Below, piece by piece: positions 1 through 52,558 of a DNA stretch of 52,558 nt. The DNA lies in NCBI GenBank assembly GCA_030611105.1, contig JAUWQL010000006.1:1-52558 (forward strand), written 5' to 3'. A program made the position numbers and the translations under genes. Below the pieces are notes generated by a model that worked only from the letters and a program-made list of their open reading frames with translations, had not been told where the DNA came from and ran no database searches. This stretch comes from Bacteroidales bacterium (lineage in GTDB: Bacteria > Bacteroidota > Bacteroidia > Bacteroidales > UBA12077). Every line of letters begins with the position of its first letter. Positions within the stretch are counted from its first letter, which is position 1.

Positions 1-228
1 ATAGGAAATCAATCCGATAATCATAATATATAATCTTGTTAGTACGTATCTTTATGAAGTATCTCTTTTACTGTAATTTAATCTGTTTTAAAAGAATAAA
101 TACTTTTATCTGCTCTAAAAATCATTTATATTTATAACAGAATCATCCCATGATGACTTTCGTTTCATATATTAAATATGTAACTTAAGCAATAAGTTTT
201 ATTAAAGATAATTCTTAAAATAAATTCA

Positions 229-3200
229 ATGACTGATCAAATCAATAAAAATAATGATTTAAACAGGCTATTAGCGGAAAGTAAAGAAAGATTAAAAGAG
301 CTGGCTTGTATTAACGAAACAACCATTATTATTAAAGAAGGCAAATCGGTTGAAGAAACACTACAGAAAATAGCCTTTCAATTGCCCAAAGCGTGGCAAT
401 ATCCTGAATATACTGTTGCACGAATATTGTTTGGGGGTCATCAGTATATAAGTCCGGGTTTTGAAGAAACGGACTGGTCGCAGAAACAAACTTTTCAGTC
501 AATCGATGGTGAAGAAGGTACTATAGAAATATATTATACGAAAGAGTTTCCTCGCATGTTTGAGGGGCCTTTTCTCAAAGAGGAAGTAAATCTTATCTTG
601 AATTTGTCGAATTTAATTTTAGGCTTTATAAATAGTATAAAGGCAAAAGATATAATTTGGAAGCAAGATAAAAAAAAGGAACAAAAAAAGGCTGCTTCCG
701 AATCTTCGAAAAAAATACTAAATAGCAGGCAACTACTTCAAAAATTCCTTAATAAACATAATGCTGATCGTGATTTATTGCACGATTTAATGCCTTTTAA
801 AGTAAAAGAGATTTTACTTATTGCAAATTTGTATGATGCATATAGTATTGAAAAAGAGGGTAGGTTCTCTGATCATATTTTGGGTGAGTATCACCAGTTA
901 AATCTCACTTCATTGCCTAGAGTTACAGGAGTTTCGAATGAAGATGAAGCAATGGAAGCAATAGAGAATAAACACTTTGATTTAGTTATATTAATGATGG
1001 GAGTTGATAAACAAACTCCACTGAAGATAGCAAGTGCTTTAAAAAATAAATATCCTTATATTCCTACATTTCTGTTACTTAATGGTAGTAGTGATTTAGT
1101 CGTACTTGAAGAAGCAAAAAGAGATATTTCTGGTATTGATAAAATATTTATTTGGAATGGCGACTCCAAAGTGTTCTTTGCAATGGTTAAACTTCTCGAG
1201 GATATGGTAAATGCTGATAATGATACTAAACTGGGATTAACCAGGGTTATACTGCTAGTCGAGGATTCTCCTAAATATTATTCAAGATATTTACCGATGC
1301 TTTATAAAATCATAATGGAACAAACTCAACGATTAATTGAGGATGTAAATACGGATGATTTATATAAAGTTCTTAAAATGAGGGCCAGACCCAAAATTTT
1401 ATTAGCTCATACTTATGAAGAAGCAATGGAAATATTTAATAAATATAAAGATTACTTTTTATGTGTTATTTCTGATGTTTGCTTCCCTAAAAATAACGAA
1501 TTGTATGATGATGCGGGTTTTGAGTTTATTAAATTCGTGAAGAAGAATGTACTGAATTTACCAACTGTATTACAATCATCAAATCCGGAAAATGCTGAGA
1601 AATCTTATGAGATAAAATCAAATTTTATTAATAAAAATTCAGAAAGTTTATTACAGGATTTAAAGAGTTTTATTAATTATCATTTAGGTTTTGGACATTT
1701 TGTTTATCGCGATAATCAGGGAAGACAAATTGCAGTTGCTAAATCAATGGCTGAATTCGAATCATTTCTTAAAACGGTGCCTGATGACTCATTGATTTAC
1801 CATGCTGTAAAAAATCAATTTTCATTATGGCTTATGGCACGTGGAGAGATTCAAATTGCTAAAATTATTAATCCTCTTAATATTAAGGATTTTGAAAGCC
1901 CTAAACAATTGCGTGATTTTCTAATTAATATCTTGAGATTGTATAGAAATGAGCAGGATAAAGGTAAAATTGTAAATTTCAGCGAAGCAGCAGTTCAGGA
2001 AGAAAATAATATTGTTAGTATGTCTCCGGGAGCTTTAGGAGGGAAAGGGCGTGGATTAGCATTTGTCAACACATTAATTTATAATTTTAAGTTTAAAGAA
2101 TTACTGCCTTTAATTAATGTAAGAACACCTAAAACCAGTTTAATTGGAACCGAAGAATTTGATATCTTTATTGAAAGTAATCATTTAAGTGAAAAGATTC
2201 ATGATATAACAGATTATGAAGAACTAAGAAAAGTATTTATTGAAGGAGAATTATCATATTACTTAAAGAAAAAGATAAAAGTATTTCTTAAATTAATTAC
2301 AAAGCCTATTGCTGTGAGATCTTCAAGTTTGTTCGAGGATAGTATTACACAACCCTTTTCGGGAATTTTTGAAACATACCTCCTTCCGAATAACCATCAC
2401 GACTTTGATGAACGTATGAAGCAGCTAATGAATGCCATAAAACTGGTTTTTGCTTCGATTTATTCAAAAAATGCAAGAAATTACTTTAAAGCAATTGGCT
2501 ATAAAGTTGAAGAAGAGAAAATGGCAATTGTTTTACAAGAGGTTGTAGGAAATCAGTTTGATAAATATTATTATCCGCATATTAGCGGGACAGCTCAATC
2601 GCATAATTTCTACCCGGTTGCGCATATGAAACCCGACGAAGGTTTTGCGGTAGCAGCTTTAGGTTTAGGACAGTACGTTGTTGAAGGGGAAAAGGCCTTC
2701 AGATTTTCACCCAGTTATCCAAACCTTGAGATTATATCTACAAAAGATCTATATAAAGGGTCTCAAGTGCATTTTTATGCTGTTAATTTAGCTAAAGAAG
2801 ATATTAACTTACTTGAAGGTGAAGATGCCGGATTGATTAGATTAGATATTGATGAATCAGAAAAACATGGTACATTAAAGCATTTGGTATCGGTTTATGA
2901 TCCTGAAAATGACAGGGTAAGCCCGGGGCTGGATTCTTATGGACCCAGAATTATTAATTTTGCAAACGTCTTAAAATATGAGTATATCCCCTTGGCTAAA
3001 ACAATAAATATTATTCTTGATGTTGTTAAAGAAGCTTTGGGATCTCCCGTTGAGATTGAATTTGCTGTTGATCTGACCAAAGACAAAAATGGATTAGCAT
3101 CCTTTTATCTGTTGCAGATAAAACCTCTGGTTTGTAACGAAGACGATTATAAGGTTGATATAGAAAAAATTGATAAAGATCATCTTGTGCTGTACTCTGA

Positions 3201-3696
3201 AAGAACTATGGGCAATGGTAAATTGGATAATATAAAAGATGTTATTTTTATTATGCCCGATAAATTTGACAATACTCAGACAATTGAGATGAAGGATGAA
3301 ATTGATGCCTTAAATCAAAAAATGCAGGAAGCAGGGAAGCAATATGTATTAATTGGGCCTGGACGCTGGGGAACCAGGGATAGATTTATTGGAGTGCCGG
3401 TTGCATGGCCACAAATTTCGAATGCTAAAATTATTGTAGAAATGAGTTTAGATGATTTTGCTTTAGATGCATCCTTAGGCTCTCATTTTTTTCACAACGT
3501 AACATCTATGAATGTCGGGTATTTTTCTGTTAATCATAAATCGATAAAAGATAGAATTTCCTGGGATATTTTAAATAAGCAAAAAGTAATTAACGAAACA
3601 AAGCACTTTAAACATATTGAGTTTGAAAAACCATTGATTATTACGATGGACGGTCGTAAAAGATTTTCTGCTATTACATGGACAAATGATAATTAA
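229..3696 (+). CDS. PEP synthase/PPDK N-terminal (ATP-grasp) domain protein with N-terminal GAF-like sensor domain and two receiver-like domains
   Basis: 1155-aa ORF; PEP-synthase-type motifs GGKGRGLAFVN and KPIAVRSSSLFEDSITQPFSGIFETYL; receiver-like segment ILLAHTYEEAMEIF...CVISDVCFPK; C-terminal GPGRWGTRDRFIGVPVAWPQIS...GSHFFHN block. Confidence 0.85.
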   Translation: MTDQINKNNDLNRLLAESKERLKELACINETTIIIKEGKSVEETLQKIAFQLPKAWQYPEYTVARILFGGHQYISPGFEETDWSQKQTFQSIDGEEGTIEIYYTKEFPRMFEGPFLKEEVNLILNLSNLILGFINSIKAKDIIWKQDKKKEQKKAASESSKKILNSRQLLQKFLNKHNADRDLLHDLMPFKVKEILLIANLYDAYSIEKEGRFSDHILGEYHQLNLTSLPRVTGVSNEDEAMEAIENKHFDLVILMMGVDKQTPLKIASALKNKYPYIPTFLLLNGSSDLVVLEEAKRDISGIDKIFIWNGDSKVFFAMVKLLEDMVNADNDTKLGLTRVILLVEDSPKYYSRYLPMLYKIIMEQTQRLIEDVNTDDLYKVLKMRARPKILLAHTYEEAMEIFNKYKDYFLCVISDVCFPKNNELYDDAGFEFIKFVKKNVLNLPTVLQSSNPENAEKSYEIKSNFINKNSESLLQDLKSFINYHLGFGHFVYRDNQGRQIAVAKSMAEFESFLKTVPDDSLIYHAVKNQFSLWLMARGEIQIAKIINPLNIKDFESPKQLRDFLINILRLYRNEQDKGKIVNFSEAAVQEENNIVSMSPGALGGKGRGLAFVNTLIYNFKFKELLPLINVRTPKTSLIGTEEFDIFIESNHLSEKIHDITDYEELRKVFIEGELSYYLKKKIKVFLKLITKPIAVRSSSLFEDSITQPFSGIFETYLLPNNHHDFDERMKQLMNAIKLVFASIYSKNARNYFKAIGYKVEEEKMAIVLQEVVGNQFDKYYYPHISGTAQSHNFYPVAHMKPDEGFAVAALGLGQYVVEGEKAFRFSPSYPNLEIISTKDLYKGSQVHFYAVNLAKEDINLLEGEDAGLIRLDIDESEKHGTLKHLVSVYDPENDRVSPGLDSYGPRIINFANVLKYEYIPLAKTINIILDVVKEALGSPVEIEFAVDLTKDKNGLASFYLLQIKPLVCNEDDYKVDIEKIDKDHLVLYSERTMGNGKLDNIKDVIFIMPDKFDNTQTIEMKDEIDALNQKMQEAGKQYVLIGPGRWGTRDRFIGVPVAWPQISNAKIIVEMSLDDFALDASLGSHFFHNVTSMNVGYFSVNHKSIKDRISWDILNKQKVINETKHFKHIEFEKPLIITMDGRKRFSAITWTNDN

Positions 3697-3709
3697 TATT
3701 TGAAATATT

Positions 3710-6685
3710 ATGAGCTTTTATACCAATCAGCAAGATAATTTAAGGTTAGATTTTAACGATACTTCTTTTAGCCTGTTAATGCAGAAAAGGATTCATAAAG
3801 TATTGCTTATTTCAAGTAACTACGATTCTTTCATGTTAGAAGAAGACGGACGAGTTGATGAGCAAATCTTTAACGAATATGTAGGTTTAAACCTTAGGTA
3901 TCCGCCTATATTTGTTATGGCTAATTCTTCTGAAGATGCTTATGAAATTTTAAAAAATGACAACATCGATCTCGTAATTAGTATGCTAAGAATCGGTGAC
4001 ACAGATACTTTCACGTTTGCAAATCAAGTCAAATCGATTTATCCTGCTATTCCAATCATTGTTCTTACTAATTTTTCTCGTGAAGTAACTATGCGACTTG
4101 AGAAAGAGGACTTAAGCGCTATAGATTATGTTTTTTGCTGGTTGGGAAATGCCGATATTTTACTGGCAATTATTAAGCTGATTGAAGACAGAATGAATGT
4201 TCAGTACGATGTTGAAGTTGTCGGGGTTCAGACAATACTTCTTGTTGAAGACTCTATTCGTTATATTTCAACCTATCTCCCAAATATTTATAAGTTAATA
4301 TTTAAGCAATCAAAAGAATATATGCGCGAAGCACTTAATGAACACCAGAGAATGCTTCGCATGCGTGGCCGTCCAAAAATTCTTTTAGCAACAAATTATG
4401 AGCAGGCTATGGAATTGTATGAGAAATACAAGCATAATATGCTTGGAATTATTTCTGACATTACATATCCAAGAAAGGGAGTAAAGGATAAATTAGCAGG
4501 CATTAAACTTTGTAAAAAAGTTAAAGAAGATGACGAGTATATGCCTCTTCTTTTACAATCATCAGATATGAATAATAAAAAATATGCTGATGAATTAGGA
4601 GTTGGCTTTATCCATAAATATTCAAAAACACTCTCAATAGAACTGCGTAATTATATTATTAAGCAGTTTGCTTTTGGAGAATTTATATTTCGCAACCCCG
4701 TTACATTAAAAGAAATTGGCCGTGCATCTGATCTTCAGTCATTGCAACATATGATACTTACAATACCTGAAGAATCCCTGGAATATCATGCTACAAGAAA
4801 TGATTTATCTAAATGGCTGAATGCCAGGGCTGTTTTTCCAATAGCGCAAATGTTTAAATATATTCCTGTAAGTGATTTTAAAAATTTAGCAGAAGTAAGA
4901 ACATACATATACAGATCGATTTCCAGTTATCGAATGAGTAAGGGGAGAGGAGTTATTGCAAAATTTGATAAAAGCAGTTTCGACGAATATTTGATTTTTT
5001 CAAGAATTGGAGATGGTTCTATCGGGGGTAAAGCACGAGGATTAGCATTTGTAAATTCTATTATAAAGAAAAATAGAATTTTCAATAAATTCGAAAACAT
5101 TATTGTAACTATACCACGCACTGTTGTTCTTAGTACAGATATTTTTGATGATTTTATGGAAGAAAACGATTTGTATAAAATCGGAATGTCCGACAAAAGC
5201 GACGAAGAAATTTTGGAGCAGTTTGTTAACTCAAAATTACCAAGCAGAGTTTACCAGGATTTATATGCCTTTATTTCAGTCATTAAGAATCCGATTGCTA
5301 TCAGATCATCGTCAAAATTGGAAGATTCGCATTATCAGCCATTTGCGGGAATTTATTCTACATATATGATTCCTAAAACAACAAATAGCACTTTAATGAT
5401 TAAAATGCTTTCAGATGCTATAAAATGTGTTTATGCTTCGGTGTATTTTAAATCTAGTAAAGCGTATATGGCTGCAACATCAAATGTTATTGATGAGGAA
5501 AAAATGGGAATTGTATTACAGGAGGTTTGTGGTAAACAGCACGGAAATAAATTTTATCCAACAATTTCAGGGGTAGCCCGGTCAATAAATTTTTATCCTA
5601 TTGAACCTGAAAAACCTGAAGACGGAATAGTAAATATAGCCTATGGTCTGGGAAAACAAATTGTTGATGGTGGAATTTCATTGCGATTTTCTCCAAAACA
5701 TCCCAAAAAGATTTTGCAATTATCATCTCCTGATATGGCTCTTAAGGGGACTCAAAAATATTTCTATGCCCTGGATATGTGTCCTACCAAATTTCATCCT
5801 TCAACTAATGATGGCATAAACTTAGATAAGGACGAAATTAAAACGGCAGAAAAAGACTCGTCATTTCGTTTTGCTGTGTCAACATACGATTTTCAGAATA
5901 ACATTATACGTGATGGTACACTATACGATGGTAAAAGGATAGTAACTTTTGCTAATGTACTTAAATATGAAACTTTTCCTTTGGCAGAAATTTTACAAAC
6001 TTTGCTCGAAATTGGTCAAAAAGAAATGAATAATCCAATTGAAATAGAGTTTGCTGTCGATTTGAATGTTGAAAAAGGAGAACCTTATGTGTTCAATTTT
6101 CTACAAATCCGACCTATTGTTGAAAATGATCAATCAGCTGATTTTGATATGGATGAAGTTGCTCAGGAAGATACTATAATTTATTGCGAATCGGCTTTAG
6201 GAAATGGTGTAATTGATAATATTTATGATTTTGTGTATATAAAACCTGATGCATTTAATTCTTTGGATAGTGAAAAGATTGCTGCAGAAATGAGTAAATT
6301 AAATGAGAAATTTATTGATGAGAAGCGAAATTACGTTCTTGTCGGGCCTGGCAGATGGGGTTCAGCTGATCCGAATTTAGGAATTCCGGTAAAATGGGCA
6401 CATATTTCACAAGCAAGAGTTATTGTTGAATCCGGACTTGAGAATTTTAGAATTGATCCTAGTCAGGGTACGCATTTTTTCCAAAATCTGACCTCTTTCC
6501 GTGTTGGGTATTTTACTATTAATCCATACATAAATGATGGATTTTATGATTTAGATTATTTGGGAAAATTTGAATCACATTTTGAAAATCAGTATATACG
6601 ACATATTCGTTTTGAAAATTCAATACAAGTTCAGATTGACGGGAAGAATAAAAAAGGAGTAATTCTTAAACCACAGAATATATAA
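3710..6685 (+). CDS. PEP synthase/PPDK N-terminal domain protein with two receiver-like domains (paralog of the preceding gene, lacks the GAF-like N-terminus)
   Basis: 991-aa ORF 13 bp downstream of the previous gene; colinear motifs GGKARGLAFVNS, NPIAIRSSSKLEDSHYQPFAGIYSTYM, GPGRWGSADPNLGIPVKWAHIS, GTHFFQN. Confidence 0.85.
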   Translation: MSFYTNQQDNLRLDFNDTSFSLLMQKRIHKVLLISSNYDSFMLEEDGRVDEQIFNEYVGLNLRYPPIFVMANSSEDAYEILKNDNIDLVISMLRIGDTDTFTFANQVKSIYPAIPIIVLTNFSREVTMRLEKEDLSAIDYVFCWLGNADILLAIIKLIEDRMNVQYDVEVVGVQTILLVEDSIRYISTYLPNIYKLIFKQSKEYMREALNEHQRMLRMRGRPKILLATNYEQAMELYEKYKHNMLGIISDITYPRKGVKDKLAGIKLCKKVKEDDEYMPLLLQSSDMNNKKYADELGVGFIHKYSKTLSIELRNYIIKQFAFGEFIFRNPVTLKEIGRASDLQSLQHMILTIPEESLEYHATRNDLSKWLNARAVFPIAQMFKYIPVSDFKNLAEVRTYIYRSISSYRMSKGRGVIAKFDKSSFDEYLIFSRIGDGSIGGKARGLAFVNSIIKKNRIFNKFENIIVTIPRTVVLSTDIFDDFMEENDLYKIGMSDKSDEEILEQFVNSKLPSRVYQDLYAFISVIKNPIAIRSSSKLEDSHYQPFAGIYSTYMIPKTTNSTLMIKMLSDAIKCVYASVYFKSSKAYMAATSNVIDEEKMGIVLQEVCGKQHGNKFYPTISGVARSINFYPIEPEKPEDGIVNIAYGLGKQIVDGGISLRFSPKHPKKILQLSSPDMALKGTQKYFYALDMCPTKFHPSTNDGINLDKDEIKTAEKDSSFRFAVSTYDFQNNIIRDGTLYDGKRIVTFANVLKYETFPLAEILQTLLEIGQKEMNNPIEIEFAVDLNVEKGEPYVFNFLQIRPIVENDQSADFDMDEVAQEDTIIYCESALGNGVIDNIYDFVYIKPDAFNSLDSEKIAAEMSKLNEKFIDEKRNYVLVGPGRWGSADPNLGIPVKWAHISQARVIVESGLENFRIDPSQGTHFFQNLTSFRVGYFTINPYINDGFYDLDYLGKFESHFENQYIRHIRFENSIQVQIDGKNKKGVILKPQNI

Positions 6686-6698
6686 AGCTTAAATGTAA

Positions 6699-7547
6699 TT
6701 ATAATATCAATCTTTCTGCGTTGTCCAGATTGTTTAAATCAAATTTAACAATTGCTAGCTTGGGAAATTCATAAGCAGCTGAAAACATAAATGTATTAAT
6801 GGATTTATCATTCCAGTTCCCTGTAATTCTTGAAGATTCGTGAATATGACCGTGTAACGTTAATAACGGTTGTCTTTCCTTAATAAAACGCTGAATAGCA
6901 ATACTTCCAACATGAACATCTAGAGGTACATGATCAATTATTTGTCCATCAAGATCTGCTCTGTCAAGTTTTGTTTTATAAGGCGGTGAATGAAATAAAA
7001 AAACAGACTTTTCTAAATTATTATTACCCGTTAATACTTGTAAGTCATTATAAATTGTTGCGTATTCAATATCTTCTTTTTCTTCGATTGTTCTTTTTCC
7101 TTCAGTTGGATGTATACAACCGGGATCGACATATCTTGATACATCATATCGTTCCCAGTCTTTTAATAAAAAAGGTGTTGGTGGAATATTTGCATAACCA
7201 TAAATTACATAATCGTTGAATTCAACTTTTTTATTGTGTATATATTCCCACAGACACTTTTTTTGTCCTTGAATTATTTTACTTTCTTCAATTTTAGGAT
7301 CATCATTTCCTAAAATGATAAAAACTTTAGGATACTTTTCTTTTAACTGAGATTTTAAGTTTTGAAATTTAGGTATTAAATAATCCAATATAAAATCGCT
7401 GTATTCATAATCTACAATTGTATGAAAATTTGGTAATATATCACCTCCTATAAATAAAACACCTGGAGTATCATTTGTAATTTGGTCTAACAGTTTTTCA
7501 TATCTGTCAATTTTACCATGCAGATCGGAAACAAAAAAGCATTTCAT
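6699..7547 (-). CDS. calcineurin-like metallophosphoesterase
   Basis: Motifs FVSDLHGKIDRY, FIGGDILP, ILGNDDPK, LFHSPPY, LHGHIHES. Confidence 0.88.
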   Translation of the reverse strand: MKCFFVSDLHGKIDRYEKLLDQITNDTPGVLFIGGDILPNFHTIVDYEYSDFILDYLIPKFQNLKSQLKEKYPKVFIILGNDDPKIEESKIIQGQKKCLWEYIHNKKVEFNDYVIYGYANIPPTPFLLKDWERYDVSRYVDPGCIHPTEGKRTIEEKEDIEYATIYNDLQVLTGNNNLEKSVFLFHSPPYKTKLDRADLDGQIIDHVPLDVHVGSIAIQRFIKERQPLLTLHGHIHESSRITGNWNDKSINTFMFSAAYEFPKLAIVKFDLNNLDNAERLIL

Positions 7548-7548
7548 A

Positions 7549-8379
7549 TTATTCTTTCTTTTTTAATAATCGTGCAGGATTATTAATATTTCCTATCATA
7601 ACCGCAAAACTGGTTCTGTTTTTAATATCTTCATCAGTAATTATATGTAGATCGATTAATCCTTGTTCTAATTCATATCCGGTTTTCTCTTTGTTAAATT
7701 CACTCAAAGAATGATTCCAGCCATCAATCCAGGATTTGAAAAGATCTTTTTGATAATTAGTGCCGTTAAAATGAATTAAAAGATCAATATCGCTTGCGGG
7801 GCCTGCATTAGCTTCTTTTGTACTGCCTATAATATACATGGCTTCTATACCATAGTATTCAAAATCAGTTTTTTCAGCTATAAGCTGAGACATACGAAAA
7901 CGCCATTTCCAATGTGCATCATTATAAGATTTCAGATATTGATCTTTGTCATCTTTAACTTCTTTTTCAGATAAAAGTTTAATAGTTTTTTCTAACTTAT
8001 CATGGAAAATAAAAAGACTTAAGCGTTCTGCTATCGCATTTAATAATTTTTGTTCTTCAGGTAAAAAACATTGTCCACCAAAAGGAATATCCCTATAAAA
8101 TACTTTTAGTTTACCAACTATACTATTATCAACCACTAGTTCAGAACACTGAGAACATTCTGATTCCTGGGAATTTTCTATAGAAAAATGTTTGTCATCA
8201 AATTCAATTATTGCATGACAAAATGCAGGAAATTGCCAGCCATTTGGGATAATTTCAAGGATTTTATTGAAAACATTATTAAAACTAATTTTTTTATCAG
8301 CAAATACATTTTCAATATCATATAAACATTGAAGTTCTCTTGCTCTTTCTTGTAATGGTTTTATAGAATCAAAATCCAT
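7549..8379 (-). CDS. GAF-like sensor domain fused to a nucleotidyltransferase (MNT-like) domain
   Basis: NTase motif IIGSTKEANAGPASDIDLLIHF; N-terminal ~120 aa aligns by eye to the N-terminus of the 229..3696 product. Confidence 0.8.
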   Translation of the reverse strand: MDFDSIKPLQERARELQCLYDIENVFADKKISFNNVFNKILEIIPNGWQFPAFCHAIIEFDDKHFSIENSQESECSQCSELVVDNSIVGKLKVFYRDIPFGGQCFLPEEQKLLNAIAERLSLFIFHDKLEKTIKLLSEKEVKDDKDQYLKSYNDAHWKWRFRMSQLIAEKTDFEYYGIEAMYIIGSTKEANAGPASDIDLLIHFNGTNYQKDLFKSWIDGWNHSLSEFNKEKTGYELEQGLIDLHIITDEDIKNRTSFAVMIGNINNPARLLKKKE

Positions 8380-8601
8380 ATAATTTTTTAGTAAAATTAC
8401 AATTTTTTTTTAGATTTTAGTTTTCAGATTTGATTTATCATATTCTTGCATTAAGTTTTTTATTTCATATAACCATCCCTGATAAAAATCATGTCAAACT
8501 GTGTTGTATAATATCTTGTAATATTGAAATAAAATATACATTTGCAATGTTATTTAATTAACGGCATTTTGTTTTTTTTAAATAATTAATAATTTGATAT
8601 T

Positions 8602-9939
8602 ATGAACGTAGATAAATTAATGCTTCAGCTTGAGCAAAAACATCCGGGAGAGGTTGAATATCTTCAAGCTGTTAGAGAAGTTTTAGAATCAATCGAGGAA
8701 ATTTATAATCAGAATCCTCAATTCGAAGCAGCAGGTATTATTGAAAGAATTGTTGAGCCAGACCGAATTTTAACTTTTAAAGTACCCTGGGTAGGCGATG
8801 ATGGTAAAGTAAATGTTAACCTGGGTTATCGTATTCAGTTTAACAATGCTATCGGACCTTATAAAGGAGGTTTACGTTTTCACCCTAGTGTAAACTTAAG
8901 CGGATTAAAATTTTTAGGATTCGAACAAATTTTCAAAAACTCACTTACCACACTTCCTATGGGTGGAGGTAAAGGCGGATCTGATTTTGATCCAAAAGGT
9001 AAATCAGATGCTGAAGTAATGCGTTTCTGCCAGGGTTTAATGATGGAGCTTTGGAAACTTATAGGTCCGGAGACAGATGTTCCTGCCGGAGATATCGGAG
9101 TAGGAGGTCGTGAGATTGGTTTCTTATATGGAATGTACAAGAAACTGGCAAAAGAAAATACAGGAGTATTAACCGGAAAAGGCCGTAACTGGGGAGGAAG
9201 TTTAATTCGTCCTGAAGCTACAGGTTTTGGTGGTATATATTTTACACGTGAAATGTTAGCAACCAAAGATGATTCTTTCGAAGGGAAAGTTGTTACTATT
9301 TCCGGGTTCGGTAATGTTGCCTGGGGCGCAGCTTTAAAAGCAACAGAACTAGGAGCAAAAGTTGTTACCATTTCAGGACCTGATGGATATATTTATGATT
9401 CGGAAGGAATTTCAGGTAAGAAAATTGAATATATGTTAGAGCTTCGTGCTTCTAATAATGATATTGTTAAGCCTTATTCATACGAGTTTGAAAGTGGACA
9501 ATTTTATGAAGGTAAAAAGCCTTGGGAAGTTAAATGTGATATAGCTATGCCATGTGCTATACAAAACGAGTTAGACGGGGAAGATGCTAAGAAATTAGTA
9601 GCTAATGGTGTTAAGTTTGTAGCTGAAGTTTCAAATATGGGTTGTACTCCTGAAGCAGTTGAAGTTTTCCATTCAAACAAAATTCCTTTCGGTCCCGGTA
9701 AAGCAGTTAATGCAGGTGGTGTTACCGTTTCTGGTCTTGAAATGTCACAAAACTCTATGAAATTAAGTTGGAGTAGAGAAGAAGTTGATGCAAAATTGCA
9801 CTCAATTATGTGTAATATTCATGAAGCTTGTGTTAAATATGGAACAGAAGCTGATGGACATATTGATTACGTGAAAGGAGCAAATATTGCAGGTTTCTTA
9901 AAAGTAGCCAATGCAATGTTAGATCAGGGAGTTATTTAA
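8602..9939 (+). CDS. gdhA: NADP-specific glutamate dehydrogenase
   Basis: 445 aa; GYRIQFNNAIGPYKGGLRFHPSVN, LPMGGGKGGSDFDPKGKSD, PAGDIGVGGREIGFLYG. Confidence 0.97.
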   Translation: MNVDKLMLQLEQKHPGEVEYLQAVREVLESIEEIYNQNPQFEAAGIIERIVEPDRILTFKVPWVGDDGKVNVNLGYRIQFNNAIGPYKGGLRFHPSVNLSGLKFLGFEQIFKNSLTTLPMGGGKGGSDFDPKGKSDAEVMRFCQGLMMELWKLIGPETDVPAGDIGVGGREIGFLYGMYKKLAKENTGVLTGKGRNWGGSLIRPEATGFGGIYFTREMLATKDDSFEGKVVTISGFGNVAWGAALKATELGAKVVTISGPDGYIYDSEGISGKKIEYMLELRASNNDIVKPYSYEFESGQFYEGKKPWEVKCDIAMPCAIQNELDGEDAKKLVANGVKFVAEVSNMGCTPEAVEVFHSNKIPFGPGKAVNAGGVTVSGLEMSQNSMKLSWSREEVDAKLHSIMCNIHEACVKYGTEADGHIDYVKGANIAGFLKVANAMLDQGVI

Positions 9940-10010
9940 ATTTTTATATAACTTGTAGTTTTTAGCCTGCCTGACGGCAGTCAGGGCAGACAGGTTTGTA
10001 GTTTGTGGTT

Positions 10011-10035
10011 AAGGGAGCGAGAGCTCCCTTTTTTT
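10011..10035 (+). terminator. Rho-independent terminator of gdhA
   Basis: AAGGGAGC-GAGA-GCTCCCTT stem-loop followed by a T run. Confidence 0.85.
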
Positions 10036-10140
10036 ATGTCTTATTGTCATATTTTATAAAAGGCCAATCTAAACATTTATATATTGACAGATGTTTATAT
10101 TTTGGTACATTAATTGTAAATCTAAATCAAAATAAATTAT

Positions 10141-10365
10141 ATGAAGGACTTTATTACAAAACATAAATTCGGTTTTTTATTAGTTATACCAGGAATAATT
10201 GCCGGATATTTATATTGGAAATATGTAGGCTGCGCGAGTGGCACATGCGCTATTACATCAAACTGGCATACTATGGTTTTGTTTGGTGGATTAATAGGTT
10301 ATTTTCTGGGTGATAGTATCGATGATATTATTAAAAAGCGAAAGAAAAAAGAAGAAAAAAATTAA
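10141..10365 (+). CDS. small membrane protein, DUF6132-like
   Basis: YWKYVGCASGTCAITSNWH motif with two hydrophobic segments; adjacent to thioredoxin. Confidence 0.7.
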   Translation: MKDFITKHKFGFLLVIPGIIAGYLYWKYVGCASGTCAITSNWHTMVLFGGLIGYFLGDSIDDIIKKRKKKEEKN

Positions 10366-10394
10366 TATTAGCAAATTCTTAAAATCAAATAAAA

Positions 10395-10907
10395 ATGAGA
10401 AAATTATTATTAGTAATGTTAATTGCTTCAGTTGGTTTTACTCAAGCATGTCAGGGCAATGTTAACGCATCGGAAGATAAGAATGAGGATGAAAAAGTTG
10501 TAACAACCAAATCTCCCAAAACTAATGGAAAAGCAACTGTTACACTTAATAAAGAAGAGTTCAAGAAGAAAGTAATGAATTACGAGGTAAACAAAGAGTG
10601 GAAATTCGAGGGAGATTTACCATGTATTGTTGACTTTTATGCTGATTGGTGTGGACCATGTAAAATTGCATCTCCTATATTGGAAGAAATTGCTCAGGAA
10701 TATAAAGGCAAAATAAATGTTTATAAAGTGGATACTCAAAAAGATCCTGAGTTGGCCTCTGTATTTGGAGTACAAGGAATTCCGGCATTTTTATATTGCC
10801 CTAAAGAAGGACAACCAAGAATGAGTTCCGGAATTGGAAGAACAAAAGAGGAAACCAAAGAAATGTTTAGAAAAGCTATTGAAGATATTTTATTAAATAA
10901 CAATTAG
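10395..10907 (+). CDS. thioredoxin-family lipoprotein/periplasmic protein
   Basis: Signal peptide with Cys; FYADWCGPCKIASPILEEIA. Confidence 0.92.
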   Translation: MRKLLLVMLIASVGFTQACQGNVNASEDKNEDEKVVTTKSPKTNGKATVTLNKEEFKKKVMNYEVNKEWKFEGDLPCIVDFYADWCGPCKIASPILEEIAQEYKGKINVYKVDTQKDPELASVFGVQGIPAFLYCPKEGQPRMSSGIGRTKEETKEMFRKAIEDILLNNN

Positions 10908-10951
10908 GATTTTTTCTGACAATTGTTTCATTTAGTTAATTGTTGCACTTT

Positions 10952-10983
10952 AAAACCGGGTCTTTTTAAAAGAATCCGGTTTT
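10952..10983. terminator. bidirectional terminator between convergent thioredoxin and histidine kinase genes
   Basis: AAAACCGG...CCGGTTTT stem with nested TCTTTT/AAAAGA. Confidence 0.65.
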
Positions 10984-12754
10984 ATTCTACTTTAGGTAAA
11001 GAAAATAGAAATTCAATTCCTCCTTCCTCCTTATTTTTTACACTAATTTCTCCTTTGTGCAAAGCAAGAGCATTTTTAACAATTGCTAATCCTAAACCGG
11101 TGCCACCTAATTTCCTTGATCTGTCGGAGTCAATTCTATAGAATCTTTCAAAAATCCTTGATAAATGTTTATCAGGAATACCTATACCATTATCTGATAA
11201 AGAAAAGTAATAAAAACGATCATCTTCACGATATATCTGAATCTTTATTTTACAATTTGTACCGGCGTAGTTAATGGAGTTTTCCAATAAATTCCTAAAA
11301 ATAGATAACACTAAAGACAGATTACCGTTAACCATTATATCTTCATCCATTAGTAACTCTACTTTCATATTTTTTTCGGAAAGTATATTTTGAAAATCAT
11401 CTAAAACATCATCAATTATTTCATTAACATTCAAGTCCGAAAATGCAAAGAAGTCACCGGTTTCCTCAATTTTACTAAGAATTACAATGTCGTTAAGTAA
11501 ATCTGTTAATCTGTTTGCTTGTGCATCAGCTCTTTCAATAAAATGCCTTTGTTGTCCGGCTTCCATATCCGGCTCATTAATTATTGTTTCCAGATAACCC
11601 TTAATAGAAGTGATTGGCGTTTTTAGTTCATGCGAAATATTGGATGTCATTTGTTGTTTAATGATTCTGCTTTTTTCAAGTTTTGTAATATTCGTTATCA
11701 TAATTTCAAAACTTTTATCATTAAAAATACTACATTGTATTTTAAAGTATTTTCCGCTTTTGTTAATTGAAATTTCTTTACCGGGCAAATTGTCAAAAAT
11801 ATCTAATGTATTTTCCTTTATTGATTTATCAATAAAATCTATTATCGGATTAAATTCAGGGATAGTAAAAAAATCTTCTGCAGATACGGAAAGTTTATTT
11901 GAAATAATATTTAAATATTGAATAAAATGGTTGTTTGTAAGGATTTTCGTTTTTTTATTTGAAAAAAATGCAACACCTTCATTTAGAACGTACAGGTGGT
12001 TGAATAACTTCTCTTTTTCAAGTGCTAATGAATCTTTTGTTTTTATCAGATTATCGTACATATGGATTATTTCATTACCAATTATTCCTAATTCGTCTTT
12101 TGGGAAATCCTGGTTAGTATCGAAATCTTCATCACGTCTTACTTTAATAACGAAATCTTTTAACTTTGTAATTGACTCGGCAAATTTCCGGGTAATAAAA
12201 TCTAAAATAATCCAAATCGAAAGGAATATAATAGCAATAAATAAAAGGAACATATGTTCAGCACGTAAAAAATCCTTAACCTCAATGTTATAAACTACTG
12301 CTACCCTTATAAAATATTCTCCGAAATACCGTGAGTAATAATAATATTCTTTGCCTGTGGTAGCTGATTTTCGAATACTTGTGCCAAAATTTTCATATAA
12401 AGATTCTTGTACTTCAGGCCTGTAAAAATGATTTTTCATTAATGTAAAATCATCCACAAAATTATCATAAAGAACTAGTCCGTGCGAGTTAATTATTGTA
12501 ATGCGAATATCCGGCTGAGGTAGTATTTTTGACAAAGAGTCAACTAATAGAAAATCATTATTCTGAGATAGTGAGTTATAAGAAATAAAATTCTGTATTG
12601 TTTGTGTAATATTTTTTAAAGTATTGTCAAGTTGATTAACACGATATTTCTTTTCTCTTGAAAATTGAAAAACAATAATAATTAAAGTAAATGCAAGAAA
12701 TACGGAAAAAATATAGACAAAAAGTCTTCTGCGGAAAGAAATTTCTTTAAACAT
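10982..12754 (-). CDS. sensor histidine kinase (PhoR-like, two TM helices)
   Basis: SNISHELKTPITSIKGYLE (H box), LVLSIFRNLLENSINYAG (N), DNGIGIPDKHLSRIFERFYRID, GGTGLGLAIVKN. Confidence 0.93.
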   Translation of the reverse strand: MFKEISFRRRLFVYIFSVFLAFTLIIIVFQFSREKKYRVNQLDNTLKNITQTIQNFISYNSLSQNNDFLLVDSLSKILPQPDIRITIINSHGLVLYDNFVDDFTLMKNHFYRPEVQESLYENFGTSIRKSATTGKEYYYYSRYFGEYFIRVAVVYNIEVKDFLRAEHMFLLFIAIIFLSIWIILDFITRKFAESITKLKDFVIKVRRDEDFDTNQDFPKDELGIIGNEIIHMYDNLIKTKDSLALEKEKLFNHLYVLNEGVAFFSNKKTKILTNNHFIQYLNIISNKLSVSAEDFFTIPEFNPIIDFIDKSIKENTLDIFDNLPGKEISINKSGKYFKIQCSIFNDKSFEIMITNITKLEKSRIIKQQMTSNISHELKTPITSIKGYLETIINEPDMEAGQQRHFIERADAQANRLTDLLNDIVILSKIEETGDFFAFSDLNVNEIIDDVLDDFQNILSEKNMKVELLMDEDIMVNGNLSLVLSIFRNLLENSINYAGTNCKIKIQIYREDDRFYYFSLSDNGIGIPDKHLSRIFERFYRIDSDRSRKLGGTGLGLAIVKNALALHKGEISVKNKEEGGIEFLFSLPKVE

Positions 12755-12909
12755 CTAATTGCAATTTTGTTTATAGAGACTTTATTGAAAAACTTTGTAA
12801 ACTTAGCTAAAGTTAAAGAATAATTGTACGGAATATTATGCAGAAGGGTAAAATTAACAATTATTTAACCTTAAAAAGCAGTTAGAAAATAACTATCTAA
12901 ATTAACCTT

Positions 12910-13389
12910 TTAAAATCGATGAACATAACCAACCTGAAGAATAACCCAATATGGTGTTGAGCTAAAGTCGCCCCGAATTACATGAATTATTTTGCATACA
13001 CCTGCTTCTACGAAAAAATCTTTATAATAAAAATCATATACCGGTCCTAAATAATAATAATCACAACCACGATCCTGAGATTTTCCAATGGCAGCACCTA
13101 AACAGTGTCGTCTTGCAGCTTTTTCTGATATCTTTAATCCTATATTAAATTGGACTCCATTCGAATTATAAGCTAAATACATTCCGGAAAGGCGAATTCC
13201 AAATGGGTCAATCCAATATCCACATAGAATATTTACATAAGCCGGCATACCACCAACTATTCCAGCTTCTAAAAATGAATTGTTATGTATCTCCAAAGTA
13301 TCATTTTCCGTTTGTGCGTGAGTGAAAAATGGAGATAAGTACAATAAAAAGATGCTGAGAATCAGTAATAATTTTTGAATTTTTTCCAT
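12910..13389 (-). CDS. hypothetical secreted/outer-membrane protein
   Basis: 159-aa ORF with N-terminal signal peptide and C-terminal aromatic residue; no recognised family. Confidence 0.55.
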   Translation of the reverse strand: MEKIQKLLLILSIFLLYLSPFFTHAQTENDTLEIHNNSFLEAGIVGGMPAYVNILCGYWIDPFGIRLSGMYLAYNSNGVQFNIGLKISEKAARRHCLGAAIGKSQDRGCDYYYLGPVYDFYYKDFFVEAGVCKIIHVIRGDFSSTPYWVILQVGYVHRF

Positions 13390-13483
13390 CTCTTGTATAT
13401 TTAAGACAAAGTTACTGTCTCAAATATCATAAGTCAAATAAAATAGACTTAGGATAAGGCAAATGTATTAAACCAGTTTTTTG

Positions 13484-14524
13484 TTATGGAATTATTTTAA
13501 TGGCAGTAGATTTGAAAGATACCCAGGCTTCTGATTTTTCTTTAAACTTAAATTTTTGTAATGATTCGTCAGAAATTACTACCGACAGATCAACACCAAT
13601 GTCAATAATAATCTCATGATTTGTCAGGTATGGAATAATTTGTTTAATTTTTCCTTTGAAATTATTCGTTGCACTTGATTCAATTCTATTATTTGAAATA
13701 ATAATTTCCTCTCCACGAATAATAATTTTCCCTTTTTTAATTTCGTCTTTATTAGAAACATTTATTTCCAATGTTCCATTAATTTTAGCAGTATTTATCG
13801 GAGTAAATTCAGCAACAAAGAAGTTTTTAATCCCTGTAAAATTAGCAACAAATTCATTGGCGGGCTTCCGGAAAACTTCTTTAGTTAATCCTTTTTGGAT
13901 TATTTCTCCATCATGTAGTACGGCAACTTTATTTGAAAGCGCAATAGCTTCTTCATAATCATGCGTTACATGTAATATGGTAACCCCACTTTGATTTATC
14001 TGTCGTAATAAATTACGCAAACCACCTTTAAGTTGTATATCGAGTGATGCCAAAGGTTCATCTAAAAGTAAGCAATTGGGGTTTGAAACCAGCATTCGTG
14101 CCAACGCAACACGCTGTAGTTCACCACCTGATAAGTTTTGTGTATTTCGATTTAATAAATGTTTAATACTTGCCAGAGATGCATATTTATTTATTAACTC
14201 ATCTTTATCACTGTTGCTTATCTTTTTTCTTTTTAAAGGATATGCTATATTTTGTTTTACAGTTAAATGTGGAAAAATTGAGTAATCTTGAAAAACAATT
14301 CCTACTTTTCTTTTTTGAATTTTTTCCCGTGTAATATCCAAATTGTTTTGAAATACTTTTCCGGAATCAGGTTTAATTAATCCTGCAATAATTTCTAATA
14401 AAACAGTTTTTCCAACACCCGATTTCCCTAAAAGAACATAGTAATCTCCTTTATTTAATTCCAAATTAATATTTTTAAGTTGGAATTCTCCAAGTTTTAT
14501 TGATATGTCTTTTAGCTTAAGCAT
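13484..14524 (-). CDS. tungstate/molybdate ABC transporter ATP-binding protein
   Basis: LLGKSGVGKTVLLE (Walker A), LSGGELQRVALARML, LLLDEPLASLD, C-terminal TOBE-like region; in operon with WtpA-like binding protein. Confidence 0.9.
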   Translation of the reverse strand: MLKLKDISIKLGEFQLKNINLELNKGDYYVLLGKSGVGKTVLLEIIAGLIKPDSGKVFQNNLDITREKIQKRKVGIVFQDYSIFPHLTVKQNIAYPLKRKKISNSDKDELINKYASLASIKHLLNRNTQNLSGGELQRVALARMLVSNPNCLLLDEPLASLDIQLKGGLRNLLRQINQSGVTILHVTHDYEEAIALSNKVAVLHDGEIIQKGLTKEVFRKPANEFVANFTGIKNFFVAEFTPINTAKINGTLEINVSNKDEIKKGKIIIRGEEIIISNNRIESSATNNFKGKIKQIIPYLTNHEIIIDIGVDLSVVISDESLQKFKFKEKSEAWVSFKSTAIKIIP

Positions 14525-15311
14525 TGTTCAATTCTTTTTCTTTTGACAATGTTCTTAATAGAATAAAAAAGACTAAGCACACAATAATAAATACAACAGA
14601 TACAGGTCTTGCATATTTTAAACCGAATGCACCAAATCTTTCGTAAATAAGTATAGGAGTTATCATTGGATGATAAGCTACAATAACTACAGCACCAAAC
14701 TCGCTTAATCCGCGGGCAAACATCATAATTAAGCCCGATAAAATATTTTTCCATGCCAGTGGTAATGAAATTGTAAAAAACACACGAACAGGAGAAGCAC
14801 CAAGATTTAATGCAGTTTTTTCAAGTTTAACGGGCACATTGCTAAACCCATCGCGGGCTGCATTAATTAAAAATGGAATACTTACAAATGCCATTGCTAA
14901 TGCAATTCCTACAGGGTGACCAACAAAGTTTAATCCAACTGAAGATGCGGCTTTTCCTAAAACAGAATCTCTTGATATAAATCCTAAAATAGCAATACCG
15001 GCGGCAGAATGTGGAATTACAATGGGTAAATCGATAATCCCATTTACTAATCTTTTGAATTTAAATTTTGTCCTGGCTAAAAAATAGGCAAGAGGAATTG
15101 CACCAATAGCAAAAAATATAGTTGATAAAAATGATACACGAAGTGTTAACCAAATACTGTCAAGAACTTCGGGATCTTTAGATGTTTCAAATAATTGTAG
15201 TGGAGTAGTGGCTAAAAACATGCTAAGTAGCGGACTAATAATAAAAAGTAAAATTAGCCCGCCAAGTATCAATAATACAATATCAAAATTGCTTAGCTTG
15301 TTTTTGTACAT
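14517..15311 (-). CDS. tungstate/molybdate ABC transporter permease
   Basis: 264-aa multi-TM protein; binding-protein-dependent permease EAA-like loop; operon context. Confidence 0.9.
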   Translation of the reverse strand: MYKNKLSNFDIVLLILGGLILLFIISPLLSMFLATTPLQLFETSKDPEVLDSIWLTLRVSFLSTIFFAIGAIPLAYFLARTKFKFKRLVNGIIDLPIVIPHSAAGIAILGFISRDSVLGKAASSVGLNFVGHPVGIALAMAFVSIPFLINAARDGFSNVPVKLEKTALNLGASPVRVFFTISLPLAWKNILSGLIMMFARGLSEFGAVVIVAYHPMITPILIYERFGAFGLKYARPVSVVFIIVCLVFFILLRTLSKEKELNNA

Positions 15312-15313
15312 GT

Positions 15314-16387
15314 CTATTGTTCGTTAGCCGAAAAATATATTTCATTAATTCCTTTTATAGCTCTGTCGGAGAAAAAATCACAAGCAGGGAATAACCTGAA
15401 AATACCATTATTTGTTGTTTCTGCCCGGCATATCAACAAAATTTCAGATTGATCGTTTCGGTTCATTACTTCGCTAAAAGTAAATACGCCCCTGTATCCA
15501 TCTTTGGCAACCACTAAAAAAATTCCTTCACGGATATTTTTTTGGTTAAACTCAACATGTTTTGCCAGAACATCTTTAAGCATTACACCTGTAAATGGTT
15601 GAGTAGAATGCATTCCTCTTCCACGGCCATAAAAAATAGTGCTAAATTTCTCAATTTGCAAATCTTCAGGGTTTTCTGTTAATGTTTCAACTATTTGGTT
15701 CTCGTTATAAATATCAATTTTAGGAGAATATAAAGGTTTTAATCCTTTGATTGTAACAAATGATTTCGGATATGATTTTACGGTTATTTTTACAGGCTCT
15801 GAAATATTTCTTTCTGTAATTAAATCTCTGGGAACAACTAATTTGTTAACTTCCGGTAAAGGCCACAGATCGTTTGTTTTAGAAGGAACAATTCGCATTA
15901 CCTTGCTGGCAATAATAATTTCTTGCAGCTGATTTGGATAATAAATCTCTCCCCAGCTGATATTTACCTTTTCCCCTTTATCATTTTCAATTTGAACATA
16001 CAGGTCAATAATCGGATTAAATTCTTCTTTGTTTTTTTTATTCAGTTTTATCTGATTTAGAATATCATATAGTGCGTATCCGTCATATCGGTATGCTCCA
16101 ACAAATTTATCGCCATCGTCAGATAAAAGTGTTTCTTTAACAATAACACTTCTAAGTGGTAGTTTTGAAAAATCTACTGTTCCCGGATTTTCTATTTCTC
16201 CTTCTATGCTAATAGTTTGAACAGGTAAAACATAAGTTTCTGCATTATCGTAGAAATCGTTTGTAGCATCTGTCGTATCTGCTGTTAATGCTCGTAAATA
16301 TTTGTTATCATTTGTATTATCAATATTTTTTTCATTACATGCAGTAATGATTAATACAAGTAAAGCAATAATAGTTAAGTTTCTCAT
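15314..16387 (-). CDS. lipoprotein with SUOX/molybdopterin-binding-like fold repeats, embedded in tungstate transporter operon
   Basis: Lipobox LIITAC; segments ISIEGEIENPGTVDFSKLPL...YRYDGYALYDIL and FTGVMLKDVLA...VVAKDGYRGVFTFSEV resemble sulfite-oxidase-type domains. Confidence 0.6.
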   Translation of the reverse strand: MRNLTIIALLVLIITACNEKNIDNTNDNKYLRALTADTTDATNDFYDNAETYVLPVQTISIEGEIENPGTVDFSKLPLRSVIVKETLLSDDGDKFVGAYRYDGYALYDILNQIKLNKKNKEEFNPIIDLYVQIENDKGEKVNISWGEIYYPNQLQEIIIASKVMRIVPSKTNDLWPLPEVNKLVVPRDLITERNISEPVKITVKSYPKSFVTIKGLKPLYSPKIDIYNENQIVETLTENPEDLQIEKFSTIFYGRGRGMHSTQPFTGVMLKDVLAKHVEFNQKNIREGIFLVVAKDGYRGVFTFSEVMNRNDQSEILLICRAETTNNGIFRLFPACDFFSDRAIKGINEIYFSANEQ

Positions 16388-16398
16388 AATCGAATAAT

Positions 16399-17361
16399 TT
16401 ATTTATTAGGTTTTGCGTATTGTTTAAGTTTCTCAGGAATTGAATTATAGGTTTCAGAATATGCAGGAATCATAGATGGTTGCCCGTTTTCTTCCATTAT
16501 TTTCGTGCCTCCTTGTTTCGATAATACAAAATCAACAAATTTTATTGCAAGTTCTTTGTTGGGTGCATTTTCTAAAATGGTAATTCCGTAAACCATTGGC
16601 TGACCGGTTTTAGTTATAGTCGTTCCTGGAGTTTTACCTGTAATATCAACATTTGCGTTTTTATAAAATTCTAGTAATTCAGGATTTTTTAGATTGATGG
16701 AATCCGATAAAATAACATATTTTAATTCGTGCTGTTGTGCTACCGATCTGTATAAGAATAAATAATCGATAGTGTTTGATTCTAACAAAGCCAATAAATC
16801 AACTTCTTTCGGACGAATATATTCTTGATTTTTTGCTGTAATTTTGTTCGCAAAACCAGCTTGATTATAATACTGTTCGGCTAATTGAGAAGTTAATATA
16901 GCCCGATAACCGCAAGGGTCAGAATTAGGATCAGAGCGTCCAAAAAATACATCTTCACGTAATAAAATTTCGTACCAGTTTTGAGCATTAATTTCGTTTG
17001 AATACTTTGATGCATCATGGTAAACGATTGCCATTTCGTTACTGGCAAATTGTATATTCCAGTTAGTGTAATCAGGTATTAATAATTCATCAATAATTGC
17101 GTAATCGGCAGAAGCCATAATATCACAGTCTTTGTTGAGATCAGTAATTTTGCGTGCACATTTTACACTTCCTGCTGATTCTAACAAAATTTCAATTCCG
17201 GGATTTTTTTTCTGAAATTCGTCTTTCATTTGCTTAAACGGAACAGAAAGGCTACCTGCGTGAAAAATGATTAGTTTATTGTTTTCTTTGTTTTTAGTTG
17301 TACAACTAACTAATATTAAAGCTGCAAGTACAATGTTTAATAATAATGTAATTCTTCTCAT
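16399..17361 (-). CDS. wtpA: tungstate ABC transporter substrate-binding lipoprotein (WtpA-like)
   Basis: Lipobox LILVSC; LIIFHAGSLSVPFKQM, GRSDPNSDPCGYRAILTSQLAE. Confidence 0.88.
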   Translation of the reverse strand: MRRITLLLNIVLAALILVSCTTKNKENNKLIIFHAGSLSVPFKQMKDEFQKKNPGIEILLESAGSVKCARKITDLNKDCDIMASADYAIIDELLIPDYTNWNIQFASNEMAIVYHDASKYSNEINAQNWYEILLREDVFFGRSDPNSDPCGYRAILTSQLAEQYYNQAGFANKITAKNQEYIRPKEVDLLALLESNTIDYLFLYRSVAQQHELKYVILSDSINLKNPELLEFYKNANVDITGKTPGTTITKTGQPMVYGITILENAPNKELAIKFVDFVLSKQGGTKIMEENGQPSMIPAYSETYNSIPEKLKQYAKPNK

Positions 17362-17431
17362 TTTAATTTGTAGTTTAAATCAGGATATGCAAAAATAAAC
17401 ATAACGACTAAAAAAAGAAATGATTATTACA

Positions 17432-17686
17432 TTATTTATACTTTATTTTAAGAAAAAGTATAGTTGCTGCAAAAACCAATGTTACTCCATTTGCCAGAAT
17501 AATAGGCAGGTCATTTTTGAAGACACCATAAATTAACCACAAAATAATACCTGTAGTTAATAAAGCATACATTCCCAGTGATAAATCCTTAGTATGTCTT
17601 GTTCGTATTGCTTTTACCGCCTGCGGTATAAACGAAATTGTAGTGCATGTTGCAGCTACAAGCCCAAGAATAGTTATGAAATTCAT
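17432..17686 (-). CDS. SemiSWEET-family (PQ-loop/MtN3) transporter
   Basis: 84 aa, three TM; LGLVAATCTTISFIPQAVKAIRTRHTKDLSLGMY. Confidence 0.92.
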   Translation of the reverse strand: MNFITILGLVAATCTTISFIPQAVKAIRTRHTKDLSLGMYALLTTGIILWLIYGVFKNDLPIILANGVTLVFAATILFLKIKYK

Positions 17687-17979
17687 AAAACCATTATTTA
17701 TTATTGTAATTCTATATATTAGGGTATTTATTTAGCAGGTTTAAATGTCTGTATATCATCTTATTCCACGCAAAGACTGCAAAACCTTATGCAAAGATTG
17801 CTAAGATTAAATAGTTTATTATAAGTTTTTTGCGTTTTTTGCGATTCATCTGCGTACTTTGCGAGAAATAATATTGTTTTATTTTTCAATTAGTTATACC
17901 TCCTAAATAATTATATATTAGGATAACAAAATGTTGTTTTGAGGGTGAATTTATTTAATCAAGCTAAAGAAAGGATTTG

Positions 17980-18810
17980 TTAAAGCAATTTAATTCCATC
18001 TTTGTTTAGTTCTACAATCTTTTGCTTATATAAATTTCCCAAGCCATTTTTGAAGGCTTTTTTACTCAAACCTAATATGCGTTTTATATCTTCCGGGGCA
18101 CTTTTATCTGTCAAATTCAGGAAACCATCGTTTTCTTTTAATGCAGAAAGAATAATGTCGGAATTGGGGTCAATGCTGTTTTTATAACCTGCGGGTTCTA
18201 AAATAATATCTATTTTACCATCCTCTCTTACTTGCTTTACGAATCCTTTTATTCTATCTCCGGGTTTAATGTTCTTATGAATGTCAGATTTAAAGATTAA
18301 TCCTTTATACATATTGTTAACGATTACATTCATTCCTAATTCGGTCATATTGTAAAGTAACAGATCAACCTCATCTCCTGTATTTACATCTATTTCAGTA
18401 GTAAATGTAAACTCATTTACTTTGCTCGAGCCAATTAATCGTTCGGTTTGTTCATCTTCCAGCAGAAAAATTAAATACCAATTACCTTCCTTCATTTTTT
18501 CCGTTTGCTCGGCAAAAGGAACCATTAAATCTTTCGGTAAACCCCAGTCCATAAAAGCTCCATAATCATTAACTTCTTTTACCTTTAAATAAGCAAATTC
18601 TTCAAATTGAACATAAGGCTTTAATGTTGTAGCTACAATACGATCTTCAGAATCTTTATAAACAAAAACTTCAATTTCATCTCCAATTTTTAAATCATCA
18701 TCTACGTAAGCGTTTGGTAAAAGTACTTCGTTACCGTCATTATCTGTCAGGTAATAGCCATTATCTGTTGATCTGGCAGCTATAAGTTTGTTTATTATTC
18801 CAATTTCCAT
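17980..18810 (-). CDS. S1-domain RNA-binding protein, CvfB/YitL family
   Basis: AYLKVKEVNDYGAFMDWGLPKDLMVPFAEQ; C-terminal winged-helix-like ALKENDGFLNLTDKSAPEDIKRILGLSKKAFKNGLGNLYKQ. Confidence 0.88.
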   Translation of the reverse strand: MEIGIINKLIAARSTDNGYYLTDNDGNEVLLPNAYVDDDLKIGDEIEVFVYKDSEDRIVATTLKPYVQFEEFAYLKVKEVNDYGAFMDWGLPKDLMVPFAEQTEKMKEGNWYLIFLLEDEQTERLIGSSKVNEFTFTTEIDVNTGDEVDLLLYNMTELGMNVIVNNMYKGLIFKSDIHKNIKPGDRIKGFVKQVREDGKIDIILEPAGYKNSIDPNSDIILSALKENDGFLNLTDKSAPEDIKRILGLSKKAFKNGLGNLYKQKIVELNKDGIKLL

Positions 18811-18875
18811 AAGTAGTGCAAATGTATGAAATACTTTCGTTTAGAAATAATTTGAAACGAATCTTTGAATACCCA

Positions 18876-20015
18876 TTAATTATTATCCGCCATTTTTAAC
18901 ACCCATAATTCTACCATTTCGGAAGCACGCCAGTTTTGATTTCTTTTTGTATTCTTAGAAGCCGGGCGAACCTCCTTTTGTATGAATAATTCCTTTTGGA
19001 ATTGTCCTCCGGTAGATAATTCTTCTTCGATAGGATGAGTCTTACTGACTTTAGTTATTTGTGCCAGATTCGAAAATAAAATTACCACTCTTCCATTGGC
19101 GTTGAGGTGTTTTTTTGCTTCGGCGAAAAAACGTGGAAACAGATCCTTATCGTAATATATGGCTTTATCCAGCCCGTCTATATTATGAGATGCTGGAAGC
19201 CATGGCGGATTAAACACAATTAGCTCTGTTTTTAAATTGCAGTCAGCAAATAAATCGCCATAAATAAGATCTATTTTCGAATTCAGATTATTTTTATTTA
19301 GATCTTCGTTTAAGCCAATTATTGCATTTGGATTGGAATCGATTCCATAGACTTTTTCGAAACTATGCTTTAACATCTGAAAAGATAGAACTCCACTGCC
19401 AATTCCAATATCTATAGCTGATGTTTTCTCTCCCGTGTATCTTTTCAGCCACTTATCGAAAAGTTCTAAGTGTTCGAATCGGGTGGGGAAATATGTTCCG
19501 AACCAGGGATGTATTTTTCTTTTTAGAACCGGAATAGAAATACCTTTTTTGTACCACTGCCATGAGCTGTTTAAACCTTGAACCTGGGGGAATGGCAATA
19601 AAAATTCATTTAATTCGGGGTATAGTATTTTGAACCAACCAATTTCAGGTGCTTTTTTTACGCTTAATTTATTGTTACTTATTTTTAATAATAATTGATG
19701 TGATAGTTCACGAAAAACTGAACGAAAATCACGCTGACCCTGAAATGATTGATCGGAGTATGTGTTTTTAATATATTTCTTTAGCTCGCTCAATACTGTA
19801 AGGCCGCTGCTATAAAAATCAACAATCAGAACATGGTATCCATCAATAATAGCATCAATAGCAGTTTGTGGATCCATGGAGCGCTTATATGGAACAACAT
19901 CAATATTCGTGATAATAGGTTTCGGCCGTTCTGCCTGTATTTTTTTACCTGAAATAGTCAATTCTAAACCGGATTCGTTCTTAATCATTTCTGATCTTAT
20001 ATAAGTTGCCTGCAA
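18876..20015 (-). CDS. class I SAM-dependent methyltransferase
   Basis: AIDIGIGSGVLSFQML (motif I), ELIVFNPPWLPAS (NPPW motif). Confidence 0.8.
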   Translation of the reverse strand: MQATYIRSEMIKNESGLELTISGKKIQAERPKPIITNIDVVPYKRSMDPQTAIDAIIDGYHVLIVDFYSSGLTVLSELKKYIKNTYSDQSFQGQRDFRSVFRELSHQLLLKISNNKLSVKKAPEIGWFKILYPELNEFLLPFPQVQGLNSSWQWYKKGISIPVLKRKIHPWFGTYFPTRFEHLELFDKWLKRYTGEKTSAIDIGIGSGVLSFQMLKHSFEKVYGIDSNPNAIIGLNEDLNKNNLNSKIDLIYGDLFADCNLKTELIVFNPPWLPASHNIDGLDKAIYYDKDLFPRFFAEAKKHLNANGRVVILFSNLAQITKVSKTHPIEEELSTGGQFQKELFIQKEVRPASKNTKRNQNWRASEMVELWVLKMADNN

Positions 20016-20170
20016 AAATCATTAATTTTCTAAAATTAACTATTAATTTCAACAACAGGCATTCCTGTTTTTAAAAATTAGTTTTCCTGGTTGGATAATT
20101 TGTATGCTGGCTGACAGGCGTATTTCTGCGAGTGGGTTTTAAATATATTATTGCAAAAAATAAATAATAA

Positions 20171-20200
20171 AAAAACCTGTCAAAATTGACAGGCTTTTTT
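20171..20200 (-). terminator. terminator downstream of cold-shock gene
   Basis: CCTGTCAA-AA-TTGACAGG palindrome flanked by A and T runs. Confidence 0.8.
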
Positions 20201-20226
20201 ATTAGTATAAAGTTAAAGAGTAAATA

Positions 20227-20418
20227 TTAAATTAATTTAACATTTACTGCGTTTAATCCTTTTTTACCTTCTTGTAATTCAAATTCTACTTGGTCACCTT
20301 CATTAATTTCATCAATTAATCCAGAAACGTGTACAAAATGTTCTTTGTTTGTGTCGTCTTCACTTATGAATCCAAATCCTTTAGATTCGTTGAAGAATTT
20401 TACTGTGCCTTTAGCCAT
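20227..20418 (-). CDS. cold shock domain protein
   Basis: MAKGTVKFFNESKGFGFISEDDTNKEHFVHVSGL. Confidence 0.97.
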   Translation of the reverse strand: MAKGTVKFFNESKGFGFISEDDTNKEHFVHVSGLIDEINEGDQVEFELQEGKKGLNAVNVKLI

Positions 20419-20629
20419 TACTTAATATTTTAAAAATTATTTGAACTGCAAAGTTAATATTATATATTATTATCTGGTTGTATTTTAGAGATTATTTTTA
20501 TTTTTCCCCAAAATACTTCCATTTAAAACTTCAGTCTGGGATGATTCACTTTGTTTGTTAGACCGTGTAGCTAAGTTTTTATCCCCAAAAAATTGGTATC
20601 TTTGCACGTTTTATATTATATAAGAATTA

Positions 20630-21838
20630 TTGATGAAGTTTACTGAGTTTAATTTGAATGATCGATTGCTGGAGGCCATATCATACATGGATTTTGATGA
20701 GGCTACTCCGATACAGGAACTGGCTATACCTGAAATAATACAAGAAAACGATCTTATCGCTTGTGCTCAAACCGGAACAGGTAAAACGGCTGCTTTTATT
20801 TTACCAATTTTAAATAAGTTAAGTGGAATAAAAGGAACATCAATTAATACATTAATTATTGTTCCTACTCGCGAATTAGCATTGCAAATAGATCAGCAGA
20901 TTCAGGGATTTTCTTATTTTGTGCCGGTTAGCTCTTGTCCTGTTTATGGTGGTGGAGATGGGAATGACTTTGAAATGGAGAGAAAAGCCCTTTTAGGTAA
21001 TGCTGAAATAATTGTTGCAACACCCGGTAAGTTGATTTCTCATTTAAAAATGGGATATGTAAAATTCGAAGAAATTAAACATTTAATTCTTGATGAGGCT
21101 GACAAAATGCTCGATATGGGATTTTATGAGGATATACGAAAGATAATATCCTATATTCCAAAAGAAAGGCAAACATTGATGTTTAGTGCAACAATGCCTC
21201 CGAAGATACGCACCTTGGCCAGTCAGATACTGAAAAATCCAAAAGAAATAAGCATAGAACTTTCAAAACCGGCCGAAGGTGTTTTACAGGCATCCTATTT
21301 AGTTTTTGAAAAGCAAAAAACAGCATTAATTAAATATCTTATATCGAATAAGCCCGATTACGACAGCATACTTATTTTTACATCAACCAAAAGCAAGGTG
21401 TTTGACATAGTAAGGGGAATGAAAGAAAGGGATTATACAATTGAAGGAATATCTTCGGATTTGGAACAAAAGGACCGCGAAGAAGTTCTTTCGCGTTTTC
21501 GCTCAAAAAGAACACGGGTTTTAGTTGCTACTGATGTAATAAGCAGAGGTATTGATATTAAAGATATAAATCTGATTATTAATTATGATGTACCACAAGA
21601 TGCCGAAGATTATGTGCATCGTGTTGGACGGACCGCCCGCGCAAAAACTACGGGTGTAGCGCTTACCCTGATTAACGAGGACGACATGTACAAATTTAAA
21701 CGTATTGAAGAGTTAATTGACCGCGAAATTATTAAAATACCCACACCTCCTGAAATTGGTGAAAGTCCTGTATGGAATCCACAACCAGTTCGCAAATACA
21801 AAAAACCGAGATATAAAGGAAAGGGAAAAAGAAAATAA
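20630..21838 (+). CDS. DEAD-box RNA helicase
   Basis: AQTGTGKTAAF, PTRELALQ, LDEADKMLDMGF, SATMP, HRVGRTAR. Confidence 0.97.
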   Translation: MMKFTEFNLNDRLLEAISYMDFDEATPIQELAIPEIIQENDLIACAQTGTGKTAAFILPILNKLSGIKGTSINTLIIVPTRELALQIDQQIQGFSYFVPVSSCPVYGGGDGNDFEMERKALLGNAEIIVATPGKLISHLKMGYVKFEEIKHLILDEADKMLDMGFYEDIRKIISYIPKERQTLMFSATMPPKIRTLASQILKNPKEISIELSKPAEGVLQASYLVFEKQKTALIKYLISNKPDYDSILIFTSTKSKVFDIVRGMKERDYTIEGISSDLEQKDREEVLSRFRSKRTRVLVATDVISRGIDIKDINLIINYDVPQDAEDYVHRVGRTARAKTTGVALTLINEDDMYKFKRIEELIDREIIKIPTPPEIGESPVWNPQPVRKYKKPRYKGKGKRK

Positions 21839-21849
21839 TGTCTTATTGA

Positions 21850-22932
21850 TTATAATTTCCCGTTTACTTTCAATCGTTTCTCATAATCGCTCATATCTTC
21901 TATCGCTTTATTAATCAGTTTCTCATTAGAGGATGACGGCTTGCTGCATGCCAAATTGTATTTCAAGGCTTTATTGGAATACTCATGTGCTTTTGCAAAG
22001 TCTAGCATCCACCAATAAGCTACACCGATATTGTAATAAAGCATGGTTGTGATCGTTTCATTGATTCTTGCTTTCTTACTACCGGATGATTCTTTAAGAG
22101 CATTCTCCCAAATTGCTATTGCTTTATTCAATTCTGTATTCACACCTTCAAAATCGGATTCAGAAGAGATCATTTCAAAAGCCTTTTTCATATGTTGAAT
22201 GGCAGACTCTAAATCGGAATAATTCACATTTTTCCCTTTTCCGGAAGCGATTTTTATTTTTTTAGTTACAGGGAGGATAGAGAAATTGCTTGCCAGTATG
22301 TTTTTAATTTCTGAAAGAGCCTTTTTATCACATTTGTTTTTCAAATCAGTGAAAAGTTCCTCTTTTTCGGCATTCAACTTTGTGTTCAATTCAGCTGTTG
22401 AATAAGTCCATTTTTCAAAATCGAAATTCAAAAGCTTTTCGTTATGCTTGATTGTTTGTTCGAAAATAGTTTTGCCGTTGTTGCTTATTAAACTAAGATT
22501 TACCGGATAAGTGCAGGTAATCTGATAATAATAGCCTGTTACATTTTTACCCTGATTAACGTTAAATACATCTTTTGTAATGAGTTCCTTATTGAATTGG
22601 AATTCACCAAATTTAGCATTGATTATTAATACATCATTTTGATCTTCAACTTTTTTATACCCATATAATTTCAAATACTGATTACTTAACTTATCAAGAT
22701 CGGTATTTTCTAAGGTAATATCCATACTTAATACAGAATTGTATGTTTTTATACTTTCGTTGAGAGGCTGTAAAGGTAATTGTGTATAGCTGACCTTAAT
22801 GTTTTTCATATCGGCTTTTTGAGCAAACATGAAAACATTGATAAACATGAAAAGAATTGTAAATCCAATTAGTTTTTTAGTTTTATAGGATATCATAACA
22901 TAAGATTTTAGTAAAAAACAGAACTGAATCAA
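21850..22932 (-). CDS. hypothetical secreted protein with TPR-like C-terminus
   Basis: 360-aa ORF with signal-peptide-like N-terminus; C-terminal YNIGVAYWWMLDFAKAHEYSNKALKYN. Confidence 0.65.
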   Translation of the reverse strand: MIQFCFLLKSYVMISYKTKKLIGFTILFMFINVFMFAQKADMKNIKVSYTQLPLQPLNESIKTYNSVLSMDITLENTDLDKLSNQYLKLYGYKKVEDQNDVLIINAKFGEFQFNKELITKDVFNVNQGKNVTGYYYQITCTYPVNLSLISNNGKTIFEQTIKHNEKLLNFDFEKWTYSTAELNTKLNAEKEELFTDLKNKCDKKALSEIKNILASNFSILPVTKKIKIASGKGKNVNYSDLESAIQHMKKAFEMISSESDFEGVNTELNKAIAIWENALKESSGSKKARINETITTMLYYNIGVAYWWMLDFAKAHEYSNKALKYNLACSKPSSSNEKLINKAIEDMSDYEKRLKVNGKL

Positions 22933-23068
22933 GTTACAAAAAATATTGTATTACACAATCAAACAGAAAGTTTTAAGTTGCCCTACGGGATGAGTTTTTA
23001 TTTTTCGCACGGATAATCTAACTCTCGGCATACAAGCATATTCGCGCGAGCAAGCGATTTGTAAAATA

Positions 23069-23341
23069 CTAACTCAGCATCTGGGCTACCTTATCATTAA
23101 TAATAGCCTTGAACTCATCGCAGCAAGCAGTAATCTCAACAAGATAGATATTAGGAGCATTAAAAACTAATTTAAATACAACACTTTTACCGTGCGTTTT
23201 GCATTTAATTTCGGATATATTCGCTGAAATAATCGAAGTATATGTTTCCGCTATTGCTGGTTTAGGCCGTCCGTCAGGGTTTTGAAATACAATTTTATGC
23301 ATGGGTTTTAGATTATGGATCGAATTTATGCATTTATTCAA
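23069..23341 (-). CDS. hypothetical protein
   Basis: 90-aa ORF, no recognised family. Confidence 0.45.
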   Translation of the reverse strand: MNKCINSIHNLKPMHKIVFQNPDGRPKPAIAETYTSIISANISEIKCKTHGKSVVFKLVFNAPNIYLVEITACCDEFKAIINDKVAQMLS

Positions 23342-23442
23342 CTATAAACAATCTTATTGCTTATATTCAGATATACAGATTGCATTTAATTAAATACTAT
23401 CCACAACTATTATTGTTCTACTATCTTAACGCGTTGGTTTTT

Positions 23443-23480
23443 GGCTTTCCCGTCCCGATAGCTATCGGGATCGGGAAGCT
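23443..23480. repeat. palindromic intergenic repeat (CCCGATAGCTATCGGG core)
   Basis: Perfect palindrome TCCCGATAGCTATCGGGA at 23453..23470, nested in a longer CTTTCCCG...CGGGAAG inverted repeat. Confidence 0.75.
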
Positions 23481-23579
23481 TTAGCAAGTAAACGCGAACG
23501 AGCGGGGAGTGGTTATAAATAATAGTAATAGTGTAGATAAAACTGTTAATCTATAAATAAATAGCTCTTGATTCGGCAA

Positions 23580-24962
23580 CTATTTTAAAGGATTTTTTTG
23601 AATCCACCGGTTGTATAACCACATGAAAAAAGCAGAGGCGATACCGATTCCCATAAGAATTATCCACCCTAAAGAATTCCAAAAAGGATCAAGTTGCAAA
23701 AGCCCGTTTTCGAGCATAATTGAATTCTTGCACATTATTTCATTTAGAATAGCAGCACCTGCAGGTCCTCCAATTAATGCGCCTATTGCCATGGGAAGAT
23801 TTGCATAACCCAGGAAAAGACCTTCCTTGCCTTTAGGAGCAAGAGCTCCTATAAATTCAAATTGTCGGGCAGCTGCAAAAAGTTCACCAAAAGCAATTAA
23901 AGCCACAGTAAGAACAATGAATAGTGAACCTATTGGAATTGTTACCCAAAAAAGGTTTACACCCTCTCTGATATTGCCATATAAAAGTATTGGCACCAGG
24001 TTTATTAACATTGAAAGTCCGATAATAATCCCACCTATAATAATTGATTTAATTGGTTTAAGCTTACCGAATAGTCTTATAACTAATAATTGGAAAAAAA
24101 CAATAACAAATGGATTGGCCATAGTGTAAATATCCACAGCAGGATCAATTTCTACTACCATTTCCAGATATTTAGGGAGAACATTGTACACTTGTGCATA
24201 AACGAACCAAAAACCACTAATCACCAGTAAAAATACAGCAAATCTAAGATTACGCAACACAAGAATCATGTCTAACAGAATTTTTGCAACTGTTTTTTTA
24301 GGTTCATCTTTTATTTCTTGTTCAGGCTCTTTATAAAAAAACAGAACTACAAAAAATGCAAAAATGGAGGCAGCTACCGATACTGCAAATATATAGCTGA
24401 GATCGAATTCTTTCCTGGCAATATAACTTATGCCTCTTCCTAATAATGATCCAACATTGATTATCATGTAGAATATGCCAAAACCCAGTGTTGCTCTTGT
24501 TCCGGAAGTTTTTTGAATTGTTCCTGAGATGCATGGTTTGATAACTGATCCACCCAGACCAATCAGTATAATGGCAGCAATTACAGGAATGATAATGTCA
24601 TATCCACTCGTTATTTCACTTGAACTTTTAGCAAGTAAGGTTGCGCCTCCAAACCATACGGGATATCCCATGATAAAATATCCTATGGACAGAAGAACAA
24701 AGGCTCCAAGTAGTGATTTCTTAAAACCAATTTCATCGGCAATGGTTCCGGATAAAATGGGTAAGAAGAACACGAGAAACCATAAGATTCCGTTTAAGGT
24801 ACTGGGCCAATAATCGCCGAGTCCCAGACGTCCGAGATAAAGCACAACGAAACTCGCCATTGCATAATAAGCACCCCTTTCAATTAGTTCAGTTACATTT
24901 GCTGTCCAGAATGTTTTTGGAAAGGCTTCAGGTTTTTTTATTTGTGTGTTATTATTTTCCAT
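23580..24962 (-). CDS. POT/PTR-type MFS transporter
   Basis: 460 aa, ~12 TM; FPKTFWTANVTELIERGAYYAMASFVVLYL, GGSVIKPCISGTIQ. Confidence 0.88.
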   Translation of the reverse strand: MENNNTQIKKPEAFPKTFWTANVTELIERGAYYAMASFVVLYLGRLGLGDYWPSTLNGILWFLVFFLPILSGTIADEIGFKKSLLGAFVLLSIGYFIMGYPVWFGGATLLAKSSSEITSGYDIIIPVIAAIILIGLGGSVIKPCISGTIQKTSGTRATLGFGIFYMIINVGSLLGRGISYIARKEFDLSYIFAVSVAASIFAFFVVLFFYKEPEQEIKDEPKKTVAKILLDMILVLRNLRFAVFLLVISGFWFVYAQVYNVLPKYLEMVVEIDPAVDIYTMANPFVIVFFQLLVIRLFGKLKPIKSIIIGGIIIGLSMLINLVPILLYGNIREGVNLFWVTIPIGSLFIVLTVALIAFGELFAAARQFEFIGALAPKGKEGLFLGYANLPMAIGALIGGPAGAAILNEIMCKNSIMLENGLLQLDPFWNSLGWIILMGIGIASAFFMWLYNRWIQKNPLK

Positions 24963-25129
24963 TTTAAAATAGATCTAAACTTTTACCATTTATCTTTTTA
25001 CTTTTTCCTTTTGTCTTGTAGCAATTTACGAATATACGTAATCCTGTCTATTTTTATAAATGTGAATTTACAAAATTTGATCATCTGGTAATGTTAAATT
25101 AATTAAAAAACACGGATTACAAATCCGCG

Positions 25130-25294
25130 CTAGCGGAATTTCTGAACTATAGCAAAAATGTCATCATTTTCAATTTCATATTTACCATCGTCTAATTTTG
25201 AAAAATCGGTTTTGCAGATGAATACAAATGCTCTGGCAAATCGCGGATGCAGACTTTCGTAGATTTCTGAATTTTTAATTTTATCTATTATCAT
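25130..25294 (-). pseudogene. truncated YhcH/YjgK/YiaL (DUF386)-like N-terminal fragment
   Basis: Manual translation MIIDKIKNSEIYESLHPRFARAFVFICKTDFSKLDDGKYEIENDDIFAIVQKFR*; resembles only the N-terminal third of the family; stop lies in a CGCTAGCG repeat-like sequence. Confidence 0.65.
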
Positions 25295-25312
25295 AATATT
25301 TTTTTAATACGA

Positions 25313-25336
25313 CGTAGCGAGGACGCTACGCCGAAC
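25313..25336 (+). repeat. REP-like hairpin copy A
   Basis: CGTAGCG-AGGA-CGCTACG-CCGAAC: 7-bp stem, 4-nt loop, CCGAAC tail. Confidence 0.75.
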
Positions 25337-25341
25337 AAGAC

Positions 25342-25986
25342 TTACTTTTTGTTTGATTTCCGAAGATGCTTTGTTTTTCTACTAGTTATATAAATACTCC
25401 GTATAAGATGATTTACAGCTTCTAGTGCTGATCCAATTACTGTAATTGAATGACTTTTAATTTGATGTGCACTTATGTTGCCAATTTCTCTTAGTTTATC
25501 TATAATTTCTAAATCATTTTTTGAGATATATCCATCTTCAAACAGGTTAGAAATTTTCTCCTTTAAATTTTTTCCAATGATCTTTTTATTTAGACAAACA
25601 GCCTCTACGATCATTCTAAGACCAATTCCACTTAAGATCATTGAATCAGATATATATGCTTCAATAACTTCAAAATATATTTGTGATACAAAATTTGGGA
25701 CATATGAAAAATCATCTTCACTTAAAAATTCGTCTTCATATAAGTAAAATCTATCTTCAGGGTAGTTATAATGAAGAATGTCATCATCATTTTGGATATC
25801 ACTATCCCATGCTAATTTTAAAAATGAAATTTCATCACATCCAAGGCATCTTATAATATTAAAACATTCATACTCGGTTGTATCATTTGATGATTCCATT
25901 TCAATTTCATTAGTTTTTTCCAGAATTTTATGATTAGTATAAGTTTCACATCTTTTGCATCTTGTATTAATTATTTCTTTATTCAT
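25342..25986 (-). CDS. DUF4145 domain-containing protein
   Basis: Zn-binding CKRCETYT...CFNIIRCLGCDEISF and MILSGIGLRMIVEAVCLNKKI...LREIGNISAHQ. Confidence 0.8.
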   Translation of the reverse strand: MNKEIINTRCKRCETYTNHKILEKTNEIEMESSNDTTEYECFNIIRCLGCDEISFLKLAWDSDIQNDDDILHYNYPEDRFYLYEDEFLSEDDFSYVPNFVSQIYFEVIEAYISDSMILSGIGLRMIVEAVCLNKKIIGKNLKEKISNLFEDGYISKNDLEIIDKLREIGNISAHQIKSHSITVIGSALEAVNHLIRSIYITSRKTKHLRKSNKK

Positions 25987-26079
25987 TAGAAGTATTTTTT
26001 AATTTTGATTGACAGAATTATTTAAAAAAAATCGAAAATTTATCATCTTGTATAAGAAGCCCAGGTTTATTATTTCCCC

Positions 26080-26103
26080 GTTCGGCTTAGGCTATTGCCT
26101 AAG
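26080..26103 (-). repeat. REP-like hairpin copy B
   Basis: On minus strand CTTAGGC-AATA-GCCTAAG-CCGAAC: same architecture as copy A with a different, compensated stem. Confidence 0.75.
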
Positions 26104-26141
26104 TCGTAATATCAATTAATATCACTTAATATCAATTGATT

Positions 26142-26702
26142 TTATACTGTTTTCCATCTAAAATCTGCTTTTATTACTTCAATTAAACTTTCAAGATCAG
26201 CATAATTTCTTGCGCTGCTATATAAGTAATCTTCTGGTTTTTCAACTATGCCTGCTGCAACAGGATTGTTATGTATGTATTCTATCTTCTGTTCTATAAA
26301 CTTTTGACTATAAATTAGTTCTGCATGATTTTCATGAGTCCATATTTGGAAAGATTGATTTTTCTTGAATTTCCCATGATATTCGAAAACAACCCTCATC
26401 CAGTCTCGCCGGCTTTCTTGTTTGTCTTCTAGTATCTTTAAAAACTTTTTACTTGTAAAGTTTTTAAAATCACGTATTGTTCCACTTAAATCTCCACACT
26501 GGCTTCGTGCTAAAAGATGAATATGATTTGACATGATCACATAAGCTATTACCTCTAATCCTTTATGTCTTTGACAATACTGAAGACTGTCAATAACAAT
26601 ATCCCGATAAACTTTACGCGTAAAAATATCAATCCAACCTACAATTTGAAATGTTAAATAGTACAAACCATCTTTTTCTGTTATTTTATAACCTGTTGAC
26701 AT
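26142..26702 (-). mobile_element. REP-associated tyrosine transposase (RAYT; Y1_Tnp/IS200-like)
   Basis: 186 aa; AYVIMSNHIHLLARS (HxH) and YIHNNPVAAGIVEKPEDYLYSSARNY. Confidence 0.93.
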
Positions 26703-26781
26703 ATAACAAATATAAATATTTTTACAAGTAATAATTGAATAGAATATTTTTTACAAATGTATTTAGTTAAAAATAGAACGA

Positions 26782-26805
26782 TGCAGGCAAAAGCCTACGC
26801 CGAAC
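26782..26805 (+). repeat. REP-like hairpin copy C
   Basis: TGCAGGC-AAAA-GCCTACG-CCGAAC; same architecture, stem with mismatch. Confidence 0.7.
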
Positions 26806-26816
26806 AGTGGGCACAA

Positions 26817-27920
26817 TTAGTTAATAGAATAATCAATAGATGTTTTCGCTCTGTAAAAACCTAATGTATAACAGATTCGGCCTCTTACAATGCATGGATG
26901 AATTCTATTTTCTTTTGCAAATTCTTCAATATGCAAATCGTCAAATTGTCTTTTAAAAAAGAAAGATTTCCATTCTTTGGGCACAATCAAATTATTTTGA
27001 GCAAATAAATCTGCTTCTTTCTCATCCTTTGAATTCTTGTAATCTTTTTGCTCTTTCGATGATATTAGATCAACGAACTCAGCTTTATTGTTATTTAGTA
27101 GATGTTCAAACACATGCCCTAACTCATGAAAAAGGGTAAAGGCAAAATTATCCAACCTGCTATGTCTTAGAGACATTCCAATTGCAGGGCTTCCATTACT
27201 CCAAAACGAAACACCATCTACCGGAGTTTTTTCTCCTTTTCTTTGATAAATTAATTTAATTCCAAAATCTGACAATGCCTGCTTTACTGTAATAAGAGTG
27301 TTGTTATTGATTCGTATTATTTGTCTAAGTTTCTGCATTAAATCATCCTTTTGATCATAATCAAACTTGTCAACAAAAACCTGATTTGCATTAAATTGAA
27401 GTAATTTTACCCATCCAATAATATTTATTGGATCAACTTTTAATTTTGTTGACTTCCTAAACCTAGCAAAAGTTGGTTCAGCATTGATCTTAGCTAGCTC
27501 CTCAAAATTTTGAACGTTGTACACTTTTTTAACTGCAATTATATCCTCAATAGGATCTCCACTTAATATCTTTTCTTTTTTTAAAAAAGAAGTAGCGATT
27601 TGGCTCTCAATAAACTTCCACTGCTCAATAGCATCTAATCTTTGCTGATTTTTCATGCTTATTCGAGCCTTGTCAAGATCATAATTCTTTTGAATTTCCA
27701 ACCAATATTCTGCATCAATTTCCAATGACTTTTCTAATAAAATAGCCAATTCAGCATTAATATTTCTTTTACCTTTTATTATTTCATTCAGTTGACTTTT
27801 CTTTAAACCGATTGTTTTTGCGAAATCACTTTGAGAAAAATCATTGGCTTCTATTTCATCTAATAAGATCTCACCAGGATGCGTGGCTACAAATGGAATG
27901 GTGTTTTCTGTGGTTTTCAT
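26817..27920 (-). CDS. HigA-family antitoxin (XRE HTH) fused to ImmA/IrrE-type metallopeptidase domain
   Basis: HPGEILLDEIEANDFSQSDFAKTIGLKKSQLNEIIKGKRNI; HELGH zinc motif in FTLFHELGHVFEHLLN. Confidence 0.9.
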   Translation of the reverse strand: MKTTENTIPFVATHPGEILLDEIEANDFSQSDFAKTIGLKKSQLNEIIKGKRNINAELAILLEKSLEIDAEYWLEIQKNYDLDKARISMKNQQRLDAIEQWKFIESQIATSFLKKEKILSGDPIEDIIAVKKVYNVQNFEELAKINAEPTFARFRKSTKLKVDPINIIGWVKLLQFNANQVFVDKFDYDQKDDLMQKLRQIIRINNNTLITVKQALSDFGIKLIYQRKGEKTPVDGVSFWSNGSPAIGMSLRHSRLDNFAFTLFHELGHVFEHLLNNNKAEFVDLISSKEQKDYKNSKDEKEADLFAQNNLIVPKEWKSFFFKRQFDDLHIEEFAKENRIHPCIVRGRICYTLGFYRAKTSIDYSIN

Positions 27921-27926
27921 TTTTCT

Positions 27927-28262
27927 CTATTTTTCGTAATGTTTACTAAGATCCTCAATTTCTAATAAGTCAATAATAAGATTGTCAGGATTAGTAGCTA
28001 TTTCTCTAAAAAGAATTCGATATTGCTTATTTATCCATACAACACTTATTCCTTCTAGGTTCCCCACCTTCTTTTCATAGTTGAGGCTCTTAATTTGATA
28101 TAACTGTTCAATTTTTGTTATACCTTTTAATTTGTTTATAGTCTTAACGTATTGCTTAACAAGCTGAGGGTTGGACTTATACTTTTTGTATTTTTTAACC
28201 TCACCCTCAAATAAATCAGACAAGTATGTTTTTATAAAAACTATTCTCATAATAATTAACAC
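27927..28262 (-). CDS. HigB/RelE-family toxin
   Basis: 111 aa; NKLKGITKIEQLYQIKSLNYEKKVGNLEGISVVWINKQYRILFRE...LLEIEDLSKHYE; immediately upstream of HigA-like gene. Confidence 0.88.
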   Translation of the reverse strand: MLIIMRIVFIKTYLSDLFEGEVKKYKKYKSNPQLVKQYVKTINKLKGITKIEQLYQIKSLNYEKKVGNLEGISVVWINKQYRILFREIATNPDNLIIDLLEIEDLSKHYEK

Positions 28263-28433
28263 AAATATATACTATTTGTTCACATATTTGTGAACTTTAA
28301 AGCAAATTTATATTTATTCTAAATAAGCTTGCAGGATCATTTTCGACGTGTGATGTTATTTTATCTTTTCTTTCCAGTTTGCTTGTTACACGGACAACTT
28401 ACCTTCGCTTTCAGCTACGGTCTACAAAGCATG

Positions 28434-28452
28434 CCTGCCTGTCGGCAGACAG
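28434..28452. repeat. GGCAG-family palindromic repeat
   Basis: CTGCC-TGTC-GGCAG hairpin; similar to elements at 9965 and 35910. Confidence 0.6.
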
Positions 28453-28469
28453 TTCCACGCGAGCTGGTA

Positions 28470-28482
28470 CGCTACGCCGAAC
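28470..28482 (+). repeat. degenerate REP-like element copy D
   Basis: CGCTACGCCGAAC shares right arm and tail of copy A, left arm not conserved. Confidence 0.45.
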
Positions 28483-28493
28483 TGAGATAAATA

Positions 28494-29063
28494 TTAAATT
28501 ATTTTCATTTCTTTTAGTTTCCAAAAACATCTTGCTGTAGCTTCAATATCTACTGACGCATTATGAGCTTCCTTAAAATCTTTCCCAAATAGTTTCACAT
28601 GTAATTCTGAGAGTTTTGGCCATTTATATCCATAATTTCCAGGTATTCTACAGAAGTTTGTCGATTCTTTCATTGTACAGATAGATTGCTTATTGTTAAA
28701 ATTTGTATTAATTTTTTTTCGAAACATTTCTGCTCCAATTATTTTTGAATCGAAGCTTATATTATGAGCTACCAAAGTATTTGCCCTATCTATTTCTTGG
28801 TTAAATGCATTTAAAACATTTATTAATTCTACACCCTTATCCAGTGCAATAGAAGTTGTAATACCATGAACTCGGGATGCATCTGCTGGTATAGTAAAGC
28901 CTTCTGGCTTTATTATGAATTCTTGAGTATCAATCCTATTCCCTTCTATATCAAAAACTAACCATGCAATCTGGACCAATCTTGGCCAATTATCTGAATC
29001 TGTAATTGGAGCTTTCCAATTTCTTGGCAATCCTGTCGTCTCTGTGTCAAAAAATAAATACAT
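28494..29063 (-). CDS. DnaQ-like 3'-5' exonuclease (DEDDh)
   Basis: FFDTETTGLPR, LVAHNISFDSKI, AHNASVDIEATARCF. Confidence 0.93.
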   Translation of the reverse strand: MYLFFDTETTGLPRNWKAPITDSDNWPRLVQIAWLVFDIEGNRIDTQEFIIKPEGFTIPADASRVHGITTSIALDKGVELINVLNAFNQEIDRANTLVAHNISFDSKIIGAEMFRKKINTNFNNKQSICTMKESTNFCRIPGNYGYKWPKLSELHVKLFGKDFKEAHNASVDIEATARCFWKLKEMKII

Positions 29064-29065
29064 AA

Positions 29066-32000
29066 TTATTTCCCTTTAAGTTTATTGATGAAATTCGGAA
29101 TTCTCTTTGACCAATATGAAATATCTATTGATAAGATTTTTCCTATGAAAAATGCTACGATTGGCCAACAAAAAGCACGCAAAACCCATAGATAAGAACT
29201 TGTAGACCCTGAAGCATCATCAGAATTAATAGCAAAATTTATTTGTACAACAAAGAACATAAAAAGTGCAAATAATAATACATCAATAATAAGCTGCCAT
29301 TTGCCAGAATAAATGAATGTTATTTTATTTCTAAATAATTTTCCCCTCTTTAATTTATTGTAAAGAATATCAAATCTTTTATCTGGAATGATAATATTAT
29401 AAATGATTCCTTTCTTTTTTTCATATTGTAAATTTCCTTTCTTTTCAAAATTGTTAAAAGCATCTGTAAAAGGATTATTATTAATCAAAGAAATAGGAAT
29501 CTCATTTTTTTTGCCAAACAGATTTTTAAGTTCAAATTTTTTATAAATCTTATAGTATTTATTTTGTCTTCGTTTTATTCCATGTTTCTTTTGAATCTTT
29601 CTCAAAAGAAACAGGAGAGACAATATTTTTGTCTTATCATTTTGTAATTCATTATTTAAATTGGCAGGACATCTATAATGATTTAATAAGGAATCATTAA
29701 TAAGTGAAATATAGTTGTATATAGCCTCTTCAACAGGGGGATTTTGATTCATAAATAAATCAATTAACATTTCATCTTTTCTTGACCTAGTTCTTTGAAT
29801 AACTATTTGATTATCTTCTCTTGAAAAATCAAAATAAACCAATAAGCATAGAATGCTAATTTCTTTTAAGGAATAATTAATGGAATTATTAAAAATACTA
29901 TTTCCCGGAACGTTATAAACTTTGATTAAATGATTGATATTTCTTATTTCAGATTTGGAAATATTCGTAGTTACGCCTTCACAAGCAATGTTATCAATAT
30001 TTTCCGTTAAGGGAGCTATTTCCTTATTAGAAATTAAAATAGACTTAAATAAACAATGAATTTCCAAACAATATACTGTAAACGTATTTAGCAAGAGAAA
30101 GTAATTTAAATAAAATCTCTCGCTATAATTTTCAAGTAATTTATTAATATTTGAATTAAAGTTCAGAATATTTTCTGATAATTTACACAAACCATAAGGG
30201 TATGCTTTATTGAGAAAAATTTCATTCTTAAAATTAATGTTTGAAAAATCTATTTTGCCATATGTTAAAGCAAAATCACTATACAATTCAATAAGACCAC
30301 TAGTAATTCCCTTCCAATTAATAAACTGTTCACAATTTTTAAAAATATCTATTTTTAATTTTTCACTGAAAAACAAATAAGAAATAGAAACTTCATCATC
30401 AACATTTTCTATTCGTATTAAATCTATTAGATAACTAACTTTTTCAATTCTAATATTCCTATTCTGTATTCTTTTAATTAGATAATAAACAAATAATTGA
30501 ATACCTGTTTTGGGATTTTTATTAGAATCAATATACTTATCAAATTCCGTTTTCGTCTTGAATAATATATTAAATATCAAAGAATATATAAGCTTTAATA
30601 TATTTTCAGAATTATTACTATCAATTATTTCATTATCACAATTATATTGATTTAGAACATCTTTTCCTTTTTTAGTAAAAAGCACATCAAATGTTTCTTT
30701 ATTTATTATTGCATTACCAATAATGATAGGAATTCTACCTGTAATCCTATGATAAATTAAAGATTTCTGATATAAAACATTAATCAGTTTTAAGAAATTA
30801 AAACAATCATGATTATTTTCTAAGGAAAATAAAATTTCAGATATGTTAATGTAAGATTCAGGAATGCTAGAATTTAGTCTTACTTCCTTAAGAGTACTAT
30901 TATATTCAACGCTTGTGTCAGGTATAATTAACTTTTCATTAAGTTTACTAATATTCCTAATAATTTCTTGATGGTTTGTTGAATCTGTAAAAGGTAAGAC
31001 TTCTCTATAGTTATTATTATTTTCAACTGAACAATAGTAGGAACATTCGTTATATTGCTCAATTCGATTATAGCCATCATCTTCAATAGAAACTAAACTT
31101 CCAAAAGAGTCCTCTATTCTGCTAACAACCATTTTTATTGCATCCTTAATTTCAGTTTGCTGATCTTCATAGAGAATTATCAAATTTTCTAATTCCCTTA
31201 TATTTGAGTTTTTATATTTTTCAAAGATCTTTCTGCCAAATAAATTAACAATGAAATCATCATATTTTGGTTTCTCATCTTCAATAAATCTTATTAATGT
31301 ACTTAATAGTTGTTTCTGTCCAACTATAAGAGACAAAATCTTACAGCATTCACTGTGAATTAGACAAACATTATTACTTAATATTCTTTTGAAAAGATTA
31401 TTATCAATCTCTCTAAAAGTACTAACATGCTCAATTCCTGAAAGAAATGCCTTTTTAATTAAGTAATTTGTATTTAGCTTAAACCCTTTATCAATTTCAT
31501 TTTGAATCTGAGTTTCTAACTTGAAATAATCAACAGACAATAATAATTTGCATGAAAGAAATGTAGATTCAATATTATTTACTTTTTCAACTACATTTTT
31601 CTCTATGTCAAATATTTTAACTTCTGGAATTGTAAAGTTTATTCTCAATAAAACACCATAAAGAAAGGGATCTTCTGTAGAAATCGATTCTGCTAATATT
31701 TTCTTTAGAGATTCGAGATGTGCCTTCTTTTCATTTATATATTTTTCATATACTGCAATCAGAAAATATGTTTTATTTACAGAATCATCAAGTAATTGAA
31801 AGAAAGAATAATAGTCTTTATTCAGATCGGTATATATTTGAATAAGCCTTGGGAAAATATTTTTAATTTTTTTGGGGAAAAATTCACCTTTCCTTGCAAG
31901 TTCTTCTACAATATCAATAATTATCTCCTTTTGTCGAGGCTCGATATGAGGTGTTGTACCAAAGTAAATTAATGTAGGGATTTCTTTATTCTTATCATTT

Positions 32001-34129
32001 GCATCATAAGCTCTTTCAATTATAGTTTCATAAAATTCGCTAATAATTTGTTCATTCAGGTTTGGAAGAAATTTATGATCTTCAAATATTCCGTATCTAA
32101 CGGCGTTAATTTTATCTTGAAGTATGGATTCATCAACTGATTCTGTGATTACAGCTTTCTTACTTTCATCATCAGACAATTTAAGTCCTATATTATTAAG
32201 ACGATTTACAATCCATTCTTTTACTTTTGTTGCTTTCTCGAAACTATCAAATAAAACAAAAAAATCATCAACATATCTGAAATAGCCATCAGATAGTTCT
32301 TTTAATTCTTTATCAAATTCATTTAAATATACATTTGCTAAAGGTCGAGCGTATGCAGGACCCTGCGGTAGACCTAATTCATTACTTTCATCAAAAGAAT
32401 AAGAGTTTATTATTTTTTCCAGTAATTCTAAAACATATTGATTTCCAATTATTGACCTTAACTGGCTAACCAGAATATCCTTTCTAATATTATCGTAATA
32501 TCCCTTAATGTCACAACATATGTAGTATTTTATATCAGGATCTCGAAGTTTACTTAGGACTGTATTTCTAAATGAAGGGTATTTTTCTCGCCAATCCTCA
32601 AAGATATTATATGATTTCCTGTTGGTGTAGTTTTGTCTATACCCATATGAGTTTTCTTGAAAATTACTTTCTAGAATTTCTCCAATTATATTGAAAATAG
32701 ATTGTGCTATAATTTGATCAAATACTGAAGAATAAGCCATTGTCCGTTTGACCATTTTGCCATCACTTTCAATTTTTTTTGGAATACCAACTTTCTCATA
32801 ATGAATAATAGGAATATCAACCTTGTTTTTTATCATTAATGAAGTTAGCTGTATATTAATATCAAAATCTTTTTCAAAGAAATTGAAGTCAAATTCATCA
32901 TAGAAAAGAGCATCTTCATTTTTATGATATTCCTTGAGTCTGTAATAGGCAAGTCGAATATTTTCAAATGAGCATATTTTCTCTAAAAGATTTTCTGATA
33001 AAGACTCATTAATATTTAAGCTAATTGCAACTTGAGAATGTAATGGTGTTGTATTGCGCAAAGATTCATCTTCGCATCTTTTTTTAAACTCAGGTTTGCA
33101 ATATTCTTTACAAATACCACTATTAATTAAAGTTCTGCAATTAGCAGGTTGAAGTTTCCCAATTAATTTTAATTCTTTTTCAGCTACCTGGTAGGAATAT
33201 TTGTTCCCTAAAGAAGTCTTAATAAGAAAATGAATATAATCTCTTGAGTCTTTTAGAGATAACAATGTATTTGACAAATTAGTTAATTCAATATGCGTTA
33301 ATGCATTTTTTTTAATTGCTTTATCTTTAAGAGCGTTTATAGCACTACAGTTATTGAATAGTTTATCAATGTCATTTTTGTAAATCTTTCTTCTTCTAGG
33401 TTCGTATTCTTCTTTTATAAAAATATTTGTTTCGTATTTTAGAATTTTTTTGTACTGATTTACAATTTCAAAAACTTTTTCTGATTTAATCTTGACTACA
33501 GAATCGAGATGCTTTAAATTATCATTTAGATCATTTATTATCTCTATCTCTCCTTCAATCAAAGTGAAGAATTTGCTTCTATTATTATATTTTTTATGTT
33601 CACCTAATGGTAGCTTAATTAGGTTTCCGTATTTTCTTTTTTCATTTAATGTAGGCTGTTTTGGAAAGAATTCAAATGAAAAGTCTTTCAATTTATTTTT
33701 TAAGATTTCATTTATGAATAAAGCATCATGACCTTCAATTGGTTTTTCAAAAAATACCCAAATATGATAACCTCTACCTCCACTGTCTTCATAAAGTATA
33801 TTTTCTGGTTTGAAAAATTCTTTTTCAAGAATATTTTGAAACTTCAATAACTGATCTTTAAGGTATTCAAATTTTATGCTAGAATCAGCGAAATTAACCT
33901 GAGACAATTCAATTTTTTCAATGTCTATGTCAATGCAAATGAAATTACACTTGCTTAATTTTGTTAAAACATATACACCAAAAGTCTTTATCCCTTCGAT
34001 ATGTTTGGTTAGGACGTTTTCGTTTAGTTTCTGTTTTATTGGATAATAGTAATTTGTGCCTTGAACAGCAATAAATTCTTCTCTACCCTTAAAATAATCA
34101 AGGTATGTGTTTAATTCATTTTCAATCAT
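29066..34129 (-). CDS. TOTE-type archaeo-eukaryotic primase / reverse transcriptase fusion with long helical C-terminal region and two terminal TM helices
   Basis: 1687 aa; primase region KTFGVYVLTKLSKCNFICIDIDIE and YEDSGGRGYHIWVFFEKP; Cys cluster CRTLINSGICKEYCKPEFKKRC; RT motifs YICCDIKGYYDNI, GLPQGPAYARPLANVYL, FRYVDDFFVLF; C-terminal WQLIIDVLLFALFMFFVVQI and WVLRAFCWPIVAFFIGKIL. Confidence 0.93.
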   Translation of the reverse strand: MIENELNTYLDYFKGREEFIAVQGTNYYYPIKQKLNENVLTKHIEGIKTFGVYVLTKLSKCNFICIDIDIEKIELSQVNFADSSIKFEYLKDQLLKFQNILEKEFFKPENILYEDSGGRGYHIWVFFEKPIEGHDALFINEILKNKLKDFSFEFFPKQPTLNEKRKYGNLIKLPLGEHKKYNNRSKFFTLIEGEIEIINDLNDNLKHLDSVVKIKSEKVFEIVNQYKKILKYETNIFIKEEYEPRRRKIYKNDIDKLFNNCSAINALKDKAIKKNALTHIELTNLSNTLLSLKDSRDYIHFLIKTSLGNKYSYQVAEKELKLIGKLQPANCRTLINSGICKEYCKPEFKKRCEDESLRNTTPLHSQVAISLNINESLSENLLEKICSFENIRLAYYRLKEYHKNEDALFYDEFDFNFFEKDFDINIQLTSLMIKNKVDIPIIHYEKVGIPKKIESDGKMVKRTMAYSSVFDQIIAQSIFNIIGEILESNFQENSYGYRQNYTNRKSYNIFEDWREKYPSFRNTVLSKLRDPDIKYYICCDIKGYYDNIRKDILVSQLRSIIGNQYVLELLEKIINSYSFDESNELGLPQGPAYARPLANVYLNEFDKELKELSDGYFRYVDDFFVLFDSFEKATKVKEWIVNRLNNIGLKLSDDESKKAVITESVDESILQDKINAVRYGIFEDHKFLPNLNEQIISEFYETIIERAYDANDKNKEIPTLIYFGTTPHIEPRQKEIIIDIVEELARKGEFFPKKIKNIFPRLIQIYTDLNKDYYSFFQLLDDSVNKTYFLIAVYEKYINEKKAHLESLKKILAESISTEDPFLYGVLLRINFTIPEVKIFDIEKNVVEKVNNIESTFLSCKLLLSVDYFKLETQIQNEIDKGFKLNTNYLIKKAFLSGIEHVSTFREIDNNLFKRILSNNVCLIHSECCKILSLIVGQKQLLSTLIRFIEDEKPKYDDFIVNLFGRKIFEKYKNSNIRELENLIILYEDQQTEIKDAIKMVVSRIEDSFGSLVSIEDDGYNRIEQYNECSYYCSVENNNNYREVLPFTDSTNHQEIIRNISKLNEKLIIPDTSVEYNSTLKEVRLNSSIPESYINISEILFSLENNHDCFNFLKLINVLYQKSLIYHRITGRIPIIIGNAIINKETFDVLFTKKGKDVLNQYNCDNEIIDSNNSENILKLIYSLIFNILFKTKTEFDKYIDSNKNPKTGIQLFVYYLIKRIQNRNIRIEKVSYLIDLIRIENVDDEVSISYLFFSEKLKIDIFKNCEQFINWKGITSGLIELYSDFALTYGKIDFSNINFKNEIFLNKAYPYGLCKLSENILNFNSNINKLLENYSERFYLNYFLLLNTFTVYCLEIHCLFKSILISNKEIAPLTENIDNIACEGVTTNISKSEIRNINHLIKVYNVPGNSIFNNSINYSLKEISILCLLVYFDFSREDNQIVIQRTRSRKDEMLIDLFMNQNPPVEEAIYNYISLINDSLLNHYRCPANLNNELQNDKTKILSLLFLLRKIQKKHGIKRRQNKYYKIYKKFELKNLFGKKNEIPISLINNNPFTDAFNNFEKKGNLQYEKKKGIIYNIIIPDKRFDILYNKLKRGKLFRNKITFIYSGKWQLIIDVLLFALFMFFVVQINFAINSDDASGSTSSYLWVLRAFCWPIVAFFIGKILSIDISYWSKRIPNFINKLKGK

Positions 34130-34331
34130 TATCTCATAATATATTTATCTATAATTATTATCTTACTATTTTGTAAGCTCTCTTATAATTTAACAGTGAA
34201 ATTAATTCCTTTAGTAATCAAGTCTGGCAATATTTTTTTTACTAAACCTTAAAGGACATTTATTTTTTCACCAATTTATCTTCCAGCGAATCAATAATTT
34301 TCGGTCCGTTATCGATAAACCCCTGCTGGCT

Positions 34332-34346
34332 CGGACATCTTGTCCG
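34332..34346. repeat. short perfect hairpin upstream of the primase-RT gene
   Basis: CGGACA-TCT-TGTCCG. Confidence 0.55.
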
Positions 34347-34395
34347 TCCATTTATTATTGTTACTAAACACGGATAATATATTCGCCAGAGCTCT

Positions 34396-34599
34396 CTACT
34401 GATTAGAACCAAATCCATTTTCACTTTCCCATTGCAAAGCCGCTTCTCTTGTAGTTCTAATTCCTACCTGATAAATATGTCCGCGTGGCCACTTTAGTTT
34501 ATGCTCAGCTTCTCTTCGGTTGAGATCATTTGTAATACCTGCATGTACAATTTTATTTCCAACTTTAAAATAATACTTATAAGTGTCTCTAATTGCCAT
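34396..34599 (-). CDS. small GIY-YIG-like protein
   Basis: 67 aa; KYYFKVGNKIVHAGITNDLNRREAEHKLKWPRGHIYQVG resembles a minimal GIY-YIG domain. Confidence 0.65.
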   Translation of the reverse strand: MAIRDTYKYYFKVGNKIVHAGITNDLNRREAEHKLKWPRGHIYQVGIRTTREAALQWESENGFGSNQ

Positions 34600-34713
34600 A
34601 ATCTTTAATTTTTTGGTTAGTACTATTTTATTTAAAAACTATATTCCCATTTTGCGTTATTGCCTTTGTTGTTCTCTGTTTTTGTGTATTTAGTTAAATT
34701 ATTAATTAGTCAA

Positions 34714-35427
34714 CTAAGCCTTTTTTAATCTTAAAAACTTTAATGAACTATTTTTAAATTCAATGACATATTCTATTGTTCTACCTTTAAGCAACCACGA
34801 TATTGCAAAAGCCACAACCATTACCGTTTCGAGAATAAATACATCGTAAACGGTAATATAGCCCTTTCCACCAGATAACCTAATACCAAATTCAATCACT
34901 AATAGTAACATTGAAAACCAAATAGTATATCCACAGAACTTATACATAAAGTGGTACTTTTTATCTGTCCCTCTTGTAAAATTAAATATCGACATATATC
35001 CCATAGCAATAAAAAATATTGCTGCACTAATAAGATGCAAAATATTAATATTTTCAATGTCATGACCGAATAAACAATATTTTCCTGAGATACATACATT
35101 ACAAATCTTAAGAGCCGTATCTGCGCAGGCAGTTGGGACAAGCACAACAATTAATATCGCAAAACCACCCACATGAGTTATAAAGTTGTCGCTAAATCCT
35201 TTTTCTTTTTCTTTTGGTTTATAGCCTTCATACGATATAAGAAATAAACCAAATGCAGCAAGAATAGCAATAAAAAATACTGCTGATCTGGTATAATAAT
35301 AAAGACTAATAGATGGCAAAAAACCGCAATAAAAAATTACTATTAGAAAAGGGAGCAACAAACCAAGAATTCCAATTAATTTTCTAATCCTGCTATAGGA
35401 GTTAAAAATATCTGTATTGTCTTTCAT
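34714..35427 (-). CDS. hypothetical multi-pass membrane protein
   Basis: 237 aa, about six hydrophobic segments; no confident family. Confidence 0.7.
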   Translation of the reverse strand: MKDNTDIFNSYSRIRKLIGILGLLLPFLIVIFYCGFLPSISLYYYTRSAVFFIAILAAFGLFLISYEGYKPKEKEKGFSDNFITHVGGFAILIVVLVPTACADTALKICNVCISGKYCLFGHDIENINILHLISAAIFFIAMGYMSIFNFTRGTDKKYHFMYKFCGYTIWFSMLLLVIEFGIRLSGGKGYITVYDVFILETVMVVAFAISWLLKGRTIEYVIEFKNSSLKFLRLKKA

Positions 35428-35438
35428 AATAAATAATT

Positions 35439-35855
35439 TTAGGTTATTGTTATTTTAAAACTATATTTCCATTTTGCTTTATTGCCTTTGTAGCGTCCTC
35501 CATTTTCTGTAACAGTTACTTCAATAGTAAAAGAATATTCACTACTTAAATCAATTTTATTCAGGTCAATTAATCGGGAGTTTTTGCCGAAATCAGGGTA
35601 TTTCTCGTCGTATTCGCAACAAATTACTTTAATAAATAATGTGTCGGTTTCAGTACGCTTCAGGTTTAAGTTCTTATATTCTGAAAGTGGTATATTATTT
35701 ACTGTAACGTCATGCGACCATTCATTACCAACATGATTATTATAAACATTTGAGATAGAATCAAGCTGTACTTCCAGTGTTTCCTGTGAATAGGAGATTA
35801 GTGAAGTACTAATCAAAACAAAAATTAAAGGTATTTTTTTTAAAAACTCATACAT
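35439..35855 (-). CDS. hypothetical secreted protein
   Basis: 138 aa with signal peptide; no recognised family. Confidence 0.6.
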   Translation of the reverse strand: MYEFLKKIPLIFVLISTSLISYSQETLEVQLDSISNVYNNHVGNEWSHDVTVNNIPLSEYKNLNLKRTETDTLFIKVICCEYDEKYPDFGKNSRLIDLNKIDLSSEYSFTIEVTVTENGGRYKGNKAKWKYSFKITIT

Positions 35856-35909
35856 TATATTAATTTAAAATTAATACTCCTTTTCGAGTTCCAAAATGTA
35901 CGTTCTTAA

Positions 35910-35924
35910 CCTGCCTTCGGCAGG
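35910..35924. repeat. GGCAGG-family palindromic repeat
   Basis: CCTGCC-TTC-GGCAGG. Confidence 0.65.
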
Positions 35925-36106
35925 CAGGGGTAAGTTTCGACAAATTACAAAATATATTTTAAAAATGCAAAATATTGTATTTCGATCTTTTATGAAACAT
36001 ACATAGAAAGCACCGGCCTGGTTTACTTCCAAATTGTTGTTTATTTAATTTTAGTGCTATATAAAAATTAATCTTTATATTGCCCTTTGAACTAAAACTA
36101 TAAATT

Positions 36107-36976
36107 ATGGATAAGGTTTCAACAATCATTTTGGCTGCTTCTCTTATAATCATTATGTTGGGAATGGGATTATCGTTAGTTATTGACGATTTTAAAAGGA
36201 TATTAGTATACCCAAAAGCAATATTGGTTGGTTTAACTAATCAGTTAATAATTTTACCGTTAATAGGATTTTCTATTGCATTAATATTTCCGTTAAAGCC
36301 TGAAATTGCAATAGGAATTATGATTTTAGCTGCTTGTCCGGGCGGACCAACATCAAATTTAATAACACATTTGGCAAAGGGAGATTTGGCCTTGTCTGTT
36401 TCTCTAACGGCATTAAGTAGTTTTATTACCATATTAACTATTCCATTTATTGTAAATTTTGCCTTGATCCAATTTTTAGATGAAGAACAAATGGTAAGGT
36501 TGGATATAGTTGAAACTATTATCCAGATTTTTATAATCATAGTTATTCCGGTAAGTATTGGTATGCTTATAAGAAAATATAAAGAAGGGTTCGCTTTAAA
36601 GATGGCTAAGCCTGTGCGCAAAGCATCCGGAATTATTATAGCTTTAATTATAATAGGTATAGTTATTAAAGAAAAAGAAAACCTTATTCCTTATTTTCGA
36701 CAAGCAGGATTGGTGGCATTGATATTAAATGTTGCTACTATGCTGGTTGGCTATTTTTCTGCGAGATTATTTAAAATTATAGATAAAAGAGCTGTATCTA
36801 TTTCTATTGAATCGGGAATTCAAAATGGAACTTTAGCTATAACTATTGCGGTGGTTTTACTTGGGAATAGTGAATTTGCAATTACCCCTGCTATATATAG
36901 TTTATTAATGTTTTTTACCGGTGGTATTGCTATTTATTTTGGGATTAAAAGAAGTAAAGCAAAAAGTGGTACTTAA
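36107..36976 (+). CDS. bile acid:sodium symporter (BASS) family protein
   Basis: 289 aa multi-TM; ILAACPGGPTSNLITHLAKGDLALSVSLTALSS. Confidence 0.92.
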   Translation: MDKVSTIILAASLIIIMLGMGLSLVIDDFKRILVYPKAILVGLTNQLIILPLIGFSIALIFPLKPEIAIGIMILAACPGGPTSNLITHLAKGDLALSVSLTALSSFITILTIPFIVNFALIQFLDEEQMVRLDIVETIIQIFIIIVIPVSIGMLIRKYKEGFALKMAKPVRKASGIIIALIIIGIVIKEKENLIPYFRQAGLVALILNVATMLVGYFSARLFKIIDKRAVSISIESGIQNGTLAITIAVVLLGNSEFAITPAIYSLLMFFTGGIAIYFGIKRSKAKSGT

Positions 36977-36990
36977 AAAAGACAAAAGAG

Positions 36991-37010
36991 ATTCCCGCCT
37001 GCGCGGGAAT
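36991..37010. repeat. small inverted repeat ATTCCCGC-CTGC-GCGGGAAT
   Basis: Perfect 8-bp stem, 4-nt loop. Confidence 0.75.
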
Positions 37011-37142
37011 GACAATAAAACAATTATAAAAACTAAAAAATAATGTGAAGAATATTTTTTATTTATCCTGAACCCTAAACTTTTAGACATGAGATTTTGA
37101 TTTTAGTCTTGTGTCTCACATCTTATATCTTGATTCTATTAT

Positions 37143-37667
37143 TTATTTTTCCTGATACTCTTGAAGTATTTCTTTTACTCCTTCGGGCGATACTCTGCCA
37201 TAGGTTTTATCGCCAACCAATACTACCGGAGCTAATCCGCAAGCACCAACACAACGTAAACAGTTTAACGAGTATTTACCATCGTCGGTAGTTTCGCCCA
37301 CTTCAAGATTTAACTGGCGTTTAAATTCCTGTAAAACATTATCGGCACCACGAACATAGCATGCTGTACCTGTACAAATCGAAATTGGGAATCTACCTTT
37401 TGGCAACATGGTAAAAAACGAATAAAATGTTACTACACCATAAACCTTCGCCACTGCAACATCTAACTCTTGTGCAACAATTTCCTGTATTTCAGCAGGC
37501 AGATATCCGAAATGCTCTTGTGTTTTATGTAATACATTAATTAGTTCGCCCGATTTATTATCAAAAGACTTACAAATTTCTTGTATCTTAATTAAGTCTT
37601 TTTCTTTTATTTTAACTTTTATATCAGACATTGATTTTTCCTCCATTTTTTCAGGAACTGTTTGCAC
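37143..37667 (-). CDS. hydC: NuoE-like [2Fe-2S] subunit of NADH-dependent [FeFe] hydrogenase
   Basis: 174 aa; CTGTACYVRGADNVLQEF...SLNCLRCVGACGLAPVVLV. Confidence 0.9.
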   Translation of the reverse strand: MQTVPEKMEEKSMSDIKVKIKEKDLIKIQEICKSFDNKSGELINVLHKTQEHFGYLPAEIQEIVAQELDVAVAKVYGVVTFYSFFTMLPKGRFPISICTGTACYVRGADNVLQEFKRQLNLEVGETTDDGKYSLNCLRCVGACGLAPVVLVGDKTYGRVSPEGVKEILQEYQEK

Positions 37668-37736
37668 TTTAAAATTTGGCGGTTCGTTCCTTTATTGTAT
37701 TGTTTTATCTCAATATTTGTGAGTCAAGACTCTTGA

Positions 37737-39512
37737 CTAGCTCATTTCAATTTTTTTACTCTTATCGAAATAAGCAGTATGTAATAAATGATGCGATTTT
37801 TCGCTCATTGGTTTTCCCAAAAACTCCTCGTACAATTTAATAATATAAGGATTTTCGTGAGATTTACGGATTGGCTTACCGGCATCTTCCCGGTAAATTG
37901 CTTCTGCACGAGCCTTAAGAATACTTGTATCGCTATGGTGTAATGGCTGACCACCACCACCGATACATCCACCGGGACACGCCATAATTTCAATAGCATG
38001 AAACTCTGATTTTCCGGCTTTAATTTCATCAAGCAATTTACGTGCATGGCCTAATCCGTGAGCAATTCCAATATTAATTGGAGTACCGTCAAAATCGATA
38101 GTAGCTTTTCTGATAGCTTCGAAACCACGTAGTTGTTCAAAATCTAATTTCTCAAGTTTTTTACCTGTGTGTAATTCATATGCAGTACGAACAGCAGCTT
38201 CGATAACACCACCGGTTGTACCAAATATTACACCGGCACCCGAAGATTCGCCAAGTGGCTTATCAAAATCTTCGTCGGGTAAAGTATTTAAATCAAGGTT
38301 TGCTTCTTTAATTAAGTGAGCCAACTCACGAGTTGAAATTGAGAAATCAACATCAGGATTCCCGTCTACTTTAAACTCATCGCGTTGAGCTTCGTATTTT
38401 TTAGCCAAACAAGGCATGATAGAAACAACCACCAAATCTTCGCGTTTAGTACTGATCTTATCGGCAAAATATGTTTTTGCAATAGCACCAAACATTTGTT
38501 GTGGAGATCGGGCAGTTGAAGGAATATCTTTCATCTCAGGAAAATAATGCTCGAAAAAGCTTACCCAGGCAGGGCAACAAGATGTAAGAATTGGTAATTT
38601 TACTTCTTTATCACCACTCAGATATTTTGTTAATCGATCTAACAGTTCTGTTCCTTCTTCCATAATGGTAAGGTCGGCAGCAAAATCAGTGTCGAAAACA
38701 TAATCGAAACCTAAACGACGTAATGCCGATACCATTTTACCTGTAACCAATGTTCCCGGTTCCATTCCGAACTCTTCGCCTAATGCAGCACGCACTGCCG
38801 GAGCAGTTTGAACAATAACTTTTTTAGTCGGATCGGAAAGTGCATTTATAACATCTCTTGTATGATCTTTTTCGGTTAGTGCACCGGTAGGACAAACAGC
38901 CACACACTGGCCACAATATGTACAAGTGGAATCTTCCAGTTCCATTTCGAAAGCAGGCCCAACAGCCGCTTCAAATCCACGGTTAAATGCTGAAAGTGCA
39001 CCAACAGTCTGGAAATCGTTACACATCATTTCGCAACGACGACACATTATACATTTATCTAAATCTCTGATTATAGATGGAGAGAAATCGATTTTATATG
39101 TCGACATCTCGGCATATTCCTGACCCGGAATTTCCCTGACACCTAATTTAACAGCCATATCCTGTAAATCGCAATTACCCGACTTGGCGCATGTTAAACA
39201 ATCTTTAGGGTGATCGGAAAGAATAAATTCCATTACAGTTCTTCGGGCGTTAATAACACGCATCGAGTGTGTATTTACAACCATTCCTTCCCATACATCG
39301 GTTGAACAGGATGGAGCCAGATTATTTCTGCCTTCAACCTCAACAACACAAATACGACATCCACCCGGTTTGTTTTCAATATTTAAACCTTCGAGGTTCA
39401 TATAACAAAGCACAGGGATATAAATTCCTAATTCTTTTGCAGCCTTATAGATTGTAGTCCCTTTTTCTACTTCTATTTGCTTGTTATCTATTGTTAATTT
39501 TATTTTATCCAT
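37737..39512 (-). CDS. hydA: NADH-dependent [FeFe] hydrogenase catalytic subunit
   Basis: H-cluster motifs TSCCPAWVSFFE, MPCLAKKYEAQR, EIMACPGGCIGGGGQP; N-terminal 2Fe-2S and 4Fe-4S domains. Confidence 0.96.
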   Translation of the reverse strand: MDKIKLTIDNKQIEVEKGTTIYKAAKELGIYIPVLCYMNLEGLNIENKPGGCRICVVEVEGRNNLAPSCSTDVWEGMVVNTHSMRVINARRTVMEFILSDHPKDCLTCAKSGNCDLQDMAVKLGVREIPGQEYAEMSTYKIDFSPSIIRDLDKCIMCRRCEMMCNDFQTVGALSAFNRGFEAAVGPAFEMELEDSTCTYCGQCVAVCPTGALTEKDHTRDVINALSDPTKKVIVQTAPAVRAALGEEFGMEPGTLVTGKMVSALRRLGFDYVFDTDFAADLTIMEEGTELLDRLTKYLSGDKEVKLPILTSCCPAWVSFFEHYFPEMKDIPSTARSPQQMFGAIAKTYFADKISTKREDLVVVSIMPCLAKKYEAQRDEFKVDGNPDVDFSISTRELAHLIKEANLDLNTLPDEDFDKPLGESSGAGVIFGTTGGVIEAAVRTAYELHTGKKLEKLDFEQLRGFEAIRKATIDFDGTPINIGIAHGLGHARKLLDEIKAGKSEFHAIEIMACPGGCIGGGGQPLHHSDTSILKARAEAIYREDAGKPIRKSHENPYIIKLYEEFLGKPMSEKSHHLLHTAYFDKSKKIEMS

Positions 39513-39526
39513 CGTTCTAAAATTTT

Positions 39527-41020
39527 TTATTTTACAATGATTGCATCAAACTTACATCTCTCTTCGCAAGCTCCACATTTAATACAAATCTCAGGATTGA
39601 TATAATGTACTTCTTTTTTCTCACCTGTAATTGCACCTACCGGACAAACTCTGGCACAAGCAGTACAGCCAACGCAATTTTCTTCAATAACAAAATATGT
39701 CATTAAATCTTTACATTCTCCGGCAGGACATTTTTTATCAGTAACGTGTGCAACATACTCATCGTAGAAATTATCTAATGTTGATAAAACAGGGTTTGGA
39801 GATGTCTGGCCTAAACCACAAAGCGAAGTATCTTTAATCACATTACTCATATTTCGAAGTCGTTTCAAATCTTCCATTTCGCCTTTACCTTGCGTAATTC
39901 TGTCAAGTAATTCGTATAAGCGCTTGTTACCGATACGACAAGGAGAACATTTACCACAAGATTCTTCAACTGTAAAATCCAAATAGAATTTAGCAACAGA
40001 AACCATACAATTGTCTTCATCCATAACAATCATACCTCCTGATCCCATCATCGAACCAGCCTGCACCAGGTTATCAAAATCGATTGGGGTATCTAAATGT
40101 TTTTCAGTTAAACAACCACCCGAAGGACCCCCGGTTTGAACAGCTTTAAATTTCTTATCATTCTCGATTCCTCCACCAATTTCATAAATTACTTCACGTA
40201 AAGTTGTTCCCATAGGCACTTCGACAAGTCCTACATTTTTAATTTTTCCGGCTAAAGCAAATACTTTTGTACCTTTTGATTTTTCTGTTCCGATTTTATT
40301 AAACCAATTTGCACCTTTTCTTAAAATTATTGGAACATTAGCATAAGTTTCGACATTATTTACATTTGTTGGTTTTTCAAGATATCCTGACTCAGCAGGA
40401 TATGGAGGTTTAATAGTTGGTTCGCCACGTAAACCTTCCATCGAGTGAATTAATGCAGTTTCTTCGCCACACACAAATGCTCCGGCACCATAACGTAATT
40501 CGATATCGAATTCGAAATCGGTTTTGAATATATTTTTACCCAATAAACCAAATTCACGGGCTTGATCAATAGCAATTTTTAATCGTTTAATTGCCAAAGG
40601 ATATTCAGCCCTGATATATATTAAACCTTTTGTAGCACCCATTGAATAACCGCAAATTGCCATAGCCTCAATTACGGCATGTGGATCACCTTCAAGAATG
40701 GAACGATCCATAAATGCTCCCGGGTCACCTTCGTCGGCATTACAAACAACATATTTTTGATCGGCCTGGTTTTTAGCAGCAATTTCCCATTTTAAGCCGG
40801 CAGGAAAACCTCCTCCTCCACGACCTCTCAGACCCGAATCTTTTATTTCTCTGATAATGTCATCTGGTTTCATTTCCGTAAGGCATTTACCTAATGCCAA
40901 ATAACCGTCGCGTGCAATATACTCCCGGATATTTTCAGGATCAATTACACCACAATTATTTAAAGCAATTCTTATTTGTTTATGTCGCGACATTTTGTTT
41001 CCTCCTAAATTAGTCATCAA
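39527..41020 (-). CDS. hydB: NuoF-like flavoprotein subunit of NADH-dependent [FeFe] hydrogenase
   Basis: GLRGRGGGGFPAGLKWE, NADEGDPGAFMDRSILEGDPH, ESCGKCSPCRIG, C-terminal 2x[4Fe-4S]. Confidence 0.95.
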   Translation of the reverse strand: MMTNLGGNKMSRHKQIRIALNNCGVIDPENIREYIARDGYLALGKCLTEMKPDDIIREIKDSGLRGRGGGGFPAGLKWEIAAKNQADQKYVVCNADEGDPGAFMDRSILEGDPHAVIEAMAICGYSMGATKGLIYIRAEYPLAIKRLKIAIDQAREFGLLGKNIFKTDFEFDIELRYGAGAFVCGEETALIHSMEGLRGEPTIKPPYPAESGYLEKPTNVNNVETYANVPIILRKGANWFNKIGTEKSKGTKVFALAGKIKNVGLVEVPMGTTLREVIYEIGGGIENDKKFKAVQTGGPSGGCLTEKHLDTPIDFDNLVQAGSMMGSGGMIVMDEDNCMVSVAKFYLDFTVEESCGKCSPCRIGNKRLYELLDRITQGKGEMEDLKRLRNMSNVIKDTSLCGLGQTSPNPVLSTLDNFYDEYVAHVTDKKCPAGECKDLMTYFVIEENCVGCTACARVCPVGAITGEKKEVHYINPEICIKCGACEERCKFDAIIVK

Positions 41021-41486
41021 TGGTTTGATAATTTACAGGTATAATACCTTCTACTTCTTCTCCCAGCTTAATATACTTTTCAATGATAAGGTCAGCCTTT
41101 TTAACATCAACGTATCCAAAAACAATCGGCTTTTGACCAGGCTTTCGAACTTCGATAGTTGGTTCGGCATAACTGTATCCCATATCACCGGTTTGAGAAA
41201 CAAGAGCTTCAATATTTCTCTTCTCAAGAGCTTCAATTAAAAAATCCATAACATCTCTCGCACCTGATGCAATTCCACTGGTTCCCATACCAACTTTAAT
41301 TTTTACTGCATTTTCAGAATTGTCCTGACTGCCGTTCAAGTCTTTATCTGAACGCATTTCATTTTTAATTCTTTCTAAATCTGCTAATGTTTTGATTTTT
41401 GTCATTTTAAAAATTGTTTTATAAAATTTAATATTGTTAACGTAAAAAATCAGAATAAAATTTGTTGTAATAATTTCACATTGCAA
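41010..41486 (-). CDS. thioredoxin-like (2Fe-2S) ferredoxin domain protein, hydrogenase-associated (HndB-like)
   Basis: KVGMGTSGIASGARDVMDFLIEALEKRNIEALVSQTGDMGYSYAEPTIEV; overlaps hydB start. Confidence 0.85.
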   Translation of the reverse strand: MQCEIITTNFILIFYVNNIKFYKTIFKMTKIKTLADLERIKNEMRSDKDLNGSQDNSENAVKIKVGMGTSGIASGARDVMDFLIEALEKRNIEALVSQTGDMGYSYAEPTIEVRKPGQKPIVFGYVDVKKADLIIEKYIKLGEEVEGIIPVNYQTIDD

Positions 41487-41499
41487 ATATAAATACTTT

Positions 41500-41534
41500 A
41501 TGTTATTTTAGTAACACTGTTATTTGAATAACAA
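41500..41534. promoter_or_regulatory. two tandem Rex-operator-like palindromes upstream of the [FeFe] hydrogenase operon
   Basis: TGTTA-TTTTAG-TAACA (41501..41516) and TGTTA-TTTGAA-TAACA (41518..41533). Confidence 0.6.
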
Positions 41535-41631
41535 TTAAATAAATCAATTCTAAACAAGCTAAACTATGTTAATAGTTGATCTGTATAAACTTACAAGTAA
41601 AAAATATTAATATGTTTTACAACTTGTTTTG

Positions 41632-42282
41632 TTATTTTGAAGAAATTTCATTAGAAATCCAATTATACCATTGATCCATTCCTATATTTTTGGTACAAGA
41701 AATTTCAAATAGTGGCACCTTCCCGTTCACATTATTTAAGTCAACACGAAAACCAGCCTTATTGAAATTCGTATATTCGATTAAATCGATTTTATTTAAT
41801 AAAATGACTTTAGCTTCGCGAAATAACATAGGATATTTAATTGGTTTATCATCGCCCTCAGTAATGCTGACCAAAGCAAGTTTAAAAGTCTCTCCCAGAT
41901 CGAAATGTGATGGACAAACCAAATTCCCTACGTTCTCAACAAAAATTACATCTATATTATCCAAATTAAATTCAGGAAGAACTTTTGAAATACTATGCGA
42001 ATCCAAATGACAACCTCCTTCGGTATTTATAACTACTATAGGGACTCCATGTTCTTTTAATCGTTGTGCATCACGATCGGTTGCAATATCTCCCTCAATA
42101 ACACCAATTCTGAATTTGTTTTTAAGATTTTCCAGTGTTTTTTCAAGCAGAGTTGTTTTGCCTGCACCTGGCGAACTTATCATATTTACCATTAACACGT
42201 TTTTCTCTTGAAGTAAAGATCTTACTTCGTTGGCCTTGTTCTTATTACGATCAAGAACATTTTTCATTATTTTGATTTCCAT
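41632..42282 (-). CDS. hypB: hydrogenase nickel incorporation GTPase HypB
   Basis: MISSPGAGKTTLLEKTL, GDIATDRDAQRL, NVGNLVCPSHFDLGE. Confidence 0.97.
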   Translation of the reverse strand: MEIKIMKNVLDRNKNKANEVRSLLQEKNVLMVNMISSPGAGKTTLLEKTLENLKNKFRIGVIEGDIATDRDAQRLKEHGVPIVVINTEGGCHLDSHSISKVLPEFNLDNIDVIFVENVGNLVCPSHFDLGETFKLALVSITEGDDKPIKYPMLFREAKVILLNKIDLIEYTNFNKAGFRVDLNNVNGKVPLFEISCTKNIGMDQWYNWISNEISSK

Positions 42283-42364
42283 ATATTTTTAGTTTATCAG
42301 TTTATTAGTAAATTGGTTTATTGGTCTACCCTTTTACTATTTTACTATTTTACTAGTAAACCAT

Positions 42365-42715
42365 TTAACCATTTTTTTCTCCTTCAATGCTTTCAATAAT
42401 TGTTTCGCGTCCCTGAATCAGTTCCAGATCATTCGAACCACAATACGGACAAACAAATATTAAATCATCAATTTGGGTTTCCTCTTTACATTTATTACAC
42501 GCAAACTTCACAGGCAAGATTTCCAGATGCAGTTTTGCCTTCCTGGCTATGGTCCCTTTAACTGCACAATCAAAAACAAAATGAAAAACATCCGGAACGA
42601 TCATGATCATTTTCCCAAACTGAATATTTACTTTAGTAACCTTTTTCAGATTTTCTGTTTCAGCTACTTGTATAACTATTCCTATTAACTCTTCAGCTAT
42701 TTTTAATTCATGCAT
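42365..42715 (-). CDS. hypA: hydrogenase nickel insertion protein HypA
   Basis: MHELKIAEELI, C-terminal CNKCKEE...CPYCGSNDLELIQGRE. Confidence 0.96.
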   Translation of the reverse strand: MHELKIAEELIGIVIQVAETENLKKVTKVNIQFGKMIMIVPDVFHFVFDCAVKGTIARKAKLHLEILPVKFACNKCKEETQIDDLIFVCPYCGSNDLELIQGRETIIESIEGEKNG

Positions 42716-42765
42716 TACTATTAGTTTCAGGTTCCAGATTCCAGGTTAAAATTTCAAACTAATTA

Positions 42766-43800
42766 TTAACATATTCTTGGTAACTGTTCTCCTTGTAACA
42801 TATTTATTATTCTTTTACCACCTACCTTAGTTTTTCCTACAAGCATTTTAGGATGATCAGAAACAATTTCTCCAATTACTTTACTTTCAACACCTAAAGG
42901 GTTCTTATTTAGAATTTTAATCACATTATCTGCATCTTCCGAACGTACAACTATTAAAACTTTACCTTCATTTGCTAAATACAATGGATCAAAACCCAAT
43001 ATCTCACATAGGCCATTTACAGATTCCTGAATAGGAATTTCTTTCTCATCCAGTTCAATTCCCAAATTGATAATTTCTGATAATTCATTCAAAACTGTTG
43101 CTAATCCTCCCCGAGTAACATCACGCATAAACTTAATTTGTATATTGGCCTTAATCACACTCTGAACCAGTTCGTTCAGGCAAGCACAATCCGACTGAAT
43201 ATCAACTTTAAAGCCCAATTCATTTCTTGCACCTAAAACTGCAATAGAATGATCGCCTAAAAAACCATTTATAATGATTTTATCATTAATATCAACTTTT
43301 TCTCCGGTACTTATATATGAATAATCTTCTTCAAAAACACCTATTCCCGTGGTATTGATAAATATTTTATCGCATTTCCCTTTTTGAACAACTTTCGTAT
43401 CGCCCGCAACAATTTTAATATTTGCAAGTTTTGCCTGCACGGCCATTGAATTAACAATCTTTTTTAAATCATTTATAGGCAAACCTTCTTCGAGAATGAA
43501 CGAAGCAGTAATATATTTAGGAACTGCTCCCGAAACAGCTAAATCATTAACTGTACCGCAAACAGCTAACTTTCCAATATCACCTCCCGGGAAAAACACA
43601 GGATCAATAACAAAGGAATCGGTAGTAAAAGCAATTTTTTCGCTTTGAATATTAAGAATAGCGGAATCTGATAAAACAGAATTAATATCTCCAAATGATT
43701 TAATAAAAATACTCTTTATCAAATCTTGCGAAGCGCGACCTCCACTACCATGATTCAATGTTATAAAATCACTCATAACTATTATATTTATAATATGCAT
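42766..43800 (-). CDS. hypE: hydrogenase maturation protein HypE
   Basis: LNHGSGGRASQDLI, TTDSFVIDPVFFPGGDIGKLAV, C-terminal LPRIC. Confidence 0.97.
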   Translation of the reverse strand: MHIINIIVMSDFITLNHGSGGRASQDLIKSIFIKSFGDINSVLSDSAILNIQSEKIAFTTDSFVIDPVFFPGGDIGKLAVCGTVNDLAVSGAVPKYITASFILEEGLPINDLKKIVNSMAVQAKLANIKIVAGDTKVVQKGKCDKIFINTTGIGVFEEDYSYISTGEKVDINDKIIINGFLGDHSIAVLGARNELGFKVDIQSDCACLNELVQSVIKANIQIKFMRDVTRGGLATVLNELSEIINLGIELDEKEIPIQESVNGLCEILGFDPLYLANEGKVLIVVRSEDADNVIKILNKNPLGVESKVIGEIVSDHPKMLVGKTKVGGKRIINMLQGEQLPRIC

Positions 43801-44854
43801 GACAGGTTCCCTCAGTGGAAACCATACATGCTCCTATTGGATTTTCAGGAGAACAAACCTTCATAAACAGCTTACAATCATTTGGATTTTTTAATCCCCG
43901 TAAAATATCCCCGCATATACAATTCGGATTCTCCTTTACGGGCTCAACCCTCAGATCAAAAACATGTTCAGCATCAAAACCCTTGTATTTTTCTTTCAGT
44001 TTTAATCCACTCTCAGCTATTTCCCCTATCCCACGCCAATAATCATTTTGGGTTTCAAAAACTTCATTCATTATAGCCTGAGCTTTAGTATTTCCCTGTG
44101 GTGTTACAACTCTTGAATATTGAATTTCAACTTTTTGATTTTTGCTGTTTATTTGTTTTGCTAACATATATATTGCCTGCATAAGATCTGTTGGTTCAAA
44201 ACCTGTAACTACACAGCCAATTTTGTATTTATCAGGTATAAAATCGTAGATTGTTGATCCTGTAATTGTACTCACATGTCCCGGGCAAATAAAACCATCA
44301 ATTTTTACTTCATCATTTAACAAAGCTTCCATTACCGGGGGCATTATTTTATGAGCACTTAACAAATAAAAATTAGAAATATTTTCACTTTGTGCTTTTC
44401 GGATTGCAACAGCAGTTCCGGGAGCTGTTGTTTCGAAACCTATACCTAAGAAAATAACTTTTTTATCCTTATTATGTTCAGCAATTTCAAGTGCTTCGAG
44501 TGTTGAATATACAATACGAATATCAGCACCTTTTGACTTTTCTTTTTCTAAACTGCTTTTTGAACCAGGAACACGAATTAAATCACCATAGGTAGTAATA
44601 ATTACATCTTTTATTTTTGTACATTCAATAGCTTTGTCAATAAATCCAATACCGGAAACACAAACCGGACAACCCGGACCAGAAACCAATTTTATATTAT
44701 CAGGTATAAGCGATGGAATCCCAAAACGATGAATAGCCATAGTATGACCACCACAAACTTCCATTAAAGAAATTTCATGACCATTAAGATTCCTGAGTTT
44801 TTTTGAAATATTTTGAACTATTTCAAAATCTCTGTATTCATCAACAAACTTCAT
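43769..44854 (-). CDS. hypD: hydrogenase maturation protein HypD
   Basis: MEVCGGHTMAIHRFGI, SGPGCPVCVSG, GFETTAPGTA, CICGDILRG. Confidence 0.97.
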   Translation of the reverse strand: MKFVDEYRDFEIVQNISKKLRNLNGHEISLMEVCGGHTMAIHRFGIPSLIPDNIKLVSGPGCPVCVSGIGFIDKAIECTKIKDVIITTYGDLIRVPGSKSSLEKEKSKGADIRIVYSTLEALEIAEHNKDKKVIFLGIGFETTAPGTAVAIRKAQSENISNFYLLSAHKIMPPVMEALLNDEVKIDGFICPGHVSTITGSTIYDFIPDKYKIGCVVTGFEPTDLMQAIYMLAKQINSKNQKVEIQYSRVVTPQGNTKAQAIMNEVFETQNDYWRGIGEIAESGLKLKEKYKGFDAEHVFDLRVEPVKENPNCICGDILRGLKNPNDCKLFMKVCSPENPIGACMVSTEGTCHAYYKYNSYE

Positions 44855-44874
44855 AAATTAAGATATTAGTATCA

Positions 44875-44920
44875 AGTATTTAGTATTTAGTATTTAGTAT
44901 TTAGTATTTAGTATTTAGTT
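44875..44920. repeat. tandem repeat of AGTATTT
   Basis: Six perfect 7-bp copies (44875..44916) plus a partial copy. Confidence 0.95.
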
Positions 44921-45290
44921 CCGAGTTCAAAATTTTTAGTTGCGAGCTATAAGCTGCTAGCCTTGAGCATTTTTACATTTAATTATATGACTATCCGTAT
45001 AAATACCTAAAAATCAAATAACCACAATGCACACAATGAATTACACAAAGAACACAAAGAAAAAAATTTAAAATTAGTACCACTACAAAATCCCAACTGC
45101 CGCTGCTTATTGCTGCTTCACTCAAACACTGTCAGGTCACTCCTTTCCGCTGTCAACCCACAGACTCTGACAGGTTTTTCCGCCACTATATTTTACTAAT
45201 TTATTATTTTACAAGTTAACCATTAAACCAATAAGCTGCCAAGTGCTAATTGTCACTATGAACTGCATATTACCATATGATTAACCAGAA

Positions 45291-45506
45291 TTATTCATCA
45301 CTCATTTCGCGAAATAATTGCAATGTTTCCAGAGCTTCTTTTTCATCAATTTTTTGTAATGCAAATCCGGCATGTACCAACACATAATCTCCTTCTTTAA
45401 CATTTTCAACCATCTGCATTCCTATTTTTATAATTGTACCTCCTACAGAAACTTCTGCGAAATCCCCATCAATTTTTATTATTTTACCAGGTATACTTAA
45501 ACACAT
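45291..45506 (-). CDS. hypC: HypC/HybG/HupF family chaperone
   Basis: MCLSIPGKIIKIDGDFAEVSVGG...GDYVLVHAGFALQKIDE. Confidence 0.97.
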   Translation of the reverse strand: MCLSIPGKIIKIDGDFAEVSVGGTIIKIGMQMVENVKEGDYVLVHAGFALQKIDEKEALETLQLFREMSDE

Positions 45507-45507
45507 A

Positions 45508-47757
45508 TTATATATAATTTGATGCTACAACTAACTGTCCTAAAGCAATCCCTCCATCATTAGGCGGTGTTAAGTGGTTCGTATAGATTTCAAAATTATT
45601 TTTAGCAAGAATTTGAATTGATTTTTCGAGTAAAAACCGGTTTTGAAAAACCCCTCCCGAAAGAACAATCTTATTTATTCCTGTATCCTTTTTTATTTGA
45701 TTTACAACATCATTAATTATATTAACTATTGTATTATGAAATTTTGCAGAAATTATTGAAGCAGACCGTTTACTAATATCATTAAGAATTGCATTTAGCA
45801 TTTTATCAAACCTGACAATACCATTAACTATTTCGAAAGGATAATAACTTTTTTCTGTTTTATCAATAATTGCCTCTAATCGCATTGGTCCTTCAGCATC
45901 AAATGATTGTTTCGAACATAAATTAAGTAAACATGCAATCGCATCGAACAATCTGCCGGCACCTGAAGTTAAAGGGGAGTTTATATCACTTTCAAGCATT
46001 TTATAAACTATTTCTATTGATTTATCATCAATTTTTCGAAAACATTCAAGATTCTCTATTCCGTTTAAAGAATATTTTTTCAGATATGATAATGCCATAC
46101 GCCAGGGTTCCCCCACAGCTAAGTCACCACCGGGCATTTTAATATAATCAAAATGAGCAAACCTCTCAAATGTTTTTGTATCACAAATCAGGAATTCACC
46201 TCCCCAGATATTACCATCGGTACCATAACCTGTACCATCTAAACTCACTCCTATAACTTTTTCGTTTATTTTATGCTCCGCCATACAGGAAACTATATGC
46301 GCATGATGATGCTGAACTTTTATTAAGGGAATTTGACTACCATTCAGGCTATTCACATTAAACCTTTCAGCAAACTCTGTAGACAAATATTCAGGATGCA
46401 TATCGCATGCTATAACTTTTGGTGAAAATTTGAATAAATCAAAAAACCGGTGTACAGTATTTTGATAAAAATTAAAGGTTTCAAAAAATTTCAAATCACC
46501 TATGTACTGGCTTAAAATAGCATTATTATTTTTCCCGATACAAAAGCTATTTTTTAATTCTGCTCCTGCTGCAAAAATTCCATCAACACTTTTTAATGTG
46601 TGGATCGGATTAGGAACAAATCCTCTTGCTCTTCGGATGATTTGCTGTTTACCATCCATAATCTTCACAACTGAATCATCAACGGGGTTCTGTATTTTTC
46701 GATTATGACTTATAAAAGCATCTACCTTATTATTCAAATTGCCTTTGGCAAAAGTATCATCAGAAATTATAGGTTCACCTGAAATATTTGCACTTGTATA
46801 AACTATTGCCGGAATTGAAAGCCGATCAAACAATAAATAATGAAATGGTAAATAAGGTAATAATGCGCCAATACTTTTTAGGTCATTATTAACAGAATAA
46901 CATAATTCCTTTTTCTGATCGAGTAAGACTATAGGCCGACGCCATGATTCAGCTAATTCCTTTTCTGCATTATTTAAAACACAATATTCTTTGAGCGTTT
47001 CAATATCTCTAAACATTACTGCGAAAGGTTTACTGTCGCGGCCTTTTATTTTTCTTAAACGCAATACAGATGAGTTATTCTTTGCATCGCAAATTAAATT
47101 ATAGCCTCCTAAACCTTTAACAGCAACAACTTCTCCACGATCAATTTTTGAAGTTACATCATTAATTATTTTTATAAAATCCCGCTCATTATTATATAAA
47201 TATTTTGGTCCACAATGGTTACAAGCCACAGGCTGTGCATGAAATCGTCTGTCAGAAACATTAAAATATTCACTTTCGCATTGTGAACACATTTTAAACT
47301 CATGCATGGTGGTATTTATTCTGTCGTAAGGAAGTTTGTTCACAATTGAAAAACGGGGACCACAATTTGTGCAGTTTATAAAAGGATAATGTATACGATG
47401 ATTATGTATTCTTAGATCTTGCAAACAATCATCACATACAGCAATATCAGGGCTTATTTCAGTAATTATATCATTATTATTTTTACTTGAAAGGATTTTG
47501 AAATCTGAAAAAGTCAGCTTATTTAATTGTTTTTCTTTTACACTTTTCACCAATGAAGCCGGTGGTGAAAACTTCACTATATCTTTTTTAAACTGATCAA
47601 TAAGCTCTTTATTTCCTGTAACTTCTATTATAACGCCATCAGTTCGATTGGCAACAGTTCCTTTTAACCTGTGTTTCTTTGCCAGGTGATAAATAAAGGG
47701 ACGAAAGCCAACTCCTTGAACCAGTCCTTGAACAGATATAGATACAGACTTTTTAAT
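45508..47757 (-). CDS. hypF: carbamoyltransferase HypF (N-terminus extended relative to the ORF track; no canonical start visible)
   Basis: CxxC zinc fingers CDDCLQDL.../CTNCGPRF..., KGLGGYNLICDA, VQHHHAHIVSCMAEH; manual translation upstream of 47577 gives in-frame VSISVQGLVQGVGFRPFIYHLAKKHRLKGTVANRT acylphosphatase domain. Confidence 0.9.
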   Translation of the reverse strand: MKKSVSISVQGLVQGVGFRPFIYHLAKKHRLKGTVANRTDGVIIEVTGNKELIDQFKKDIVKFSPPASLVKSVKEKQLNKLTFSDFKILSSKNNNDIITEISPDIAVCDDCLQDLRIHNHRIHYPFINCTNCGPRFSIVNKLPYDRINTTMHEFKMCSQCESEYFNVSDRRFHAQPVACNHCGPKYLYNNERDFIKIINDVTSKIDRGEVVAVKGLGGYNLICDAKNNSSVLRLRKIKGRDSKPFAVMFRDIETLKEYCVLNNAEKELAESWRRPIVLLDQKKELCYSVNNDLKSIGALLPYLPFHYLLFDRLSIPAIVYTSANISGEPIISDDTFAKGNLNNKVDAFISHNRKIQNPVDDSVVKIMDGKQQIIRRARGFVPNPIHTLKSVDGIFAAGAELKNSFCIGKNNNAILSQYIGDLKFFETFNFYQNTVHRFFDLFKFSPKVIACDMHPEYLSTEFAERFNVNSLNGSQIPLIKVQHHHAHIVSCMAEHKINEKVIGVSLDGTGYGTDGNIWGGEFLICDTKTFERFAHFDYIKMPGGDLAVGEPWRMALSYLKKYSLNGIENLECFRKIDDKSIEIVYKMLESDINSPLTSGAGRLFDAIACLLNLCSKQSFDAEGPMRLEAIIDKTEKSYYPFEIVNGIVRFDKMLNAILNDISKRSASIISAKFHNTIVNIINDVVNQIKKDTGINKIVLSGGVFQNRFLLEKSIQILAKNNFEIYTNHLTPPNDGGIALGQLVVASNYI

Positions 47758-47808
47758 AACTCAGGCTTAAACATTAAAAAGTAATTATACCGTTTGTTAT
47801 TCAAAATG

Positions 47809-47832
47809 CCATATTTGTTTTTGCAAATATGG
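47809..47832. promoter_or_regulatory. 24-bp inverted repeat in the hypF upstream region
   Basis: CCATATTTG-TTTTTG-CAAATATGG, perfect 9-bp arms. Confidence 0.55.
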
Positions 47833-47878
47833 ATTGAATATATAACAGCATTAACCATTCTAAACTTCAAAGTACCAT

Positions 47879-47893
47879 CCCGATTAAATCGGG
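47879..47893 (-). terminator. possible rex terminator hairpin
   Basis: CCCGATT-A-AATCGGG just downstream of the rex stop codon; no strong T run. Confidence 0.4.
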
Positions 47894-47919
47894 TCGACAT
47901 TTTGAAGAAGAATTTGGTA

Positions 47920-48552
47920 TTACATAACTTTTTGAGTGTAATAAATTACACTTTCAAGCTCATCACAGAGGTTTATGTTGTTTACAATTATTTCATCAGG
48001 AACTTTTAATATTACAGGTGCAAAATTTAAAATTCCAGTTATACCTTTGTCAACTAATTTGTTCGCTGCATCTTGTGCTGAAATTTCAGGAACAGCCAGA
48101 ATCGCAACCTTAACATGGAATTTATTTATTATTTCACTCATCATATCCATTGGAAGTACAGGAATCCCAAAACGCTTTGATTGCTTCGATGGATCAATAT
48201 CGAAGGATGCAACAATTATCATTTTTCTTAAAATGAATCGTTTATATTGCACCAATGCCCTTCCAATATTTCCCATGCCAACTAAAATCACATGCTGGTT
48301 ATGCTGGTATTTAAAAATTTCTTCAATAGAACGAAGTAAATCGTTAATTTTATATCCACCCTTTTTATTACCTTTTATTTTAAATACAGAAAAATCTTTT
48401 CGAACCTGTTCTGCAGTAACTCCGGCTTCTTCTCCAAGATTATATGAATAAACCCGATCAAAGCCTTTTCGTTTAAATCCAATTAAACATAAACGATAAG
48501 TAAATAATCGCTTCAAATCATTCCTTATAATATATTTTGTGATTTGTTTCAC
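47920..48552 (-). CDS. rex: redox-sensing transcriptional repressor Rex
   Basis: YSYNLGEEAGVTAEQVRKDFSVF winged helix; VILVGMGNIGRALVQY Rossmann motif; KVAILAVPEISAQDAANKLVDKGITGILNFAPV. Confidence 0.96.
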   Translation of the reverse strand: MKQITKYIIRNDLKRLFTYRLCLIGFKRKGFDRVYSYNLGEEAGVTAEQVRKDFSVFKIKGNKKGGYKINDLLRSIEEIFKYQHNQHVILVGMGNIGRALVQYKRFILRKMIIVASFDIDPSKQSKRFGIPVLPMDMMSEIINKFHVKVAILAVPEISAQDAANKLVDKGITGILNFAPVILKVPDEIIVNNINLCDELESVIYYTQKVM

Positions 48553-48553
48553 A
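48538..48553. promoter_or_regulatory. Rex-operator-like palindrome overlapping the rex start
   Basis: TGTGA-TTTGTT-TCACA. Confidence 0.6.
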
Positions 48554-48721
48554 TTATATTTTTTATTTATAACGTTTTTTGCAAGTTATGTAAGTTTTTT
48601 TAAAATAAAAAATTTTTTCCTATTTATTGATTTCCTGCATTTTATAATTTATGTTAATATGTTTTATAATATTTTTTCGAAAAATACTTGACAAATGATT
48701 ATTTATAGTTATAAATTTATA

Positions 48722-48737
48722 TGTGAATAAGATCACA
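48722..48737. promoter_or_regulatory. Rex/CRP-type palindrome immediately upstream of the NiFe hydrogenase operon
   Basis: ATATGTGA-ATAAGA-TCACATAT, perfect 8-bp arms (48719..48740), TGTGA-N6-TCACA core, directly before ATG at 48741. Confidence 0.7.
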
Positions 48738-48740
48738 TAT

Positions 48741-49742
48741 ATGAAAAATTATTATTCCTTATTAAATTCCGACTGGAATAGTGCAATAGATCGTTTATTG
48801 ACTGAATATTTAATTTTCGCCCCACTAAAAAATGATAACTCAATAGATTACGAATTAATTAATTCCGAAAATATTTCAGAAATAACTTACAACGTTCCAA
48901 AACCAATTACACCATTAAAAACTTTCTTTTTACCTGTTAAAGAAAATTTAACTAACGATTCTAAACCAATTAGTAAAAGAATTATACTTGGCTCACCAAA
49001 TTGTGATATTCAGGGCTTAAAAATTTTAGATGAAATATATTTAGATAAAGATTACATCGATACGGCATATAAAGAAAAAAGAGATAATACCATTTTAATT
49101 GCTACATCATGTTTCGAGACACAAGAGCACTGCCATTGCATGATATATGGTATTCAACCTTATCCTAAAGAAATTGCAGATATCTCACTTTCTTATTTAA
49201 ATAAGAAAATACATTTAGAAGTTCTTTCAGAAAAAGGAGAAAAATTTATATCAGTTATAAAAGAACACACTACAGTCTCCAATTCACCGGAGATTGATAT
49301 AAAAGACTTAGAGTTAAAGCAAAGTAAAATTGAAAATCAATTAATTGCTGATAATTCAGGCTTACCTGATTACAAAAAAACAGGAACTATCGTTAATAAG
49401 GCCAAAGATGAAATCTGGGAAAAATATTCTTCAAACTGTGTTTCGTGTGGTGCGTGTGCTACTATTTGTCCGACCTGTACATGCTTTTTATTAATTGACA
49501 AACCAAATTTTGAAAAAGTAAGACAACTTGATGCCTGTCAGTATCCGGGTTTCGAAAGAGTTGCCGGAGGAGAAGATGCTCTGCACGAATTATCTAAAAG
49601 ATTTAAAAACAGGTATTTCTGCAAATATGTATGGAAACCACAAAAGTTTAAATCTTTAGCATGTACAGGATGCGGAAGATGTATAGAAGCTTGTATTGGC
49701 AAAATAAATAAAAACGAGTTATTCAGAGAATTAGCAAATTAA
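48741..49742 (+). CDS. 4Fe-4S dicluster protein, sulfhydrogenase beta / AsrA-like (track start 48723 GTG; ATG at 48741 preferred)
   Basis: CVSCGACATICPTCTCFLL...ACTGCGRCIEACIGKINKNELFREL. Confidence 0.88.
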   Translation: MKNYYSLLNSDWNSAIDRLLTEYLIFAPLKNDNSIDYELINSENISEITYNVPKPITPLKTFFLPVKENLTNDSKPISKRIILGSPNCDIQGLKILDEIYLDKDYIDTAYKEKRDNTILIATSCFETQEHCHCMIYGIQPYPKEIADISLSYLNKKIHLEVLSEKGEKFISVIKEHTTVSNSPEIDIKDLELKQSKIENQLIADNSGLPDYKKTGTIVNKAKDEIWEKYSSNCVSCGACATICPTCTCFLLIDKPNFEKVRQLDACQYPGFERVAGGEDALHELSKRFKNRYFCKYVWKPQKFKSLACTGCGRCIEACIGKINKNELFRELAN

Positions 49743-49744
49743 TA

Positions 49745-50569
49745 ATGTCAAACGAAGTAAACATATACAAACCAATCAGGGCTAAATTGTTAGAGGTAAT
49801 TACAGAATCTCCAACAATTAAAACCTTTATTATGGAACCTGAACAGGATTTTTCTTTTAAAACCGGTGAGTTCATCGAATTAACTGTCGATGGTATTGGA
49901 GAAGCACCTTTTACTCCATCATCATCACCATTGGAAACAAAACAGATTGAAGTTACTGTGATGAAAACCGGTTATGTGACCGAATATCTTCATAATATGA
50001 AAGCAGGTGAAACTCTTGGTATTCGGGGTCCGTTTGGCCGAGGTTATCCTATTGAAAAATTTTACGATAAGGAAGTTCTGATTTTAGGTGGTGGTTGTGG
50101 TTTCGCACCTATCCGATCGTTATTATATAGCCTCGTGGCTATTTCTGACAGATTGCGAAAAGTAACTCTTTGTTATGGCTCAAAAACACCTGATGAATGT
50201 ATTTATAAACCATATGTTGATCAGTTAAGGAATACACCAAAGTTCGAAGTTTTAAGAACCGTTGATGAACCAAATGAAACATGGTCGGAAACTGTTGGTG
50301 TTGCAACTGTTTTACTTGACAAGATAAAAGTGGATATCAAAAACTCTGTTGCTGTTGTTTGCGGTCCACCGATTATGATGAAATTCGGAACTTACAAATT
50401 ACTCGAAATGGGATATCCTGAACATAATATTTATTTATCGATGGAGAAAAATATGTCGTGTGGATTTGGGAAATGTGGCCATTGTATGATGGGTAAATAT
50501 TTTGTATGTAAAGAAGGACCGGTATTTACCTACGATGAGATTAAAGATCAACCAGATATCTGGAGCTAA
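49745..50569 (+). CDS. FAD/NAD(P)-binding oxidoreductase, sulfhydrogenase gamma / AsrB-like
   Basis: VLILGGGCGFAPIRSLLYSL; MSCGFGKCGHCMMGKYFVCKEGPVFTYDEI. Confidence 0.92.
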   Translation: MSNEVNIYKPIRAKLLEVITESPTIKTFIMEPEQDFSFKTGEFIELTVDGIGEAPFTPSSSPLETKQIEVTVMKTGYVTEYLHNMKAGETLGIRGPFGRGYPIEKFYDKEVLILGGGCGFAPIRSLLYSLVAISDRLRKVTLCYGSKTPDECIYKPYVDQLRNTPKFEVLRTVDEPNETWSETVGVATVLLDKIKVDIKNSVAVVCGPPIMMKFGTYKLLEMGYPEHNIYLSMEKNMSCGFGKCGHCMMGKYFVCKEGPVFTYDEIKDQPDIWS

Positions 50570-50571
50570 AT

Positions 50572-51069
50572 ATGGACAAAAAGATATTGATAGACTTAAG
50601 CAAATTCAGGGTGTGCGACGATAAAAGTTGTGATACAACACCTCCTGAAGGTTTTTTCACCATTCCACCTAACATTAATGGACTAAAAACTATTCGGGAA
50701 TTGGCTGTTTTTCAATTCACCTGTCGCAAATGTGAAGATGCTCCATGTATCAGTATTTGTCCGGCTGATGCTCTTGAAAAGGACATGGACGGATTGATAC
50801 ACAGGCATATCAATTTATGTATTTCGTGCAAATCGTGTGTTACCATTTGCCCTTTCGGAACTATGATGTCAGATTTTTTTGTTCATAAAATAAATAAAGA
50901 CCTATACTTTGATTTATCTGACAAACATGAATTGAATGAATTTATAAAGGCATGCCCGGCGGGAGCAGTTACCCTGGTTGATATGGACGAAAACCCTGAA
51001 GCAAACATTTATAAATTAAATGATAGAGTTTTAATAAAAGAAAATATTTGGAATACTGATAAACAGTAA
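50572..51069 (+). CDS. 4Fe-4S polyferredoxin subunit
   Basis: CRKCEDAPCISICPADAL, CISCKSCVTICPFGTM. Confidence 0.92.
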   Translation: MDKKILIDLSKFRVCDDKSCDTTPPEGFFTIPPNINGLKTIRELAVFQFTCRKCEDAPCISICPADALEKDMDGLIHRHINLCISCKSCVTICPFGTMMSDFFVHKINKDLYFDLSDKHELNEFIKACPAGAVTLVDMDENPEANIYKLNDRVLIKENIWNTDKQ

Positions 51070-51076
51070 ATAAATC

Positions 51077-52009
51077 ATGGCAGAACAGTTGTTTTATTTT
51101 TTAATTTACCCCGGACTACTCTTTGCAGCAGTGGTTGGAGCATTTTTATCGTTTTACGATAGAAAAATAACTGCCTGGGTGCAATTCAGAAAAGGTCCAC
51201 CATTATTTCAGCCATTTTATGACTTTTTCAAACTGCTATTGGTTAAGGAAACTATTTTGCCAAAATATGGTTCGAAAGGTGTTTTTTTAGCTGCACCAGT
51301 ATTTGCAGTATTCGGAGCAAGCATTTCCGGAGTTTTCATTCTTCTTCCATTATTAGGAATTGAAACCGGATTCAAGGGTGATATTATTGTTATTTTCTAC
51401 TTACTGACAATTCCATCATTAACTTATATTATTGGGGCACTGGCATCAGGTAATCCATTAGCAGCAGTTGGCGGATCGCGTGAAATGAAGCTTATTTTAA
51501 GTTATGAGTTAACATTTATTCTTGTGTTAGCTGCAATTATTCAAAAAGCCGGAATGACCATCAGCTTTAGCGAAATTATTTCTCAACAAGGATTAAATGG
51601 AGCATTTGCAGGAAGTATTTCCGGAATAATATTATTCATTGTAATGATATTTTGTATTCAAGCCAAACTTGCGCTGGTTCCATTCGATATGCCAGAAGCT
51701 GAAACAGAACTTGCCGGTGGAATAATGATTGAATTTTCCGGAACAACTTATGCAATGATTAAACTGTCAAAATATATTATGTTTTTCATACTCCCTGCTT
51801 TCTTAATTGGATTGCTTTGGGGAGGATTAAATTTCCATGGAATCAATATTCTTTGGTCAGTATTAAAAATATTATTTGTAGTGCTATTGCTAACGCTCAT
51901 AAGGAATACAAATCCAAGAGTGAAAATAAAACAAGCTGTCAGATTTTTCATTGTTTGGATGAACCTGTTAGCAATAATAGCAATAGTGTTATCATATTTT
52001 GGATATTAA
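51077..52009 (+). CDS. group 4 hydrogenase / complex I NuoH-like membrane subunit
   Basis: WVQFRKGPPLFQPFYDFFKLLLVKE, VPFDMPEAETELAGGIMIEFSG. Confidence 0.93.
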   Translation: MAEQLFYFLIYPGLLFAAVVGAFLSFYDRKITAWVQFRKGPPLFQPFYDFFKLLLVKETILPKYGSKGVFLAAPVFAVFGASISGVFILLPLLGIETGFKGDIIVIFYLLTIPSLTYIIGALASGNPLAAVGGSREMKLILSYELTFILVLAAIIQKAGMTISFSEIISQQGLNGAFAGSISGIILFIVMIFCIQAKLALVPFDMPEAETELAGGIMIEFSGTTYAMIKLSKYIMFFILPAFLIGLLWGGLNFHGINILWSVLKILFVVLLLTLIRNTNPRVKIKQAVRFFIVWMNLLAIIAIVLSYFGY

Positions 52010-52433
52010 AAATTTAAAAAACGTGGGATTTAAAGAATTCTGTTTTAAAAAATCTTTGTGGTTGTTCCATTTCGGGGGAGCATCGTGTAATAATTGCGAT
52101 ATTGAAATACTCGATTGTCTAACTCCACGATATGATGTTGAGCGATTTGGAATGTTGCTGGTAGGGAGTATTCGACATGCCGATGTGTTGCTTGTAAACG
52201 GATCAATAAATAAAAGAGATAAAAGCAGATTATTAGAATTATATGAACAAGCGCCAAAACCAATATTAGTTGTAGCAATTGGGGCTTGTGGTTGCACGGG
52301 TGGAATATTTGCTGAAGGTAATGTTTTTGCCGGGCCTGTAGATAAAATCATACCTGTTGATGCATATATTCCGGGTTGTCCGCCAAAACCTGAAGCAATA
52401 TTGGCAGGTATTGTTAAACTTTTAAATAAGTAA
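51999..52433 (+). CDS. group 4 [NiFe] hydrogenase small subunit (NuoB/EchC-like)
   Basis: GGASCNNCDIEILDCLTPRYD (CxxCDIEI, hydrogenase type rather than NuoB CC), GACGCTGGIF, YIPGCPPKPEAIL. Confidence 0.93.
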   Translation: MDIKNLKNVGFKEFCFKKSLWLFHFGGASCNNCDIEILDCLTPRYDVERFGMLLVGSIRHADVLLVNGSINKRDKSRLLELYEQAPKPILVVAIGACGCTGGIFAEGNVFAGPVDKIIPVDAYIPGCPPKPEAILAGIVKLLNK

Positions 52434-52446
52434 AAGAGATTCGATT

Positions 52447-52558
52447 ATGAATACGGATGAGATTTTAAAAAATATTAAAGACAAGTTTAGTTCTGATGTA
52501 CTTGATGTTTTCAAAAAAACGGAAACACGGGCTAACATTACAATTAAACCTGATTCTC
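52447..52558 (+). CDS. partial CDS, probable NuoC/EchD-like subunit (runs off window)
   Basis: MNTDEILKNIKDKFSSDVLDVFKKTETRANITIKPDS...; position in operon. Confidence 0.55.
   Translation, partial: MNTDEILKNIKDKFSSDVLDVFKKTETRANITIKPDS

What the first reader, a model, noticed from the sequence alone, without database searches (positions are those of the whole stretch)
28494..34129. Two-gene operon: TOTE-type primase-RT giant fusion plus DEDDh exonuclease, a candidate antiviral or nucleic-acid-synthesis system
The 1687-aa protein combines an archaeo-eukaryotic primase-like N-terminus (CIDIDIE; SGGRGYHIWVFF), a Cys cluster (CX9CX3CX7C), an RT core with intact catalytic Asp motifs (CDIKGYYDNI, YVDD), a ~900-aa mostly helical region and two TM helices. 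The exonuclease starts 2 bp after the RT stop codon with all DEDDh residues present, so co-translation is likely. Established knowledge: UG/Abi and DRT reverse transcriptases are defence-associated, use helical-repeat C-termini, and (from memory) one class, UG10/DRT7, carries a primase domain. An exonuclease partner plus a membrane anchor is unusual to my knowledge. Inference: primase-primed cDNA synthesis with exonucleolytic control, membrane-localised, possibly abortive.
Basis: partly seen in the sequence, partly recalled or inferred. Interest (0 to 1): 0.92.

Follow-up and report, generated by a model that had tools for sequence, protein, structure and literature searches.

The report
Giant primase–reverse transcriptase fusion, orphan
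A Bacteroidota-type genome carries, in a spot where its relatives keep other genes or a known anti-phage system, a very large protein that joins a primase-polymerase to a reverse transcriptase; it looks like a distant cousin of the DRT7 anti-phage enzymes, while the exonuclease gene beside it is a roaming gene that elsewhere lives without it.

Summary
In detail: 29066-34129(-) encodes 1687 aa with an AEP primase-polymerase domain (Pfam AEP-TOTE; closest solved structure a CRISPR-associated Prim-Pol), a Cys4 cluster, an intact RT, a helical domain and two C-terminal hydrophobic helices. A DEDDh exonuclease (28494-29063) starts 2 bp later. About 190-aa exonucleases of this family occur at about 40 other loci, none near an AEP and none beside a fused RT; they resemble the proofreading domain of Bacteroidota DNA polymerase III. 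In sister genome G311 the same chromosomal site holds an exonuclease next to Gabija instead. The window's exonuclease is foreign to its own family, so it may have arrived with the fusion gene. The only named family matched collinearly across AEP and RT is RT_UG10_large (DRT7), at 147 bits; labelled members of other DRT families score 370-680 bits on their own models, and the C-terminal 990 aa match nothing. Best reading: a divergent, DRT7-like antiviral primase-RT in a variable locus, with a probably co-transcribed but not obligatory exonuclease. No orthologue was found, so the antiviral function is inferred. New variant of a known kind.

The parts
29066..34129 (-). AEP primase-polymerase / RT fusion gene, 1687 aa
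   Evidence: GC 0.258 against 0.33-0.35 in the flanks
33440..34129 (-). AEP (CAPP/TOTE-type primase-polymerase) domain, residues 1-230, with DxD (65-71) and SxxxGxH (116-122) motifs
   Evidence: Pfam AEP-TOTE 92 bits; PDB 7nqd 94 bits; NCBIfam PrimPol_Msp 160 bits, cut-off 200
33074..33139 (-). Cys cluster C331-X8-C340-X3-C344-X7-C352, possible metal or Fe-S site
32150..32995 (-). reverse transcriptase domain, residues 379-660, catalytic D540 and YVDD 619-622, motif GLPQGPAYARPLAN 586-599
   Evidence: AF2 model pLDDT mostly 80-95 in the core; RT folds in PDB
31532..32062 (-). helical domain directly after the RT, residues about 690-866, alpha-repeat-like
   Evidence: AF2 with a 28-row alignment, pLDDT about 65-88 for most of it
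29330..31531 (-). about 730-aa C-terminal region without any detectable relative; predicted helical at low confidence
29222..29305 (-). hydrophobic helix 1, residues 1609-1636
   Evidence: Kyte-Doolittle up to 2.4
29117..29191 (-). hydrophobic helix 2, residues 1647-1671, borderline
   Evidence: Kyte-Doolittle up to 1.8
28494..29063 (-). stand-alone DEDDh 3'-5' exonuclease, 189 aa, DNA polymerase III epsilon/DnaQ type
   Evidence: PF00929 58.8 bits; PHROG 192 143 bits; related to the N-terminal exonuclease of 1430-1590-aa Bacteroidota ORFs
34396..34599 (-). 67-aa ORF in the leader of the fusion gene, absent from G311 at this site; no family match
25307..34597 (.). variable segment: replaced in sister G311 by exonuclease + GajA + GajB, no recognised defence gene in G308; flanks syntenic
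26817..28262 (-). HigB/HigA-like toxin-antitoxin pair; HigA carries an M78 peptidase and matches PD-Lambda-2_B (145 bits)

Best explanation
The 1687-aa protein is a divergent, DRT7(UG10)-like antiviral DNA-synthesis enzyme that sits in a variable, defence-bearing chromosomal site. Most likely mechanism: the AEP and RT active sites in one chain make DNA without an associated RNA gene, as reported for DRT7. Product builds up when phage infection releases a brake, and the accumulated DNA halts the cell or phage. The helical C-terminal half would oligomerise or hold the product, and the C-terminal hydrophobic hairpin may place it at the membrane. The downstream DEDDh 3'-5' exonuclease is probably co-transcribed and may degrade product and act as the brake. 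It is, however, a general mobile accessory gene, not a dedicated and conserved subunit. Shown: domains, intact catalytic residues, hotspot location, foreign origin of the exonuclease. Inferred: antiviral role, product, brake.
For: UG10_large is the only profile matching AEP and RT collinearly (147 bits). Scored alone, the RT gives UG10_large 102 bits; in the group II, CRISPR and UG19 control RTs UG10_large is not among the 25 listed families, whose last scores were about 50-101 bits. The RT motifs YYD, LPQGPxxARPLAN and YVDD differ from the FFD / SPLLAN / YADD pattern of group II and CRISPR RTs, and the tree puts it with UG9/UG19/UG34/DRT8/UG14 (83/90). A helical domain follows the RT, and Foldseek matches include DRT4, DRT6, DRT9, AbiK and Abi-P2 over about 440-510 columns. 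Sister G311 carries Gabija at this site (GajA 756 bits, GajB 531 bits). A HigA-like PD-Lambda-2_B homologue is adjacent. The RT gene is AT-rich. No Rfam RNA, Cas1 or CRISPR-like repeat array lies nearby. DRT7 as an RT-PrimPol fusion making protein-primed, protein-templated DNA is reported from a preprint (PMC13213688). Host exonucleases restrain DRT9 (ExoI) and DRT3 (RecBCD) (PMC13174585).
Against: The score is far below family level: DRT members labelled here score 374-678 bits on their own model, this one 147. The AEP part is not UG10-specific: it prefers PrimPol (115 against 86 bits), and a primase-helicase without RT scores 109 bits on UG10_large. The UG10_large C-terminal half is not matched. 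Grouping with group II or CRISPR RTs is not rejected (AU p 0.13-0.23). Best Foldseek E-values are group II-type RTs. No experiment and no orthologue support a defence function.
Confidence: 0.55

Rival explanations
1. A true two-component system: the exonuclease travels with the AEP-RT as one cassette and is required, as proofreader or as antitoxin-like brake.
For: 2-bp spacing and same strand. The window exonuclease is 58-63% identical to the family's other exonucleases, which are 71-91% identical to each other (clade 93/97); its nearest is from another family (68%), while the flanks match G311 at 88-95%. So it was imported, plausibly with the fusion. Host exonucleases restrain other DRTs (PMC13174585).
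Against: No other locus of this exonuclease family (about 40 examined) carries an AEP or a fused RT. It is alone or beside Gabija elsewhere. The presence of an exonuclease at the same site in G311 and beside the same 136-138-aa gene in G318 suggests that the exonuclease, not the pair, is the recurrent element.
Confidence: 0.25
2. A close member of UG10/DRT7, simply under-scored.
For: Same domain order and nearly the same length as the UG10_large model (1687 against 1688).
Against: Only model positions 24-794 align; C-terminal half unmatched; score far below member level.
Confidence: 0.15
3. Not defence: a replication, repair or CRISPR-adaptation polymerase (CAPP-like) that acquired an RT.
For: The AEP is closest to CRISPR-associated Prim-Pols; DnaQ-type exonucleases occur in CRISPR adaptation (PADLOC DEDDh 99 bits).
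Against: No Cas1 and no CRISPR-like repeat array around it; the RT is not of the Cas1-linked kind by motif or score; rare, AT-rich, in a variable site.
Confidence: 0.12

Closest known systems
DRT7 / UG10 defence-associated RT (PADLOC RT_UG10_large, RT_UG10_small)
   Same: N-terminal AEP/PrimPol fused to an RT in one long protein; collinear profile match to residues 23-822
   Different: Low score (147 bits); C-terminal about 900 aa unrelated to the model; hydrophobic C-terminal hairpin and downstream exonuclease are not part of any UG10 description I could reach
CRISPR-associated primase-polymerases (CAPP; NCBIfam PrimPol_Msp, PDB 7nqd)
   Same: Closest AEP by sequence (160 bits over residues 3-334)
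   Different: Below the family cut-off of 200; no Cas genes; fused to a UG-like RT
TOTE conflict systems
   Same: AEP-TOTE Pfam domain above cut-off
   Different: No helicase or endonuclease partner; RT instead
UG19 / UG21 and other UG/Abi RTs
   Same: RT core best scores (124 and 109 bits), UG-like motifs, helical domain after the RT
   Different: A real UG19 scores 386 bits on its model; the UG19 member seen here has no AEP
Stand-alone DnaQ/epsilon-type exonucleases of Bacteroidota and their phages
   Same: The 189-aa neighbour belongs here, mostly 48-68% identical
   Different: Elsewhere in unrelated gene neighbourhoods, in phage operons, or beside Gabija

Membership tests
DRT7 / UG10 | AEP domain fused N-terminal to an RT in one chain | tested here: met
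DRT7 / UG10 | Score on the UG10 profile comparable with that of members of a DRT family on their own profile | tested here: not met
   147 bits against 374-678 for labelled members of other families
DRT7 / UG10 | C-terminal half as in the UG10_large model (positions about 800-1688) | tested here: not met
   no match of residues 700-1687 to any PADLOC model
DRT7 / UG10 | RT inside the UG10 clade | not testable with these tools
   no UG10 sequence could be fetched; 396 genomes of the phylum gave none
DRT7 / UG10 | Protein-primed, RNA-independent DNA synthesis and phage defence | not testable with these tools
   needs biochemistry; reported for DRT7 in preprints cited by PMC13213688
UG/Abi-type RT | RT motifs and placement apart from group II and CRISPR RTs | tested here: inconclusive
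   motifs UG-like, tree 83/90 with UG9/UG19/UG34/DRT8/UG14, alternative not rejected
UG/Abi-type RT | Helical repeat domain after the RT | tested here: met
   AF2 model
TOTE conflict system | AEP-TOTE domain | tested here: met
   92 bits, cut-off 27
TOTE conflict system | Associated helicase and endonuclease | tested here: not met
   none in the gene or among the neighbouring genes scanned
CRISPR-associated Prim-Pol | NCBIfam PrimPol_Msp cut-off and Cas neighbours | tested here: not met
   160 against 200 bits; no Cas1 in the window
Dedicated RT + exonuclease operon | Exonuclease neighbour conserved across homologues | tested here: not met
   about 40 loci of the exonuclease family without an AEP-RT; RT-side test impossible because no orthologue was found

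The most novel reading that the evidence does not exclude
A new DRT type outside UG10: a membrane-anchored AEP-RT with its own unrelated C-terminal half, co-mobilised and co-translated with a polymerase-III-type proofreading exonuclease that degrades its DNA product until a phage disables it.
Probability: 0.2. Interest if true: 0.78.

Novelty: new variant of a known kind. Interest (0 to 1): 0.5.

Why it matters
AEP-RT fusions are rare and only recently linked to unusual protein-templated DNA synthesis. A divergent one with a different C-terminal half and hydrophobic hairpin would show how far the architecture has spread. An exonuclease encoded in the same transcript would make the idea that host nucleases hold such systems in check directly testable in one operon. 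The hotspot comparison also shows that a tight gene pair can mislead: an exonuclease of the same family recurs at the same site beside Gabija.

Tried and rejected
Orthologue hunts that gave no second AEP-RT fusion: one genome-contig scan (only a TOTE protein, L003), plasmids and phages by tblastn, the phylum (297 and 396 genomes), order (247), class (395), family (25), the family and order of the exonuclease's nearest relative, and viral contigs. Of 206 AEP-bearing ORFs collected, only the window's own has an RT. These searches had no positive control, and in the larger genome samples only two or three candidates per genome were scored. The G544 hit to the C-terminus was chance: it spans the end of RecN and the next gene. 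Group II intron or CRISPR origin of the RT was considered and is disfavoured by motifs and scores but not excluded. An RNA partner was looked for in Rfam only. The single-sequence model of the C-terminus (pLDDT 36) was too poor to search. Foldseek of the RT + helical model confirmed an RT but did not discriminate families. Lead preprints on DRT7 and the original UG/Abi survey are not held in the library.

Full report
Observation. The two ORFs are exactly as described: 29066-34129(-), 1687 aa, and 28494-29063(-), 189 aa, 2 bp apart. The long frame is not a chance ORF. Domains: AEP-TOTE 92 bits over residues 33-219, RVT_1 50 bits over 462-657, RNase_T 59 bits for the exonuclease. The signature catalytic residues are present in all three enzymes. 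The Cys cluster spacing is CX8CX3CX7C. Two hydrophobic segments lie at 1609-1636 and 1647-1671, the second borderline.

AEP. By sequence the closest solved structure is 7nqd/7nqf (94 bits; I know it as the Marinitoga CRISPR-associated Prim-Pol), and the best NCBIfam model is the CRISPR-associated primase-polymerase A1, over residues 3-334 but below its cut-off (160 against 200). The AEP alone prefers PADLOC PrimPol (115 bits) over RT_UG10_large (86). An AEP-helicase protein of the same genus scores 109 bits on RT_UG10_large (L034), so the AEP portion does not discriminate.

RT. Alone it scores UG19 124, generic RT 122, UG21 109, UG10_large 102. Calibration with labelled RTs from the same phylum: members of UG9, UG14, UG17, UG19, UG34, DRT2, DRT3a and DRT8 score 374-678 bits on their own models. 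Group II and CRISPR RTs score 206-270 on generic RT. In the controls UG10_large is not among the 25 listed families; the 25th-ranked score was about 40 to 101 bits depending on the protein. The window RT therefore belongs to no family represented there at member level and leans to UG types. Its motifs (YYD, LPQGPAYARPLAN, YVDD) depart from the group II/CRISPR pattern. In a 37-row tree it groups with UG9/UG19/UG34/DRT8/UG14 at 83/90, but long branches are present and an alternative grouping with group II or CRISPR RTs is not rejected (AU p 0.13-0.23). No UG10 sequence could be obtained, so UG10 membership by tree is untested.

C-terminus. With a 28-row alignment AlphaFold2 gives a good RT and a helical domain after it (mean pLDDT 73), as expected for UG/Abi enzymes. 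Foldseek finds group II-type RTs first and DRT4, DRT6, DRT9, UG15, AbiK and Abi-P2 over longer alignments. The remaining about 730 residues have no relative in any library or genome sample searched and are helical only by a low-confidence single-sequence model.

Locus. Flanking genes (a peptide-transporter-like gene at 23580-24962 and a bile-acid-type symporter at 36107-36973; names from sequence appearance) are syntenic in two genomes of the same genus. In G308 (L211) the interval holds no recognised defence gene. In G311 (L212) it holds the same 138- and 237-aa genes, then a DEDDh exonuclease, then GajA and GajB (756 and 531 bits). Homology between window and G311 stops at window 34597, the point where the G311 exonuclease starts, and resumes at 25306. 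So 25307-34597 is a swapped segment, and the site is a variable one used at least twice for defence-type cargo. The RT gene is AT-rich (0.258) against 0.33-0.35 in the flanks.

Exonuclease. It is related to the N-terminal exonuclease of about 1430-1590-aa ORFs, interpreted as Bacteroidota DNA polymerase III alpha, and occurs as a stand-alone gene in about 14 genome loci examined and 27 viral contigs. The window's own genome has a second copy on another contig beside a ParE-type toxin gene. No AEP lies near any of the 41 exonuclease loci, and only two phage-like loci have an RT of another clade 1-3 kb away. Exonucleases of the window's taxonomic family are 71-91% identical to each other and form a clade (93/97). 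The window's is 58-63% identical to them and nearest to one from another family (68%; weak support 83/51). It is therefore probably an import, possibly together with the fusion gene. That is the one observation in favour of a unit, and it stands against the general promiscuity of the gene.

Mechanism. What is known of DRT7 comes from overviews of preprints: an RT-PrimPol fusion making protein-primed, protein-templated A/T-rich DNA (PMC13213688). In DRT9 and DRT3 host exonucleases keep product low until infection (PMC13174585). A linked exonuclease could serve the same purpose here; a preprint title also reports proofreading exonuclease activity in a PrimPol-RT hybrid (cited in PMC13174585, not read). 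All of this is analogy. The defence role rests on architecture, RT type and location.

Verdict. A real, well-delimited and unusual gene, best described as a divergent DRT7-like primase-RT. The 'two-gene operon' is a fact of this one genome, not a demonstrated conserved system.

Noticed in passing
L212:6768-11315 (G311): Gabija (GajA + GajB) preceded by the DEDDh exonuclease 30 bp upstream, at the same chromosomal site as the window's fusion gene; whether the exonuclease serves Gabija is unknown.
   Followed up: partly
window 25316-25336, 26785-26805, 28462-28482; 26142-26702: REP-like 21-nt repeats (GTTCGGCGTAGCGT...) frame the HigBA / DUF4145 segment beside a REP-associated tyrosine transposase; one lies at the island's edge (25316) and one just after the exonuclease.
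   Followed up: partly
window 26817-28262: HigB/HigA-like pair whose antitoxin carries an M78 peptidase and matches PD-Lambda-2_B (145 bits).
   Followed up: no
L272:5923-7291 (G000:C176): Second copy of the exonuclease in the same genome, 63% identical, followed by a ParE-type toxin gene.
   Followed up: partly
L277:6510-11114 and L250:7001-10063: Phage-like loci with the same exonuclease family and an RT of another clade 1-3 kb downstream.
   Followed up: no
window 34714-35855; L212:5500-6635; L294:700-1110: A 136-138-aa gene of unknown function (with a 237-aa membrane gene in two of three) sits upstream of the exonuclease in three genomes, possibly part of a mobile module.
   Followed up: no
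window 34396-34599: 67-aa ORF in the leader of the fusion gene, absent from G311; no family match.
   Followed up: partly
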